Origin: a bacterium
GTDB lineage: Bacteria > Patescibacteriota > Patescibacteriia > Patescibacteriales > UBA12465
Assembly: GCA_021806615.1 (NCBI GenBank)
Contig: JAJZRB010000007.1
Coordinates: forward strand, 1-55,473
Length of the DNA: 55,473 nt
Reading direction: 5' to 3'
A model generated the notes under the pieces. The model did not search any database and had not been told where the DNA came from. It saw only the letters and a program-made list of their open reading frames with translations. Position numbers and translations under genes: made by a program. Of this stretch, positions 1 through 55,473 are shown piece after piece. How positions within the stretch are numbered: position 1 is the stretch's first letter; every line of letters begins with the position of its first letter.

Positions 1-731
1 TCCCCGTACTTATCCATCAGCAAGATGTCCGTCCGGGCTTAGCTAATAAGCTGATGGCGCCTGGCGCCAGGGTAATCACCGTAACTTTTGAAAAGTCTCT
101 ATCTGATTATGGATCCCGCGCCGTTCTGATAGGGAATCCTATCCGAGAAGCCGCCATTAACGGCAGTCAGTCGGCGCCTGAAGAAATCAGGCGTCGCTAC
201 CTGTTGAATTCGGATAAACCTTTAGTCTTGGTGGCTGGCGGCGGAACCGGCTCCACGGCGATCAACAAGCTTATTTTAAAAATCATCCCGAGCTTAAGCG
301 ATTTTTGCGAAGTTCTTCATCTGACCGGACCAGGCAAGCTGGAAGAGGGGATAATGAATAACGCTGACTATCAGGCGCGGGAATTCGTCGCGCCGGATGA
401 GCTCCTGAATCTGATAGCCGCCTCTGACCTGGTCGTTTCCAGAGCGGGACTGGCGACCCTGACCGAATTATCCTTTTTAAGTAAGCCGGCGATTTTGATC
501 CCTATTCCGGATTCGCATCAAGAGGATAATGCCGCGGTTTTCAGCGCCGCTCAAGCGGCCATCGTCTTCGAGCAGAGAGAATTGACGCCGGACAGATTAG
601 CGGCGGAAATAAAGCGGGTTTTAATGGACCAGGTCCTGCGCGACAAGCTCAGCCGGAATATCGCTAAAGTCATCAGGCGGGGTGCCGCGGGGAAAATGGC
701 CGGCCTTATTGAGGAAATCCTGGGGAAATAA
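1..731 (+). CDS. murG: UDP-N-acetylglucosamine--N-acetylmuramyl-(pentapeptide) pyrophosphoryl-undecaprenol N-acetylglucosamine transferase, 5'-partial
   Basis: Frame is open from base 3 (PVLIHQQDVRPGLANKLMAPGARV...), with GGGTGS and SRAGLATLTELSFLSKPAILIPIP motifs typical of MurG. Stops at 731. Confidence 0.93.
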   Translation, partial: PVLIHQQDVRPGLANKLMAPGARVITVTFEKSLSDYGSRAVLIGNPIREAAINGSQSAPEEIRRRYLLNSDKPLVLVAGGGTGSTAINKLILKIIPSLSDFCEVLHLTGPGKLEEGIMNNADYQAREFVAPDELLNLIAASDLVVSRAGLATLTELSFLSKPAILIPIPDSHQEDNAAVFSAAQAAIVFEQRELTPDRLAAEIKRVLMDQVLRDKLSRNIAKVIRRGAAGKMAGLIEEILGK

Positions 732-732
732 A

Positions 733-758
733 AAATCCTACCGATGCGGGCAGGATTT
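733..758. terminator. Hairpin AAATCCT...AGGATTT between convergent murG and the minus-strand ORF
   Basis: 7-bp arms at 733-739 and 752-758 in the convergent intergenic region. Confidence 0.5.
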
Positions 759-771
759 GGGGTCGCGATTT

Positions 772-1227
772 TTAAGGAGGGAACTTTTTAAGCCTGATCG
801 GAATGATGGTTATGAGTATCAAGCTGGATATAATCAGGGCATAGAAGATAATTATGTCTGGCATGGATCTCGCCAGAGCCCTGGGATCCGCCACTGCTTC
901 GCTGAATACCCCGATTTTTACCAGGAGATTCAGATAAGCCAGGGCGAACATGGAGCCGAAAATGATGATGAAGATATTTAGCGCTTTTCTTATCTTTTTA
1001 GTCCGGTCGGCAGACGCCCTCTTATTTCCGTTGTCTCCATCCTGTTTATGGCCATAATATATCGCGGCATAGAAAAAGGATAGAGAGAGATAAAGCGAAA
1101 CGATCTTTACTACGTGTCCAGATTCTCCGGAAAAAGAGGCTAGAAAAGCGAATATGTCGGTTTTTAACAATCCGTTTATGAAGAAAAAAACCGAAAGTGA
1201 AGCGAAAATGATGATTTTTAATTTCAT
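772..1227 (-). CDS. Small integral membrane protein, hypothetical
   Basis: 151-aa ORF with hydrophobic segments near both termini; convergent with murG. Confidence 0.6.
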   Translation of the reverse strand: MKLKIIIFASLSVFFFINGLLKTDIFAFLASFSGESGHVVKIVSLYLSLSFFYAAIYYGHKQDGDNGNKRASADRTKKIRKALNIFIIIFGSMFALAYLNLLVKIGVFSEAVADPRALARSMPDIIIFYALIISSLILITIIPIRLKKFPP

Positions 1228-1325
1228 TTTTCCTCCAGAAAAATTTTTAATGATACAATGTTGAGACGTGTATTAATTGGTGGTCTTTGATTTTAAATTA
1301 CTATACTAATAAATATTTGTCAATT

Positions 1326-2756
1326 ATGCCCATAAAATCAGCTAAGAATAAAAATATATACTTTATCGGCATCAAAGGTGTCGGCATGACTATGTTGGCG
1401 CAGTTTTTGGCCGGTGAGGGCGATAAGATAAGCGGCTCGGATATCGCCGACTCATTTTTGACCGATAAAGTCCTGAGGGCTTCAAAAATAAAGGTTTTTT
1501 CGCCGTTCAGCGCGGAGAATGTCCCGGTTGGTTCCGACTTGATCGTCTATTCTTCCGCCTACAATGAGAATAATAATCCGGAACTGGCCTTTATCAAGGA
1601 TCACCCTAACCTTTTTAAAAAAACGAAAATCTTGCCCTATGCCGCCGCGCTTGGCACTATTTTTAACCGCCATTACGGCGTAGCTGTCTGTGGCAGTCAC
1701 GGAAAAACCACGACATCTGCCTGGCTCGGATACGTCTTATGGCGTTCCGGACTAAAGCCGAAAGTCCTGGTCGGCTCCCGCGTGCCGCAATTCAAAGGGA
1801 GCAGCTTGAATGGCGCGTCGCAGTATTTTATCGCGGAAACGGACGAATATCAGAACAAATTGCGATATTTCCAGCCGCGCGGCGTAATTTTAAATAATAT
1901 CGACTATGATCATCCGGATTTTTACAAGACTAAAACATCCTACGCTAAAGCTTTCTCTGATTTCGTCAAGAAAATTCCCGCCGCCGGATTTTTGATCGTC
2001 AATAACCGCGACAGAGAAAGCCGAAGAATAAAGAAATATTGTCGCGGGCAAGTGATTAGCTATGATCTGGTGACGGGCTCTTACGGATCAGGCGCGGATT
2101 ATTTAGCTTATGACCTGCGCCTGGAAAAAGGTTGGCAGATCTTCAAATTAAGCTATAAGGATCAAGACTTAGGTGAATTCAAGATCAGCCTTTGGGGTGA
2201 ACACAATGTTTTAAACGCACTGGCTGTTATCGTCGCCGCCCGCCAGCAAGCGGTGCCGCTCATCGCTTTAAAAAAACATTTAGCCGGCTTTAAAGGGACG
2301 GAGCGGCGCGCTCAAGTCTTAGGCCGCTATGCCGGCGCTTTGATCATTGACGACTATGCGCATCATCCGACGGAAATAAAAGCCACTGTCTACGGCTTGC
2401 GCCAGCGCTATCCCGCTAATAGGATCATCACGGTTTTCCATCCGCATACGTTTACCCGGACTAAAGCTCTTTTCCAGGACTTCGTCCGCAGTTTCGCGGA
2501 TACTGACGAACTTATCATCCTGGATATATATGGTTCGGCCCGGGAGAAGAAGGGCGGAGTTTCCAGCCGGGGATTAGCGGCTGCGATAGATAAAGCCAAC
2601 CGCCAGCGCGGCGTCAAGCAATCTGTCCGGCATATCCCGACGATAGCGGCCGCCAGCGCTTATTTGCGCCGCCGCTTGGCGCCTGCCGACATCCTCTTGC
2701 TTATGGGGGCTGGCGATGTCTTCCGGATAGGCGCCGAGCTTTTGAGAAAAAAATAA
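1326..2756 (+). CDS. murC: UDP-N-acetylmuramate--L-alanine ligase
   Basis: IYFIGIKGVGMTMLAQFL, GSHGKTTTSAWLG and IDDYAHHPTEIKAT motifs. Start chosen at MPIKSAKNK rather than the track start at 1287. Confidence 0.95.
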   Translation: MPIKSAKNKNIYFIGIKGVGMTMLAQFLAGEGDKISGSDIADSFLTDKVLRASKIKVFSPFSAENVPVGSDLIVYSSAYNENNNPELAFIKDHPNLFKKTKILPYAAALGTIFNRHYGVAVCGSHGKTTTSAWLGYVLWRSGLKPKVLVGSRVPQFKGSSLNGASQYFIAETDEYQNKLRYFQPRGVILNNIDYDHPDFYKTKTSYAKAFSDFVKKIPAAGFLIVNNRDRESRRIKKYCRGQVISYDLVTGSYGSGADYLAYDLRLEKGWQIFKLSYKDQDLGEFKISLWGEHNVLNALAVIVAARQQAVPLIALKKHLAGFKGTERRAQVLGRYAGALIIDDYAHHPTEIKATVYGLRQRYPANRIITVFHPHTFTRTKALFQDFVRSFADTDELIILDIYGSAREKKGGVSSRGLAAAIDKANRQRGVKQSVRHIPTIAAASAYLRRRLAPADILLLMGAGDVFRIGAELLRKK

Positions 2757-2777
2757 TTTTTTATCGTCCGACCGCTT

Positions 2778-4568
2778 ATGACTGATAATAAGGCTAAAAA
2801 AATAGATATAGAAAGCATACCTTGGAAATTATTCTGGGCGGAATTATGGCGCTTTATGGAGCCTTTTCGGAAATTCTTTGCCGTCATCCTGACCTTTATT
2901 ATCATATCCGCGGCTTTGGATATCGCCTCGCCCTATATCTTGAAATTGGTCATTGACGGCTTGAACGGCTTCAACCTGAACGATCTTCCCTTATTGCTAC
3001 GGTTTATCGCCTTGTATTTCATATCGGAAGAGGTCAGCGTCGTCATCGGTTATTTCGGCGATCGGAAGATACTCCGCCTATTAGTGGATGTCGAATACTA
3101 TCTGGGCCTCAAGGCGCAGGAAAAATTAGTCGCTCTTAGCTTAGGCTATCACGAAAGAGAAAATACCGGCAGCAAGATAGTGCGCATCGAACGCGGCGTG
3201 GATAAGATCTCCGAATTCATAAACAATATCTGCTGGGAAGTGGCGCCGACCGTCATCCGCCTATTATTCACCCTCGCGGCTTTATTCTGGGCAGATTGGC
3301 GTATCGGCTTATCGTTCATTATCGTGGCGCCGCTTTGTATCACGGTCACCTATCTGGCCAATAAGCGGATGTACCCCATACGCAAGGAGATATATCGAGA
3401 CTATGAAACGGCGAGCGGCAAGATGGGGCAGGCGATAATAAATATCAACGCCGTCCAATCTTTCGTCCAGGAACGGCGCGAGCTATCGGAGTTTGATAAG
3501 ATCAAGGCTCATGTCCGCGATAATGAGGATAAGCAATGGGGCTGGATGATGAAGGTCGGCCTAGGCCGGAATTCCTTAGCTACGCTCGGACGAATAGCCG
3601 TCTTATTCCTCGGAGTTTATCTGGCCTATAAAGGCAGTATTACTATTGGCACCCTTATTTTCGCTTTTACTCTCAGCGAAAAATCTTACAGCTCTTTATT
3701 GCGCCTGTCTCGTTTCTATGACCGCGTAGAAGAGGGCCGGGAAGGAGTAAGCCGGCTCCTGGCCTTGTTCAAAGCGGAAAGCGAAATCGTTAATAAGCCC
3801 AGGGCGTATAAGCCGAAGAACATCGTTGGAGAAATAAGATTCGAGGACGTCGCTTTTTATTACGGCAGCAATGAGCGCCCGGCCGTCAGCAATTTGAATT
3901 TTAAGATAGATTCCGGCTGCATTACGGCTCTCGTCGGACCGTCGGGGGGCGGAAAGACGACAGTCGCCCGCCTCATTTATCGCCACTATGATCCGCAAGG
4001 CGGCCGGGTTCTTTTAGACGGCCGGGATTTGCGCGATTATGATCTGCATGCTTTTCGGAAATTCTTAGCCATCGTGCCGCAAGAAGTGGAAATATTCGAT
4101 CTGAGCGTGGCCGAAAATATCGCCTACGCCAAGCCGAACGCCAGCCAAAAGGAGATTGAAGCCGCCGCGCGCACCGCTAACGCCGCTGAGTTCATTGAAA
4201 AATTAGAAGAAGGCTATAAGACCATGGTCGGCGAACGGGGCATAAAACTGTCCGGCGGGCAAAGGCAGCGCCTCGGCATCGCCCGCGCCGTATTGGCCAA
4301 TCCTCGGATTTTGATTTTTGACGAAGCGACTTCTAATCTAGACAGCCAGAGCGAAGCTTTGATCCAGGACGCTATGGATAAGATAAGCCGCGATCGCTCG
4401 CTCATCATTATCGCGCACCGTTTAAGCACGATTAAGCGAGCCGACAAGATAATCGTGCTGGAAAACGGCCATGTCGCCGAGGTCGGCAGCCATCTGGAAT
4501 TAGCCCGGGTGACGGGCGGGCTATATGCTAAGCTCTTGAAATTGCAGGCTATGGGCGACGTGGACTGA
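2778..4568 (+). CDS. ABC transporter, fused permease/ATP-binding protein
   Basis: Walker A GPSGGGKTT, signature LSGGQRQRLGIARA, Walker B ILIFDEATSNLD, and an N-terminal TM region. Confidence 0.93.
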   Translation: MTDNKAKKIDIESIPWKLFWAELWRFMEPFRKFFAVILTFIIISAALDIASPYILKLVIDGLNGFNLNDLPLLLRFIALYFISEEVSVVIGYFGDRKILRLLVDVEYYLGLKAQEKLVALSLGYHERENTGSKIVRIERGVDKISEFINNICWEVAPTVIRLLFTLAALFWADWRIGLSFIIVAPLCITVTYLANKRMYPIRKEIYRDYETASGKMGQAIININAVQSFVQERRELSEFDKIKAHVRDNEDKQWGWMMKVGLGRNSLATLGRIAVLFLGVYLAYKGSITIGTLIFAFTLSEKSYSSLLRLSRFYDRVEEGREGVSRLLALFKAESEIVNKPRAYKPKNIVGEIRFEDVAFYYGSNERPAVSNLNFKIDSGCITALVGPSGGGKTTVARLIYRHYDPQGGRVLLDGRDLRDYDLHAFRKFLAIVPQEVEIFDLSVAENIAYAKPNASQKEIEAAARTANAAEFIEKLEEGYKTMVGERGIKLSGGQRQRLGIARAVLANPRILIFDEATSNLDSQSEALIQDAMDKISRDRSLIIIAHRLSTIKRADKIIVLENGHVAEVGSHLELARVTGGLYAKLLKLQAMGDVD

Positions 4569-4590
4569 TGACTTTTTCCTTGTTTTTCTT

Positions 4591-4596
4591 TATAAT
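4591..4596 (+). promoter_or_regulatory. Putative -10 element (TATAAT) 6 nt upstream of the murB ATG
   Basis: TATAAT-GAACCC-ATG read directly; spacing suggests leaderless initiation. Confidence 0.5.
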
Positions 4597-4602
4597 GAAC
4601 CC

Positions 4603-5622
4603 ATGTTAAAAATAGAAAGAAATAAAGAATTAGCTCCTTTCACGACTCTGCGCATCGGCGCGGCCGCCGAATTTTTCGCGGTCTTGAAAAGCCGGTCGGA
4701 TTTAGAGGCGGCGATTATCTGGGCCAAGGAACATAGGAAAAAGATCTGGATCTTGGGCGGCGGTTCCAACGTGCTCATTTCCCAGGAGGTGCGAGGATTG
4801 GTCCTGAAGAATGAGATTAAAGGTTCTGAAATCGTGGAGCGTAATGATGACTACGCTCTCGTGGAAGCTAAATCAGGCGAAATCTGGACTAAATTCGTCA
4901 ATTTTACGGTACAGCACGGCCTCTACGGACTAGAGAATCTATTCTTGATCTATGGGACGGTCGGCGCCGCGCCTGTCCAGAACATCGGCGCTTATGGCGT
5001 GGAACTGAAAGATGTCTTTTATCATTTGAAGGCGATTGATTTGAAAACCGGCCACGAAAAGATATTCTCCGCGCGCGATTGCCGGTTCGCCTATCGCGAC
5101 AGCATCTTCAAGCATCAGCTGCGGGGCCGCTACTTTATCTATTCGGTAACCGTCAAATTGAAGCGCCAGCCAGACTTCAAGTTAGATTACGGGTCTATCC
5201 GGGAAGAGCTCTTGAAACGGAATATCAAAGAGCCTCGTCTGCGCGATATAGTCAAGGTGATCGAAGAAATACGCAATGCGAAGCTGCCTAATCCGGCGTT
5301 AAGCCCCAATGCCGGTTCTTTTTTCAAGAATGTTGAAATTTCCCGGGCTAAATCCGAGGCGCTTTTAAAAAGATATCCTGACTTGCCGCATTTTTCGGCC
5401 TCAGGAGGCAAAGTGAAGATTCCGGCCGGCTGGCTGATTGAAAAGGCCGGATTCAGAGGGAAGAGGATCGGTCCGGTCGGCATGCATGATAAACAGGCCC
5501 TGGTTCTGGTGAACTATGACGGCGCTAGCGCTAAGCAAGTCCTGGCTTTCATCAAAAAAGTGAAGGCGGCGGTTAAGAAAAAGTTCGCTCTTGATTTGGA
5601 AGAAGAAGTTAATATATTATAA
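4603..5622 (+). CDS. murB: UDP-N-acetylenolpyruvoylglucosamine reductase
   Basis: LAPFTTLRIGAAAEF, WILGGGSNVLIS, GTVGAAPVQNIGAYGVE and NPALSPNAGSFFKNV motifs. Confidence 0.95.
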   Translation: MLKIERNKELAPFTTLRIGAAAEFFAVLKSRSDLEAAIIWAKEHRKKIWILGGGSNVLISQEVRGLVLKNEIKGSEIVERNDDYALVEAKSGEIWTKFVNFTVQHGLYGLENLFLIYGTVGAAPVQNIGAYGVELKDVFYHLKAIDLKTGHEKIFSARDCRFAYRDSIFKHQLRGRYFIYSVTVKLKRQPDFKLDYGSIREELLKRNIKEPRLRDIVKVIEEIRNAKLPNPALSPNAGSFFKNVEISRAKSEALLKRYPDLPHFSASGGKVKIPAGWLIEKAGFRGKRIGPVGMHDKQALVLVNYDGASAKQVLAFIKKVKAAVKKKFALDLEEEVNIL

Positions 5623-5627
5623 ATAAT

Positions 5628-7442
5628 ATGAATTCCAGAGAATTGCGCCAAAAATATTTAGATTTTTTCCTGGCTCGCGATCATGCCGTGATTTCCAGCG
5701 CGTCTTTGATTCCGGAAAACGATCCGACAGTCTTATTCACGACGGCCGGCATGCATCCTTTAGTCCCGTATTTATTGGGAGAAAAGCATCCGGCGGGAAC
5801 GCGTCTGACTGACGCGCAGAAGTGCATTAGGACCGGCGATATTGACGAGGTCGGCGATGCGACGCACCATACTTTTTTTGAAATGATGGGTAATTGGTCG
5901 CTGGGCGATTATTTCAAGAAAGAATCTATCGCCTATAGCTGGGAATTTCTAACGTCGCCGCAGTGGTTGAACCTTGATAAGAATCGCCTGGCGGTTTCGG
6001 TTTTCGCCGGCGACGGCGACGCCCCCTTCGATCAGGAAGCTTACGATATCTGGGCCGGAATTTTCCGTAATAATGATTTACCGTTAGATCGGATAGCTAA
6101 ATTGCCGAAAAAGAATAATTGGTGGGGGCCGGCCGGAACGACCGGGCCTTGCGGGCCGGACACGGAAATTTTTTACTGGGCGGGAGATCCTAGCAAAGTG
6201 CCGGCCGGGTTCAACGACGACAACGATTTATGGATAGAGATCTGGAATAACGTCTTCATGCAGTATAATAAGAATGCCGCCGGGCGATTTGAGCCGCTTG
6301 TCCAGAAGAACGTCGATACGGGCTTAGGATTAGAAAGAGTCCTCGCCGTCATGAACGGCTTAGCCGATAATTATCAGACCGACTTGTTCCGTAACATCAT
6401 CAGCAAAATAGAGGAGCTGAGCGGACGCCGATATGATGAGTCCCCGGAGATAACCAGGGCGATGCGCATCATTGCCGATCATCTGAAAGCGGCGACTTTC
6501 ATCATCAGCGATGATAAGGGGATAAGTCCTTCCAATACCGATCAAGGCTACGTCGTCCGTCGCCTTATCAGGCGCGCCATCCGCTATGGCAAACAGCTAG
6601 GCATTAAGATTCCTCTCTGGACCAAAGAGATCGCCTCGGTAGTCATTAGCGATTATCACGATATATATGGCGAATTGGGCAAGAACCGCCAATTGACTTT
6701 GGCCAGCCTTGATAAAGAAGAGGAAAAATTCAACCGTACCTTGGAAAAAGGCTTGGCCGAATTCTATAAATTATCGGGAGACATCAATGGCGTGACCGCC
6801 TTTACCCTGTATCAGAGCTATGGCTTTCCTTTAGAAATGACAGAGGAGCTAGCCGCTGAAAAAGGGATTAAGGTCGATCGCGACGGTTTTATGTCCGAAT
6901 TGAAGAAGCACCAGGACCTGTCGCGTACGGCTGCCGCAGGCAAATTCAAGGGCGGTTTAGCGGATGCCGGCGAAGAAACGACCAAGCTGCATACCGCCGC
7001 CCATCTGATGCTGGCCGCTTTGCGGCGGGTATTGGGCGATCATGTCGTCCAGAAGGGAAGCAATATCACCCCGGAAAGATTGCGTTTAGATTTTTCTCAT
7101 CCGGAAAAAATGACGCCGGAGAGTATCAAAGCGGTAGAAGATTTGGTCAACGGCGCCATCTCCAGCCATTATCCGGTTACTTGCGAAGAACTATCGTTGG
7201 CTGAGGCTAAGAATCGCGGCGCGATGGGCGTTTTTGATTCTAAATATGGTGAGCGCGTCAAGATTTATACTATCGCTCCTCTCCAGCCAGACGGACATCC
7301 TGATTTCAAACAGGCCTTTTCCCAAGAAATATGCGGCGGACCGCACGTGGAAAATACCGGCGTTCTCGGTCATTTTAAGATCCAGAAGGAAGAAGCTTCT
7401 AGTTCCGGCGTTCGCCGGATAAAGGCAATTTTAGAAAAATAA
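5628..7442 (+). CDS. alaS: Alanyl-tRNA synthetase, short form lacking the C-terminal DHHA1/C-Ala region
   Basis: Class II catalytic motifs (TTAGMHPLVPYLLG, GLGLERVLAVMNG) and editing-domain HTAAHLML...CGGPHV. ORF ends soon after the CxxPH motif. Confidence 0.95.
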   Translation: MNSRELRQKYLDFFLARDHAVISSASLIPENDPTVLFTTAGMHPLVPYLLGEKHPAGTRLTDAQKCIRTGDIDEVGDATHHTFFEMMGNWSLGDYFKKESIAYSWEFLTSPQWLNLDKNRLAVSVFAGDGDAPFDQEAYDIWAGIFRNNDLPLDRIAKLPKKNNWWGPAGTTGPCGPDTEIFYWAGDPSKVPAGFNDDNDLWIEIWNNVFMQYNKNAAGRFEPLVQKNVDTGLGLERVLAVMNGLADNYQTDLFRNIISKIEELSGRRYDESPEITRAMRIIADHLKAATFIISDDKGISPSNTDQGYVVRRLIRRAIRYGKQLGIKIPLWTKEIASVVISDYHDIYGELGKNRQLTLASLDKEEEKFNRTLEKGLAEFYKLSGDINGVTAFTLYQSYGFPLEMTEELAAEKGIKVDRDGFMSELKKHQDLSRTAAAGKFKGGLADAGEETTKLHTAAHLMLAALRRVLGDHVVQKGSNITPERLRLDFSHPEKMTPESIKAVEDLVNGAISSHYPVTCEELSLAEAKNRGAMGVFDSKYGERVKIYTIAPLQPDGHPDFKQAFSQEICGGPHVENTGVLGHFKIQKEEASSSGVRRIKAILEK

Positions 7443-7488
7443 GCTTAGGTTAGCTATTTTTTAATTGTTTTTTTTGGTCTTCAGACTA

Positions 7489-7517
7489 TTGACAACTTCC
7501 CGCCTTATCTCTATAAT
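7489..7517 (+). promoter_or_regulatory. Consensus sigma70-type promoter for the infA operon: TTGACA-N17-TATAAT
   Basis: Exact hexamers at 7489-7494 and 7512-7517 with a 17-nt spacer. Confidence 0.85.
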
Positions 7518-7569
7518 AGATTTATATTAAGATTATTATAAAAAATAGGATAAATAATTTTTAAAGAAT

Positions 7570-7606
7570 TTTGATAAAGTAATGATTATCTTTATCAAAT
7601 TTTTTT
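7570..7606 (+). terminator. Terminator-like hairpin in the infA leader (candidate attenuator)
   Basis: TTTGATAAAG (7570-7579) pairs perfectly with CTTTATCAAA (7590-7599), followed by a run of T just before the infA start. Confidence 0.65.
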
Positions 7607-7612
7607 GTGTTA

Positions 7613-7870
7613 ATGTCAAAAGACAGAGAAAATAACCAAGACAGTTCAGCCACTCTGAATGCGAAAGATTTCATTGAAGTGCAAGGGGAAGTATTGGAGC
7701 TGATGCCGGCGGCGACTTTTAAAGTTGCTCTTGAAAACGGGCATGAGATCCTAGCCCATTTGTCCGGCAAGATGCGGATGAATAAAATAAGGCTTTTGCC
7801 TGGCGACAAGGTCAAATTGCAAATCAGCCCCTACGATCTGACCAAGGGCCGGATAACTTACCGCCTCTAA
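7613..7870 (+). CDS. infA: Translation initiation factor IF-1
   Basis: [50 protein letters not shown] at 7613; a GTG at 7607 is the alternative. Confidence 0.95.
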
Positions 7871-7904
7871 AGGCTATAATTTATTTTTTTTAATCAACTA
7901 AGAT

Positions 7905-8018
7905 ATGAAAGTAAGAGCTAGCGCTAAGAAAATTTGCAAGGATTGCAAGGTCGTCCGTCGCGGCGGCCGCGTCCGCGTTATCTGCAAGAATCCCAAGCAT
8001 AAGCAGAGACAGGGTTAA
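7905..8018 (+). CDS. rpmJ: 50S ribosomal protein L36
   Basis: 37-aa ORF below track cutoff: [37 protein letters not shown]. Confidence 0.95.
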
Positions 8019-8048
8019 TTTATTATAAATATTTATTAATATTAAGAT

Positions 8049-8444
8049 ATGGCAGTAAGAATCGCGGGAGTCAATATCCCCAACGACAAGAGAATAGAAA
8101 TCGCCTTGACTTATATCCATGGCATCGGCCGGACCTCAGCCAATAAGATTCTGGTAGCGGCTAAGGTCGATAAAGACGTCCGGGTCAAGGACTTGAAAGA
8201 AGCTGAAGCTAACATTCTCCGGGAAATTGTAGAAAAAAAATATCTAGTAGAAGGAGATTTGCGCCGGGAAGTGGCCAGCAATATCAAGCGTCTCAGAGAA
8301 ATCGGCTGCTATCGCGGTTTGCGCCACTCTAAACATCTGCCGGTCCGCGGCCAGCGCACCAAGACCAATAGCCGGACAGTACGCGGCAATAAGCGCGTTA
8401 CGATGGGAAGCGGCAAGAGCAAGGCCGGCCTACAGAAAACCTAA
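8049..8444 (+). CDS. rpsM: 30S ribosomal protein S13
   Basis: [35 protein letters not shown]...[14 protein letters not shown]. Confidence 0.97.
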
Positions 8445-8458
8445 TTTAAACATATCAT

Positions 8459-9064
8459 ATGCCTGAAGAAGCAAAAAAAGAATTAGAGCCCGTTACGACG
8501 GGAGAAGCTATATCCAGCCCGGCCGGAGCCGTTAAGAATGGAGCCGTTAAAATGGAAGACGGCGAAGCGAAAGACGAAAAGGATGGAGTTGATTTTTCGT
8601 TTGATTCCGCTAGCGAGGAATTGCCGGAGGAAATCAAGCAGAAATTAGAAAAGAATAAAGCGGCGCGCGCTAAGAAGAAGCTAGTCAAGAAGAAAAAGAA
8701 AAAAACCGCTCGGATAGTCAAGATCGGACGCGCCTATATCCAAGCGACCTATAATAATACGATGATCACTCTGACCGATCCGGCTGGGGATGTCATTTCT
8801 TGGGCAAGCGCCGGTTTAGCCGGCTTTAAGGGAGCCAAGAAAGCGACTCCTTATGCCGCCCAGATAATCACTAAGATCGCTACCCAGAAAGCCCGTGAAG
8901 AATATGGCTTGGAAGAAGTAAGCGTTTTCGTCTCTGGCGTCGGTACCGGCCGCGAAGCGGCTATCCGCGCTTTGAATGCCAACGGTTTGAATGTCGTGGC
9001 TATTAAAGATACGACTTCGGTCCCGCATAATGGCTGCCGGCCGAAAAAACCGCGCCGAGTTTAA
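8459..9064 (+). CDS. rpsK: 30S ribosomal protein S11 with a long N-terminal extension
   Basis: C-terminal part ...[28 protein letters not shown]...[10 protein letters not shown] is canonical S11; roughly 80 aa acidic-then-Lys-rich extension precedes it. Confidence 0.96.
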
Positions 9065-9081
9065 ATAATTATTAAATACTT

Positions 9082-9711
9082 ATGGGCAGAAATATTGAAA
9101 ATAAATGCGAGCAGTGCCGCCGTAGCGGTGAAAAGCTTTTTTTGAAAGGTGAACGTTGCTATACGCCGAAATGCGCGATTATCAAGCGCAACTACGCGCC
9201 GGGTTTCCATGGCCCGAAAGGCCGCAAGCGTTTGAGCGATTATGGCTCTCAGCTCGCGGAAAAACAGAAAGCGAAGAAATTCTACGGCTTATTTGAAAAA
9301 CAATTCCGGCTGACTTTTGAAAAAGCCGCTAAGAAATCGGGCGATGCTGGCAAGAATTTTTTGCGCGCCTTAGAGATGCGGCTGGATAATGTCGTTTATC
9401 GCTTAGGCTGGGCGACTTCCCGCGCCGCCGCTCGTCAGCTCGTCAACCATGGCCATTTTACCGTTAACGGACGTAAGACTGATATTGCTTCATTCGCGGT
9501 TAAACCCGGTCAGTTGATCAAGCCGAAAAAAAGTAGCGAGACCAGCCCCTATTTTAAGAATATCATGGAAAATTTGAAGAAGGCGGATCGCCCGAGCTGG
9601 TTGAATTTAGACCAATCTAATTTAAGCGCTAAAGTCTTGCATGAACCGGTAGACAGCGACTTGCCGCAGAATTTAAACGTCCAGGTTATAATTGAATACT
9701 ACTCAAAATAA
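9082..9711 (+). CDS. rpsD: 30S ribosomal protein S4
   Basis: CEQCRRSGEKLFLKGERCYTPKCAI zinc site, then ALEMRLDNVVYRLGWATSRAAARQLVNHGHFTVNG. Confidence 0.97.
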   Translation: MGRNIENKCEQCRRSGEKLFLKGERCYTPKCAIIKRNYAPGFHGPKGRKRLSDYGSQLAEKQKAKKFYGLFEKQFRLTFEKAAKKSGDAGKNFLRALEMRLDNVVYRLGWATSRAAARQLVNHGHFTVNGRKTDIASFAVKPGQLIKPKKSSETSPYFKNIMENLKKADRPSWLNLDQSNLSAKVLHEPVDSDLPQNLNVQVIIEYYSK

Positions 9712-9760
9712 TAAAACATCAGGCCTGCGCGATTCTAATCCGCGGGCCGGATAAACTTTT

Positions 9761-10591
9761 ATGCAAAACATAGCTTTGCCAAAAAAAATCGAATTCAAAA
9801 CCGGCAGCGATCCTAAAGAGGGGGTAATCACGGTTGAACCATTATTTCCCGGTTATGGAATGACCCTGGGCAATTCCTTGCGCCGCGTACTTTTATCATC
9901 CTTGCCGGGAGCCGCAGTTATCGGCGTCAAGATAAAAGGAGCCAGTCATGAGTTCATGGCTCTGCCGCAGATCAAAGAAGATGTCCTGGAAATCATCCTG
10001 AATTTAAAACAGCTGCGCCTGCAGATCTTTACCGAAGAAGAAGTCCGTTTAGAATTGAAAGTCAAAGGCAAGAAGACGGTGACGGCGGGCGATATTGTCA
10101 AGAATTCTTTGGTGGCTATCAAGAACCCGGAGTTAGTTCTAGCGCATATCACCGATGAGGGCGGTAGCCTGGAGGTGGAGATCACCGTGAAGGAGGGGCG
10201 AGGCTATAAATTAGCGGAAGGCTCAAAGAAGGATAACCGCGAGATCGGTTATATTGAGATAGATTCGGTTTTTTCTCCGGTGACCCTGGTTAGCATCAAT
10301 GTGGAAAATACCCGTGTCGGTAAGATGACTAATTGGGATAAGCTCAGTTTGAATGTCAAGACGGATGGCACGATTACGCCGGAAGAAGCCTTTAATGAAG
10401 CGGTAAAGATCTTGGTGAATCAATATACCTCTTTCTTGCCGCAGAGCCGGACGGCTGAAAATAAGGTTTCCGATGAAGCCGCGGAATCAGAAATATCCTC
10501 TGAAGAGGAGGCGCCGAGCGAAGAAGCCGCTAAATCCGATAAGAAAGAAAAGAAAGAAAAAAAAGAAACTAAGAAGAAAACGAAAAAATAA
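9761..10591 (+). CDS. rpoA: RNA polymerase subunit alpha, C-terminal domain replaced by a low-complexity tail
   Basis: Alpha-NTD motifs (PLFPGYGMTLGNSLRRVLLSSLPGAAV...). After NQYTSFLPQ the protein is a Ser/Glu- then Lys-rich tail with no alpha-CTD. Confidence 0.95.
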   Translation: MQNIALPKKIEFKTGSDPKEGVITVEPLFPGYGMTLGNSLRRVLLSSLPGAAVIGVKIKGASHEFMALPQIKEDVLEIILNLKQLRLQIFTEEEVRLELKVKGKKTVTAGDIVKNSLVAIKNPELVLAHITDEGGSLEVEITVKEGRGYKLAEGSKKDNREIGYIEIDSVFSPVTLVSINVENTRVGKMTNWDKLSLNVKTDGTITPEEAFNEAVKILVNQYTSFLPQSRTAENKVSDEAAESEISSEEEAPSEEAAKSDKKEKKEKKETKKKTKK

Positions 10592-10607
10592 TTTGTAAAT
10601 AAAAGTT

Positions 10608-10958
10608 ATGCGTCACAGAAATAAAAATAAGATCCTGGATCGGAAAAAGGCGCCGCGAGAACTGATGTTGCGCAATCTGGCTTCCAGTATCTTATTATAC
10701 GAAAAAGTGAAGACGACTAAGGCTAAGGCCGCCGCCGTCCGCCCGTTAGTTGAACGGTCGATTACGGCCGCTAAGATCGGTAATTTAACGGCTCGCCGCG
10801 GCTTGCTCAAAGTACTACTTCAGAAGAACGCGGTCAAAAAATCCCTGGAAGTGTTGGGCGTCCGTTATCAGAATCGTCCGGGCGGTTATACCCGGATCAT
10901 TAAATTAGGGACGAGAGCCGGAGACGGGGCAGAGATGGTCCAGATTGAATTAGTATAA
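10608..10958 (+). CDS. rplQ: 50S ribosomal protein L17
   Basis: MRHRNKNKILDRKKAPRELMLRNLASSILLYEKVKTTKAKAAAVRPLVE. Confidence 0.95.
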   Translation: MRHRNKNKILDRKKAPRELMLRNLASSILLYEKVKTTKAKAAAVRPLVERSITAAKIGNLTARRGLLKVLLQKNAVKKSLEVLGVRYQNRPGGYTRIIKLGTRAGDGAEMVQIELV

Positions 10959-10963
10959 ATAAT

Positions 10964-11320
10964 ATGAAAAATATTGAAAGAAAACTACATCAGATTGACG
11001 CGGCCGATCAGACCGTCGGACGTTTGGCGACCAAAATCGCCAATTTACTGCGCGGCAAGCATAAGCCGGAATTCGTGCCGCATTTGGATTTGGGGGACAT
11101 CGTCTCCGTCAAGAATATTTCCCAGCTGAAGTTTACCGGCAAGAAATTAGACCAGAAGCAGTATCATCATTTTTCCGGTTACTTGGGCGGTTTGAAGAGC
11201 AAAAAAATGTCGGATATATTCGCCAAGAATCCGGGAGATATCCTGTACCGCGCGGTGCGTGAGATGCTGCCGCCGACTAAATTGCGAGTCGCCCAGCTCA
11301 AAAGACTAATCATTAAATAA
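10964..11320 (+). CDS. rplM: 50S ribosomal protein L13
   Basis: IDAADQTVGRLATKIANLLRGKHKPEFVPHLDLGDIVSV. Confidence 0.94.
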   Translation: MKNIERKLHQIDAADQTVGRLATKIANLLRGKHKPEFVPHLDLGDIVSVKNISQLKFTGKKLDQKQYHHFSGYLGGLKSKKMSDIFAKNPGDILYRAVREMLPPTKLRVAQLKRLIIK

Positions 11321-11321
11321 T

Positions 11322-11852
11322 ATGGCAGAAAAAAAAGTAAAAGCAGTCAAATCTAAAAAACCGGTCGCTAAGGATATCCTGATCACCGAGGTGCCGGCTG
11401 AAGCGCCAGAGGAAATGATAGAGGAAGAAAAAGATTGGGCCAAGAATGAAACGGCGGAATTTTCCGGTAAATATATCAAGGCTGTCGGACGCCGCAAGCA
11501 GGCCGCGGCTAAAGTACGTTTATACGAAGGCGGCAAGGGCGTTATCATGGTTAATGGCCAGCGGGCCAGCGAATATTTTCCTGGTGAAGGCTATAATCTT
11601 ATCGCCCAGCCTTTGAAAGTGACCGGCCATAATCGTGATTTTAATTTTTCCGTCCTGGTATCCGGCGGCGGCAAACAGGGACAGATCGGAGCCGTCCGCT
11701 TAGGCATCAGCCGCGCTTTATTAGCTTATGATCCAGAGACTAAAGAAGCTTTGAAAGTCAATGGTTTCTTGACCCGCGATCCGCGCCAAGTGGAAAGGAA
11801 GAAACCGGGTTTGAGAAAGGCGCGCAAAGCCCCGCAATGGAGCAAGCGCTAA
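11322..11852 (+). CDS. rpsI: 30S ribosomal protein S9 with N-terminal extension
   Basis: KAVGRRKQAAAKVRLYEGG...RDPRQVERKKPGLRKARKAPQWSKR; about 50 aa extension at the N-terminus. Confidence 0.95.
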   Translation: MAEKKVKAVKSKKPVAKDILITEVPAEAPEEMIEEEKDWAKNETAEFSGKYIKAVGRRKQAAAKVRLYEGGKGVIMVNGQRASEYFPGEGYNLIAQPLKVTGHNRDFNFSVLVSGGGKQGQIGAVRLGISRALLAYDPETKEALKVNGFLTRDPRQVERKKPGLRKARKAPQWSKR

Positions 11853-11887
11853 GCGTTTTACGCCGTTATTACGTTTTTATATATTCA

Positions 11888-11915
11888 AAAAGCACTTTTC
11901 CAGAAGTGCTTTTTG
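11888..11915 (+). terminator. Rho-independent terminator after rpsI
   Basis: AAAAGCACTT-TTCCAG-AAGTGCTTTTTG. Confidence 0.85.
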
Positions 11916-11936
11916 TTATTTTCGGGAGCTTTCTGA

Positions 11937-11942
11937 TATAAT
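11937..11942 (+). promoter_or_regulatory. Putative -10 element (TATAAT) 6 nt upstream of the prfB ATG
   Basis: TATAAT-TTAAGC-ATG; possible leaderless transcript. Confidence 0.5.
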
Positions 11943-11948
11943 TTAAGC

Positions 11949-13043
11949 ATGGAAGCTATTATTAAAAAATTAGAAGATCTGCGGGAACGCTTTTTACGGA
12001 CGAAAGCGCTTCTAGATATTGATCGGAAGAAAGAAGAAGAGCATGAATTGCGGCTCCAGATGTCGGAGCCGGATTTTTGGCATGACCGGACAGCGGCTGT
12101 CCGGCACGGGCAAAAGGCGGAAGAATTAGCCACGGAAGTAAGAGAGTGGCTGGAATTAGGAGATGAGATCAGGGAAGCGGAGGAAATAAGCGCTCTTGCC
12201 CAGAACGAAGATAACAATGATCTGACCGAAGAATTGCATAAAAAATATGAAGAATTGGAAAAAAAATTTTTTCATTTGGAATTTTTTTCTTTATTCTCCG
12301 GCCGCTACGACCGCGATAATGCCTTAGTCGCCATCCATGCCGGGACTGGCGGGGTAGACGCCCAGGATTGGGCGCAGATTCTGGAAAGGATGTATTTGCG
12401 TTTTAGCGAGCGTCAAAATTGGCGCACCGAGACATTAGACCGGAATTATGGCAACGAAGCGGGCATCAAGAGCGTGTTTTTCCGGGTGACCGGCGCTTGG
12501 GCTTATGGCTATCTCAAAAGCGAGAACGGCGTGCATCGTCTTTTGCGTAATTCGCCGTTCGATGCCGACGGCGCCAGGCATACTTCATTCGCGCTGGTTG
12601 AAGTCATCCCGGAGATAAAAGACGACGGAACGATCATTATTAGGGATGAAGATTTGCGCATCGACGTTTTCCGTTCCAGCGGTCCGGGCGGCCAGAGCGT
12701 TAATACTACCGATTCGGCAGTACGTATCGTCCATTTGCCGACCGGCCTGACGGTTTCTTGCCAGAGCGAGAGATCGCAGCACCAGAATAAGGAAAACGCT
12801 TTGAAGATTCTACGGACTAAATTATACCAATTAGCTCTGGCCGAAAAAGAAGCCGAAGAACGGAAATTGAAAGGCGATATACAGAAGGCAGAATGGGGAC
12901 GGCAGATTAGATCCTATTTCTTATATGGCAATCGCCTGATAAAAGACCATCGCACCGATTTTGAAACTTCTGATATTGACGGCGTCTTGGACGGCGCTTT
13001 AGAGCCGTTCATGGAAGCTTATTTGAAATGGCTGAAGGAGTAG
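11949..13043 (+). CDS. prfB: Peptide chain release factor 2
   Basis: SPF tripeptide in NSPFDADGARHTSFA; GGQ loop in SSGPGGQSVNTTDSAVRIVHLPTG. Continuous ORF without a frameshift site. Confidence 0.95.
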   Translation: MEAIIKKLEDLRERFLRTKALLDIDRKKEEEHELRLQMSEPDFWHDRTAAVRHGQKAEELATEVREWLELGDEIREAEEISALAQNEDNNDLTEELHKKYEELEKKFFHLEFFSLFSGRYDRDNALVAIHAGTGGVDAQDWAQILERMYLRFSERQNWRTETLDRNYGNEAGIKSVFFRVTGAWAYGYLKSENGVHRLLRNSPFDADGARHTSFALVEVIPEIKDDGTIIIRDEDLRIDVFRSSGPGGQSVNTTDSAVRIVHLPTGLTVSCQSERSQHQNKENALKILRTKLYQLALAEKEAEERKLKGDIQKAEWGRQIRSYFLYGNRLIKDHRTDFETSDIDGVLDGALEPFMEAYLKWLKE

Positions 13044-13109
13044 AGACCCTTTATCTTTTCTTAATATCTTATTTTATAAAATACCATTATTTATCATGAT
13101 GGTATTTTT

Positions 13110-14504
13110 ATGTTGAAAGCCCGGGTTTTTAAGGCTGGATATCGCCTGACTCCGGCCAAGATTTTATTTTTCTTCAATATATCATTGATCTTTTTTATTT
13201 TCCTTCTCGGCTTAGATTCGAAGGCTTTCCGTCCGGCCGTAACTCCGCGGGATTTAGCCTATTATAACGGCCAGTTCTTGAGTCTCTCCGGCCGTGTCTG
13301 CGAAGAAGCCGATCTTGACTATAAGAGCCGGCGGCTGACGGTCTGCGTAGACGGCGAGACATCCGGCCAGGTTCTCGTGACGACCAATCTATATCCGGTT
13401 TATGATTACGGCGATTTTTTGAAAGTCAGCGGGGAATTGCGGCCGCCGCCGGCCATTAGCGGCTTTGACTATGCCGCTTATTTGGCACGCTATGATATTT
13501 ATTCCGTGATGTATTATCCGAAAATAGAAAGAGAGCTCGGACGCTTGGCTTATCCGCAGTATGTTTATCGCGGCCTCTTGAATTTCAAGCAGTATATCAA
13601 AGGCCTGGTCGATTCCAGTTTGCCCGAACCGGAGGCCGGTTTGGCAGACGCGCTTCTGCTCGGCTATCGCCGGACCGTCATGAGGGAAGACTTGGATATT
13701 TTCGCGCGGGTCGGTCTAAGCCATATGATCGCTATTTCCGGCTCGCATATCACGATCCTGAGCGCTATGATCGTCAATTTTGTCCTGATGCTCGGCTTCA
13801 GCCGGAAGCGCTCGCTCCGCTTGGTCTTTATTTTTTTGGTGATTTACCCGCTGATTACCGGTTTGGCCGCTTCCGCCGTCCGGTCGGCCCTGATGGGCGG
13901 ACTAGCTTTTTTAGCGTTCTATCACGGACGCTCTAGCTCTCTTATCAAAGCTCTAGCCTTTTCGGGCGCTCTGATGCTCGCCTTGAATCCCCGGCTTCTG
14001 CGCGACGATATCGGTTTCCAATTATCATTTCTCGCTATCCTGGGCATTATTTATCTTTATCCGATAGGCGAAAGGTTTACGCGGCGAATTTTGGATAAGC
14101 TGGGCTGGAAGCGGCGACTGAAACAGGCGATCAAGATCTTCTTGGACACGGTCAATCTGACCCTAGTCTCTCAGATCGTTATCCTGCCGGTGGCTCTGAT
14201 CAATTTCAAGCAGCTATCCCTGATCGCGCCGCTAGCCAATGTCTTGGTACTCTGGACCTTCCCCCTGCTTCTAGCCTCGCTCATTATCAGCGTTGGCCTG
14301 AGCGCCTTTCTTCCCACCGCCAGTATTCTATGGTTTTTGCTAGCCCACCTATTGTTGAGGTATATTTTTGTCGTATCGGATTTTCTTGCGCGCCCTGGTT
14401 GGGCAGCGGTGGAGATATCAAATTTTACTTGGTTAGGCGGGGCGGTATATTATTTGATCTTGGCGTTGGCCGTAATAGTGTTTAGGAAGATATCAAAGAT
14501 TTGA
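13110..14504 (+). CDS. comEC: ComEC/Rec2-family competence membrane protein, without a metallo-beta-lactamase domain
   Basis: LADALLLGYRRTVMREDLDIFARVGLSHMIAISGSHITIL...ASAVRSALMGG; multiple TM segments. Confidence 0.88.
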   Translation: MLKARVFKAGYRLTPAKILFFFNISLIFFIFLLGLDSKAFRPAVTPRDLAYYNGQFLSLSGRVCEEADLDYKSRRLTVCVDGETSGQVLVTTNLYPVYDYGDFLKVSGELRPPPAISGFDYAAYLARYDIYSVMYYPKIERELGRLAYPQYVYRGLLNFKQYIKGLVDSSLPEPEAGLADALLLGYRRTVMREDLDIFARVGLSHMIAISGSHITILSAMIVNFVLMLGFSRKRSLRLVFIFLVIYPLITGLAASAVRSALMGGLAFLAFYHGRSSSLIKALAFSGALMLALNPRLLRDDIGFQLSFLAILGIIYLYPIGERFTRRILDKLGWKRRLKQAIKIFLDTVNLTLVSQIVILPVALINFKQLSLIAPLANVLVLWTFPLLLASLIISVGLSAFLPTASILWFLLAHLLLRYIFVVSDFLARPGWAAVEISNFTWLGGAVYYLILALAVIVFRKISKI

Positions 14505-14628
14505 CTATAATTTAAAATCGTGTTAATATATGTAGCTTATCGTTCTTTAATATTTTTCGTGCCAGCCTCGATATCGGCGCGGCTTAATTAGAAATCAAAG
14601 AATACTAAAATAAATAAAGAGGTGAATC

Positions 14629-15810
14629 ATGTTCAAGATACCAAGACTGGAACAAGCTCTGCTTCTGGTAGAAGAGACTGCTCAGGATTTCCGGGCAATC
14701 TGGCAAATACAATTCAATGAGGGCAAGGTTACTCCTGGCCCCAATGGATTAGCTGTTAATCAACGGAAGTTCCGGAATTATCTGCTGAGTCTTAAGGATG
14801 AGGCCAACTCGCCTGATTTTCAGATTAGCGAAGATTTTTTATTCCCTGATATGGCGGACGAATATTTCGGTGCTATAACCGGGATAAATATCGATCTCGC
14901 AAATTGGATGGCGAAGTCGCGCCGGGTCTATAGCTTATCCGCTACAATGGCGGCGCAGCTCGCCCTGACTCCGGTTGATAATGTAACCTGGGCTGATGTC
15001 AGACTGCCGTTTGATGCGTTCGCTATAAGCTTGGAAGAGCCGATAACGACCAGATCGGGTAAGATTTTCGACTTCGTGATAGTTGCCAAGATCAAGGTTG
15101 ATGGCCAGGAATATTTGGTTTTTGATCTGCTATCTCCGGAGTTAAGGCACTTCCGCCGGCAAAGCGCGTATGAACGCAAGCTGATCGAACGCTTGATCAA
15201 GCGGAAAGAATATTATCGAGCCCTGCAGAAGATCGATTCGCATCGACAATCGATCCTACGAAGCTTGGATAATACTGAAATTAATAGCCGTTTCCTGATT
15301 GCGACCGACATGCTCGGCAACCAGCCTATCCACGCTTCTCTGGCACTACTGTTTAATATTTCCAAAGCATCCATGTCGGAGGTGCGCTCAATACCGCGCC
15401 GATCCGCTGATCCAGAGGAGTTTACGGAGTGGGATGAAGCCGCCAATATAGTCTGCGGCCTCTGCCTGTACTTAGCGCAGAATTCTCGCTATATTCCGTA
15501 TCCCGATCAGAAACCGTCTGCAGATTACCAGCCATTCCGTAGTGGGCGGCCTGACTACTCAGCCGTCAGTTCTGTCGAAGATATCTGCAGCGTTGCCAAT
15601 GAGACTGTCCTTACCGTCAGCGAGATGAATATCATAAGGATGGCACAGGGGAGGACTTTTGAGATGTCTCCGCATTTCCGTAGAGGGCACTGGCGTACAA
15701 CCTTAGTCGATGGCGAAAAAAAGATCACCTGGATCCATCCGACGCTGGTGCGGGCGGATCGCCTGCTTCCGGGCACCTTGCCGGGCGGATTAGTCCAAAA
15801 ATTGGAATAA
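14629..15810 (+). CDS. Orphan 393-aa protein with an AcrVA2-like C-terminal motif (putative)
   Basis: C-terminal SPHFRRGHWRTTLVDGEKKITWIHPTLVRADRL. Preceded by a strong SD (AGAGGTGAATCATG). Confidence 0.55.
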   Translation: MFKIPRLEQALLLVEETAQDFRAIWQIQFNEGKVTPGPNGLAVNQRKFRNYLLSLKDEANSPDFQISEDFLFPDMADEYFGAITGINIDLANWMAKSRRVYSLSATMAAQLALTPVDNVTWADVRLPFDAFAISLEEPITTRSGKIFDFVIVAKIKVDGQEYLVFDLLSPELRHFRRQSAYERKLIERLIKRKEYYRALQKIDSHRQSILRSLDNTEINSRFLIATDMLGNQPIHASLALLFNISKASMSEVRSIPRRSADPEEFTEWDEAANIVCGLCLYLAQNSRYIPYPDQKPSADYQPFRSGRPDYSAVSSVEDICSVANETVLTVSEMNIIRMAQGRTFEMSPHFRRGHWRTTLVDGEKKITWIHPTLVRADRLLPGTLPGGLVQKLE

Positions 15811-15815
15811 AACAA

Positions 15816-15846
15816 AAAACCGTTTCTACTCGATAGAAACGGTTTT
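15816..15846. terminator. Bidirectional terminator between convergent genes
   Basis: Perfect 13-bp arms AAAACCGTTTCTA / TAGAAACGGTTTT with a 5-nt loop. Confidence 0.88.
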
Positions 15847-15875
15847 AAAATTGCTGAAACTAGATATAAAAATCC

Positions 15876-16100
15876 TTAAGCTTTCGTGGCATTGGTTTTG
15901 AGCGCCGGCTTCCTCTTAGCCTTCACTCTTTTAGGCTTATCTATAGTCCTCAGGCAAGAAGTGCAGAGCTTGACCTTGCTTCCTTCAATAGTCCTGGCTT
16001 GCAAATTGATATTTTGCCTTTTCAGGGTTTTGATCTTAGAGTGGGATCGGCTCGCCCCTTTAGTCGCGCTACGTCCGCACAAATCACATTTTTTTGCCAT
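15876..16100 (-). CDS. rpmB: 50S ribosomal protein L28
   Basis: MAKKCDLCGRSATKGASRSHSKIKTLKRQNINLQARTIEGSKVKLCTSCLRTIDK. Start chosen at MAKKCD. Confidence 0.94.
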   Translation of the reverse strand: MAKKCDLCGRSATKGASRSHSKIKTLKRQNINLQARTIEGSKVKLCTSCLRTIDKPKRVKAKRKPALKTNATKA

Positions 16101-16244
16101 ATTATCAGTATTTAAAATTAGATTCCCGCCATCGGCGGGAATAGTAGTCAAATTAACGGTTTTATCTTAACAGTATTTTTAAAATTAATCAAGCTGTGTT
16201 ATAATTCTATTAGTTAAATGTAAATTTTCGCGTATTATCTAAAT

Positions 16245-16856
16245 ATGTCACAAGAATTAAGTATAACTTTCGAGATCATCATCCTTATTTTTTCCGCGAT
16301 CGCCCATGAATATATGCATGGTTGGGCCGCTTTCCATTTAGGCGATCCGACCGCTAAGAACGCCGGCCGCCTGACTCTTAATCCTTTAGCTCACCTGGAA
16401 TGGTTCGGTTCTTTCTTCCTGCCCCTGGTCATGGTGATAAGCCAGATGCCATTTGTCTTCGGTTGGGCTAAGCCGGTGCCTTATAACCCCTTCAACTTAA
16501 AAGATCAAAAATATGGCGATGCCAAGGTGGCTGCGGCCGGACCTTTGACTAATCTTATTATCGCGATATTCTTCGGCTTATTTTTACGATTTTTTCCATT
16601 TTTTAATCTTAATTTTTCTAGCCTTATCGCGGTTATCGTTTATATTAACTTAATATTAGCCGTTTTTAATTTAGTGCCGATTCCGCCTTTAGACGGTTCT
16701 AAGATCTTGGCCACCTTTTTAGCGCCTGGCTTGCGGGCGCGGTATCTCAGCCTAGAGAGAGCCGGTTTTGTCCTTATTATCTTATTCGTGATGCTGGCTG
16801 GCAGCCTGATCATACCGGTAGTAGATTTCTTGTTCCGAGTCATCGTCGGAGCTTGA
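16245..16856 (+). CDS. Site-2 protease family (M50) membrane metalloprotease
   Basis: AHEYMHGWAAFHLGDPTAKNAGRLTLNPLAH; NLVPIPPLDGSKIL. Confidence 0.92.
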   Translation: MSQELSITFEIIILIFSAIAHEYMHGWAAFHLGDPTAKNAGRLTLNPLAHLEWFGSFFLPLVMVISQMPFVFGWAKPVPYNPFNLKDQKYGDAKVAAAGPLTNLIIAIFFGLFLRFFPFFNLNFSSLIAVIVYINLILAVFNLVPIPPLDGSKILATFLAPGLRARYLSLERAGFVLIILFVMLAGSLIIPVVDFLFRVIVGA

Positions 16857-16982
16857 TTTCCTTTAGCTTATTTTAGCCACGGAAACTCAGGGAAGCCGAG
16901 AAAATATTGGCTGAAAAGCATCTTGACTTATATTTTATATTTTGTTAAATTGAATCCAGTATAAAAGCAGTATTCTAAAGAC

Positions 16983-17005
16983 ATCCTGAATATTCAGGAT
17001 TTTTA
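16983..17005 (+). terminator. Terminator-like palindrome in the rpsL leader (candidate attenuator)
   Basis: ATCCTGAATATTCAGGAT (16983-17000) followed by TTTTT, ending about 11 nt before the rpsL ATG. Confidence 0.55.
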
Positions 17006-17015
17006 TAATATTATT

Positions 17016-17435
17016 ATGCCAACAATAAATCAATTAATTAAAAATGGGCGTAAATCTATCGGTAAAAGACGTAACGCTCTAGCTCTCCATACCAGCCTTG
17101 ATTCTTTGCACCGCAAGAAAAAAGATACGGCTAAAGGAGCTCCTTTTAAGCAGGGCGTTTGTCTGAAAGTGACGACCACCACTCCGAAGAAACCGAATTC
17201 CGCTTTGCGCAAGATCGCCCGCGTCCGCTTGTCTAACGGCATGGAGGTGACCGCTTATATTCCCGGCATGGGACATAACCTGCAGGAGCACTCCATCGTC
17301 TTAGTCAAGGGAGGAAAGACTAAAGATCTGCCGGGCGTCCGCTATAAAGTCGTCCGCGGCGTTTTCGATGCGGCCGGAGTAGACGCTCGTCGCCAAGGGC
17401 GCAGCCGCTATGGCGCTAAGAAGCCGAAAAAATAA
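17016..17435 (+). CDS. rpsL: 30S ribosomal protein S12
   Basis: [13 protein letters not shown]...[22 protein letters not shown]...[16 protein letters not shown]. Confidence 0.97.
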
Positions 17436-17452
17436 TTTAAGTATTAAATATT

Positions 17453-17932
17453 ATGAGAGGTAAACCAGCTCCTAAGAGGAACATCGAAGGTGACGCGAAG
17501 TATAACGATCAGAATATCGCGAAATTTATAAATTACGTCATGGAACGCGGCAAGAAGAGCGCGGCCGAGAAAATCGTCTATGGCGCTTTTGAGATCTTGA
17601 AAGATAAGACCAAGCAGGATCCGCGCCATATCTTTAATAAAGCCATAAGGAAAGTGTCTCCGCTGGTAGAAGTGAGAGGCAAGCGCGTCGGCGGCGCTAA
17701 CTATCAGGTACCTTTCCAGGTCCGGGGAGAAAGACGTTATTTTTTAGCCTGTAACTGGATAATCGATGCCGCTCAAAGCCGCAAAGGCCGGTCAACGGCG
17801 GAAAAAATGGCGGCGGAAATTCTGGACGCTTCTAATGGCGAGGGTAATGCCGCCAAGAAGAGAGAGGCGGTCCATAAGATGGCTGAAGCTAATAAAGCTT
17901 TCGCTCATTTTTCTAGATCAAGATCGAAATAA
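17453..17932 (+). CDS. rpsG: 30S ribosomal protein S7
   Basis: [47 protein letters not shown]. Confidence 0.96.
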
Positions 17933-17949
17933 TTTTCACAATAACAATT

Positions 17950-20028
17950 ATGGCTAGAGAATATACTTTGGATAATATCAGGAACATCGGGATCATGGCG
18001 CACATTGACGCCGGTAAGACGACTTTTACCGAGCGCGTTTTGTTTTACACCGGCAAGAAGCATAAGATCGGCGAAGTGCATGAAGGCGCCGCTGAAATGG
18101 ATTGGATGGAGCAGGAAAAGGAAAGAGGCATAACTATCACTTCCGCAGCGACGACTTGTTTTTGGAAAAATAAGAAGATAAATATCATCGATACTCCCGG
18201 CCACGTTGATTTTACGGTAGAAGTAGAGAGATCATTGCGCGTTTTGGACGGGGCGATAGCCGTTTTTGACGGCCAGGCCGGCGTAGAGCCGCAATCGGAA
18301 ACAGTCTGGCGCCAGGCGGATAAATACCATGTTCCGCGACTTTGCTTCATCAATAAGATGGATAAGATGGGCGCTGATTTTTATATGAGCCTTAATTCCA
18401 TCCGCACCCGCTTGAATCCAAAAGCGGTCGCTATGCAGCTCCCTATCGGCGCGGAAAATAATCTCAAAGGCGTCATCGATCTTCTGACCAAAAAAGCTTA
18501 TCAGTTCACGGGCAGCAACGGCATGAACGTTGAAGAAATCCCTATTCCGGACGATATGCAAGCCAAAGTTACCGAATATTATAATGAATTATTGGAAAAA
18601 GCCGTAGAATGCGATGAGCATACTATGGAAAAATATTTGAACGGACAGGAAGTCGGTTTGGACGAGCTTAAAGCCGCTATCCGCCAAGGAGTTATCGCGA
18701 ATGCCATATATCCGGTCTTTTGCGGTACGGCGCTGCAGAATATCGGCGTACAGCTGGTTTTAGACGCCGTGAATGATTATCTGCCTTCGCCTTTGGATGT
18801 GCCTGATGTCGAAGCGACTGACGTCCGCGATCCGGAAAAGAAAATCATCATCAAAGCGGACGACGGCAAGCCTTTTGTCGGCCTAGCCTTCAAGATAGCC
18901 ACGGATCCTTTCGTCGGCAAGCTTTGTTTCGTCCGTGTTTACCAGGGCGTCTTAGCCGCCGGCTCCTATATCACTAATTCTTCCAAGGATAATAAGGAGA
19001 GAATAGGCCGCTTAGTCCGGATGCACGCGAATCATCGTGAAGAGATAAAAGAAATTTACGCCGGCGATATCGCGGCTGTTATCGGCCTGAAGAATACGAC
19101 GACCGGTAATACTTTATGCGATGAGAACAACCAGGTCTTATTAGAATCCATTACTTTCCCGGAACCGGTCATCAAGATTGCGGTAGAACCGAAAACGAAA
19201 GCCGACCAGGAAAAGATGGGCGTAGCCTTGCAGCGTCTAGCTGAAGAGGATCCGACTTTCCGCGTAGAAAGCGATGAAGAAACCGGCCAGGTTCTTATTT
19301 CCGGCATGGGCGAATTGCATTTAGAAATAATCGTTGACCGCATGAAGAGGGAATTCGGAGTTGAAGCCAATGTCGGCAACCCCCAAGTATCTTATAGAGA
19401 AACGATCACGAAAGTCGCGGAAGCGGAACATAAATACGTCAAACAGTCCGGCGGCCGCGGCCAATACGGGCATTGTTCCTTGCGCGTGGAGCCGTTAGAA
19501 CAAGGCAAGGGATATGAATTCGTAGACGAAATAAAGGGCGGTATCATCCCGCGTGAGTATATTCCGGCGATTGAAAAAGGCGTGAAAGAAGCGATGCTTT
19601 CCGGCGTAGTGGCCGGCTATCCGATGGTCGATACTAGGGCGGCAGTATTCTATGGTTCTTATCATGAAGTCGATTCTTCGGAAATTGCCTTTAAAATGGC
19701 GGCTATATTCGCTTTTAAAGACGCCTGCCAGAAAGCGGGTCCGGTTCTCTTGGAACCGATCATGAAAGTGGAAGTGACGACTCCTGAAGAATACATGGGT
19801 AATATCATCGGCGACTTGAGCAGTAAGCGCGGGCAGATAGAAGAGATGTCCGATCGGGCGAACGTCAAAGTCGTCCGTTCTAAAGTGCCGCTTGCGGAAA
19901 TGTTCGGTTATTCCACCAGCCTGCGCTCCATGAGCCAAGGCCGGGCCAATTATGTCATGGAATTTTCCCACTATGCGGAAGTACCGAAAAATATTTTAGA
20001 GAGCATTAAGGAAAAACAGGGTAAATAA
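17950..20028 (+). CDS. fusA: Elongation factor G
   Basis: [58 protein letters not shown]. Confidence 0.98.
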
Positions 20029-20032
20029 CCAT

Positions 20033-20656
20033 ATGTTTCACGAGACGCCCAATCTGATCAAATCTCACGATAAATTAAATGATCGGGCGGCCTTGATCGG
20101 GGAGCTAAGCCATTTAGGCGATATGAGCGGCAATCATCTGAAGTTCAGGCTTGATGAAGAAGGTGATTTCTCGGATAGCGCTATGAATGGCAGGGAATCG
20201 AAAGAGCCTATGAGCCAGAAAGCCCCGGCCGGCTTGGATGATAATGAGCGGGAAATATTCTTAGAAGCTTTTACCGGTTTGCATGATTTTTTAGGATCCC
20301 CGACCTTTACTGATGATTTTCACGTTGACAATGGGCGCCGGCGGATCTGGGAGCAGGAAAATTTAGAGAAGGTCAGCCCGGAAGCCAAGAAATATTATAA
20401 TTCCAACCGGCTGGCGACGAATGTCTATTCGGCGGTGATAGTCTATTTGGATTCTCTGCAAGACCTGCCTATTAGCGAGGAGGCGAAGAAAGCTCTGCAG
20501 GGCTTGAATCTAGAAGTCCCGGAGGAGCTATTGAAGGTTGATGAAGATGGCATTTTATTGTATCATAAACTATCTGACGAAGATAAGATAAAGGCCGTTG
20601 GAGGATTGGTCCGGGTGGTTAGAAAAACCATGGAAATATTAGAAAAATTGAATTAA
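20033..20656 (+). CDS. Hypothetical protein between fusA and tuf
   Basis: 207-aa ORF tightly following fusA; no recognised domain. Confidence 0.65.
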   Translation: MFHETPNLIKSHDKLNDRAALIGELSHLGDMSGNHLKFRLDEEGDFSDSAMNGRESKEPMSQKAPAGLDDNEREIFLEAFTGLHDFLGSPTFTDDFHVDNGRRRIWEQENLEKVSPEAKKYYNSNRLATNVYSAVIVYLDSLQDLPISEEAKKALQGLNLEVPEELLKVDEDGILLYHKLSDEDKIKAVGGLVRVVRKTMEILEKLN

Positions 20657-20665
20657 AAATTTATT

Positions 20666-21049
20666 ATGTTTCCGGAGCAGTTAAAAAAGATTTTAAAATT
20701 AGTCAAAAGAACCGGCGATAAAGTCGTTATTTTTGATGGTAATAATCCAGATGATTCCTATGTCATTATGGATTTTGATAAATATGCCGATCAGGCGGAA
20801 GTGGCGCCGTCAAGCGTTTCTGGCGAGGGGAATAATTTGGCTAATAATCAAGTTTCTAAATCCGAATCGCCATTAAATCTTAAAAAGAACGATAATTTGA
20901 CAGAAGAAGATTTAACTGATAAAATAAATCGCGAGATCTCGATGTGGAAAAATCGGGATGTTTCGTCTTTTCTGGGGGATGAAAATAAGCCGAAAAATGG
21001 CTGGCAGATTCCACCCAAAGTGAAAGATAAAGCGCAGGAAGTAGAATAA
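20666..21049 (+). CDS. Hypothetical acidic protein between fusA and tuf
   Basis: 127-aa ORF in operon context; N-terminal LKLVKRTGDKVVIFDGNNPDDSYVIMDFDKYAD. Confidence 0.65.
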   Translation: MFPEQLKKILKLVKRTGDKVVIFDGNNPDDSYVIMDFDKYADQAEVAPSSVSGEGNNLANNQVSKSESPLNLKKNDNLTEEDLTDKINREISMWKNRDVSSFLGDENKPKNGWQIPPKVKDKAQEVE

Positions 21050-21091
21050 AGTTTTAAATATTTTATAAATAATAATTAATTAAGTTCGGCT

Positions 21092-21132
21092 GGTTTCCTG
21101 ATATACAGGAAAGAAACCCCGTTTAACGGGGG
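21092..21132 (+). promoter_or_regulatory. Structured tuf leader with overlapping hairpins
   Basis: TTTCCTG/CAGGAAA, alternative GGTTTC/GAAACC, and CCCCGTTTAACGGGG. Confidence 0.5.
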
Positions 21133-21147
21133 CCTTACAACAAAAAC

Positions 21148-22338
21148 ATGGCAGCAGAAAAATTTGAACGCAGCAAGCCCCATGTTAACGTCGGTACTAT
21201 CGGCCACGTTGACCACGGGAAAACCACGTTAACCGCCGCGATGTTAGCCGTTTTCGCCGCGAAAGGCATGAAAGCGTCTCACAAGGGCGTTAACGAAATA
21301 GACGCCGCTCCGGAAGAAAAAGCGAGAGGCATTACCATCGCGACCGCGCACGTTGAATATGAATCAGACAAGCGCCACTATGCGCACGTTGATTGTCCGG
21401 GCCACGCCGATTATGTCAAGAACATGATTACCGGCGCCGCTCAGATGGACGGCGCGATCTTAGTCGTCGCCGCGACTGACGGCCCTATGCCGCAAACCAG
21501 AGAACACATCTTATTAGCTCGCCAGGTCGGCGTGCCGTATATCGTCGTTTTCTTGAACAAATGCGATATGGTCGAAGATAAGGAACTTATTGACTTGGTT
21601 GAAGAAGAGATCCGCGATTTGCTGAAGAAATATGAATTTCCTGGCGACACGACTCCGATCATCCGCGGGTCTGCTTTGAAGGCTTTGGAGAATCCGAACG
21701 GCCCCGACGCTGAACCGATCATGAAATTGATGGAGACTTTGGATACTTATATTCCAGAACCGGTCAGAGACGTTGATAAGCCTTACCTGATGCCGATAGA
21801 GGATATCTTCTCTATCGAAGGACGCGGCACCGTTGTTACCGGCCGTATTGAAAGAGGCGTAGTCAAGGTCGGCGATGAAGTAGAAATCGTCGGTTTGATG
21901 GATACGAAAAAGACGACTGTTACCGGCATTGAAATGTTCAATAAATCTTTGGATCAAGGACAAGCCGGAGATAACGCCGGCATCCTGCTCCGCGGCACTA
22001 AGAAAAATGAAGTAGAGCGCGGCCAGGTCCTTTGCAAGCCGGGTTCCGTCACTCCGCACACCGAATTCTCCGCTGAAGTTTATGTCCTGTCTAAGGACGA
22101 AGGCGGACGCCATAAGCCTTTCTTCAACGGCTATAAGCCGCAGTTTTATTTCAAGACGACCGATGTGACCGGCGATATTACTCTGCCGGCCGGTACGGAA
22201 ATGGTTATGCCAGGAGATACCGTCAATTTGAACATCAAATTGATCGCCCCGATTGCGCTTGAAGATAAGCAGAAATTTACTATCCGTGAAGGCGGCCGCA
22301 CTGTCGGCGCCGGCGCGGTGACTAAGATTATCAAGTAA
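21148..22338 (+). CDS. tuf: Elongation factor Tu
   Basis: [23 protein letters not shown]...[26 protein letters not shown]. Confidence 0.98.
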
Positions 22339-22349
22339 TTGCTACTTAG

Positions 22350-22377
22350 ACCCGCTCTCTCAATATAGGGCGGGTTT
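22350..22377 (+). terminator. Terminator after tuf
   Basis: ACCCGC...GCGGGTTT hairpin. Confidence 0.55.
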
Positions 22378-22417
22378 ATAGTGATAATTAAAATAATAAT
22401 TCGTTAATTAGTTCATT

Positions 22418-22753
22418 ATGTCCGAGACCAAAAAAGAAGAAAAAGAATTTAAGCAAAGGATCAGAATAAAGATCAGAGCTTTTGATCATAAGATTATTGA
22501 TCAGTCTACCAAGACTATCATCGAGACCATCGAAAGAAGCGATGCCCAATTTTTCGGGCCGATCCCGCTTCCGACTGAGAAACGGAAATATACGGTAAAC
22601 CGTTCCACCTTCGTGCATAAAGATGCTCGCGATCAGTATGAAATGAGGACGCATAAGCGGATGATAGACATTATTGATCCGACCGCTAAAACCATTGAAG
22701 ATTTGACGAATTTGGTGTTGCCGGCCGGGGTTGACGTAGAAATAAAAATGTAG
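22418..22753 (+). CDS. rpsJ: 30S ribosomal protein S10
   Basis: [69 protein letters not shown]. Confidence 0.96.
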
Positions 22754-22850
22754 TAATATAAAAAGATAATATAAATTGGCTAATAGCCGCCTAAATAACT
22801 CTTAAGTTTAAGAAAGTGTTTAAGCAAAAATTAGCTAAAATTTTGGAGGT

Positions 22851-22940
22851 AAACCAGCACGACAAGAAATCATAAAAATAGGGGATAGAATTATTTTCTT
22901 ATTAACGATTTTTTAGAGCTGGTTTCAAGAGCCAGTTTTT
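22851..22940 (+). promoter_or_regulatory. Attenuator-like leader between rpsJ and rplC
   Basis: GCTGGTTT (22918-22925) can pair upstream with AAACCAGC (22851-22858) or take part in a terminator-like hairpin AGCTGG...CCAGTTTTT. Confidence 0.5.
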
Positions 22941-22961
22941 GTTTTATAAAGGAAAATATTT

Positions 22962-23723
22962 ATGAAATTTATCAGCGGAAAAAAATTAAGCATGACTCAG
23001 ATTTGGTCTGGCGACAAGGTAGTCGCCGTGACCCCGGTTGCCGCCGGACCATGCACCATAACGCAAGTTAAGAATAAAGCGAGAGACGGCTATGAGTCCT
23101 TGCAGCTCGCTTACGGCGAACGCAAGGTCAAAAATATCAAGAAGCCGCAACAGGGGCACTATCAGAAATCCGGCCTTAAGGCCGCGGCTCATGTCCGTGA
23201 ATTCAGGGTAGCTGATACGGCCGGTTTTAAAGCGGGCGATGTGGTGACGGTGGATACCTTCAAAGTCGGAGATTCTATCGATGTTACCGGCACTTCCAAG
23301 GGCAAGGGTTTTCAGGGCGTAGTCAAACGCCATCATTTCCATGGTTTTCGGGCGACGCACGGCAATAAAGATCAGGAAAGAATGCCCGGCTCTATCGGCC
23401 CGAAAGGCCCGGCCCACGTTTTTAAAGGTACGCGCATGGGCGGCCGTATGGGCGGCGTCAGAGTAACGACGACTAATTTGAAAATCGCGGCTATTGATGC
23501 CGAAAAAAATATTCTTTTCATCGCTGGCGCCATTCCGGGAGCGGTTAACGGCTTCGTGATGATCAAAGGCGAGGGCGATCTAGTGGTTAATACTCAAGCG
23601 GCTCCTGCCGCTCTAGCGGCAACTGAAGCGTCTCCCGCCGCGGACGCGGCCGAAGTTAAGGCTGAGCCCGTAGCGGTGGAAGCGGTTTCTTCCGCCCCGG
23701 CTACAGAAGAAGTAAAAAATTAA
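22962..23723 (+). CDS. rplC: 50S ribosomal protein L3 with Ala/Glu-rich C-terminal extension
   Basis: GKKLSMTQIW...TSKGKGFQGVVKRHHFHGFRATHGNKDQERMPGSIG; C-terminal tail AAPAALAATEASPAADAAEV.... Confidence 0.96.
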   Translation: MKFISGKKLSMTQIWSGDKVVAVTPVAAGPCTITQVKNKARDGYESLQLAYGERKVKNIKKPQQGHYQKSGLKAAAHVREFRVADTAGFKAGDVVTVDTFKVGDSIDVTGTSKGKGFQGVVKRHHFHGFRATHGNKDQERMPGSIGPKGPAHVFKGTRMGGRMGGVRVTTTNLKIAAIDAEKNILFIAGAIPGAVNGFVMIKGEGDLVVNTQAAPAALAATEASPAADAAEVKAEPVAVEAVSSAPATEEVKN

Positions 23724-23751
23724 ATTGCGTATTAAGCCGTTTTCCAAATAT

Positions 23752-24396
23752 ATGAAAATCAAAGTTTATAATCAAAGCGCTGAGGCCGTTAAAGAACTGG
23801 AATTATCCGATAAGATTTTCGGCGTCAAAGCGAATAATGAATTATTGCATCAAGCGGTCGTAGCTAGCCAAGCCAATAATCGCCAGGTCCTGGCCCATAC
23901 TAAGGATAGGAGCGAAGTAAGAGGCGGCGGCAAGAAGCCGTGGAAGCAGAAGGGAACCGGGCGTGCCCGCGTCGGCTCTAGCCGTTCTCCGCTTTGGATC
24001 GGCGGCGGCGTGACTTTCGGTCCGACCAAAGACCGTAATTTCAAGCAAAAAATAAATCAGAAAATGAAACAGAAAGCCATGTTCATGGCTCTCTCCGATA
24101 AATTGTCTTCTAATTCTCTCATTATCCTTGATAAGCTGGCCTTCGCGGAATATAAGACTAAATTATTTAATGCTCTTCTGGATTCGTTGGAAAAAAAGGT
24201 TTTGCAGAATGACCGCCGCAATATCTTGATTATCAACGACGGGAAAAATGAACAGGTGAGTTATTCCGGACGGAACCTGAAGGGAGTAAAAATAATCAAT
24301 TTGGAAAATATTAATTTATTAGATCTGTTAAGCCACAAGAATTTATTATTGACTGAGGCGGGCGTTAAAATTCTGACGGATCGTTATCAGAAATAA
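23752..24396 (+). CDS. rplD: 50S ribosomal protein L4
   Basis: TKDRSEVRGGGKKPWKQKGTGRARVGSSRSPLWIGGGVTFGP. Confidence 0.96.
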   Translation: MKIKVYNQSAEAVKELELSDKIFGVKANNELLHQAVVASQANNRQVLAHTKDRSEVRGGGKKPWKQKGTGRARVGSSRSPLWIGGGVTFGPTKDRNFKQKINQKMKQKAMFMALSDKLSSNSLIILDKLAFAEYKTKLFNALLDSLEKKVLQNDRRNILIINDGKNEQVSYSGRNLKGVKIINLENINLLDLLSHKNLLLTEAGVKILTDRYQK

Positions 24397-24413
24397 ATAT
24401 AAAATAAAGATAT

Positions 24414-24893
24414 ATGGCTTTATTCGGCAAAAAACAATCAGCGAAAGAAGAAAAACCGGCGGCTAAGACAGCTGCTCCGGCCGCTCCAGCCGGGAAGACC
24501 TCCTCTAAACCTTCCAGCATGCAGGATTTATATAATGGCACTGTCTCAGAAAGCAAGAACGCCGGCCCTAAATCCAGCTCGGCCAAGGCGGCGGTAGGAG
24601 CCAGCCCAGCTTGGTTGCAGGCAGTTCTGTTAAAACCGGTTATCACTGAAAAAGCGACTAATCTGGTATCCGCTAATAAATATGCTTTCGTTGTCTCTAA
24701 AGAGGCGAATAAGATTTCCGTCGCTAAGGCGGTGCGCGCCCTATATGGCGTTAAGCCTTTAGGCGTCAATATACTGAATCGCCGCGGCAAGAAAGTGGCA
24801 CGCGGGAAAGTCCGGGGGGAGAGAAGCGACGTCAAGATAGCTTTAGTCACTTTGCCCCAAGGCACTAATCTGAAAGTTTACGAAGGCGTTTAA
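24414..24893 (+). CDS. rplW: 50S ribosomal protein L23 with Ala/Pro/Lys-rich N-terminal extension
   Basis: LLKPVITEKATNLVSANKYAFVVSKEANKISVAKAVRALYGVKPLGVNIL. Confidence 0.92.
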   Translation: MALFGKKQSAKEEKPAAKTAAPAAPAGKTSSKPSSMQDLYNGTVSESKNAGPKSSSAKAAVGASPAWLQAVLLKPVITEKATNLVSANKYAFVVSKEANKISVAKAVRALYGVKPLGVNILNRRGKKVARGKVRGERSDVKIALVTLPQGTNLKVYEGV

Positions 24894-24917
24894 TTTATAT
24901 ATTTTTAGTTTGCTCAT

Positions 24918-25754
24918 ATGGCTATTAAAAAAGTAAAAGCAAATACTCCCGGTCGGCGCGAAGCGACTTTTGACACTTTCAGCGATCTGACTAAATTTGC
25001 TCCGGAGAAACGGCTGGTCGTGATTAAGAAAAAGCGCGGCGGAAGGAACGCGAGCGGCAAGATCACTGTCCGCCATCGTGGCGGCGGCGCTAAGCGCTAT
25101 GTCCGCTTGGTTGATTTTAAGCGTGATAAATACAATGTCCCGGCGATAGTCGCGGCTATAGAATACGATCCGAATCGCGGCGCGCGCCTAGCCTTGTTGA
25201 ATTATACGGACGGCGCGAAAAGATATATCATCGCTCCGACTGATTTGCAGGTCGGCGAGCAAGTGATGAGCTCTAAGGAGCTTATTGAGATCAAAAACGG
25301 CAACGCCCTGCCTTTACAGTTCATCCCGGCCGGCATGCCGGTCAGTTGCGTGGAATTAGAACCGGGCCAAGGAGCCAAGATAGCTCGTGGCGCCGGCAAC
25401 GTCGTCTATGTCATGGGCGTGGAAGGAAAATATGCTCAATTGAAAATGCCATCCGGCGAAATCCGCCAGGTCAAGAAAGAATGCTTATGCACTATAGGCC
25501 GGGCGAGCAATCCTGATCGTCGCCATATTTCCTTAGGCAAAGCCGGACGCAGCCGACATTTAGGCATTCGTCCGACAGTTCGCGGTACGGCCATGAATCC
25601 GGTCGATCACCCACACGGCGGCGGCGAAGGCAACCAGCCGATCGGTCTACGTCATCCGAAAACGATGTGGGGCAAACCGGCGCTCGGCGTTAAGACTAGA
25701 CGCAAGCGTTCCAGCGATCGTTTAATAATTAATCGTCGCGCTAAGCGGAAATAA
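24918..25754 (+). CDS. rplB: 50S ribosomal protein L2
   Basis: [30 protein letters not shown]...[16 protein letters not shown]. Confidence 0.98.
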
Positions 25755-25762
25755 ATAAATAT

Positions 25763-26050
25763 ATGTCCAGAAGTTTAAAAAAGGGGCCTTACGTCGACTT
25801 ACGCCTCCTGAATAAAATAAAAAATTTGAAACCGGGCGATAAAACGGTAATCAAGGTCTGGAATCGCGCTTGCACGATCACCCCGGAAATGGTCGGCTTC
25901 ACTCTCGGCGTCCATAATGGCAAGGCTCATTTGCCGATTTATATCGTAGAAAATATGGTCGGCCATCGCTTAGGCGAATTCGCTCCGACCCGCAAATTCC
26001 TCGGTCACGGAGGCAAGATGGCTAAGTCGCAGGCCGCGGATAAGAAATAA
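25763..26050 (+). CDS. rpsS: 30S ribosomal protein S19
   Basis: [19 protein letters not shown]...[19 protein letters not shown]. Confidence 0.97.
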
Positions 26051-26070
26051 TTTTTAATCTTTAAGATTAT

Positions 26071-26577
26071 ATGGAAGTTAAAGCCAGTTTAAAACATTTG
26101 AGAATGTCGCCGCGGAAAGTCCGTCTGGTGATTGATGTTATCCGTAAAATGCCGGTAGAGGCGGCTTTGGACCAGTTGCGATTTATTAATAAATTAGCAG
26201 CCACCCCGGTAGCTAAATTGATCAAATCAGCTATCGCTAATGCCGAAAATACCTATAGCTTAGAGCGGAGCAATCTATATATTAAGGAAATCCGTTCGCA
26301 TGAAGGCGTGATGCTCAAACGCTGGATGCCGCGCGCTCATGGCCGGGCGACATCTATCCGCAAACGCGGTTGCCATCTTGATCTTATTCTGGCCGAAATC
26401 AAAGAGAGCGGCAAGAAAGAAAAGAAGGTCGTTAAGGCGGCCGATCCGGTGAAATTAGAGAAATTAGCTAAGGATAGCGAACAAGCTGCTAGCAAGGTCG
26501 TGCCGAAAGTCGCTAAAGAAAAAGGCAAGAAGGCGGCCGGAGAGAAAACTAAGATGTTCAGACGTAAAGCCGGTTAA
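26071..26577 (+). CDS. rplV: 50S ribosomal protein L22 with C-terminal extension
   Basis: LKHLRMSPRKVRLVIDVIRKMPVEAALDQLRF...RWMPRAHGRATSIRKRGCHLDLIL. Confidence 0.95.
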   Translation: MEVKASLKHLRMSPRKVRLVIDVIRKMPVEAALDQLRFINKLAATPVAKLIKSAIANAENTYSLERSNLYIKEIRSHEGVMLKRWMPRAHGRATSIRKRGCHLDLILAEIKESGKKEKKVVKAADPVKLEKLAKDSEQAASKVVPKVAKEKGKKAAGEKTKMFRRKAG

Positions 26578-26602
26578 TTAATATTCGTTAATTTTGAATA
26601 CT

Positions 26603-27283
26603 ATGGGTAAAAAAGTTAATCCAAAAATTTTCCGCATGGGTATCACCAAGACTTGGCCGTCCCTCTGGTTTGAAAAGGGAGATAAATATGTCAAGAATAT
26701 CCGCCAAGACATCGGCGTCCGTCGTTATTTATTGAAAGAATTCAGGGAAGCCGGCGTGGATAAAGTGGAAATAGTGCGTAGCATCAGCAAAGTGGAAATC
26801 AATATTACTACGGCGAAACCCGGTATTATTATCGGTCGTGGCGGCAATGGCGCGGAAGAATTGAAGAAGAAGCTGCATGATAAATTCTTGAAGAATCTGC
26901 GTCCGGGAGAAATCAACCTGAATATCAAAGAATGCGGTCGTCCGAATCTAAGTTCCCAGATAACCGTTCAGAGCATGATTTTAGAAATAGAGAAGAGAAT
27001 GCCTTTTCGAAAAGTAATGAAGCAGACGCTGGGCCGTATTGAACGGGCCGGCGCTTTAGGAGCGAAAATCGTTATTTCCGGCCGTTTGAACGGAGCCGAG
27101 ATTGCGCGGACGGAAAAATTGGTTTGGGGCAAAGTGCCGCTGCAGACCTTGCGAGCCGATATTGATTACGCTCGCGGCGCCGCGCATACTACCTATGGCG
27201 CCATTGGCATCAAAGTCTGGATTTATAAAGGAGAAGTATTCGCCAAGGAAAAGGCGGCTAAGGGCGAAGTAATCGCCGACTAA
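26603..27283 (+). CDS. rpsC: 30S ribosomal protein S3
   Basis: MGKKVNPKIFRMGITKTWPSLWF...KPGIIIGRGGNGAEELKKKL. Confidence 0.97.
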   Translation: MGKKVNPKIFRMGITKTWPSLWFEKGDKYVKNIRQDIGVRRYLLKEFREAGVDKVEIVRSISKVEINITTAKPGIIIGRGGNGAEELKKKLHDKFLKNLRPGEINLNIKECGRPNLSSQITVQSMILEIEKRMPFRKVMKQTLGRIERAGALGAKIVISGRLNGAEIARTEKLVWGKVPLQTLRADIDYARGAAHTTYGAIGIKVWIYKGEVFAKEKAAKGEVIAD

Positions 27284-27303
27284 AATAAACATTGCGAAAT
27301 CAT

Positions 27304-27711
27304 ATGTTAATGCCAAAGAAAACTAAATGGAGAAAAGATCAGAAGCGCCGTCGGGGCGGGAAAGCGAGCCGTAATCTGAATATCAGCTTCGGCAGCTATG
27401 GCCTGAAGAGCACGACCGCTTGCTGGGTAACTTCGCGTCAGATTGAAGCCGCTCGCCGGGTGATGACCCAATATGTCAAGAAAGGCGGCCAGATCTGGAT
27501 CAGGATCTTTCCGGATAAGCCGGTTACTATCCATGGCGGAGAAATTCCTATGGGTAAAGGCAAGGGCGCGGTTGACCACTATGTCGCCGTTATCAAGCCA
27601 GGCACCGTCATGTTCGAGATGGAAGGAATAAACAAAGAGACAGCTAAGAAGGCGATGGAACTGGCTGGGCATAAATTGCCGGTCAAATGCCAATTTATCA
27701 GCAAAGAATAA
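27304..27711 (+). CDS. rplP: 50S ribosomal protein L16
   Basis: MLMPKKTKWRKDQKRRRGGKASR...ISFGSYGLKSTTACWVTSRQIEAARRVMT. Confidence 0.97.
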   Translation: MLMPKKTKWRKDQKRRRGGKASRNLNISFGSYGLKSTTACWVTSRQIEAARRVMTQYVKKGGQIWIRIFPDKPVTIHGGEIPMGKGKGAVDHYVAVIKPGTVMFEMEGINKETAKKAMELAGHKLPVKCQFISKE

Positions 27712-27719
27712 ATAATCAT

Positions 27720-27905
27720 ATGGATAAAAAAGAATTAAGCGCTAAAAACTCGGCTGAACTCCAGACCTTATTGGCGGCCACTCGGGAAAAATTACGCGAA
27801 TTGCGTTTTAAGGATTCTAATAAGCAATTAAAAAATATCCGGGAGATAAGAGCCACTAAAGAGTTGGTGGCCCAGATTTTAACCTTGTTAAATAAGAAAA
27901 AATAA
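27720..27905 (+). CDS. rpmC: 50S ribosomal protein L29
   Basis: MDKKELSAKNSAELQTLLAATREKLRELRFKDSNKQLKNIREIRATKELVAQIL. Confidence 0.92.
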   Translation: MDKKELSAKNSAELQTLLAATREKLRELRFKDSNKQLKNIREIRATKELVAQILTLLNKKK

Positions 27906-27906
27906 T

Positions 27907-28188
27907 ATGGCGAGCTCTAAAGTTATCAAAGACAGCAAAGTATCACCGGCTGCGCCGGCTCTCATCAGCCGCCGTTTTCAGGGGGTTGTCGTGAGCGACC
28001 AGAATGATAAGACGGTCGTTGTCAAGGTGGAAAGCGTTAAGAAACATCCTAAATATCAGAAGCGCTATACGGTCAGCCGCAAGTATAAAGTCCACGATGA
28101 AACTAATCAGTATCATGTCGGCGATAAGGTTACTTTTATAGAATGCCGCCCTTTGAGCCGCGATAAACGCTGGCGAGTAGTCAAATAA
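27907..28188 (+). CDS. rpsQ: 30S ribosomal protein S17
   Basis: [43 protein letters not shown]. Confidence 0.95.
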
Positions 28189-28210
28189 GACCCATAAATA
28201 CAATAAATAT

Positions 28211-28585
28211 ATGGTGCAAGTACAAACATATTTAAAAATCGCTGATAATTCCGGCGCCAAAGAGGTGCAATGTATCCGTGTTTTAGGCGGCTACAAGCGT
28301 CGCTATGGACGCGTCGGAGATATTATCGTGGCTGCGGTCAAATCGGCCGTGCCGCATGCGGCTGTCAAGAAAGGCGATGTCGTTAAAGCGGTTATCGTCC
28401 GCACTAAGAAAGAAATCCGCCGCGCCGACGGTTCCTATCTCCGTTTTGATGACAATGCTTGCGTCATTATTGTCGATTTAGAAAAGAAAGATCCGAAAGG
28501 AACCCGTATTTTCGGCCCGGTCGCGCGCGAAGTGCGCCGCGCCGGTTTCGTGAAGATTGCCTCTTTGGCGCCTGAAGTTTTATAA
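28211..28585 (+). CDS. rplN: 50S ribosomal protein L14
   Basis: [44 protein letters not shown]. Confidence 0.97.
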
Positions 28586-28595
28586 ATCCATCAAT

Positions 28596-28919
28596 ATGCA
28601 TATCAAAAAGAATGACATTGTCAAAATTTTAGCCGGTAAGGATAAAGGCAAGACCGGTAAGGTCCTGCAGATCCTGCCGACGGAAAAAAGGGCCAGCGTT
28701 GAAGGCTTGAATCTGCTTATCAAGCATTTACGCCCGCGCAAAGAAGGCGAACAGGGACAGCGCATAGAATTTCCAGCTTTCGTATCCATATCCAATTTGG
28801 CTCTGGTTTGCCCGAAGTGCGGCAAAGCGACGAGAATCGGAGCAAAGATAGTCAAGACTGAAGGGAAGGCGGACAAGAAATTCAGGGTTTGTAAAAAATG
28901 CCGTGAAATAATTGAGTAA
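28596..28919 (+). CDS. rplX: 50S ribosomal protein L24
   Basis: MHIKKNDIVKILAGKDKGKTGKVLQILPTEKRASVEGLNLLIKHLRP. Confidence 0.95.
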   Translation: MHIKKNDIVKILAGKDKGKTGKVLQILPTEKRASVEGLNLLIKHLRPRKEGEQGQRIEFPAFVSISNLALVCPKCGKATRIGAKIVKTEGKADKKFRVCKKCREIIE

Positions 28920-28934
28920 AGTCATTATATCTAT

Positions 28935-29480
28935 ATGAGATTAAAAGAAAAATATAAAAAGCAAATCGTGCCGAAGATGGAAGAGAAATTCGGTTTTAAG
29001 AATGATATGCTCGTGCCGCAGATCGTCAAGGTAGTCTTGAACGTCGGTTTCGGCAACCATCCGAAGGAAAAGGAATTCATGGCGAGCGTGGAAAAGGGAT
29101 TGACTAAGATTACCGGCCAGAAGCCAGTATTCACTAAGGCCAAGAAATCAATTTCCGCTTTCAAGATCAGGGAAGGGCTGGTTATCGGCGCTAAAGTCAC
29201 TTTGCGAGGCCAGAGAATGTATGACTTTATTGAGAAATTAGTCGACGCGACTTTTCCGCGTGTCCGCGATTTCCGCGGTATCAGCGACAAGGCGGTCGAT
29301 GGCCAGGGCAATCTGACTGTCGGTTTTAAAGATTACGCGGCTTTTCCAGAAGTCCGTTTGGAGGAAGTGGATAATAATTTCGGTTTGGAAATCTCCTTAT
29401 CCACTAATGCCAAAACCCGCGAGGAGGGTTTAGAATTATTCCGCCTCCTCGGGTTTCCATTTAAAAAAGACAGCAAATAA
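28935..29480 (+). CDS. rplE: 50S ribosomal protein L5
   Basis: [23 protein letters not shown]...[29 protein letters not shown]. Confidence 0.97.
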
Positions 29481-29491
29481 TTTTAATATAT

Positions 29492-29677
29492 ATGGCAAGA
29501 ACTGCATTACTAGTCAAAGCATCAAGAAAACCGAAATTTTCAACGCGGACCATCCGCCGTTGCTGGCGTTGCGGCCGTAACCACGGCTATATGCGCGATT
29601 TCAAATTATGCCGTATCTGTTTCCGGGAACTCGCCGATAATGGAGATTTGCCGGGTATCCGCAAGTCTAGCTGGTAA
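29492..29677 (+). CDS. rpsN: 30S ribosomal protein S14, type Z (zinc)
   Basis: [40 protein letters not shown] with two CxxC motifs. Confidence 0.96.
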
Positions 29678-29704
29678 ACATATAAATTAAGAAACAAGAA
29701 AAAT

Positions 29705-30115
29705 ATGATGGATCCCATCGCAGACATGTTCACAAGAATTAGAAACGCTTCCGCGGTCAGGAAGACGGAGATCGTTTTGCCGCTCAGCAAATTGAAATAC
29801 GAAATCGCCAAGATTTTGGAAACGGAAGGCTGGGTGAAAAAAGTCTCTATCAATCCAGGCGGCCTGAAGGGCCGGCACAGCAGCTTTGACGAACTGAATA
29901 TCCAGCTGAAATACCGCAAGAACGGCAAGCCGCAGATAGCGAGCATAAAAAGGATCAGCCGTCCCGGCTTGAAGATTTATGTTGGACATGATGAAATGCC
30001 GACGGTTCTGAATAATTTCGGCATCGCCATAATTTCCACTTCTCGCGGACTGATGACTAATAAGCAGGCGAAGAAGGAAAAGATCGGCGGCGAAGTCCTG
30101 GGAGAGATATTCTAA
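29705..30115 (+). CDS. rpsH: 30S ribosomal protein S8
   Basis: MDPIADMFTRIRNASAVRKTEIVLPLSKLKYEIAKIL...ISTSRGLMTNKQAKKEKIGGEVL. Confidence 0.96.
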   Translation: MMDPIADMFTRIRNASAVRKTEIVLPLSKLKYEIAKILETEGWVKKVSINPGGLKGRHSSFDELNIQLKYRKNGKPQIASIKRISRPGLKIYVGHDEMPTVLNNFGIAIISTSRGLMTNKQAKKEKIGGEVLGEIF

Positions 30116-30138
30116 ATTATCTTTAAGCATTACACTAT

Positions 30139-30684
30139 ATGTCACGTTTAGGAAAACTGCCAATTAAATTCAATCCTCCGGTCCAGGTTACTCTGAGCGC
30201 CAAGGAACTAGTTTGCAAAGGTCCGAAAGGAGAACTGCGCTTAGCGCTCAGCCCTCTTGTGGAGATCAAAGTAGAGAACAATGAGATCCAGGTATCGCTC
30301 CGGGACAAATCAGCCAAGAACGCCAGCGCGGTTTGGGGTTTGATGTGGAGCCTGATCCGCAATATGGTGGAAGGAGTGACGAGCGGCTTTATTCGTAAAT
30401 TGGAAATAAACGGCGTCGGATATCGCGCCGCGGTCGCTGGCGATAAATTGAATATGAGCTTGGGCTTTTCTCATCCGATCGTCTTTCCGTTACCTAAAGG
30501 CGTCTCGGCCAGCGTGGCCGCTAATGTCATCAGTCTAGAGAGTGCCGACAAAGCTCTTTTGGGGGAAACGGCCGCCCAGATACGAAAATTGCGCAAGCCG
30601 GAGCCTTATAAAGGAAAAGGCGTCAAATATGCCGAAGAAGTTATCAGGCGGAAAGCGGGTAAAGCGGCCGCCAAGAGCAAATAA
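30139..30684 (+). CDS. rplF: 50S ribosomal protein L6
   Basis: MSRLGKLPIKFNPPVQVTLSAKELVCKGPKGEL...RKPEPYKGKGVKYAEEVIRRKAGK. Confidence 0.96.
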   Translation: MSRLGKLPIKFNPPVQVTLSAKELVCKGPKGELRLALSPLVEIKVENNEIQVSLRDKSAKNASAVWGLMWSLIRNMVEGVTSGFIRKLEINGVGYRAAVAGDKLNMSLGFSHPIVFPLPKGVSASVAANVISLESADKALLGETAAQIRKLRKPEPYKGKGVKYAEEVIRRKAGKAAAKSK

Positions 30685-30711
30685 TTCTTGACTTACAAGT
30701 ATTTAAATAAT

Positions 30712-31062
30712 ATGGATAAAATAAAAGCAAAAAATCTAAGACAGGGGCGCCGCCATGCCCGCGTGCGCGCTAAAGTCTCCGGACAGGCAGAACGTCCCCG
30801 TCTCAGCGTTTTCCGTTCTAATAGAGGTATGTTCTTACAGCTGATCGATGATGTAAGCGGCCAGACTTTGGCCAGCGCCAGCTTGAAGGAGATTAAGGCG
30901 GCGAATAAGACGGAATCTGGAAAAGAATTAGGAAAACTCATTGCCCAGAAAGCCAAAGCGAAAAAGATAAGCCAAGCTGTTTTTGACCGCGGTTTTTATA
31001 AATATCACGGTCGCGTAAAAGCGGCCGCTGAAGGAGCCCGCGAAGGCGGTCTGAAATTTTAA
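30712..31062 (+). CDS. rplR: 50S ribosomal protein L18
   Basis: [30 protein letters not shown]...[26 protein letters not shown]. Confidence 0.95.
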
Positions 31063-31092
31063 ATTAATTTTTTTGGCATTAGCAATTATTAT

Positions 31093-31773
31093 ATGGAAGA
31101 CAAAAAATTAACCAACGAAGATAAACCGAAAGAAACTGCGACTGGAGCCGGCGAGACGGTAGCCCGCGATGTTTACGGCAATCAGGCCGGTAAGCGAGGC
31201 GGAGCGCGCGATGGCGGCCGAGGCCGCAAAGGTTTCAGCCGCGATAATCGTCCGAAGGATGAAATGGAGCAGCGTATTTTGGAGGTCGCCAGGGTTACCC
31301 GTGTCATGGCCGGCGGCAAAAGGATGAATTTTCGCGCTTGCGTGGTTATCGGAGATAAGAAGGGAAATGTCGGCGTCGGCCTGGGCAAGGGTGCGGACGT
31401 GACGATGGCTGTCAATAAGGCGGTTAATCGTGCCAAAAAAGCCATGATCAACGTGCCGATGGTCAAAGAAACTATCCCGCACGCCGTTACCCATAAAATG
31501 GGCGCGGCGCGGATCATCTTAAAACCGGCTAAGCAAGGACGCGGCGTCATCGCTGGCGGCGTGACCAGGGCTATTCTGGAAATGGCCGGTGTCAAGAATG
31601 TGACCAGCAAGACTTTGGGTTCCAAGAATAAGATAAATAATGCCCGCTGTACCATAGAAGCCTTAGATAGCCTGCATCGGAATGAGAATTCGGAGCTTCC
31701 CCAGGCGGCTAAGGGTAAGAAAGCGGAAACTAAATCCGAGCCTAAAGCGGAAACGACCGAAGGCAAAAAATAA
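31093..31773 (+). CDS. rpsE: 30S ribosomal protein S5 with N- and C-terminal extensions
   Basis: RILEVARVTRVMAGGKRMNFRACVVIGDKKGNVGVGLGKGADVTMAVNKA. Confidence 0.96.
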   Translation: MEDKKLTNEDKPKETATGAGETVARDVYGNQAGKRGGARDGGRGRKGFSRDNRPKDEMEQRILEVARVTRVMAGGKRMNFRACVVIGDKKGNVGVGLGKGADVTMAVNKAVNRAKKAMINVPMVKETIPHAVTHKMGAARIILKPAKQGRGVIAGGVTRAILEMAGVKNVTSKTLGSKNKINNARCTIEALDSLHRNENSELPQAAKGKKAETKSEPKAETTEGKK

Positions 31774-31795
31774 ATAATAAGGAAAAATCAATCAT

Positions 31796-32209
31796 ATGCT
31801 ATCACTTCATACCATAGCTTCGGCTAAAGGCCGGGCCAAGAAGAATAAACGAGTTGGTCGCGGCAATGCCTCCGGACACGGTACTTATAGCACGCGCGGC
31901 TTGAAAGGACAGAAATCACGTTCGGGCGTTTCCGGCTTGAAGCGTTTAGGCTTGAAGAAACAGCTGCTGCAGATCCCGAAAGCGCGCGGTTTTAAATCGC
32001 TCAAGCCGAAAAACCAGGTCGTGAGTGTCAAAGCGCTAAATAATAATTTCCAAGATAATGATATCGTGAATCCGGCCTCTTTGATGGCTAAGAAGCTGAT
32101 CGCCTCCCTGTCTCAGCCCGTAAAGATCTTAGGTAAGGAAAAATTGACGGTCAAGGTAAAATTTGAGAATATTAAGATGAGCGCCGGCGTGGAGAAACAG
32201 TTAAATTAA
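31796..32209 (+). CDS. rplO: 50S ribosomal protein L15
   Basis: RAKKNKRVGRGNASGHGTYSTRGLKGQKSRSG. Confidence 0.95.
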   Translation: MLSLHTIASAKGRAKKNKRVGRGNASGHGTYSTRGLKGQKSRSGVSGLKRLGLKKQLLQIPKARGFKSLKPKNQVVSVKALNNNFQDNDIVNPASLMAKKLIASLSQPVKILGKEKLTVKVKFENIKMSAGVEKQLN

Positions 32210-32213
32210 TTTT

Positions 32214-33485
32214 ATGCTGGATAAATTAGAACAAATTTGGAAGGCTAAAGATTTACGGAACAATATCCTATTCGTCCTGGCGATGCTGGTTATTTTCCGT
32301 TTAGTCGCTCACATTCCGGTGCCGGGAGTGAATACCGTCGCTTTAAAGAATTTATTCGCTTCTAACCAGATCCTCGGCCTTTTGAATCTCTTCTCAGGCG
32401 GCGGCATGCAGAATTTTTCTTTAGTCATGATGGGCGTCGCCCCTTACATCACTTCCTCTATTATTTTCCAGCTTTTAGGCATGATTGTCCCGAGCATCGA
32501 AGAGATGCAGAAAGAAGAATCCGGACGTCAGAAAATAAATATGTGGACTCGCTGGCTGACCGTGCCTTTGGCCGCTTTTCAGGCTTATGGCATGATTACT
32601 CTCTTGCGCCGCGGTTCCGCCGGCATCTTAGGCGATATTACGCCCTTTAATTTTTTTGTCATGATCGTGACGATTACGGCCGGCTCTATTTTCTTGATGT
32701 GGATAGGCGAGCTTATCACTGAAAAGAATGTCGGCAATGGCATCTCTCTCCTCATCTTCGCCGGTATCGTCGCCGTCCTGCCTACGGCTATACAGCGTAT
32801 TTTCATTACTTTTGATCAGACCCAGCTGTTCATGCTGATCGGCTTTGTCGTCATCGGTCTCATTACGGTCGTCGGCGTCGTCATCATCAACGAGGGGCAG
32901 CGCAATATCCCGGTGCAATATGCCCGGCAAGTCCGCGGGAACCGCACTTTCGGCGGGACCAGCACCCACTTGCCCCTGAGAGTCAATATGGCGGGAGTCA
33001 TTCCTATTATTTTCGCTATTTCTGTCGTCTTATTCCCGTCAATGATCGCCCAGTTCTTGATCCACGCTAAAACGGCCTGGGTGGCGCAGGCGGCGCAAGA
33101 GACGATCAACCTCTTTAATGACCAGCTGTTTTACGGCATAGTCTACTTTATCCTAGTGTTCGCTTTCACTTATTTTTATACCGAAGTTATTTTCCATCCG
33201 GCGCAGGTCGCGGAGAATCTGCAGAAGCAAGGCGGCTTTATCCCCGGCATCCGGCCGGGCAAGAATACGAGCGACTATCTGTCGGCCACGACCCATAAGA
33301 TCATCCTGGTCGGCGCTTTATTCTTAGGCTTGATCGCTGTTTTGCCTTTGGTTATGCGCTACTTTACCGGCATCCAATCTTTATCGGTTGGCGGAACGAG
33401 CCTCCTCATCGTCGTTTCTGTCGTTATTGAAACGGTGAAGCAGATAGAATCCCAGCTTACCATGCGCGAATACGACGGGCTTTAA
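32214..33485 (+). CDS. secY: Preprotein translocase subunit SecY
   Basis: RLVAHIPVPGVN...GVAPYITSSIIFQLLG...GGFIPGIRPGKNTSDYL. Confidence 0.97.
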   Translation: MLDKLEQIWKAKDLRNNILFVLAMLVIFRLVAHIPVPGVNTVALKNLFASNQILGLLNLFSGGGMQNFSLVMMGVAPYITSSIIFQLLGMIVPSIEEMQKEESGRQKINMWTRWLTVPLAAFQAYGMITLLRRGSAGILGDITPFNFFVMIVTITAGSIFLMWIGELITEKNVGNGISLLIFAGIVAVLPTAIQRIFITFDQTQLFMLIGFVVIGLITVVGVVIINEGQRNIPVQYARQVRGNRTFGGTSTHLPLRVNMAGVIPIIFAISVVLFPSMIAQFLIHAKTAWVAQAAQETINLFNDQLFYGIVYFILVFAFTYFYTEVIFHPAQVAENLQKQGGFIPGIRPGKNTSDYLSATTHKIILVGALFLGLIAVLPLVMRYFTGIQSLSVGGTSLLIVVSVVIETVKQIESQLTMREYDGL

Positions 33486-33510
33486 TCAATCATTTCCAGA
33501 TAAAATTACG

Positions 33511-33537
33511 AGGCCGGTTTTAAAACCGGCCTTTTTT
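33511..33537 (+). terminator. Rho-independent terminator after secY
   Basis: Perfect palindrome AGGCCGGTTTTAAAACCGGCCT followed by TTTTT. Confidence 0.9.
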
Positions 33538-33588
33538 GTGGTATAATGTAAGAAAGAATCAAAAATATTATTTTTTATCCCTAAATAT

Positions 33589-33891
33589 ATGGATTTAAAA
33601 GACGTGACCAAGAATATGACTAGCCAGGATAATTATCGCTTGAGCCAGCGGATGGAAGAGATGATGCGGACTAACCCCGGCTATAAGAATTTAAGCGAGT
33701 CTAACCGGGAACTTATCTTTAAGATAATCAAGAAATATCAGGAAAAGATCCGCCACGGCCTGAAACCGTCCTATTCTACCATCAAAGAGGATAAATATCA
33801 TTTATATCAAAACCGCTTCCAGCTCGGCTTGTCTCCGACCGACTTAGAGCAGATTAATGGCTTATTAGACAGTTTTAAAGATTATTCATAA
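33589..33891 (+). CDS. Hypothetical protein
   Basis: 100-aa ORF, well separated by terminator from secY, followed closely by another ORF. Confidence 0.65.
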   Translation: MDLKDVTKNMTSQDNYRLSQRMEEMMRTNPGYKNLSESNRELIFKIIKKYQEKIRHGLKPSYSTIKEDKYHLYQNRFQLGLSPTDLEQINGLLDSFKDYS

Positions 33892-33899
33892 AATTATAT

Positions 33900-34523
33900 A
33901 TGGGTTTAAATATCTTGCCGAAAGCGGGTATTGGCTTCAAAGCTAAATCCGGTATCGGGAATTTCAAGACTAAATTGGATAAGCTGACCCGCTATCAAGG
34001 CGGCGAATTCGGCATGCTGCGCAATAATCGGCAGGCGATAGACGCGGCAATAGCTAAACGGGCGGAAACTATCAGGATAAAAGGAGGCCTAGATCGGATG
34101 CAGCGTAAGAGCGCTCTTCTGGAAATAATGAAGAATGATAAGAGTTTGACTAAGGCCGATAAGTATAAGGTCAAAGAATTATTGCAGTATTATTCTCGGG
34201 ATAAGAAAGCGCCGGCTCCGGCCAAAAAACCGGTCATAGATATTGAACGCGATGAGGCGGAAATAATGCCTAATCGTCCAGATTTTTCTCATGAAAGTAA
34301 TCCGAATTTCTTCCGGGAGCAGAACCCCTTGCGCCGCGGCGAAGCCGTCAGAGATTCCCTTAACTATCAGCATATGTCCAGATTAGGCCCGGGAGAAACG
34401 GCTAGTAAATTGCAGAAAGCGAGCTTCGCTAAATTGCAGAAGAGCTCTAATAATCTCGGACGGCCAGCCGGTTTAAGGCCGCCGGGCGCGAGCGGATCGG
34501 ATCTGTTCAGATCCCTTAAATAA
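33900..34523 (+). CDS. Hypothetical basic protein
   Basis: 207-aa ORF, Lys/Arg-rich, apparent operon with the preceding ORF. Confidence 0.65.
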   Translation: MGLNILPKAGIGFKAKSGIGNFKTKLDKLTRYQGGEFGMLRNNRQAIDAAIAKRAETIRIKGGLDRMQRKSALLEIMKNDKSLTKADKYKVKELLQYYSRDKKAPAPAKKPVIDIERDEAEIMPNRPDFSHESNPNFFREQNPLRRGEAVRDSLNYQHMSRLGPGETASKLQKASFAKLQKSSNNLGRPAGLRPPGASGSDLFRSLK

Positions 34524-34541
34524 TCCCATTTATATATCCCT

Positions 34542-35465
34542 ATGTTTTGGAACCTATTAGTCGTCATTTTGGGGCTTTCTCTCTTTGAGATAATAAGCAG
34601 CGTAGATAATGCGGTCGTCAACGCCCATGTCCTGAAGACTTTACCGGAAAAATACCGGAAGATTTTTTTATTTTGGGGCCTGTTATTCGCGGTTTTCGTC
34701 GTCCGCGGCGCTTTGCCGTTCTTAATCGTCTGGATAGCTAATCCGGATTTATCCGTCATCCAGGTCATTACCTCTACTTTTTCCGGCAGTCCGGAAATCA
34801 CCAAATATATCGAGCAGTCCAAGCCGCTTTTATTATTAGGCGGCGGCATTTATCTATTTTTCGTATTCTTGTCCTGGCTGTTCTTAGAAGAGAAGAAATA
34901 TGCTTTCTTGGTGGAAGGATTCATCCACCGCCAAGGCGTCTGGTTCTATGCTATCGCTTCGCTTCTGACGACGGTTATCGTTTATTTTTCTCTGGCGCGT
35001 AATCCGATCTTGGCTCTCGCGGCGACGATCGGCGTCTCCGCTTTCTTTATTACCGATGGCTTCAAGAAGAATTCAGAAGAAAAAGAAAAACAGCTTTTAA
35101 GCTCTAATATGAGCGCTTGGAGCAAGATCCTGTATCTGGAAATCCTGGACGCCTCCTTTTCCATAGATGGCGTCATCGGCGCTTTCGCCTTCACTATCAG
35201 CGTTCCGCTTATTATCCTCGGTAACGGTTTGGGCGCTTTCGTCGTCAGAGAGCTGACCATCAGGGGGATCGATTTGATAAGCCGTTTCGCTTATTTGAAG
35301 AATGGGGCCATGTATGCTATCGGTTTTCTCGGATTCTTGATGATTTTAGAAAGCTTCGGCCAAGAATTTCCGTTTTGGCTGGCGCCGCTTAATACCTTCC
35401 TGCTCCTCGGCATCTTTTTATTCTTATCGTTCAAAGAATCTCGGGAACTTAAAGCTTCGGCTTGA
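34542..35465 (+). CDS. TerC/DUF475-like integral membrane protein
   Basis: GLSLFEIISSVDNAVVNAHVLKTL...LEILDASFSIDGVIGAFAFT repeats with acidic TM residues. Confidence 0.82.
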   Translation: MFWNLLVVILGLSLFEIISSVDNAVVNAHVLKTLPEKYRKIFLFWGLLFAVFVVRGALPFLIVWIANPDLSVIQVITSTFSGSPEITKYIEQSKPLLLLGGGIYLFFVFLSWLFLEEKKYAFLVEGFIHRQGVWFYAIASLLTTVIVYFSLARNPILALAATIGVSAFFITDGFKKNSEEKEKQLLSSNMSAWSKILYLEILDASFSIDGVIGAFAFTISVPLIILGNGLGAFVVRELTIRGIDLISRFAYLKNGAMYAIGFLGFLMILESFGQEFPFWLAPLNTFLLLGIFLFLSFKESRELKASA

Positions 35466-35470
35466 ATATT

Positions 35471-36301
35471 ATGGTGTATTTAAAGACAGCGGAAGAAATC
35501 AGGGTGATCAGGGAGGGCGGCCGGCGTCTGGCCGCTATTTTAGCGCGTCTTTTAAGAGAGGTCAAACCCGGAGTCAGTACGGCTTATCTGGAGGATTTAG
35601 CTAACGATCTGATCAAGGAAGCCGGCGGATATTCCGCTTTCAAGGATTATCCGATGGGCGGCGATATTTTTTTCCCGTCTACTCTCTGCGTATCCATTAA
35701 CGATGAAGTGGTGCATGGCGCGGCTCTTCCGCCACGCCTGATAGCCGAAGGAGATATCGTTGATTTAGACATCGGTATGGAGTGGCCGGTCAGGCCGGAA
35801 TGGCGCGCTAAATTCGCTGCGCCTATCAATCCTTTTTCTAAACGTGGCGGGTTTTTTACCGATATGTGCGCGACTGTCGGCGCGGGAAAAATCAGCGCGG
35901 AGGCCAGGAAATTATTGCAGGTCACGCGCGAATGCCTTGATTTAGGCATAAAAGCGGCCCGCCCCGGAGCGACGCTGAACGATATCGCCCGGGCGATAGA
36001 GGGCCATGCCCAGAAGAACCATTATGGAGTCGTGCGCGATCTGGTCGGCCATGGGGTCGGTTATTATGCCCATGAAAAGCCTGATGTTTTTAATTTTACT
36101 ATTTCTGACAAATCGCCGGAAAATATAGTCTTGCGTCCCGGTATGGTCCTGGCTATCGAGCCGATGATAAATATCGGCGATTGGCGGGTAGATGTGGCCG
36201 ACAATGATTTTACTATTTTGACGGCCGACGGCAGCCTGAGCGCCCATTTTGAACATACGGTCGTGATTACTGAGCGCGGCAGTGAGATCTTAACTATATA
36301 A
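35471..36301 (+). CDS. map: Methionine aminopeptidase, type I
   Basis: LCVSINDEVVHGAALPP...EGDIVDLDIGMEW...GHGVGYYAHEKPDV...LAIEPMINIG. Confidence 0.95.
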   Translation: MVYLKTAEEIRVIREGGRRLAAILARLLREVKPGVSTAYLEDLANDLIKEAGGYSAFKDYPMGGDIFFPSTLCVSINDEVVHGAALPPRLIAEGDIVDLDIGMEWPVRPEWRAKFAAPINPFSKRGGFFTDMCATVGAGKISAEARKLLQVTRECLDLGIKAARPGATLNDIARAIEGHAQKNHYGVVRDLVGHGVGYYAHEKPDVFNFTISDKSPENIVLRPGMVLAIEPMINIGDWRVDVADNDFTILTADGSLSAHFEHTVVITERGSEILTI

Positions 36302-36690
36302 TGATTATGGGCAATGTAAAAAAATATTTAGGAATCGATTGGGGCGAAAAACGCATCGGCCTGGCTACTGCTGACAGCGAAGTCGGCTTAGCCCTGCCTT
36401 TAGCGACAGTCGCCAGCCTGGCGGAGGTCCTGACGGCTATTAACGCTGAAGAAGCGGACATAGTGGTCTTAGGATCACCGCGTAAGATGAACGGGGAAGA
36501 GGCTGATAATCCGCTCTGGCTCAGTTTTTTAGAACAGCTTCGGCGCCATAGCAATCGCCCGGTCGTCCTCATTGACGAACGCCTGACTAGCCAGGCGGCC
36601 GATTCCTTGGAAGGCAGCGCGGCTGAAAAAGCCCAGCGCGACGAAATAGCGGCGACGCTTATTCTCCAGGATTATCTTGATCGTAACTGA
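36301..36690 (+). CDS. ruvX: RuvX/YqgF-family putative Holliday junction resolvase
   Basis: YLGIDWGEKRIGLATADSEVGLALPL...VVLIDERLTSQAAD...KAQRDEIAATLILQDYLD. Confidence 0.93.
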   Translation: MIMGNVKKYLGIDWGEKRIGLATADSEVGLALPLATVASLAEVLTAINAEEADIVVLGSPRKMNGEEADNPLWLSFLEQLRRHSNRPVVLIDERLTSQAADSLEGSAAEKAQRDEIAATLILQDYLDRN

Positions 36691-36691
36691 T

Positions 36692-37435
36692 ATGGACGGA
36701 AGCAAAAATACCACCGCCCTGATCCTGAAACGCGAGCCATACCGCGAAGATGACTCTTTGGTTACGGTCTATACCCTTGATTTCGGCAAATTGAGCTTGA
36801 TCGCTCGCGGAACGCGTAAATTGCGCTCTAAGCTCGCCGGTCATCTTGAGCCTTTAACGCTGTCGGAGATCATGATTATCAGCGGTAAAGGACTTGACTA
36901 TATTGGAAGCGCTCTCGGCCGAGAAGTTTATCAGCCGATCCGCCAAGATTTGAATAAGCTTCATTATGCCGGACGGGCAATAAGTATTTTCAGCCGTCTG
37001 GTAAAAGATAGCGAACCAGACCGGCGCTTATTTTTTTTAATTGTCGATTGGCTGGCGGCTTTGAACAGCTTTGAAGATTTAAGCTCGGAGTCCGGCGATC
37101 TGCTGTTGGCTTTTTTTGCTCTGCGGCTTTTAGGCGAACTAGGCTATAAGCCGGAAATGTATAAATGCCTTGATTGTGGAAAATCAGTCAAGCCGGGCCG
37201 TAATTATTTCAACTTGTTAAATGGCGGTGTCGTTTGCGAGGCTTGTTTTCTAAAGGAAAGCGGTCGGATCGGATTTCAGGTTACTAATATTTTGACAATT
37301 TCTGATAATTGTGTTAAGATTGTTAGATTTATCTTAGAAAATGAGGAGGGCCGGATCTTGAGAATGAAAATAGATAAGAAATACTTAAAAGAATTATCAT
37401 TTTTAGTGGAGAGTTTGCTTAATTTTTATTTTTAG
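36692..37435 (+). CDS. recO: DNA repair protein RecO
   Basis: TTALILKREPYREDDSLVTVYTLDFGKLSLIARGTRKLRSKLAGHLEPL; CLDCGK...CEAC zinc site. Confidence 0.92.
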   Translation: MDGSKNTTALILKREPYREDDSLVTVYTLDFGKLSLIARGTRKLRSKLAGHLEPLTLSEIMIISGKGLDYIGSALGREVYQPIRQDLNKLHYAGRAISIFSRLVKDSEPDRRLFFLIVDWLAALNSFEDLSSESGDLLLAFFALRLLGELGYKPEMYKCLDCGKSVKPGRNYFNLLNGGVVCEACFLKESGRIGFQVTNILTISDNCVKIVRFILENEEGRILRMKIDKKYLKELSFLVESLLNFYF

Positions 37436-37476
37436 TTATCAGCTTGATGTGTTATGATATATAAAGCATAATTAAA

Positions 37477-37506
37477 TAAGGCCGCGCTCCTCAGGCGCCG
37501 GCCTTA
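37477..37506 (+). promoter_or_regulatory. Leader hairpin upstream of the 101-aa gene
   Basis: TAAGGCCG...CGGCCTTA stem extended by CGC/GCG with one bulge. Confidence 0.45.
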
Positions 37507-37517
37507 GCATTACTCAT

Positions 37518-37823
37518 ATGACTAATAATTTTTCCCCGGCTTTAGAGCAATTCGTCAATCGTTTGCTCGCTGAAAAAAAATTATCTGATTTAGAGCCAGG
37601 CGTCCGCGATCAGGCCAAGGCCGATTTATTAGAGAAGGCGGAAGAGCGCGTTAAGGCCGCTATTTTCGCCAATATGCCAGCCGATAAATTAGCGGAATTT
37701 ACTGGGTTGATGGACAGCGGTGATGAAGCTAAATTACAAACCTTTATCCAAGAGGCTATTCCCAACTTGGAGCAGATCATCGCTCAGAGCTTGCTGGATT
37801 TTCGCGATACCTATCTCGGCTGA
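37518..37823 (+). CDS. Small helical protein, DUF5663-like
   Basis: 101 aa: FVNRLLAEKKLSDLEPGVRDQAKADLLEKAEERVKAAIFANMPADKLAEFTGLMDSGDEAKLQTFI. Confidence 0.7.
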   Translation: MTNNFSPALEQFVNRLLAEKKLSDLEPGVRDQAKADLLEKAEERVKAAIFANMPADKLAEFTGLMDSGDEAKLQTFIQEAIPNLEQIIAQSLLDFRDTYLG

Positions 37824-37829
37824 ACGGCT

Positions 37830-38009
37830 ATGTCATTATCCAACCAGGCCAAAATAAATCGTATCAACGACATTTATCAAGAATTTTTGCATAAAGTCAG
37901 AGAGATTGAAAGCGCGCGCGATCGCAAGATAGCCGCCCTCTTAGCCAGCGATGACGAGGCAAAGATCGCACGGATAAGGCAAGATTTAAAATCAAGATTT
38001 AAAGGATAA
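37830..38009 (+). CDS. Small coiled protein, 59 aa (below ORF-track cutoff)
   Basis: MSLSNQAKINRINDIYQEFLHKVREIESARDRKIAALLASDDEAKIARIRQDLKSRFKG, 6 nt after the preceding stop. Confidence 0.65.
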   Translation: MSLSNQAKINRINDIYQEFLHKVREIESARDRKIAALLASDDEAKIARIRQDLKSRFKG

Positions 38010-38036
38010 TCCGGTCTTCAGCACGGCCGGATTTTA
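38008..38036 (+). terminator. Hairpin between the small ORFs and the 1755-aa gene
   Basis: AATCCGG...CCGGATTTTA. Confidence 0.5.
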
Positions 38037-38048
38037 TATTTTAACTAT

Positions 38049-41000
38049 ATGCCAAACTTTTACGGAGGCTTGAAAAAATTTTTCAGTCTTAAGGAGGACA
38101 GCCGGAAGAAAGACGAGGCGGAAAAAAATAAGCTAGAAGAAGGACCTAGCCCGGAAGACGTAGCCCGGGAATTGGCGCTAGCCGAAGAAAAGATAAGAAA
38201 TCAAGAGCTTTCTCCCGATGCGAGCGGCGAACTGCCGGATGAGAAAAAACCGGCCGGCCAAAAAGTAGTCCAAGAGGCGGGTTCGGATCTGGCGGCCGCT
38301 AAAAAAGATTCTTTGCATAGTTTGGACCAGGCGGCTAAATTGACTTTCACCGCCGGCCTTGTTGACACTTCAGACATCATGCGCAGCCAAGCGCATCGCG
38401 CCGCTTCGGAGAAGATGACGGCAGACAAGAAGGAGTTGAGCGGTTTTAAAGGGATAGTCGCCAGGATCTGGAAATATAATTATGCCGAACAGTATTTGCA
38501 CGAGCAAGAACGCGTCAAGGCTAAGAAAAGGATATTAGCGGAAGGAAATGTCTATAGCAATGAAGGGCTGAGCGCGACTGAGAAAGCAGAAGCGAATAAA
38601 GCCTTCCAAGACGCGACCTTGACCAGGTTCACTTCGGAAATCAAGGGCTTAGTGGAAGAGAATCTGGGCGAGAAGCGCGAACAGCTGGCTGATACCGCGG
38701 CGGCTAAGGCGATCAAGTCCGACCTGAAGAAGATAATCAACGAATATGCCGATGGCCGGATAGACGAAGCGGGATTCGAGGGAGCAAAACGCGCCGTCTT
38801 TGAAAAAATACAGCAAAGCGGCGATCAGACGACGATCAAGCAGAGCGAAATGTTCGTCGATAATTTTCTGGCTATCGCCGATCAAGTCAAAGGGATCAAA
38901 GATAATATCCGCCAAGCCGCCGACCATCAGGAAAAATTAGCCGCCTTTGATTTCGATCTTAATCTCATCTTAGGCAAAGCGAAGGAAGGAATAAAGACGG
39001 AAACGCATTATAATCTAGCGGAAAAGACCGTAGAGAGATTGCGGCGCAGCAAATTAGGCAGCCTCATTAACGAGACGACTCTGGCGGCTTCGGTCGGCCT
39101 GGCTTACTCGGCCGGTTCCTTCTTATCCCAGCGCGTTTTACGTTCTAAAGCGATGGCAGTCGGAACTTTGGGCCTGGCCGTCGGCGTTTCCGGCGCTTAT
39201 TCTGGCATCAAGGAAAGCCAGATGCAGAAGAGGGAACGCCAAACCTTAGAAGCGCGCGCCGCTACAGGGGCCGTCGATCTCCAGGCAGAACAGCAGAAAT
39301 TAGGCCAGGAAATTACGGCCTTGAAAGAAGCCGAAAAGATGACGAGCGATAAGAAAGAATTAAGAAATATCAGCAATAGGCTAAAGAGCTTAGAGGGGGA
39401 ACGGAAGAAAATGGCTGAGCAGGAAAGCTTCCTATACCAGAAGAAGACCGCGCGGGAGCTCAGCGCTAATTTACAGCAGGCGCTTTATGAAGTCGATCCT
39501 AGCGGCCAAGCGAACGTTAAGAAATTTGATTCCGCCGCTGAGCTGGACGGCGTCCTGGACCAATTGGCGCAAATCGAGGCCCGTCTGGAGCTTTCTAATG
39601 AGAAAAAGATAGATCTGATAAGCTATTCCAGCTTAGCCAAAGTAGAAAGCGAACGCTTGGATTTGTTGCAAGCTAAATGGCAGGCTAAAGACAGGCTGCA
39701 ATCTTTGCCGGCTGATGTCAGCCGGGATTGGGAGAAACGCCTGAAGGATCTGACGAACCTCCATCGCCAAGTATTGCTGAAAAATGATGATGGCGGCATT
39801 GAAAGAAAAGATCAGCTTTTCAATAAATATAAAAACAAGGAGGTCCTCCGGAAAGTCGCGCAGAGCGCCGTCAGCGGCCTGACTATCGGCTTAGCGGCCC
39901 AGGAAGTTTTTGCCGCTTTCTCGGACAAACAGGAAGGCCTGGTAGAAAATATATTCAAAGGAGACAAGCGCATCCTAGGCGGGCGCGATACGGCGCTGGA
40001 AGCTTTACGCGGCTGGCTGACCGGCCATCACGCTGTCGGCGAGATGCATGAGGCGGCCATCGCTAACGGCTTAGTCAAACTGCCGGGAGATTGCAGCTGG
40101 CTGCATAATCCGGATGGCTCTTTCAATCTGGTGCGCGGCTCAGAAGTTTTGGCCGAACATTTGAAAGTAAATCCGGACGGCTCTTTGACCTCAGAGGCTA
40201 GGGATTTATTAGCGGCCGAGCATATCAATGTCGCCGCCAGCCAATATTTGATCGAACCGGGTCAAAATACCACGACCTTAACCCACCTCAGCCCTAATGA
40301 TTATATTGATAAGCATAGCGGAGATTTCAAGCAAGTCAGCCGCAGCTTATGGTATGCGAACGACACCCCGATGTATAAAGGGCCGGACGGCAAGCTGCAC
40401 GGAGCTGATTTGAATGAACTCAAGGAACAATGGGGCGGCGACCATGGCTCAGGCATCAATACTAAGACTAATTGCTATGAGATGACCGCTTTCAGGATGC
40501 GCCCGGACGGATCGTTTGAAACCGTAAACGGCACTAAACTGAATGAAAATGCCGCTGAATTGATCAAGGAAGGAAAAATGAGATTCCAGTTTTCTCTATC
40601 TGATGAAACCCAGAATCAGGTTATTGACCTGCCTGTCGATCCGGTCACCGGGAAAATAAGCGTTGAAAGGGGAAGCGAGCTCGGTAAGCTTTTATTCGGC
40701 GAGAAGAATAGCCACGGCGCCTTGCAGGCCGTCTTGAAAGCGAGATTCGCTGAAGTCGTGACTTCGGCCGGAGTCGGCCAGAATGGCGTGGAAAAAGTCC
40801 ATGTGTTTGCGACCGCTGTCGGCGAAGGGTTGAAAGACGCGACTGCCTCGGAAATAATCAATACGCCGCCGCAATTAGGGACGTCCACTATCCTCGATGT
40901 TCCGCGGGAATGGGATATCCCGCCAGTCATTCCAGTCGGTTGGCGGAAACCCCTGGGCAAGATACCGGGGGCCGGTTTTGAGTATAGCCTCTATCAGCCC

Positions 41001-43316
41001 GGTCCAGTGGATGAGAACCGCCTGAAAAAGATGGCGGAAAGACGTTCGGATACTTTGAATAGAGACCCGCGCGCCAAGCTTGACCACTACGAAGAGATTG
41101 AAAAATATTTTGCCAAGATGGATAAGGATTATCGGGAAAAGATCAAGGGTTTGGCGGCCGAAGCCGGAGCGATGAGCCCCGAGAACAAGGTCTCTATCTG
41201 CATCCCGGTAGCTGGCCATCAGGAAGGAGGCAGGATTTATGAATCATTGAAGAATTATACTTACCAGAAAGCCGAGCCGGAAGATTTTGAGATCTGCTTG
41301 ATGGTCAATCATCCGGATCACGATCAGGACGGGAAGGAGATCAAGCCTGATAAGACGCTGGCGGAGATAGAGCGCTTTAAAAAAGATTACCCGCAGATGA
41401 ATGTCAAAGTGATGTATAAAGTCATCCCTTATGAAGAGGTCAATATCGGCCTGGTGCGTAAGATGTTGAATGATGCCGTCCTTTATCGCCAGCATGAGCG
41501 AGGGAAAAAAGCTCCGGATTTGATCATGGTCAGTAACGATGCGGACAATCTGGGCATTGATCCGCGTTATGTCCAGAATTTCATCAAGAGATTCGCCGAT
41601 AATCCTAAACTGGACGGCGTACTCGGACAGTTAGATTGGGATCCGGAAGCCTATACTAAATATCCGTTGATCCATATTGGCACCCGTTTATTCCAATACT
41701 ATTCCGGCCTGGGGCGCAAGAATCGTGGCGGAATCGTTTCTAGCGGTGCCAATTTCGCTTTTAAATCAAGCATCTACGCCGGTATCGGCGGCTATTTAGA
41801 CGATGTCCAAGGAGGGGAAGATGTCGCTATCGGCCAGGCGATCTCTTTAGCCCGCGGCGATACTTATGAAACCCAGCGCCACGGCGGATCAGCTTCGCGG
41901 CTCTTCACTTCCGCCCGCCGGGCCATAGATGTCTTGAATAAATTCAATCTATCCCCGGTAGAACAGTGGGATAAAGGTTTCAGCGCTTTTGACGATGAGA
42001 TACGCAAGATGGACCTAAATAGCTTGGCCGGCGAGAAGATCGATTATCGCGATCCCAAATTTTTAGCGAAATTCAAGATCGGCTTGGAGCATATCATCAA
42101 TCAGACCCTGAATGTCTATGAGCGCGGGGAGAAATTAGGCAAAGGCCATAGGACCTATCGCGAGGAGATTATCGGACGTTTAGGCATCAAATATAAGCTT
42201 GACGATAAAGGTAATGTGGTGATTACCGATATGTCCAAATTAGTGAAGGGCTTGGAGACTTATCAGAAAGAAGGGATCCTGCAGCGCGACGCCCGATCCG
42301 GCAAGCTTAAGCCGGCGGAAAGATTGAAGAAGATGCGCGCGGCGCGCCAGAGCGTAGAGGCAGGAGGAGAAAAGCCCGCTCCAGAGGAAAGCGCCTTAGC
42401 CAAAGAAAATGACGCCTCCCTGAAGAAATTCTATGAAGAGGGGAAGAGGATAATAGACGTCAGTTTGACCGCGCCCGCCATTAAGGAAATCAAGGCCGGA
42501 GAAAAACAAAGCGATCTGGACGGCGAATATGTCCGGCGCGATAATGAAATAATCTCCGAAGGCGAAACCGGACGGGTCGTAGCCGGTTATGACAAGGCGA
42601 CGCAAGAGCCGGTGGTCATCAAGGAAAGTCCGAAAAGCAAGAAGAAGAAATTGGATCCGGAAAAGTATTTATTAGATCGCGGCTTCAGTGATCCTGCCCT
42701 GGCCTTGCCTCGCAAGAGGCTGGAACGAGGCCAGGAAATAATCAAAGTCTATCAGGCGGCGGAAACTGACCTGGAACATTATTTAGAGAGTTACCATAAG
42801 CTAGAGCCGAAAGCGGCCCTAGAAATAATCATCCGTCTAAGCGATGCCGCTCGTCAGCTGCACCGCCTAGATGTTGTCCATGGCGATATCGCGCCGAGCA
42901 ATGTCCTGTTATTTCCCGACGGCGCCAAGCTCGGGGATTTAGATGATTCTTATGTCCATGATTTCATAAAGACCGGCAATAGCGGCAATCGCTTCATCAT
43001 GGCGCCAGAGATGTTCGCCGGAGAAGGACAGAATAAGTTCGATAAGACTGTAGATATTTATGCCTTATCAGCCGATCTATACTATATGCTCGTCGGACGC
43101 TGGCCGCACCAGATCGAGGAAAAGGGATTGACCCCGGAAGCCAAACAGGAGAAATATAAAGAATTGCATGAGACGGAAGAAATAAGCTACCCGGATGATA
43201 TCCCGCCGGTTTTACGTCCTATCTTAGCCAGAGGCTTGGCTGTCAGCCCATCCGGACGATATCAGAGCATAGACTACCTGTTGAAAGATCTCCTGTCGGC
43301 TTATAACAGTCTTTAG
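38049..43316 (+). CDS. 1755-aa protein: N-terminal coiled/hydrophobic region, GT2-like glycosyltransferase domain, C-terminal Ser/Thr-kinase-like domain
   Basis: GT2-like VSICIPVAGHQEGG...LIMVSNDADN...GGEDVAIGQAI; kinase-like SEGETGRVVAGYD, VVIKES, VVHGDIAPSNVLLFPDGAKLGDLDD, MAPEMF. Confidence 0.85.
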   Translation: MPNFYGGLKKFFSLKEDSRKKDEAEKNKLEEGPSPEDVARELALAEEKIRNQELSPDASGELPDEKKPAGQKVVQEAGSDLAAAKKDSLHSLDQAAKLTFTAGLVDTSDIMRSQAHRAASEKMTADKKELSGFKGIVARIWKYNYAEQYLHEQERVKAKKRILAEGNVYSNEGLSATEKAEANKAFQDATLTRFTSEIKGLVEENLGEKREQLADTAAAKAIKSDLKKIINEYADGRIDEAGFEGAKRAVFEKIQQSGDQTTIKQSEMFVDNFLAIADQVKGIKDNIRQAADHQEKLAAFDFDLNLILGKAKEGIKTETHYNLAEKTVERLRRSKLGSLINETTLAASVGLAYSAGSFLSQRVLRSKAMAVGTLGLAVGVSGAYSGIKESQMQKRERQTLEARAATGAVDLQAEQQKLGQEITALKEAEKMTSDKKELRNISNRLKSLEGERKKMAEQESFLYQKKTARELSANLQQALYEVDPSGQANVKKFDSAAELDGVLDQLAQIEARLELSNEKKIDLISYSSLAKVESERLDLLQAKWQAKDRLQSLPADVSRDWEKRLKDLTNLHRQVLLKNDDGGIERKDQLFNKYKNKEVLRKVAQSAVSGLTIGLAAQEVFAAFSDKQEGLVENIFKGDKRILGGRDTALEALRGWLTGHHAVGEMHEAAIANGLVKLPGDCSWLHNPDGSFNLVRGSEVLAEHLKVNPDGSLTSEARDLLAAEHINVAASQYLIEPGQNTTTLTHLSPNDYIDKHSGDFKQVSRSLWYANDTPMYKGPDGKLHGADLNELKEQWGGDHGSGINTKTNCYEMTAFRMRPDGSFETVNGTKLNENAAELIKEGKMRFQFSLSDETQNQVIDLPVDPVTGKISVERGSELGKLLFGEKNSHGALQAVLKARFAEVVTSAGVGQNGVEKVHVFATAVGEGLKDATASEIINTPPQLGTSTILDVPREWDIPPVIPVGWRKPLGKIPGAGFEYSLYQPGPVDENRLKKMAERRSDTLNRDPRAKLDHYEEIEKYFAKMDKDYREKIKGLAAEAGAMSPENKVSICIPVAGHQEGGRIYESLKNYTYQKAEPEDFEICLMVNHPDHDQDGKEIKPDKTLAEIERFKKDYPQMNVKVMYKVIPYEEVNIGLVRKMLNDAVLYRQHERGKKAPDLIMVSNDADNLGIDPRYVQNFIKRFADNPKLDGVLGQLDWDPEAYTKYPLIHIGTRLFQYYSGLGRKNRGGIVSSGANFAFKSSIYAGIGGYLDDVQGGEDVAIGQAISLARGDTYETQRHGGSASRLFTSARRAIDVLNKFNLSPVEQWDKGFSAFDDEIRKMDLNSLAGEKIDYRDPKFLAKFKIGLEHIINQTLNVYERGEKLGKGHRTYREEIIGRLGIKYKLDDKGNVVITDMSKLVKGLETYQKEGILQRDARSGKLKPAERLKKMRAARQSVEAGGEKPAPEESALAKENDASLKKFYEEGKRIIDVSLTAPAIKEIKAGEKQSDLDGEYVRRDNEIISEGETGRVVAGYDKATQEPVVIKESPKSKKKKLDPEKYLLDRGFSDPALALPRKRLERGQEIIKVYQAAETDLEHYLESYHKLEPKAALEIIIRLSDAARQLHRLDVVHGDIAPSNVLLFPDGAKLGDLDDSYVHDFIKTGNSGNRFIMAPEMFAGEGQNKFDKTVDIYALSADLYYMLVGRWPHQIEEKGLTPEAKQEKYKELHETEEISYPDDIPPVLRPILARGLAVSPSGRYQSIDYLLKDLLSAYNSL

Positions 43317-43334
43317 TATTTTACGCGGCATATT

Positions 43335-43361
43335 AAAATCGGCTTAATCAGCCGATTTTTT
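43335..43361 (+). terminator. Terminator after the 1755-aa gene
   Basis: AAAATCGGCT-TAATC-AGCCGATTTTTT. Confidence 0.88.
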
Positions 43362-43431
43362 GTTATTTTCTTGCTTAAATCTCTAAAATAAGTTAAAATC
43401 TAGTGGTAAAATATCTAAGAATTTTTTAAAA

Positions 43432-43457
43432 AAACGAGTCTGATCGTTTAGTTTTTT
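43432..43457 (+). terminator. Terminator-like hairpin directly upstream of the aspS start
   Basis: AAACGA-GTCTGA-TCGTTT followed by AGTTTTTT and the ATG. Confidence 0.4.
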
Positions 43458-45251
43458 ATGTTAAGAACTCATACTTGTGGTGAATTAAATTTATCTAATA
43501 TCGGCCAAAAAGTCGTTATATCCGGTTGGGTTAACAGTATCCGTAACCATGGCGGCCTGATTTTCGTTGATTTGCGCGACCGCTACGGCTTGACCCAGGT
43601 AAAATTCAACCAGTCCGATAATAAAGAAGCAGCCGCGATCGCCGAGAAATTACATGATGAATGGGTCGTCAAAGTGAAAGGCGAAGTTGAGGCTCGTCCG
43701 GCTGATATGGTCAACGCGAAGACAGCGACCGGCACCATAGAAGTTATCGCTTCTGAAATAGAAATTTTAGGCCAAGCTAAAGTCTTGCCTTTTGAAATCA
43801 ACGAGGAAAAGAACGCGGAGGCTAACGAAGCCTTGCGTCTGAAGTACCGCTTCATTGACTTGCGCCGGCCTAAATTACAGGAGATGTTGAGAGTCAAAGA
43901 TAAATTCATCTCTTATATCCGAGATTATTTCCATCAGCGGGATTTCGTAGAAGTCCAGACTCCGATACTAGCTAATTCTTCGCCGGAAGGCGCGCGTGAT
44001 TTCTTGGTACCCTCCCGCCTTTATCCCGGAAAATTTTATGCTCTGCCGCAAGCGCCCCAGCAGTTCAAGCAATTGCTCATGGTCGGCGGCGTAGATAAAT
44101 ATTTCCAGATCGCGCCCTGCTTCCGCGATGAAGATCCGCGGATGGATCGCCATTATGGCGAGTTCTATCAATTAGATATGGAAATGAGCTTCGTGGAACA
44201 GGAAGATGTCTTCGCCGTCATGGATCCGCTCATGATTGAATTGACGGAAAAATTCAGCTCCAAGAAGATTATTAATTTGCAGCCGGACGGACGTTTTCCG
44301 CGCTTATCCTGGCGGGAAGCGATGGATAGATACGGCTCTGATAAGCCGGACCTCCGTTTTGATCTGAGCATCAAAGATGTCAGCGACGCTGTCCGTGATT
44401 GCGGTTTTTCCGTCTTTACCGATACGCTGGATAATAAAGGCGTGGTTCACGCCCTGAAAATAGATGGTGGGGCTAAGTTCACGCGGAAAGAGATTGACGA
44501 GTATACGGAATTAGCGAAGAAACGGGGCGCGAAAGGTTTGGCTTACCTGAGCCTCAAGGAGGGGAGCATAAATTCCCCTTTTGCCAAATTCATGGCCCCG
44601 GAGAAATTACAAGCGATCGCTACCGCCTGTGAGGCGCGGGAAGGCGATCTGGTTTTTTTCGCGGCTGACGCTTGGCGGACGGTCTGCAATGTGCTGGGAG
44701 CGGTCAGGAACGAAGCCGCGAGCCGCTTGGGCCTGAAAGATAATGCCAAGGCCGCTTGGCTCTGGATTGTTGATTTTCCCATGTATGATTATTCGGAAAT
44801 AGAAGAGGGGCGGATTGATTTTGGCCATAATCCTTTTTCCATGCCCCAAGGCGGCTTGAAGGCTCTAGAAGAACAGGATCCTTTGGATATACTAGCTTAC
44901 CAGTATGACTTGGTCATTAACGGTTTTGAAGCTTCTAGCGGCGCCATACGCAATCATGATCCGGAAATAATGTATAAAGCGTTCGCTATCGCCGGCTATA
45001 GCCGGGAAGAAGTTGACCATAAATTCGGCGCCATGATCAACGCTTTTTCTTACGGCGCTCCGCCGCACGGCGGAAACGCGCCAGGCATTGATAGGATCTT
45101 GATGGTCCTTAATGACTGGGATTCTATCCGCGACATTTATGCTTTCCCGAAGGACGGGCAAGGCAGGGATCTGATGACCGATTCGCCGAGCGAGGTCAAT
45201 CCTAAGCAGCTGGATGAATTATATCTGGCCGTCAATCATCGTAAGAAATAA
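43458..45251 (+). CDS. aspS: Aspartyl-tRNA synthetase
   Basis: GWVNSIRNHGGLIFVDLRDRYGLTQVKF...FRDEDPRMDRHYGEFYQLDMEMSFV...GIDRILMVL. Confidence 0.96.
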   Translation: MLRTHTCGELNLSNIGQKVVISGWVNSIRNHGGLIFVDLRDRYGLTQVKFNQSDNKEAAAIAEKLHDEWVVKVKGEVEARPADMVNAKTATGTIEVIASEIEILGQAKVLPFEINEEKNAEANEALRLKYRFIDLRRPKLQEMLRVKDKFISYIRDYFHQRDFVEVQTPILANSSPEGARDFLVPSRLYPGKFYALPQAPQQFKQLLMVGGVDKYFQIAPCFRDEDPRMDRHYGEFYQLDMEMSFVEQEDVFAVMDPLMIELTEKFSSKKIINLQPDGRFPRLSWREAMDRYGSDKPDLRFDLSIKDVSDAVRDCGFSVFTDTLDNKGVVHALKIDGGAKFTRKEIDEYTELAKKRGAKGLAYLSLKEGSINSPFAKFMAPEKLQAIATACEAREGDLVFFAADAWRTVCNVLGAVRNEAASRLGLKDNAKAAWLWIVDFPMYDYSEIEEGRIDFGHNPFSMPQGGLKALEEQDPLDILAYQYDLVINGFEASSGAIRNHDPEIMYKAFAIAGYSREEVDHKFGAMINAFSYGAPPHGGNAPGIDRILMVLNDWDSIRDIYAFPKDGQGRDLMTDSPSEVNPKQLDELYLAVNHRKK

Positions 45252-45302
45252 CCTAGCGGATGATGCCGGTTGAAGCATTCCCGGCTAATAACCAATCAAT
45301 TT

Positions 45303-46691
45303 ATGCCCATAACCTTAATAAAATCTTTATTCCGTTCTGCCGAATATTTGAATCAGGAAGTGATTGTCGCCGGTTGGGTGCGCACCGCGCGCAGTTCCAA
45401 GGATTTCGGCTTCATTGAAATAAATGACGGCTCTTTTTTCAAGGGTTTGCAAATAGTTTTCGCTAGCGATTTAGAAAATTTCAGCGAAGTGGAAAAGATC
45501 AGCGTCGGATCGTCTTTAAGAGTAGAAGGGAAATTAGTCGAGTCTCCGGCTAGCGGCCAGGCCTTTGAATTGAAAGCGCGGAAGATAAGCATCCTCAACT
45601 TGGCGCCGGCCGATTATCCGCTCCAGAAAAAGAAGCATAGTTTTGAGTTCTTGCGGACGATCGCCCATTTACGCGGCCGCAGCAATACTTTTTCCGCCGT
45701 CTTTCGCCTCCGTTCCGCTTTGAGCTTCGCGATACATAAATTTTTTAATGAAGAAGGGTTTAGTTATATCCATACGCCGATAATCTCAACGAGCGACTGC
45801 GAAGGAGCGGGCGAGATGTTCCAGGTGACTACCCTGGACCTGTCTCATCCCGCTAAGGACGATAAAGGGGGAATAGACTATAGCGAAGATTTTTTCGGCA
45901 AGAAGGCAGGATTGACCGTCAGCGGACAGCTCAATGCCGAGGCGCTGGTCATGGGCTTGAATAAGGTCTATACTTTCGGCCCGACTTTCCGGGCGGAGAA
46001 TTCTAATACGACGCGGCACGCTTCGGAATTCTGGATGATGGAGCCGGAGATGGCTTTTTCTAACCTGGATGACGATATGGCGCTCGCGGAAAAGATGCTT
46101 AAGTATCTGATCGCCTATATCCTCCAGGAATTGCCGGAAGAGATGGAATTTTTTAATAAATTCATCGATCCGGGGATCAAGGAGCGCCTGCATAACATCC
46201 TGGATTCCGAATTCGCGCGGATAACTTATACGGAAGCGGTGGAAATCCTGGAAAAATCTGGCGAGAAATTCGTCTATCCGGTGAAATGGGGCATTGATCT
46301 GCAGACCGAACATGAGAAATATCTGACCGATAAGGTCTATAAAAAGCCGGTTTTTGTCACTGACTATCCTAAGGATATCAAGGCCTTCTATATGCGCCTG
46401 AATGAAGACGGGAAAACGGTCGCGGCCATGGATCTCCTGGCTCCGGGCATCGGGGAGATCATCGGCGGCAGCCAGCGCGAAGAACGCTTGGAATATCTGG
46501 AAAGACGGATGTCGGAGATGGGCCTCAAGAAAGAAGATTACGCCTGGTATCTGGATTTGCGCAAATATGGCTCGGTGCCGCACGCCGGTTTCGGCCTAGG
46601 CTTTGAGCGGCTCATAATGTACCTGTCCGGTATGGCCAATATCCGCGATGTGATTCCGTTCCCGCGGACGCCGAAGAACGCGGAGTTTTAA
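45303..46691 (+). CDS. asnS: Asparaginyl-tRNA synthetase
   Basis: [30 protein letters not shown]...[28 protein letters not shown]...[15 protein letters not shown]. Confidence 0.94.
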
Positions 46692-46724
46692 TAATCAAGA
46701 CCCGCCATGGCGGGCACTAAATAT

Positions 46725-47651
46725 ATGACTAACAAACAGAACGCCAAGTATGCTTTCTATTATCTATTGTCGCTAGTCGCCTTGATCTTCATGTCCTTAT
46801 CGGTCGGCATGATCGTTTTTGCCATCATTAACAAGACGGTTGCCGATGCTCTCAATAATTTTTTAGGGAATTATGACAGCCAGCTGAAATTCGCGATTTC
46901 CGCGCTTATTATCGCCACGCCGATCTATTACCTTATTTCGCGCTTGATAAGCCAAGGCTTGCGCCGCGGAGATTTAGAAAAAGATTCCGGCATACGCCGC
47001 TGGCTGACTTATTTTATCCTGCTTATTTCCTCCCTGATCGTCCTGGGAAGCTTCATCAGCGTCATTAATGTTTTCTTGTCGGGCGAACTCACGAGCCGCT
47101 TCATTCTTAAAGCATTGACGGTCTTCGTGATTGCGGCCGCGGTTTTTTCTTTCTATTTCTATGACATCAAGCGGGAAAATATAGATAAGAAGGATAAGGT
47201 CGTGACGATTTTCTGGATCGCCTCCTTAGTCCTAGTGGCGGCCGCTTTCATAGCTTCTTGGTTTTTCGTAGAGTCGCCTAAAGTCGCGCGTGCCAGGCTA
47301 TTGGACCAGGCCTTAGTTAACAATATCTATAGTTTAGAGAGCGCCGTCAATAATTATTATGACCGTTATAAGAAGTTGCCGGATAGCCTGGAGGCCGTGA
47401 CTTCAGATAAAGGCATTTATCTCCACAGCCAATCCTTGATTGATCCGGAAACCAAGGTCCCGATCGTCTACAATAAGCTCGGCGAGCAGTCGTTCGAATT
47501 GTGCGCCACTTTCCGTTCGGATAGCGCGGCTACTGATGCCAACGGCCCGTCGCCGGCGGTTTATCCCGGCGATAAGAACCATCGCGCCGGCTATCAGTGC
47601 CTGCGCGGCAGCCTTTATGCGATACCGGCCGTTCCGGCTTTGAAACAATAA
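46725..47651 (+). CDS. DUF5671-like membrane protein
   Basis: YAFYYLLSLVALIFMSLSVGMIVFAIIN plus several further TM segments; start chosen at MTNKQNAKY. Confidence 0.75.
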   Translation: MTNKQNAKYAFYYLLSLVALIFMSLSVGMIVFAIINKTVADALNNFLGNYDSQLKFAISALIIATPIYYLISRLISQGLRRGDLEKDSGIRRWLTYFILLISSLIVLGSFISVINVFLSGELTSRFILKALTVFVIAAAVFSFYFYDIKRENIDKKDKVVTIFWIASLVLVAAAFIASWFFVESPKVARARLLDQALVNNIYSLESAVNNYYDRYKKLPDSLEAVTSDKGIYLHSQSLIDPETKVPIVYNKLGEQSFELCATFRSDSAATDANGPSPAVYPGDKNHRAGYQCLRGSLYAIPAVPALKQ

Positions 47652-47653
47652 TT

Positions 47654-48379
47654 ATGTTAGAATTCACGACAGAAAAATTTTCCGGCCCTTTGGGGCTGCT
47701 GCTCAGCTTAATAGAGAGCGAAGAGCTGGATATCACCGAGGTTTCATTGGCGAAGATCGCCGATGAATACGTGGCTTATATCCGAGCGGCTCAAAATATC
47801 AATCCGGAAGAGCTAGCCGATTTCTTGCTCATCGCTGCCAAGCTTCTGTTCATCAAGTCCAAAGCTCTCTTGCCGTATCTTTATGCCGGGGAAGAGGAAG
47901 AAGAAATGAACGATTTAGAGCGTCAGCTGAAGATGTACCAGGAATTCGTGGCCGCCAGCCAAAAGGTTAAAGAAATCATCGGCCGCCAGCAATGGCTGTA
48001 CTTGCCGCCGATAATCAACGCCAAGAACCGGCGCAGCCAGTTCAAGCTGCCTGTTTTTTCGCCTCCGGCTAAATTGACAGCCGCTCTCTTGCATGAGAAA
48101 TTATTGCTTATCTTAGCTGGACTAGAAAGACAGCGGGAGGAGAAATTGCCGGAAGCGACCTTGGAGCCGAAGATAAATATTGAAGAAAAGATAGCGGCGA
48201 TAAAGACCATGCTCTTGAATAAGATCAAATTTAATTTTTCCCAGCTTTTGCGCCGCGCGGCGACGAGGACCGAAGTCATCGTCAACTTCCTGGCCGTCTT
48301 AGAGCTGGCCAAGCAGAACCAATTATCCTTTGAGCAGGAAGAGCTGTTCAGCGAGATCCATATCAGCCATTTAGATTAA
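47654..48379 (+). CDS. scpA: Segregation and condensation protein A
   Basis: FSGPLGLLLSLIESEELDITEVSLAKIADEYVAYIR...EELADFLLIAAKLLFIKSKALLP. Confidence 0.94.
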   Translation: MLEFTTEKFSGPLGLLLSLIESEELDITEVSLAKIADEYVAYIRAAQNINPEELADFLLIAAKLLFIKSKALLPYLYAGEEEEEMNDLERQLKMYQEFVAASQKVKEIIGRQQWLYLPPIINAKNRRSQFKLPVFSPPAKLTAALLHEKLLLILAGLERQREEKLPEATLEPKINIEEKIAAIKTMLLNKIKFNFSQLLRRAATRTEVIVNFLAVLELAKQNQLSFEQEELFSEIHISHLD

Positions 48380-48407
48380 AAATTCGCTTCTTATAAATAG
48401 TATCCAT

Positions 48408-48956
48408 ATGCCCTTAAAATCACAATTAGAATCTTTGCTTTTCGTTTCCTTAAAACCTTTAGCCCTTAAAGAGCTGGCTAATCTGACACAAGCGAAAACC
48501 GCGGCCGTAGAAGAAGCTTTGGCCGAATTGGCGCGCGACTATGAAACTGGCGAGCGCGGGCTAGCTTTGATAAAGAATAACAGCCAGTATCAGATTACGA
48601 CCGCCGGCGATAATGCCGAGCTTATCAAAGGGTTTTTACAGGACGAAGCGAGCGGCGAATTATCGCAACCGAGCTTGGAGGCCCTGACGATAATCGCTTA
48701 TCGCGGTCCTTTGAGCAAGATTGACCTGGATAGGATCCGCGGCGTTAATTGCAGCTTGATTATCAGGAATCTGCTGCTGCGTGGCCTGATAGAGGAAAAA
48801 TTCGATAAGACGAAGAATGAAAATTATTATACGGTGACCCACGATTTCATACGTTTCCTGGGCTTGAGCTCAGTGGACGAGTTGCCGGATTACGGGAAGC
48901 TCCATCAGGCGGAGACGATTGACGCCGTCTTAGCGTCCGGCGAAGCGAACGTCTAA
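48408..48956 (+). CDS. scpB: Segregation and condensation protein B
   Basis: LESLLFVSLKPLALKELANLT...LSQPSLEALTIIAYRGPLSKIDLDRIRGVNCSLIIRNLLLRGLIEE. Confidence 0.93.
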   Translation: MPLKSQLESLLFVSLKPLALKELANLTQAKTAAVEEALAELARDYETGERGLALIKNNSQYQITTAGDNAELIKGFLQDEASGELSQPSLEALTIIAYRGPLSKIDLDRIRGVNCSLIIRNLLLRGLIEEKFDKTKNENYYTVTHDFIRFLGLSSVDELPDYGKLHQAETIDAVLASGEANV

Positions 48957-48968
48957 TTTTTTACCCTC

Positions 48969-49841
48969 ATGCTTTGGAGCGGATTTATCAATTTGATCTT
49001 GATTTTATTCCTGGGCTTTAACGGGCTGGCGGCTAAAGTTAACCTGAGCGGCCCGCTCATAACTTTGAAGCCGGAAGCCGCGCCCTTGAAGATAGCCGCG
49101 CCTCGCCTCGCCGTTCTCGCCGCTAATGATCATTTTTTCTTATGGACGCAAGGCGCCGATGAAATCCAGCCTATCGCGAGCATTACCAAACTCATGACCG
49201 CTTTGGTTTTTCTAGATAATAATCCGGGCTGGGGCAAGATCTATAAGATCTCTCCCGATGACGAAGTAGAGGGCGGCCGCTGGCACCTTTTCTTAGGAGA
49301 AGAATTAAGCTTGAAAGATCTTTTTTATACCAGTTTAGTGGCCTCTGATAACGGGGCGACTATAGCCCTGGTCCACGCGACCGGTCTTAGCGAAGCGGAT
49401 TTCGTCAAGAAAATGAACGCTAAAGCGCGAGAGCTCGGCTTGTCTTCTACCAGCTTTGCGGATCCCATCGGGCTCAGCGATTACAATGTTTCCACGGCGC
49501 GCGAGGTGGCTTTATTAGCCCAGGCCGCTTTGAAACGTCCGGAAATAAAAGAGGCGACGACGCAGAGCGAATACCGTTTCACGACTTTGGACGGCCGGGA
49601 AAAGGTCATTGAATCCACCGATTATTTATTGTCCGATTCCGCCTCCAGCTCTCTTCAGGTAATAGGCGGCAAGACCGGATATACGGACAAGGCCGGCTAT
49701 TGTTTCGTCGGCCGCCTGAAGGACGATCGGGGGCGGGAAGTAATTTCTGTAATATTAAATAGCGGCGGCAAGAACGACCGTTTCATTGAAAGCCGCAACC
49801 TGGCTAATTGGGTATTTAATAGCTATAATTGGAATAAATAA
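48969..49841 (+). CDS. D-alanyl-D-alanine carboxypeptidase (S11 family)
   Basis: SITKLMTALVFLD (SxxK), VASDNGATIALV (SxN), GGKTGYTDKAGYCFVG (KTG). Confidence 0.93.
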   Translation: MLWSGFINLILILFLGFNGLAAKVNLSGPLITLKPEAAPLKIAAPRLAVLAANDHFFLWTQGADEIQPIASITKLMTALVFLDNNPGWGKIYKISPDDEVEGGRWHLFLGEELSLKDLFYTSLVASDNGATIALVHATGLSEADFVKKMNAKARELGLSSTSFADPIGLSDYNVSTAREVALLAQAALKRPEIKEATTQSEYRFTTLDGREKVIESTDYLLSDSASSSLQVIGGKTGYTDKAGYCFVGRLKDDRGREVISVILNSGGKNDRFIESRNLANWVFNSYNWNK

Positions 49842-49855
49842 TCTTATCTTCGCCT

Positions 49856-50347
49856 ATGTCTTTCTTCGTTTTCTCCATACGTAATGCTTATCATCGTTTC
49901 CGGGATAATCTGGCTGTCCGTTTTCCAAAACTTTATAGCTCATTGTATAAGTATAAATCCATCATTAAATTTTTTATCGCCGGTTTTTTTTCCGGAACGA
50001 CTGATCTCATCCTGCTTTTCGTCTTCCATGGCTGGATGGCAATGGACATCGTCGTTTCTACCAGTTTAGCCTTCATCTTATCTTTCGTCGTCAGCTTCAT
50101 CCTGCAGAAATTCTGGACTTTCCGCAATTATAACCAAGACCGATTCGTCCATCAGCTGTTCTTATATATCTTGAATGCTCTTATCGGCTTGTATCTGAAC
50201 GGCGTCTTTATGCACTTTTTAGTCAATAAATATCATATTTGGTATATCTTGGCTCAGATATTGGTGAATTTCGTCTTGGCCGCTATGAATTTCATGGTTT
50301 ATAAATTTATTATTTTTAAGATCGGCGGAAATGAAGATAAGCGCTAA
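49856..50347 (+). CDS. GtrA family membrane protein
   Basis: IIKFFIAGFFSGTTDLILLFVF...ILSFVVSFILQKFWTFRN. Confidence 0.88.
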   Translation: MSFFVFSIRNAYHRFRDNLAVRFPKLYSSLYKYKSIIKFFIAGFFSGTTDLILLFVFHGWMAMDIVVSTSLAFILSFVVSFILQKFWTFRNYNQDRFVHQLFLYILNALIGLYLNGVFMHFLVNKYHIWYILAQILVNFVLAAMNFMVYKFIIFKIGGNEDKR

Positions 50348-50660
50348 TAAAAAACAATTAGGCGCCAGTCCGGCCATATGGCTGAGACAGGCCGGTTACA
50401 GCTTATTGCCGGAGAGGGAGGCGGGGCAAGCCAGCTTCGCCCGCCGTCTGTCCCGGGACTTTTATCCGCGCTTCCATGTTTATTTTGTCGAGCAGAAAGA
50501 TGCGCGCGGCGAAGAGTCGGTAGTTTTTAATCTGCATTTAGACCAGAAGCGCCCTGGTTATGCGGGCTATAGCCGGCATAACGCCGAGTATGACGGCGAA
50601 GTGGTGGAGACAGAGGCCGCAAGGCTTAAAAAGCTATTGCTGCCGGATATATTTATTTAA
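50331..50660 (+). CDS. Hypothetical protein upstream of dnaG
   Basis: 109-aa ORF ending 1 nt before dnaG and overlapping the end of the gtrA-like gene. Confidence 0.65.
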   Translation: MKISANKKQLGASPAIWLRQAGYSLLPEREAGQASFARRLSRDFYPRFHVYFVEQKDARGEESVVFNLHLDQKRPGYAGYSRHNAEYDGEVVETEAARLKKLLLPDIFI

Positions 50661-50661
50661 T

Positions 50662-52464
50662 ATGGGCCAAGCCGAAGATATAAAATCTAAACTGGATATC
50701 GTGGAGGTTATCCGCGAATATGTTCCGGTGAAAGCGATAGGCGCTAATTTCCAGGCGCTCTGTCCTTTTCATAACGAAAAGACGCCGTCTTTCGTCATCT
50801 CTCCTGATAAGCAGATCTGGCATTGTTTCGGCTGCGGCCGGGGCGGGGATGTTTTTTCTTTCGTGATGGAAAAAGAGGGTCTGGGCTTCATGGAAGTCTT
50901 GCGCCTGCTCGCGCCCAAGGCCGGAGTCGTCTTGAAGTATGAGAAACTTGAAGACTATTCGCAACGTAACCGCCTGTTAGATATCTTAGAATTAGCCGGT
51001 AAATATTATGCCCATATCTTGAGCCTGCCGGCCGGGCAAGCGGCGCGCGATTATCTACTTGGCCGCGGCTTGAGCGCGGAGATAATAAATGAATGGCAAT
51101 TAGGCTATAGTCCCGATACCTGGGACAGCTTAGCCGTTTTTTTGAAAGCCCGGCCTTTGAGCGGCAAAAAATATACGGATAATGAGATATTCCTAGCGGG
51201 CCTTATTACCAAGAAAGAGGGCGGCCGCTCTTATTACGACCGCTTCCGCGACCGCATAATGTTTCCGATCTGGGATATCAATAACAATCTTATCGCTTTT
51301 ACGGCCCGTGTGAATCCGGCTAAAGAAAAGACAGAAAAGACGGGCAAATATATCAATAGCCCGCAGACCAAAGTCTATGATAAGAGCCGGGTCCTTTTCG
51401 CCCTGAATAAGGCGAAGACAGCGATACGCCAGGAAGATCTGGCAATAGTCGTAGAGGGGCAGATGGATGTCATATCCTGCCACCAATACGGCTTTAAGAA
51501 TGTCGTCGCTTCCTCCGGGACCGCTTTGACCGCGGAACAGGTGTCTCTCATCAAACGTTTCACGAATAATATCGCTCTTCTTTTTGATATGGATGAAGCG
51601 GGGCAATTAGCCGCCGATCGGGGGATAAAAGAAGCCTTGTCCCAGGAAATGAATCTGAAAATAATAGTCCTGCCTTTCGGGAAGGATCCGGACGAGTGCT
51701 TGCGCCATAATCCGGATGATTTCAAGAAAGCGATAGAAGACGCCAAGCCGATGTTGGATTATTATTTCACGAAGATCAGCACGGGTTTAGATCTGGCCGT
51801 CTTAGACAATAAGCGCCGGATACGCGATAAGATGTTCATGATGATAGATCTAGTCAGTAATAAGACGGAACAGGGGTATTGGCTCAAGAAGATAAGCGAG
51901 GAACTCGGTTTCTTTGAAAATGACAGCCGGGAGGAATTCTTGAAGTGGCAGGAGAAGAATAGCGTAGTAAAGAAGAGAGAACTGCCGCCCCAGCCCGGGT
52001 TGGCGGCGGCATCTTCTCCGGAAAGCAGCCGGGAAGAGAAACTGTCCGAACGGCTCTTGGCTCTTCTGGTAAAGTTTCCAGAATTTATAAATTATAGCGT
52101 CAGTAATCTAGAGCCGGAATACCTCAGCGGTGATTTTTCCCGGTTTTACAAGGACTTTATAATCTACTATAATAAGACTGCTTCTTTAGATTATGATAAT
52201 TTCCGGCTTTATCTGGAGAGCCAGGAAGAGGGAGACGAAAAATTATTAGATAAGCTGATCCTTTTAGGAGAAAAGGATTTTTATGATTTTGAGCTTGCCC
52301 AAGCCAAAGCCGAAGTCGCGAACATTATCGGCGAATTGAAAAAATACGGCCGTAAACTACGTATCCAGAAATTGCAGCAAGCTATGGCCCGGGCGGAAAA
52401 AGAGGGGCGGGCCGAAGAGATTGCCGCCCTGATGAATGAATTAAAAGATTTAATGACTTTATAA
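50662..52464 (+). CDS. dnaG: DNA primase
   Basis: [73 protein letters not shown]. Confidence 0.97.
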
Positions 52465-52471
52465 GATATCT

Positions 52472-53767
52472 ATGGCTAAAAAAGCTTTGAAAAAAACGAA
52501 GAAGAATTCTGGCGGGGCAAGAACCAAGACCCCTGTTTCTAGCCGCCATAATAAGAATAATAGTAAAAAAGTAGCTAATATTAAACAAAAAAATAAGAAG
52601 AAAAATAGCCATAAGATTTTTCATCGCGTTAGGCCATCCCGGACGGAAAAAGCCGAGCGTCAGCCGGTCAAGCCGACGCCGGAACAGCTCCAGAAATTAA
52701 TTGATAAAGGGCGCTTGCGCGGCTTTGTCACCGAGACCGAATTATTATATCTTTTCCCGGAAGTAGAGGAATATGTCTATGACTATGACGTCTTCCTGGG
52801 CGATCTTCAGAAAAGCGGCGTGAGGATAATGGAAGACTCCGGGCGGATCTTGGATATCGCCGAAAAGAAAGCCGCTGAGCCGCCTCTGACCGGGAAAGCC
52901 CTGGCTCATCAGAACGCGCTTAATATAGATTTATCAAAATTGAGCGCTGACTCCATACAGATGTATTTGAAAGAAATCGGTAAAGTGCCGCTTTTAAACG
53001 GCGAGGAAGAAGTAGAGCTCGCGAAACGGAAAGAAAAAGGCGATAAGGAGGCGGAAAAGAGGATAATTGAAGCTAACCTGCGCCTTGTCGTCTCTATAGC
53101 CAAGAAATTCGCCGGCGCGAAAGGCATGAGCCTCTTGGATCTTATCCAGGAAGGCAATATCGGCCTCTTCCGCGCCGTAGAAAAATTCGAATATCGCAAA
53201 GGCTATAAGTTTTCTACTTATGCGACTTGGTGGATCCGCCAGGCGATCACCCGCGCTCTAGCCGATCAATCCCGCACGATACGTATTCCAGTCCATATGG
53301 TGGAAAATATAAATAAATTCCAGCAAGTCCAGCGCAATCTCATCCAGGAATTGGGCCGCGAGCCCTTAGCCGAAGAGATCGCTTCGGAAATGGGAGAGCC
53401 GCTGGAAAAAGTCCGCTATATCATGAAGATTTCCCAAGACACCATCTCCCTGGAAACGACTATCGGAGATGACGGCGAAGACTCTACTCTGGAAGATTTC
53501 ATAGAGGACGTTAAGAACGTGACGCCGGATCGGGCGGCCGCCTTACAGCTTTTAAGGGATTATGTAAAGAATATAGTCGCCCAGCTTTCGCCGCGCGAAC
53601 AGAAAATATTGGAAATGCGCTTCGGGCTGGTAGACGGCGTAGCTCATACTCTGGAAGAAGTCGGCCAGGAGTTTGAAGTCACGCGCGAACGTATCCGGCA
53701 GATAGAGTCGAAAGCTCTGGAGAAGATCAGGAAGTTCAAGGGCTTGGAGAAACTGAGGGATTATTAA
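52472..53767 (+). CDS. rpoD: RNA polymerase sigma factor RpoD (primary sigma70)
   Basis: [55 protein letters not shown]...[21 protein letters not shown]. Confidence 0.97.
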
Positions 53768-53791
53768 AGGAATCCAGGAGCTGAAACAGGG

Positions 53792-53820
53792 TTGACATAC
53801 TCCCGAAATCTGTTATTATA
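53792..53820 (+). promoter_or_regulatory. Promoter upstream of tRNA-Asn: TTGACA with a TATTAT/ATTATA -10
   Basis: TTGACA at 53792-53797, -10-like sequence 16-17 nt downstream. Confidence 0.7.
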
Positions 53821-53894
53821 TTAGTAAATATTTCGTTGAAATATTTTGTTTTTTGAGAGAGGCACGTTAGCGCTTTTCAGTACCAACTAAATAT

Positions 53895-53969
53895 TCCCGG
53901 GTAGCGCAGCGGTAGCGCAGTTGGCTGTTAACCAATTGGTCGTCGGTTCGAATCCGACCCCGGGAGCCA
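53895..53969 (+). tRNA. tRNA-Asn (anticodon GTT), CCA encoded
   Basis: Acceptor TCCCGGG/CCCGGGA, anticodon loop CTGTTAA, T-arm GTCGGTTCGAATCCGAC, then G and CCA. Confidence 0.95.
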
Positions 53970-54045
53970 ATCTATTTTCCGTAGGAACGACCCAGGCGGG
54001 TCGAAAATGGTACTAGTCCCACCCGCATCCGAAAATAAATTGCAC

Positions 54046-54073
54046 AAAAAACACCTTTGAAGAGGTGTTTTTT
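54046..54073 (+). terminator. Rho-independent terminator after tRNA-Asn
   Basis: AAAAAACACCT...AGGTGTTTTTT, 11-bp perfect arms. Confidence 0.9.
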
Positions 54074-54275
54074 GTTTTGACTTTTTGCTAATTTTATGGG
54101 ATTATTGAATAAAAGAGGATAACAAATAAATAAGCAATGCCCTATTTACGGAAAAAATTCTTAATATTTTGTAGCACCTCTCATTCAAGAAGTATTTATT
54201 GGATATTTATTAGAAGATTTTCCAAGTGTCGACGAATATATCAAACAATGGTCTTAGATGATGTTATCATAAAAT

Positions 54276-54995
54276 ATGAAGAAAGTTTTTTATTATTATA
54301 TAGATGAATCCGGCAGTTTAACTGATGTTAAGTCTGATATATTTTTAGTTGGCTGTGTTGTTTTTGACAGCTATGAAAGTAATAATAGAATTTTTAAAGA
54401 ATTAAAAGATGAAATATCTTCTAATATTTTATTTGATGATTTTGACTCAAAAAAAGGATTTCATGCTTCGGAAGACGATTTGAGCATATTTAACAAATAT
54501 ATTGAAAAAATAGGTTCATTCAATTTTAGGGCGTATATAGCTTTTATCGATAAAAGAAAGAGCAGGTTTAGTCAACAACCAGAAAAAGATTATTATAAGG
54601 AAGCTGTTTTTTATATAATGTACACGCTGTTGATGAAACGATTTAATGATAATAATTTACTTTATTTTGAAGGACGAACAGGAAAAAGGGAAAAAGAGAA
54701 AAAAGATTTAGAGAATTTATTAGAAAATGTTACTGGCAAATTATTGAAAAATAGGAAAATTAAATCAGAGGCAATCTTCAATGTGTCTGTTGTTGGAAAG
54801 AAATGTAAATATATATCAATAGTTGATTATATTATATATATTGTTTCGCATTATTTATTTCAGAAAAGAACTAAATTTTATAATAAACTATTTGATTTGA
54901 TAAAACCAAAAATTGCACTTATTATAGATATGTCAGATCAAAATAATAATTACATTTCATTTCGAAAAAATGGAAAAAATAGTGCTTTATTTTAA
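54276..54995 (+). CDS. DUF3800-like protein (putative RNase H-fold accessory/effector)
   Basis: N-terminal FYYYIDESGSLTD and internal SIVDYIIYIVSHY typical of DUF3800; clearly more AT-rich than the upstream genes. Confidence 0.75.
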   Translation: MKKVFYYYIDESGSLTDVKSDIFLVGCVVFDSYESNNRIFKELKDEISSNILFDDFDSKKGFHASEDDLSIFNKYIEKIGSFNFRAYIAFIDKRKSRFSQQPEKDYYKEAVFYIMYTLLMKRFNDNNLLYFEGRTGKREKEKKDLENLLENVTGKLLKNRKIKSEAIFNVSVVGKKCKYISIVDYIIYIVSHYLFQKRTKFYNKLFDLIKPKIALIIDMSDQNNNYISFRKNGKNSALF

Positions 54996-55072
54996 ATCCC
55001 CGGTAATTTTTGGACATGATTTCGTGTCCGTGATGAAGTCAATTACTTATTCTCCTGCCGGGGATTTAAAAT
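54989..55072. repeat. 15-bp perfect inverted repeat enclosing a nested structure; candidate structured ncRNA between DUF3800 and the RT-like ORF
   Basis: ATTTTAAATCCCCGG (54989-55003) / CCGGGGATTTAAAAT (55058-55072). Inside: GTAATT/AATTAC and a GGACA...TGTCC hairpin. Confidence 0.85.
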
Positions 55073-55082
55073 AGAGTGGTAT

Positions 55083-55473
55083 ATGAAATTTGCTGATGTA
55101 AAAAATTTACCTAATTTAAGTAGTTTCTTAAGAACGGATTATAAAACAATGCGCATGTTTTTGGATAACCCAATCACAATATTAGATAGGAAATATAAAT
55201 ACTTAGAGCCAAAACATAAAAAAGACGTTTCATTCGAAGATGCTATTGTTCTCAGCGATCCTGGCGATAATTTTTACATCGAAGAAATGATGATACCAAA
55301 GAGAAATAATTGTCTCAAATTCAGAAAAGTATACAGAATACTAAATCATAATCTTTTATTTATAAATAAAGTTATATCTTTCCATCTTAATATAGAGTAT
55401 TCTCCAATGGTGTGTGTGTCTGGATTTATTGCAAACAAAAATATTACTTATAATGCTGAAAAACATTTAAATA
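55083..55473 (+). CDS. Putative retron-type reverse transcriptase, N-terminal part, truncated by the window end
   Basis: Open frame from ATG at 55083 to the edge. IPKRNNCLKFRKVYRILNHNLLFINKVISFHL...YSPMVCVSGFIANKNITYNAEKHLN resembles the RT N-terminal region (FRKVY; GFxxxxxIxxNAxxH). Confidence 0.65.
   Translation, partial: MKFADVKNLPNLSSFLRTDYKTMRMFLDNPITILDRKYKYLEPKHKKDVSFEDAIVLSDPGDNFYIEEMMIPKRNNCLKFRKVYRILNHNLLFINKVISFHLNIEYSPMVCVSGFIANKNITYNAEKHLN

Follow-up and report, generated by a model that had tools for sequence, protein, structure and literature searches.

AcrVA2 of Moraxella bovoculi (PDB 7CI1/7CI2) is reported to recognise an N-terminal LSKT peptide and then to trigger the breakdown of cas12a mRNA while it is being translated, and a 2026 review describes it as the first documented translation-dependent mRNA degradation against CRISPR in prokaryotes (PMC13131331). 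According to meeting abstracts, AcrVA2 can be aimed at enzymes that carry a tag (PMC12908700). Thus, its specificity appears to sit in a short peptide. FinQ, a fertility inhibition protein encoded by IncI plasmids, shuts off the tra operon of the F plasmid; the effect has been described as Rho-independent termination of transcription and not as mRNA decay (PMC8744291).

Judged from their sequences, FinQ and AcrVA2 are homologous. We searched plasmids with AcrVA2 (a query identical to PDB 7ci1 save one residue) and recovered FinQ with an E-value of 5e-11 over 85% of the query; a direct BLASTP comparison of FinQ with AcrVA2 gave E 3e-18 (26% over 300 positions). AcrVA2 matches PHROG 6160 at E 1.4e-62, so this profile represents the AcrVA2 family, and FinQ matches it at E 8.3e-48. 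FinQ, as found on the IncI plasmid pN410 (L011:2824-3909), accounts for most of the 594 plasmid records matched by AcrVA2. We found no paper naming the two proteins together; bioRxiv preprints and most subscription papers lay outside this search, and an earlier mention is possible. Another phage protein, gp126 of Erwinia phage RisingSun (L019:1156-2157), also belongs to the AcrVA2 superfamily by its sequence, and its annotation as a 'putative mycothiosynthase' is probably wrong.

Here we describe a distant member encoded in a genome (847 kb, 95% complete) that we read as Patescibacterial from its relatives and its small size, within a stretch of 55,473 nucleotides that we call the window (Table 1). 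The product of 393 aa ends in SPHFRRGHWRTTLVDGEKKITWIHPTLVRADRL. An earlier note on this DNA had likened this C-terminus and an internal segment to AcrVA2 and had placed the gene beside comEC. Both segments are present as quoted, and a comEC-like gene does lie upstream, in the same direction and across a gap of 124 bp.

Table 1. Features of the locus, in positions of the window
Feature	Position	Strand	Basis or remark
AcrVA2/FinQ-superfamily gene, 393 aa, Patescibacterial clade	14629..15810	+	intact ORF, ATG start; profile, fold, tree
N-terminal conserved block NWMAKSRRVYSL...LPFDAFAISLEEP, residues 92-139	14902..15045	+	pairs with AcrVA2 ~77-124 in hhalign
Internal segment ANIVCGLCLYLAQNSRYI, residues 272-289	15442..15495	+	in register with AcrVA2 LLPYLLWLCVAEPDI; inside the PHROG 6160 match and the hhalign alignments
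PHFRRGHWR motif, residues 348-356	15670..15696	+	opens the C-terminal module, which ends in ITWIHPTLVRADRL
Possible promoter TTGACT-17-TAATAT, TG before second hexamer	14501..14529	+	just 3' of comEC; consensus scan only, near chance expectation
Shine-Dalgarno GAGGTGA	14619..14625	+	direct sequence reading
Hairpin terminator, between the gene and convergent rpmB	15816..15846	.	14-pair stem, 3-nt loop, T-rich tail
comEC-like gene, conserved left neighbour, outside the system	13110..14504	+	
rpmB (ribosomal protein L28), conserved right neighbour, outside the system	15876..16151	-	

Because BLASTP against AcrVA2 (E 0.004, over the motif only) and a phmmer search of the PDB (nothing convincing) did not settle the relationship, it had to be traced through intermediates. 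A tblastn search of phages with the 393-aa protein found nothing, and peptide patterns from the protein or its alignment recovered no relatives in the genome and viral contigs scanned. The PHROG 6160 profile matched residues 193-376 of the protein (184 residues) at E 2.6e-4, collinear with profile positions 137-318. A scan for HWRRGHWR-type motifs gave 52 relatives that are 300 aa or longer; they come from Bacteroidota, Proteobacteria, Cyanobacteria, other groups and viral contigs. The scan also picked up many short chance ORFs, which were filtered out by profile score. Scaled to 20,000 sequences, the profile of these 52 other relatives detected both the 393-aa protein (E 9.7e-20) and FinQ (E 2.5e-5), and its match to AcrVA2 was not significant (E 0.67).

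Since these relatives were picked by motif, their HWRRGHWR columns are invariant by construction. We therefore judged conservation by a motif-free test and by phage, plasmid and Patescibacterial members picked otherwise. When the HW motif and everything after it were cut from both sides, the 393-aa protein scored 40.9 bits (E 1.9e-10), and reversed or shuffled controls reached at most 5.2 bits. HHalign, with E-values that apply to single comparisons, aligned the 52 relatives with 14 AcrVA2, FinQ, phage and plasmid members at E 4.8e-18 (probability 99.0%), or at E 1.8e-9 (96.3%) once the motif was removed, and with the Patescibacterial set at E 6.6e-21. The direct motif-free comparison of the Patescibacterial and AcrVA2 sets was weak (E 0.018), so the link runs through the intermediates. 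PHROG 6160 was matched by 35 of the 41 members of our alignment A3; searches of these members found no Pfam or PADLOC match, and NCBIfam gave one stray weak match that is not credible. Thus, the resemblance reported in the earlier note holds up in profile comparisons, and the 393-aa protein is homologous to AcrVA2 well past the HW motif.

Structure prediction points the same way. An AlphaFold2 model of the protein, built from an alignment without AcrVA2, had a medium mean pLDDT of 63.6 and was good in the core (residues ~100-170 and 350-378). Foldseek returned only three PDB matches below E 0.001 for this model, all of them AcrVA2 (7ci2 and 7ci1, E 2e-6 to 8e-5, probability 1.00), and the next PDB match stood at E 0.074. 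For L084, a relative from another bacterium, the better model (mean pLDDT 87.4) again retrieved AcrVA2, at E 8.7e-9, with the next match at 2.1. TM-scores against AcrVA2 were modest, at 0.35-0.53 over both models and 0.35-0.45 for the 393-aa protein. AcrVA2 is the sole significant structural match of two independently predicted models, in line with the likeness that the earlier note had suspected, and by sequence and fold together the 393-aa protein is a member of the AcrVA2/FinQ superfamily.

Is it then AcrVA2 itself? In a maximum-likelihood tree of 61 proteins, one clade (support 100/99) holds 12 of the 14 Patescibacterial sequences, the 393-aa protein among them, and the two outliers are long-branch, low-scoring sequences. 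AcrVA2 and FinQ share a separate clade (support 100/100) that excludes the 393-aa protein. We conclude that the protein is a superfamily member and not an AcrVA2 orthologue. Divergence across the tree is great, most end branches being near or above one change per site. Four residues (P127, H349, R351 and V374) are nevertheless common to all three clades, and P127 and R351 are invariant. The motif is laxer in the Patescibacterial clade (RRGHWR, RRGYFR, RRGTWR, RMGTWR), many members of which end in a tail of the form PTLVR.DRL..G..PGG. We considered a catalytic His-His reading of the motif and dropped it, because several members have Tyr or Thr in place of the second His.

Compared with the described proteins, the 393-aa protein resembles AcrVA2 in sequence and fold, in the order of its conserved blocks, in its C-terminal HxRRGHW...W.xP..V module and in being encoded by a stand-alone gene. 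It differs in its separate clade, in a length greater by ~70 residues and in its own tail, PTLVRADRL..GTLPGG; AcrVA2 sits in a Moraxella prophage, whereas the present gene is on a Patescibacterial chromosome. FinQ, likewise the product of a stand-alone inhibitor gene of a mobile element, belongs to the same superfamily and is matched by the same relatives' profile, but it is a member of the AcrVA2 clade and acts on F-plasmid tra expression (PMC8744291). The closest non-Patescibacterial relatives by profile (hhalign E 6.6e-21) are unnamed HWRRGHWR proteins of Bacteroidota, Proteobacteria, Cyanobacteria and other groups, such as L083, L084, L099 and a protein of the Microscilla plasmid pSD15. 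These form clades of their own, carry a G-H-x-Y tail instead of PGG, are uncharacterised, lack any model in Pfam or PADLOC, and gave no credible match to NCBIfam.

The earlier note read the protein as an anti-CRISPR or an mRNA-targeting regulator and remarked that Cas12a occurs in some CPR genomes. We judged CRISPR content by searches for the cas genes Cas12a and cas1 and found neither in the host genome. Among 15 Patescibacterial carriers, Cas12a was found in none and cas1 in two. The cas1 search was positive in 9 of 14 control genomes. The Cas12a search, validated on G042 (a non-carrier from the same order) and on G053, gave a positive result for two of the 111 genomes that make up the order. 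As these are draft genomes, single absences are weak, but taken together they argue against a general role of Cas12a as the target; with carriers that lack it, the gene probably silences something other than Cas12a. The gene could still be a genuine Cas12a anti-CRISPR, carried in this host as phage or plasmid cargo, since homology and fold are shared with AcrVA2 and a horizontally moving element could meet Cas12a in the few genomes of the order that encode it. We consider this very improbable, given a host without Cas12a and cas1, the lack of Cas12a in all 15 carriers, and a protein outside the AcrVA2 clade, which itself includes the non-CRISPR inhibitor FinQ. The regulator is thus the likelier half of the earlier reading.

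The gene is accessory and patchy, not part of the Patescibacterial core: none of the other 15 genomes of the genus carries it, and among 381 genomes of the class we found it in 13, in a few of them as a weak or partial match. Within the genus, the order prfB-comEC-rpmB-M50 peptidase-rpsL is conserved, and 13 of the 15 congeners keep comEC without the gene. The comEC-rpmB spacing is ~85-340 bp in ten relatives, with no such gene between; two others have unrelated ORFs in the gap (L192, G008; L194, G015), and one is rearranged on the side downstream of the junction. Thus, the comEC-rpmB junction (window 14505-15875) is a variable cargo site in the genus.

The co-directional position 124 bp from comEC, together with the control of DNA transfer by the relative FinQ, might suggest a local regulator of DNA uptake that is functionally tied to comEC. 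We hold this to be the least probable reading of all, as comEC persists in 13 congeners without the gene and other ORFs fill the same gap in two relatives. The functional tie was rejected because none of the other Patescibacterial copies that we inspected adjoins comEC. Most of these copies stand alone, with neighbours that are unrelated and often of a housekeeping kind. Two of them, from different families (L207:6595-7818 and L230:4049-5233), lie within ~1-2 kb of the rpsB-tsf gene pair, which may be chance. Another family member (P0002, in G044) lies ~2.4 kb from an inovirus-like element (L206:1537-7867), whose genes, as we read them, would encode a secreted protein, a Zot-like ATPase, a replication protein and a serine recombinase.

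That the gene came from a mobile element, as the earlier note also proposed, is plausible, although the window copy has no adjoining recombinase and shows no base-composition anomaly that would point to recent transfer. Phage and plasmid settings are common among the other bacterial members, and in five bacterial loci (L032, L037, L090, L099, L134) a serine recombinase gene of the resolvase type directly adjoins the family gene or lies two genes off. We found no conserved partner gene among these other bacterial loci, where the genes are solitary. On Burkholderia and Robbsia plasmids (L010:2473-4411 and L012:1401-3423), longer members of 513-541 aa with the variant motif GHWRRPHF lie directly 3' of PAAR-domain genes and near T6SS-annotated genes; a role as T6SS cargo is conceivable for these members.

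What might the protein do? It belongs to a large superfamily whose members are encoded singly and, for the most part, on mobile elements. We propose, with confidence that is about even, that it is a mobile single-gene silencer, which would recognise a specific nascent peptide or transcript and remove that mRNA, in the manner of AcrVA2 and perhaps of FinQ. Several observations argue for this proposal: (i) the two studied members, AcrVA2 and FinQ, share ancestry, for each a reduced expression of one specific transcript has been reported (PMC13131331; PMC8744291), and the reported action of AcrVA2 on tagged enzymes places its specificity in a short peptide (PMC12908700); (ii) profile homology spans most of the protein, also with the motif removed; (iii) neither of the two models has a significant structural match other than AcrVA2; and (iv) the genes are solitary, often found on plasmids and phages or beside recombinases, and absent in congeners. 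The description of FinQ in terms of Rho-independent termination and not mRNA decay counts against it, and the wide separation of the Patescibacterial and AcrVA2 clades, with their weak direct motif-free match, means that function may differ between them.

Alternatively, ancestry and fold may be all that the protein has in common with AcrVA2 and FinQ, so that it now acts as a toxin, in an antitoxin-like or defence function, or as a domesticated regulator of a host gene. The great divergence, the lax motif of the Patescibacterial clade and the proximity of some Burkholderiaceae members to PAAR and T6SS genes would all fit such a change. The four residues common to the three clades argue against it, as does the lack of a conserved partner gene, and lowered expression of specific genes, seen in both studied members, is the parsimonious ancestral activity. 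We see such a change of function as possible, at odds clearly below even.

In the proposed silencer, the effector part common to the superfamily is most naturally sought in the basic-aromatic module at the C-terminus (HxRRGHW...W.xP..V), which is conserved, and the choice of target in the middle region, which varies. The middle region would recognise a given nascent protein, or a given transcript, and the C-terminal module would then bring about the loss of the mRNA, perhaps by acting on the ribosome, on the RNA or by way of a nuclease of the host. As the gene can be dispensed with and occurs only here and there, its target is more likely to belong to a competitor (a plasmid, a phage or a defence system, for instance) than to the host, and in this host the target would not be Cas12a.

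On a broader and more tentative view, to which we give a little less than even weight, AcrVA2, FinQ and the Patescibacterial clade would all represent a single superfamily, old and widespread, of mRNA silencers that are guided by nascent peptides and whose targets extend far beyond CRISPR. If so, the 'transcription termination at multiple sites' ascribed to FinQ would in fact be decay of the mRNA in the course of its translation, and Patescibacteria would turn the same mechanism on some target of their own. The interest of the locus lies in this large superfamily, which joins AcrVA2 to FinQ and reaches Patescibacteria without Cas12a: with such a range, nascent-chain gene silencing could be a general weapon between mobile elements and not a one-off anti-CRISPR.

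Follow-up and report, generated by a model that had tools for sequence, protein, structure and literature searches.

Does a single patescibacterial protein carry both a glycosyltransferase and a protein kinase, and what would be gained by joining the two? The question is raised by a giant gene at positions 38049-43316 of the DNA analysed here (the window, 55,473 nucleotides), which is a whole contig of an 847-kb genome that is 95% complete. A sequence-only reading had described the gene as one uninterrupted frame, in which a GT2-like domain is followed by a kinase-like C-terminus, and had suggested that the product is a glycan-synthesis enzyme whose activity or partners are controlled by a covalently attached kinase. 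The features needed below are as follows.

37518-37823, + strand: DUF5663 protein of 101 aa, the constant upstream partner of such giants (Pfam PF18908, 3.9e-10)
37830-38009, + strand: charged helical ORF of 59 aa, possibly a gene, between the DUF5663 gene and the giant gene
38008-38033, + strand: intrinsic-terminator-like hairpin directly 5' of the giant gene (consensus scan; weak, shuffled sequences give similar numbers)
38049-43316, + strand: giant gene, in the order N, M, GT2, linker, kinase (single-frame ORF and family HMMs)
38337-39731, + strand: N region, residues 97-561, mostly helical (family HMM, AF2 model)
39888-40979, + strand: M region, residues 614-977, beta-rich (family HMM, alignment, AF2 model)
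41166-42308, + strand: GT2-type glycosyltransferase domain, residues ~1040-1420, with DAD at 1164-1166 and ED at 1257-1258 (AF2 and Foldseek)
42309-42473, + strand: K/A/E/P-rich linker and site of the gene junction, outside the family HMMs; two genes meet here in the related genome G084
42474-43313, + strand: Hanks-type Ser/Thr kinase domain, residues 1476-1755 (Pfam, PHROG, motif positions)
43335-43359, + strand: intrinsic-terminator-like hairpin directly 3' of the giant gene (consensus scan; weak)

The reading frame and its two enzymatic domains

The giant ORF runs from ATG to stop over 1755 aa with no internal stop, as had been claimed. When the positions of the motifs quoted by the sequence-only reading were checked, all of them were in place: VSICIPVAGHQEGG (41190-41231), SNDADN (41532-41549), QGGEDVAIGQA (41808-41840), VVIKES (42612-42629), VVHGDIAPSN (42873-42902), GDLDD (42933-42947), and MAPE (42999-43010). 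The two hydrophobic stretches of that reading are there (~39075-39206, a glycine-rich hairpin of the N region, and ~39867-39908), but they are weakly hydrophobic and fall below a simple transmembrane threshold. Hence, membrane insertion is not supported for this protein. The GC content of the gene (0.49-0.52) is like that of its neighbours, composition being uninformative on recent foreign DNA. It may be noted that the terminator-like hairpins on either side would make the giant gene its own transcription unit; the counts of such hairpins do not clearly exceed those of shuffled sequences.

The GT2 domain was hardly visible to sequence models. In the Pfam search, the window protein had no GT2 match; Glyco_trans_2_3 matched five of ten family members (best E 0.0016), and the best Pfam GT2 score among members was that of L090 (1.2e-5, 25.6 bits against a cut-off of 27). 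An AF2 model was built from 14 sequences, with confidence blocks mostly near 90 and some loops lower. When this model was compared with the PDB by Foldseek, all 50 of the 50 best matches were glycosyltransferases, nearly all of GT2 type. The mannosyltransferase PcManGT came out best (E 1.7e-8), and hyaluronan synthases, TarS, and TarP were also matched. D1164 and D1166, which form the DxD-like metal and nucleotide site, are invariant in the 14 members. In the ED motif (catalytic base), D1258 is likewise present in 14/14, while E1257 is kept in ten and replaced by A in three and by D in one. The domain scan thus gave no Pfam match and the model gave a GT2-type fold; together with the invariant aspartates, the latter bears out the GT2-like assignment, which is almost certainly correct. 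Since fold and aspartates (D1164, D1166, D1258) agree, the modelled domain is likely to be a working enzyme.

With PcManGT (6yv7), TarS (5tzi), TarP, and hyaluronan synthase, the domain has in common the GT-A fold, the DxD-type aspartates, and a GGxxxxxxxGGEDxxxG-type motif. It differs from them in being only 10-17% identical and hardly detected by Pfam models, in showing no transmembrane synthase part, and in being joined to the N and M regions and, in one case, to a kinase.

The C-terminal domain was recognized readily. Pkinase (PF00069) matched residues 1499-1739 with an E value of 1.4e-17 (score 64.4 bits, cut-off 31.7; positions 4-253 of 263 of the profile), and the serine-threonine kinase family PHROG 2361 was matched at 5.2e-23. 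By sequence, the nearest solved structures are StkP Ser/Thr kinases. The residues said to be retained are indeed present: K1525 (the Lys of VVIK), HGD at 1611-1613 with the HxD aspartate D1613, N1618, DLD at 1630-1632 in place of DFG with the metal-binding D1630, and APE at 1652-1654. The glycine-rich loop is degenerate and reads GETGRVV. We have very little doubt about the kinase assignment, and phosphorylation of protein Ser/Thr residues would be predicted from it. A structure model of the kinase half was built without relatives, the alignment rows being out of register with the fusion; it was poor and was not used as evidence.

Like StkP and PknB, the domain is a Pkinase domain with the catalytic Lys, HxD, Asn, Asp, and APE; unlike them, it carries HGD and DLD motifs, lacks a PASTA sensor domain, is fused to a glycosyltransferase, and falls with its G084 counterpart into a clade of its own. 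LanL, the class IV lanthionine synthetase, also has a kinase domain within a multi-domain enzyme, and its model matches the window kinase at 4.2e-12. The window protein, however, scores 45 bits against the family cut-off of 650 and has neither lyase nor cyclase domain. No Pkinase match other than this kinase occurs in the window's genome (G000), and the 12 congeners sampled lack one. PP2C_2 phosphatase was found neither in G000 nor in G084.

Fused and split forms of the gene pair

The best matches of the window protein were two separate genes of G084, a genome of the same order and another family. There, a giant of 1447 aa with N, M, and GT2 is followed on the same strand, 45 bp downstream, by a kinase gene of 308 aa. 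The giant parts are 41% identical and the kinases 48% identical. The G084 kinase keeps the catalytic Lys, the HxD Asp, the Asn, and the metal Asp; it has PPE in place of APE, DFD where the window has DLD, and GDTKVF in the glycine-rich loop region, with the second glycine lost. In the kinase tree, the two formed their own clade (100/100) on a long stem. In the tree of the non-kinase part, the nearest relative was not firmly placed, G084 being the closest row. As the same GT2 giant and the same kinase lie side by side in G084, the window gene is this pair in fused form.

An assembly or frame error joining two neighbouring genes would also yield such a frame, and G084, where the two are neighbouring but separate genes that share a frame, could be taken to favour it. 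The window linker, however, is open over 55 codons with zero stops, and G084 has several stops in its 45-bp gap (TAA, TAG, TAA, TAA) and a different Pro/Lys-rich tail of ~170 aa on its giant, which is missing from the window protein. A single base error would not turn one form into the other, which makes an artefact extremely improbable; since that tail is missing, the loss of a stop codon would not by itself account for the window form. We are thus as good as certain that the fusion is real. Within the linker coding sequence, AGGAGGAG at 42360-42372 is Shine-Dalgarno-like; it is perhaps a relic of the kinase gene start and may be a chance occurrence.

The fusion is also rare. A search for orthologues with the same domain order found no second fusion and one close case, that of G084, split into adjacent genes. 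Among the family members inspected, this kinase lies near the giant gene only in the window and in G084, and elsewhere in 380 genomes of the phylum no close homologue of this kinase subfamily was found. A literature search, with thin coverage of subscription papers and preprints, returned nothing relevant on glycosyltransferase-kinase fusions like this one. As far as the sequence tree goes, the direction of the event (fusion or fission) is not polarised. The adjacency of the two genes in an independent genome supports a functional link between GT2 giant and kinase, a predicted link which, with one fused and one adjacent case, rests on two genomes.

The N/M family, its tails and the DUF5663 partner

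Thirty-two loci were scanned with profiles for N, M, GT2, and kinase. N and M co-occur in nearly all of them, and GT2 follows in about half. M was found in 19/380 genomes of a phylum sample and in 10/381 of a class sample; one relative of the window protein comes from a Candidatus Uhrbacteria MAG (L006). In the AF2 model of N and M, the mean pLDDT was 78.6, and M ends in a conserved PPxIPxxxRxPLE-type motif. A known fold for N/M was rejected, as searches of Pfam, PDB sequence profiles, PDB folds, and viral folds gave nothing credible. A viral origin was also rejected: a pattern scan of IMG/VR contained no N/M relative, and phage kinases are only ~26-30% identical to the window kinase. For plasmid kinases, the identity is ~28-32%.

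The C-termini of this family vary. A PP2C phosphatase tail was found in L086 (35.7 bits, cut-off 24), and a GT9-type tail in the second ORF of L101 (34.1 bits, cut-off 22), the latter being sub-threshold in L084. The tail of L098 gave a sub-threshold DnaJ match. Judged by these profiles, N and M define a family seen across Patescibacteria, in which the C-terminus is GT2, GT2 with kinase, PP2C, or GT9-type. Three loci deserve separate mention. The L086 protein (3075-9389, G442; 2105 aa), with its C-terminal phosphatase, is a counterpart of the kinase-tailed window protein. In L101 (3309-10320, G632), the N/M protein extends over two overlapping ORFs, and the GT9-type (heptosyltransferase) domain of the second is above the Pfam cut-off. 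In L054 (5200-11234, G351), an N/M protein has lost most of the GT2 domain, and an ORF of 835 aa that carries a HAD hydrolase domain comes next without a gap.

The DUF5663 gene upstream of the window giant scored 40.6 bits with PF18908 (cut-off 23.7). By hand count, such a gene lies directly upstream on the same strand, within ~230 bp, in 27 of the 30 family loci with enough sequence; L052 and L097 were omitted as contig ends, and L020, L088, and L100 are the exceptions. The 59-aa ORF of the window is missing at the G084 locus, where the gap between DUF5663 gene and giant is 12 bp. The domain's own Pfam model found it in 35/192 genomes of a class sample and in 0/14 control genomes. When DUF5663 genes were picked independently, an ORF of at least 800 aa, and up to 2496 aa, followed within ~260 bp in 27 of 34 (hand count of distinct genes; one doubly fetched gene was counted once and contig-end cases were left out). 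Other small genes were followed by a giant ORF in 0/20 cases in the window and 0/21 in congeners. We are accordingly confident that the cassette of DUF5663 and giant is real. Most giants behind the independently picked genes have no profile similarity to N/M, and among 25 scanned none had a Pfam domain above cut-off. Profile iteration gave no remote link to N/M; a BLAST network joined some of them weakly. DUF5663 was not named in the literature searched, in which subscription papers and preprints are thinly covered.

In Patescibacteria (the window, L124-L160), this small helical protein marks giant ORFs of 800-2500 aa directly downstream. The cassette can be multi-copy: G198 has four DUF5663 matches (L158, L159, L160, L084), most of them followed by long ORFs.

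In the window, the Pfam neighbours of the cassette are RecO, RuvX, AspS, an AsnS-like protein, and DUF5671, and no immunity or secretion gene was seen beside the giant. RecO and AspS adjoin, with nothing sizeable between, in three congeners (L119, L121, L123); in G005, DUF5663 and a different giant of 1265 aa occupy the site (L120, 3242-7396). At this site, the cassette comes, goes, or is replaced by another.

Possible roles of the fused protein

The best explanation, which we regard as evenly poised between right and wrong, is a fusion of a Patescibacteria-specific N, M, and GT2 giant with a dedicated Ser/Thr-type kinase; the giant would be the second gene of a recurrent DUF5663 cassette, with N/M as a constant chassis and an exchanged tail enzyme. 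DUF5663, acting as a partner or chaperone, would bind the N region, and N/M, with DUF5663, would dock the protein at the membrane or at a shared assembly. The GT2 domain would take sugar from a nucleotide donor and attach it to an acceptor that N/M holds. The kinase, being tethered, might phosphorylate the giant itself, the acceptor, or a partner in the same assembly, and tethering would bring phosphorylation and glycosylation to one place. The degenerate glycine-rich loop, DLD or DFD for DFG, and the missing PP2C_2 in both genomes speak against this explanation.

The same degenerate loop, with DLD for DFG, would suit a pseudokinase or scaffold, GT2 being then the only catalytic domain; as neither member has lost the catalytic Lys, the HxD Asp, the Asn, or the metal-binding Asp, this is very unlikely. 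If the fused kinase instead phosphorylated the sugar added by GT2, or the growing glycan, a phosphorylated surface glycan would result. WaaP phosphorylates a lipopolysaccharide sugar, and POMK and FAM20B act likewise on glycans in animals. Such a role is suggested by a Kdo/WaaP match (PF06293) at residues 1573-1625, which is sub-threshold (E 0.00092, 19.1 against 21.3 bits) and covers 53 residues only, by HGD for HRD and DLD/DFD for DFG, and by the kinase being the sole one of a genome without PP2C_2. Pkinase, however, gives a much stronger match that spans the entire domain, the PDB entries matched by sequence are protein kinases (StkP among them), and both the APE motif and the C-lobe belong to the protein-kinase type, so that we consider a glycan kinase unlikely.

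The cassette could also deliver an effector, with DUF5663 as export chaperone and the giant carrying an interchangeable enzymatic tail (here GT and kinase) into the cell that hosts the Patescibacterium. LXG-type polymorphic toxins have small helical partner genes. As in the window cassette, such a gene immediately precedes that of a long helical protein whose C-terminal enzyme is exchangeable. The constant upstream gene, the hypervariable giant with its exchanged tails, and the patchy presence at the RecO-AspS site agree with delivery. On the other side, the window has no LXG domain match and no visible T7SS, secretion, or immunity gene, the tails are not classical toxins, no classical signal peptide is visible at the N-terminus, and conservation is higher in GT2 (44-58% to near relatives), whereas the end of a typical toxin is variable. 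On balance, delivery seems rather unlikely.

Returning to the fusion of giant and dedicated kinase, both domains of the supposed glycan-synthesis enzyme are present, and the adjacent genes of G084 support a functional link between them. The N/M family, DUF5663, and the exchangeable tails had been missed by the sequence-only reading. Kinase control of the glycosyltransferase is plausible though unproven; the kinase might instead act on a glycan, on the N-terminal region, or on some third protein, and any one biochemical role is better doubted than assumed.

Patescibacteria have very small genomes, yet they spend several kilobases on these giants. Tentatively, and with somewhat more doubt than belief, DUF5663 and giant may form an undescribed two-gene system across Patescibacteria, in which the small adaptor stays constant and the giant evolves fast and swaps its enzymatic tails (glycosyltransferases, kinase, phosphatase) so as to modify the envelope or host cell; the window giant would then have a two-enzyme tail, joined by fusion with the neighbouring kinase gene. 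The fused gene and its split form in a relative are a natural experiment that ties the kinase to the glycosyltransferase and names a testable partner pair, and DUF5663 offers a handle for finding giants too diverged to be recognized by their own sequence.
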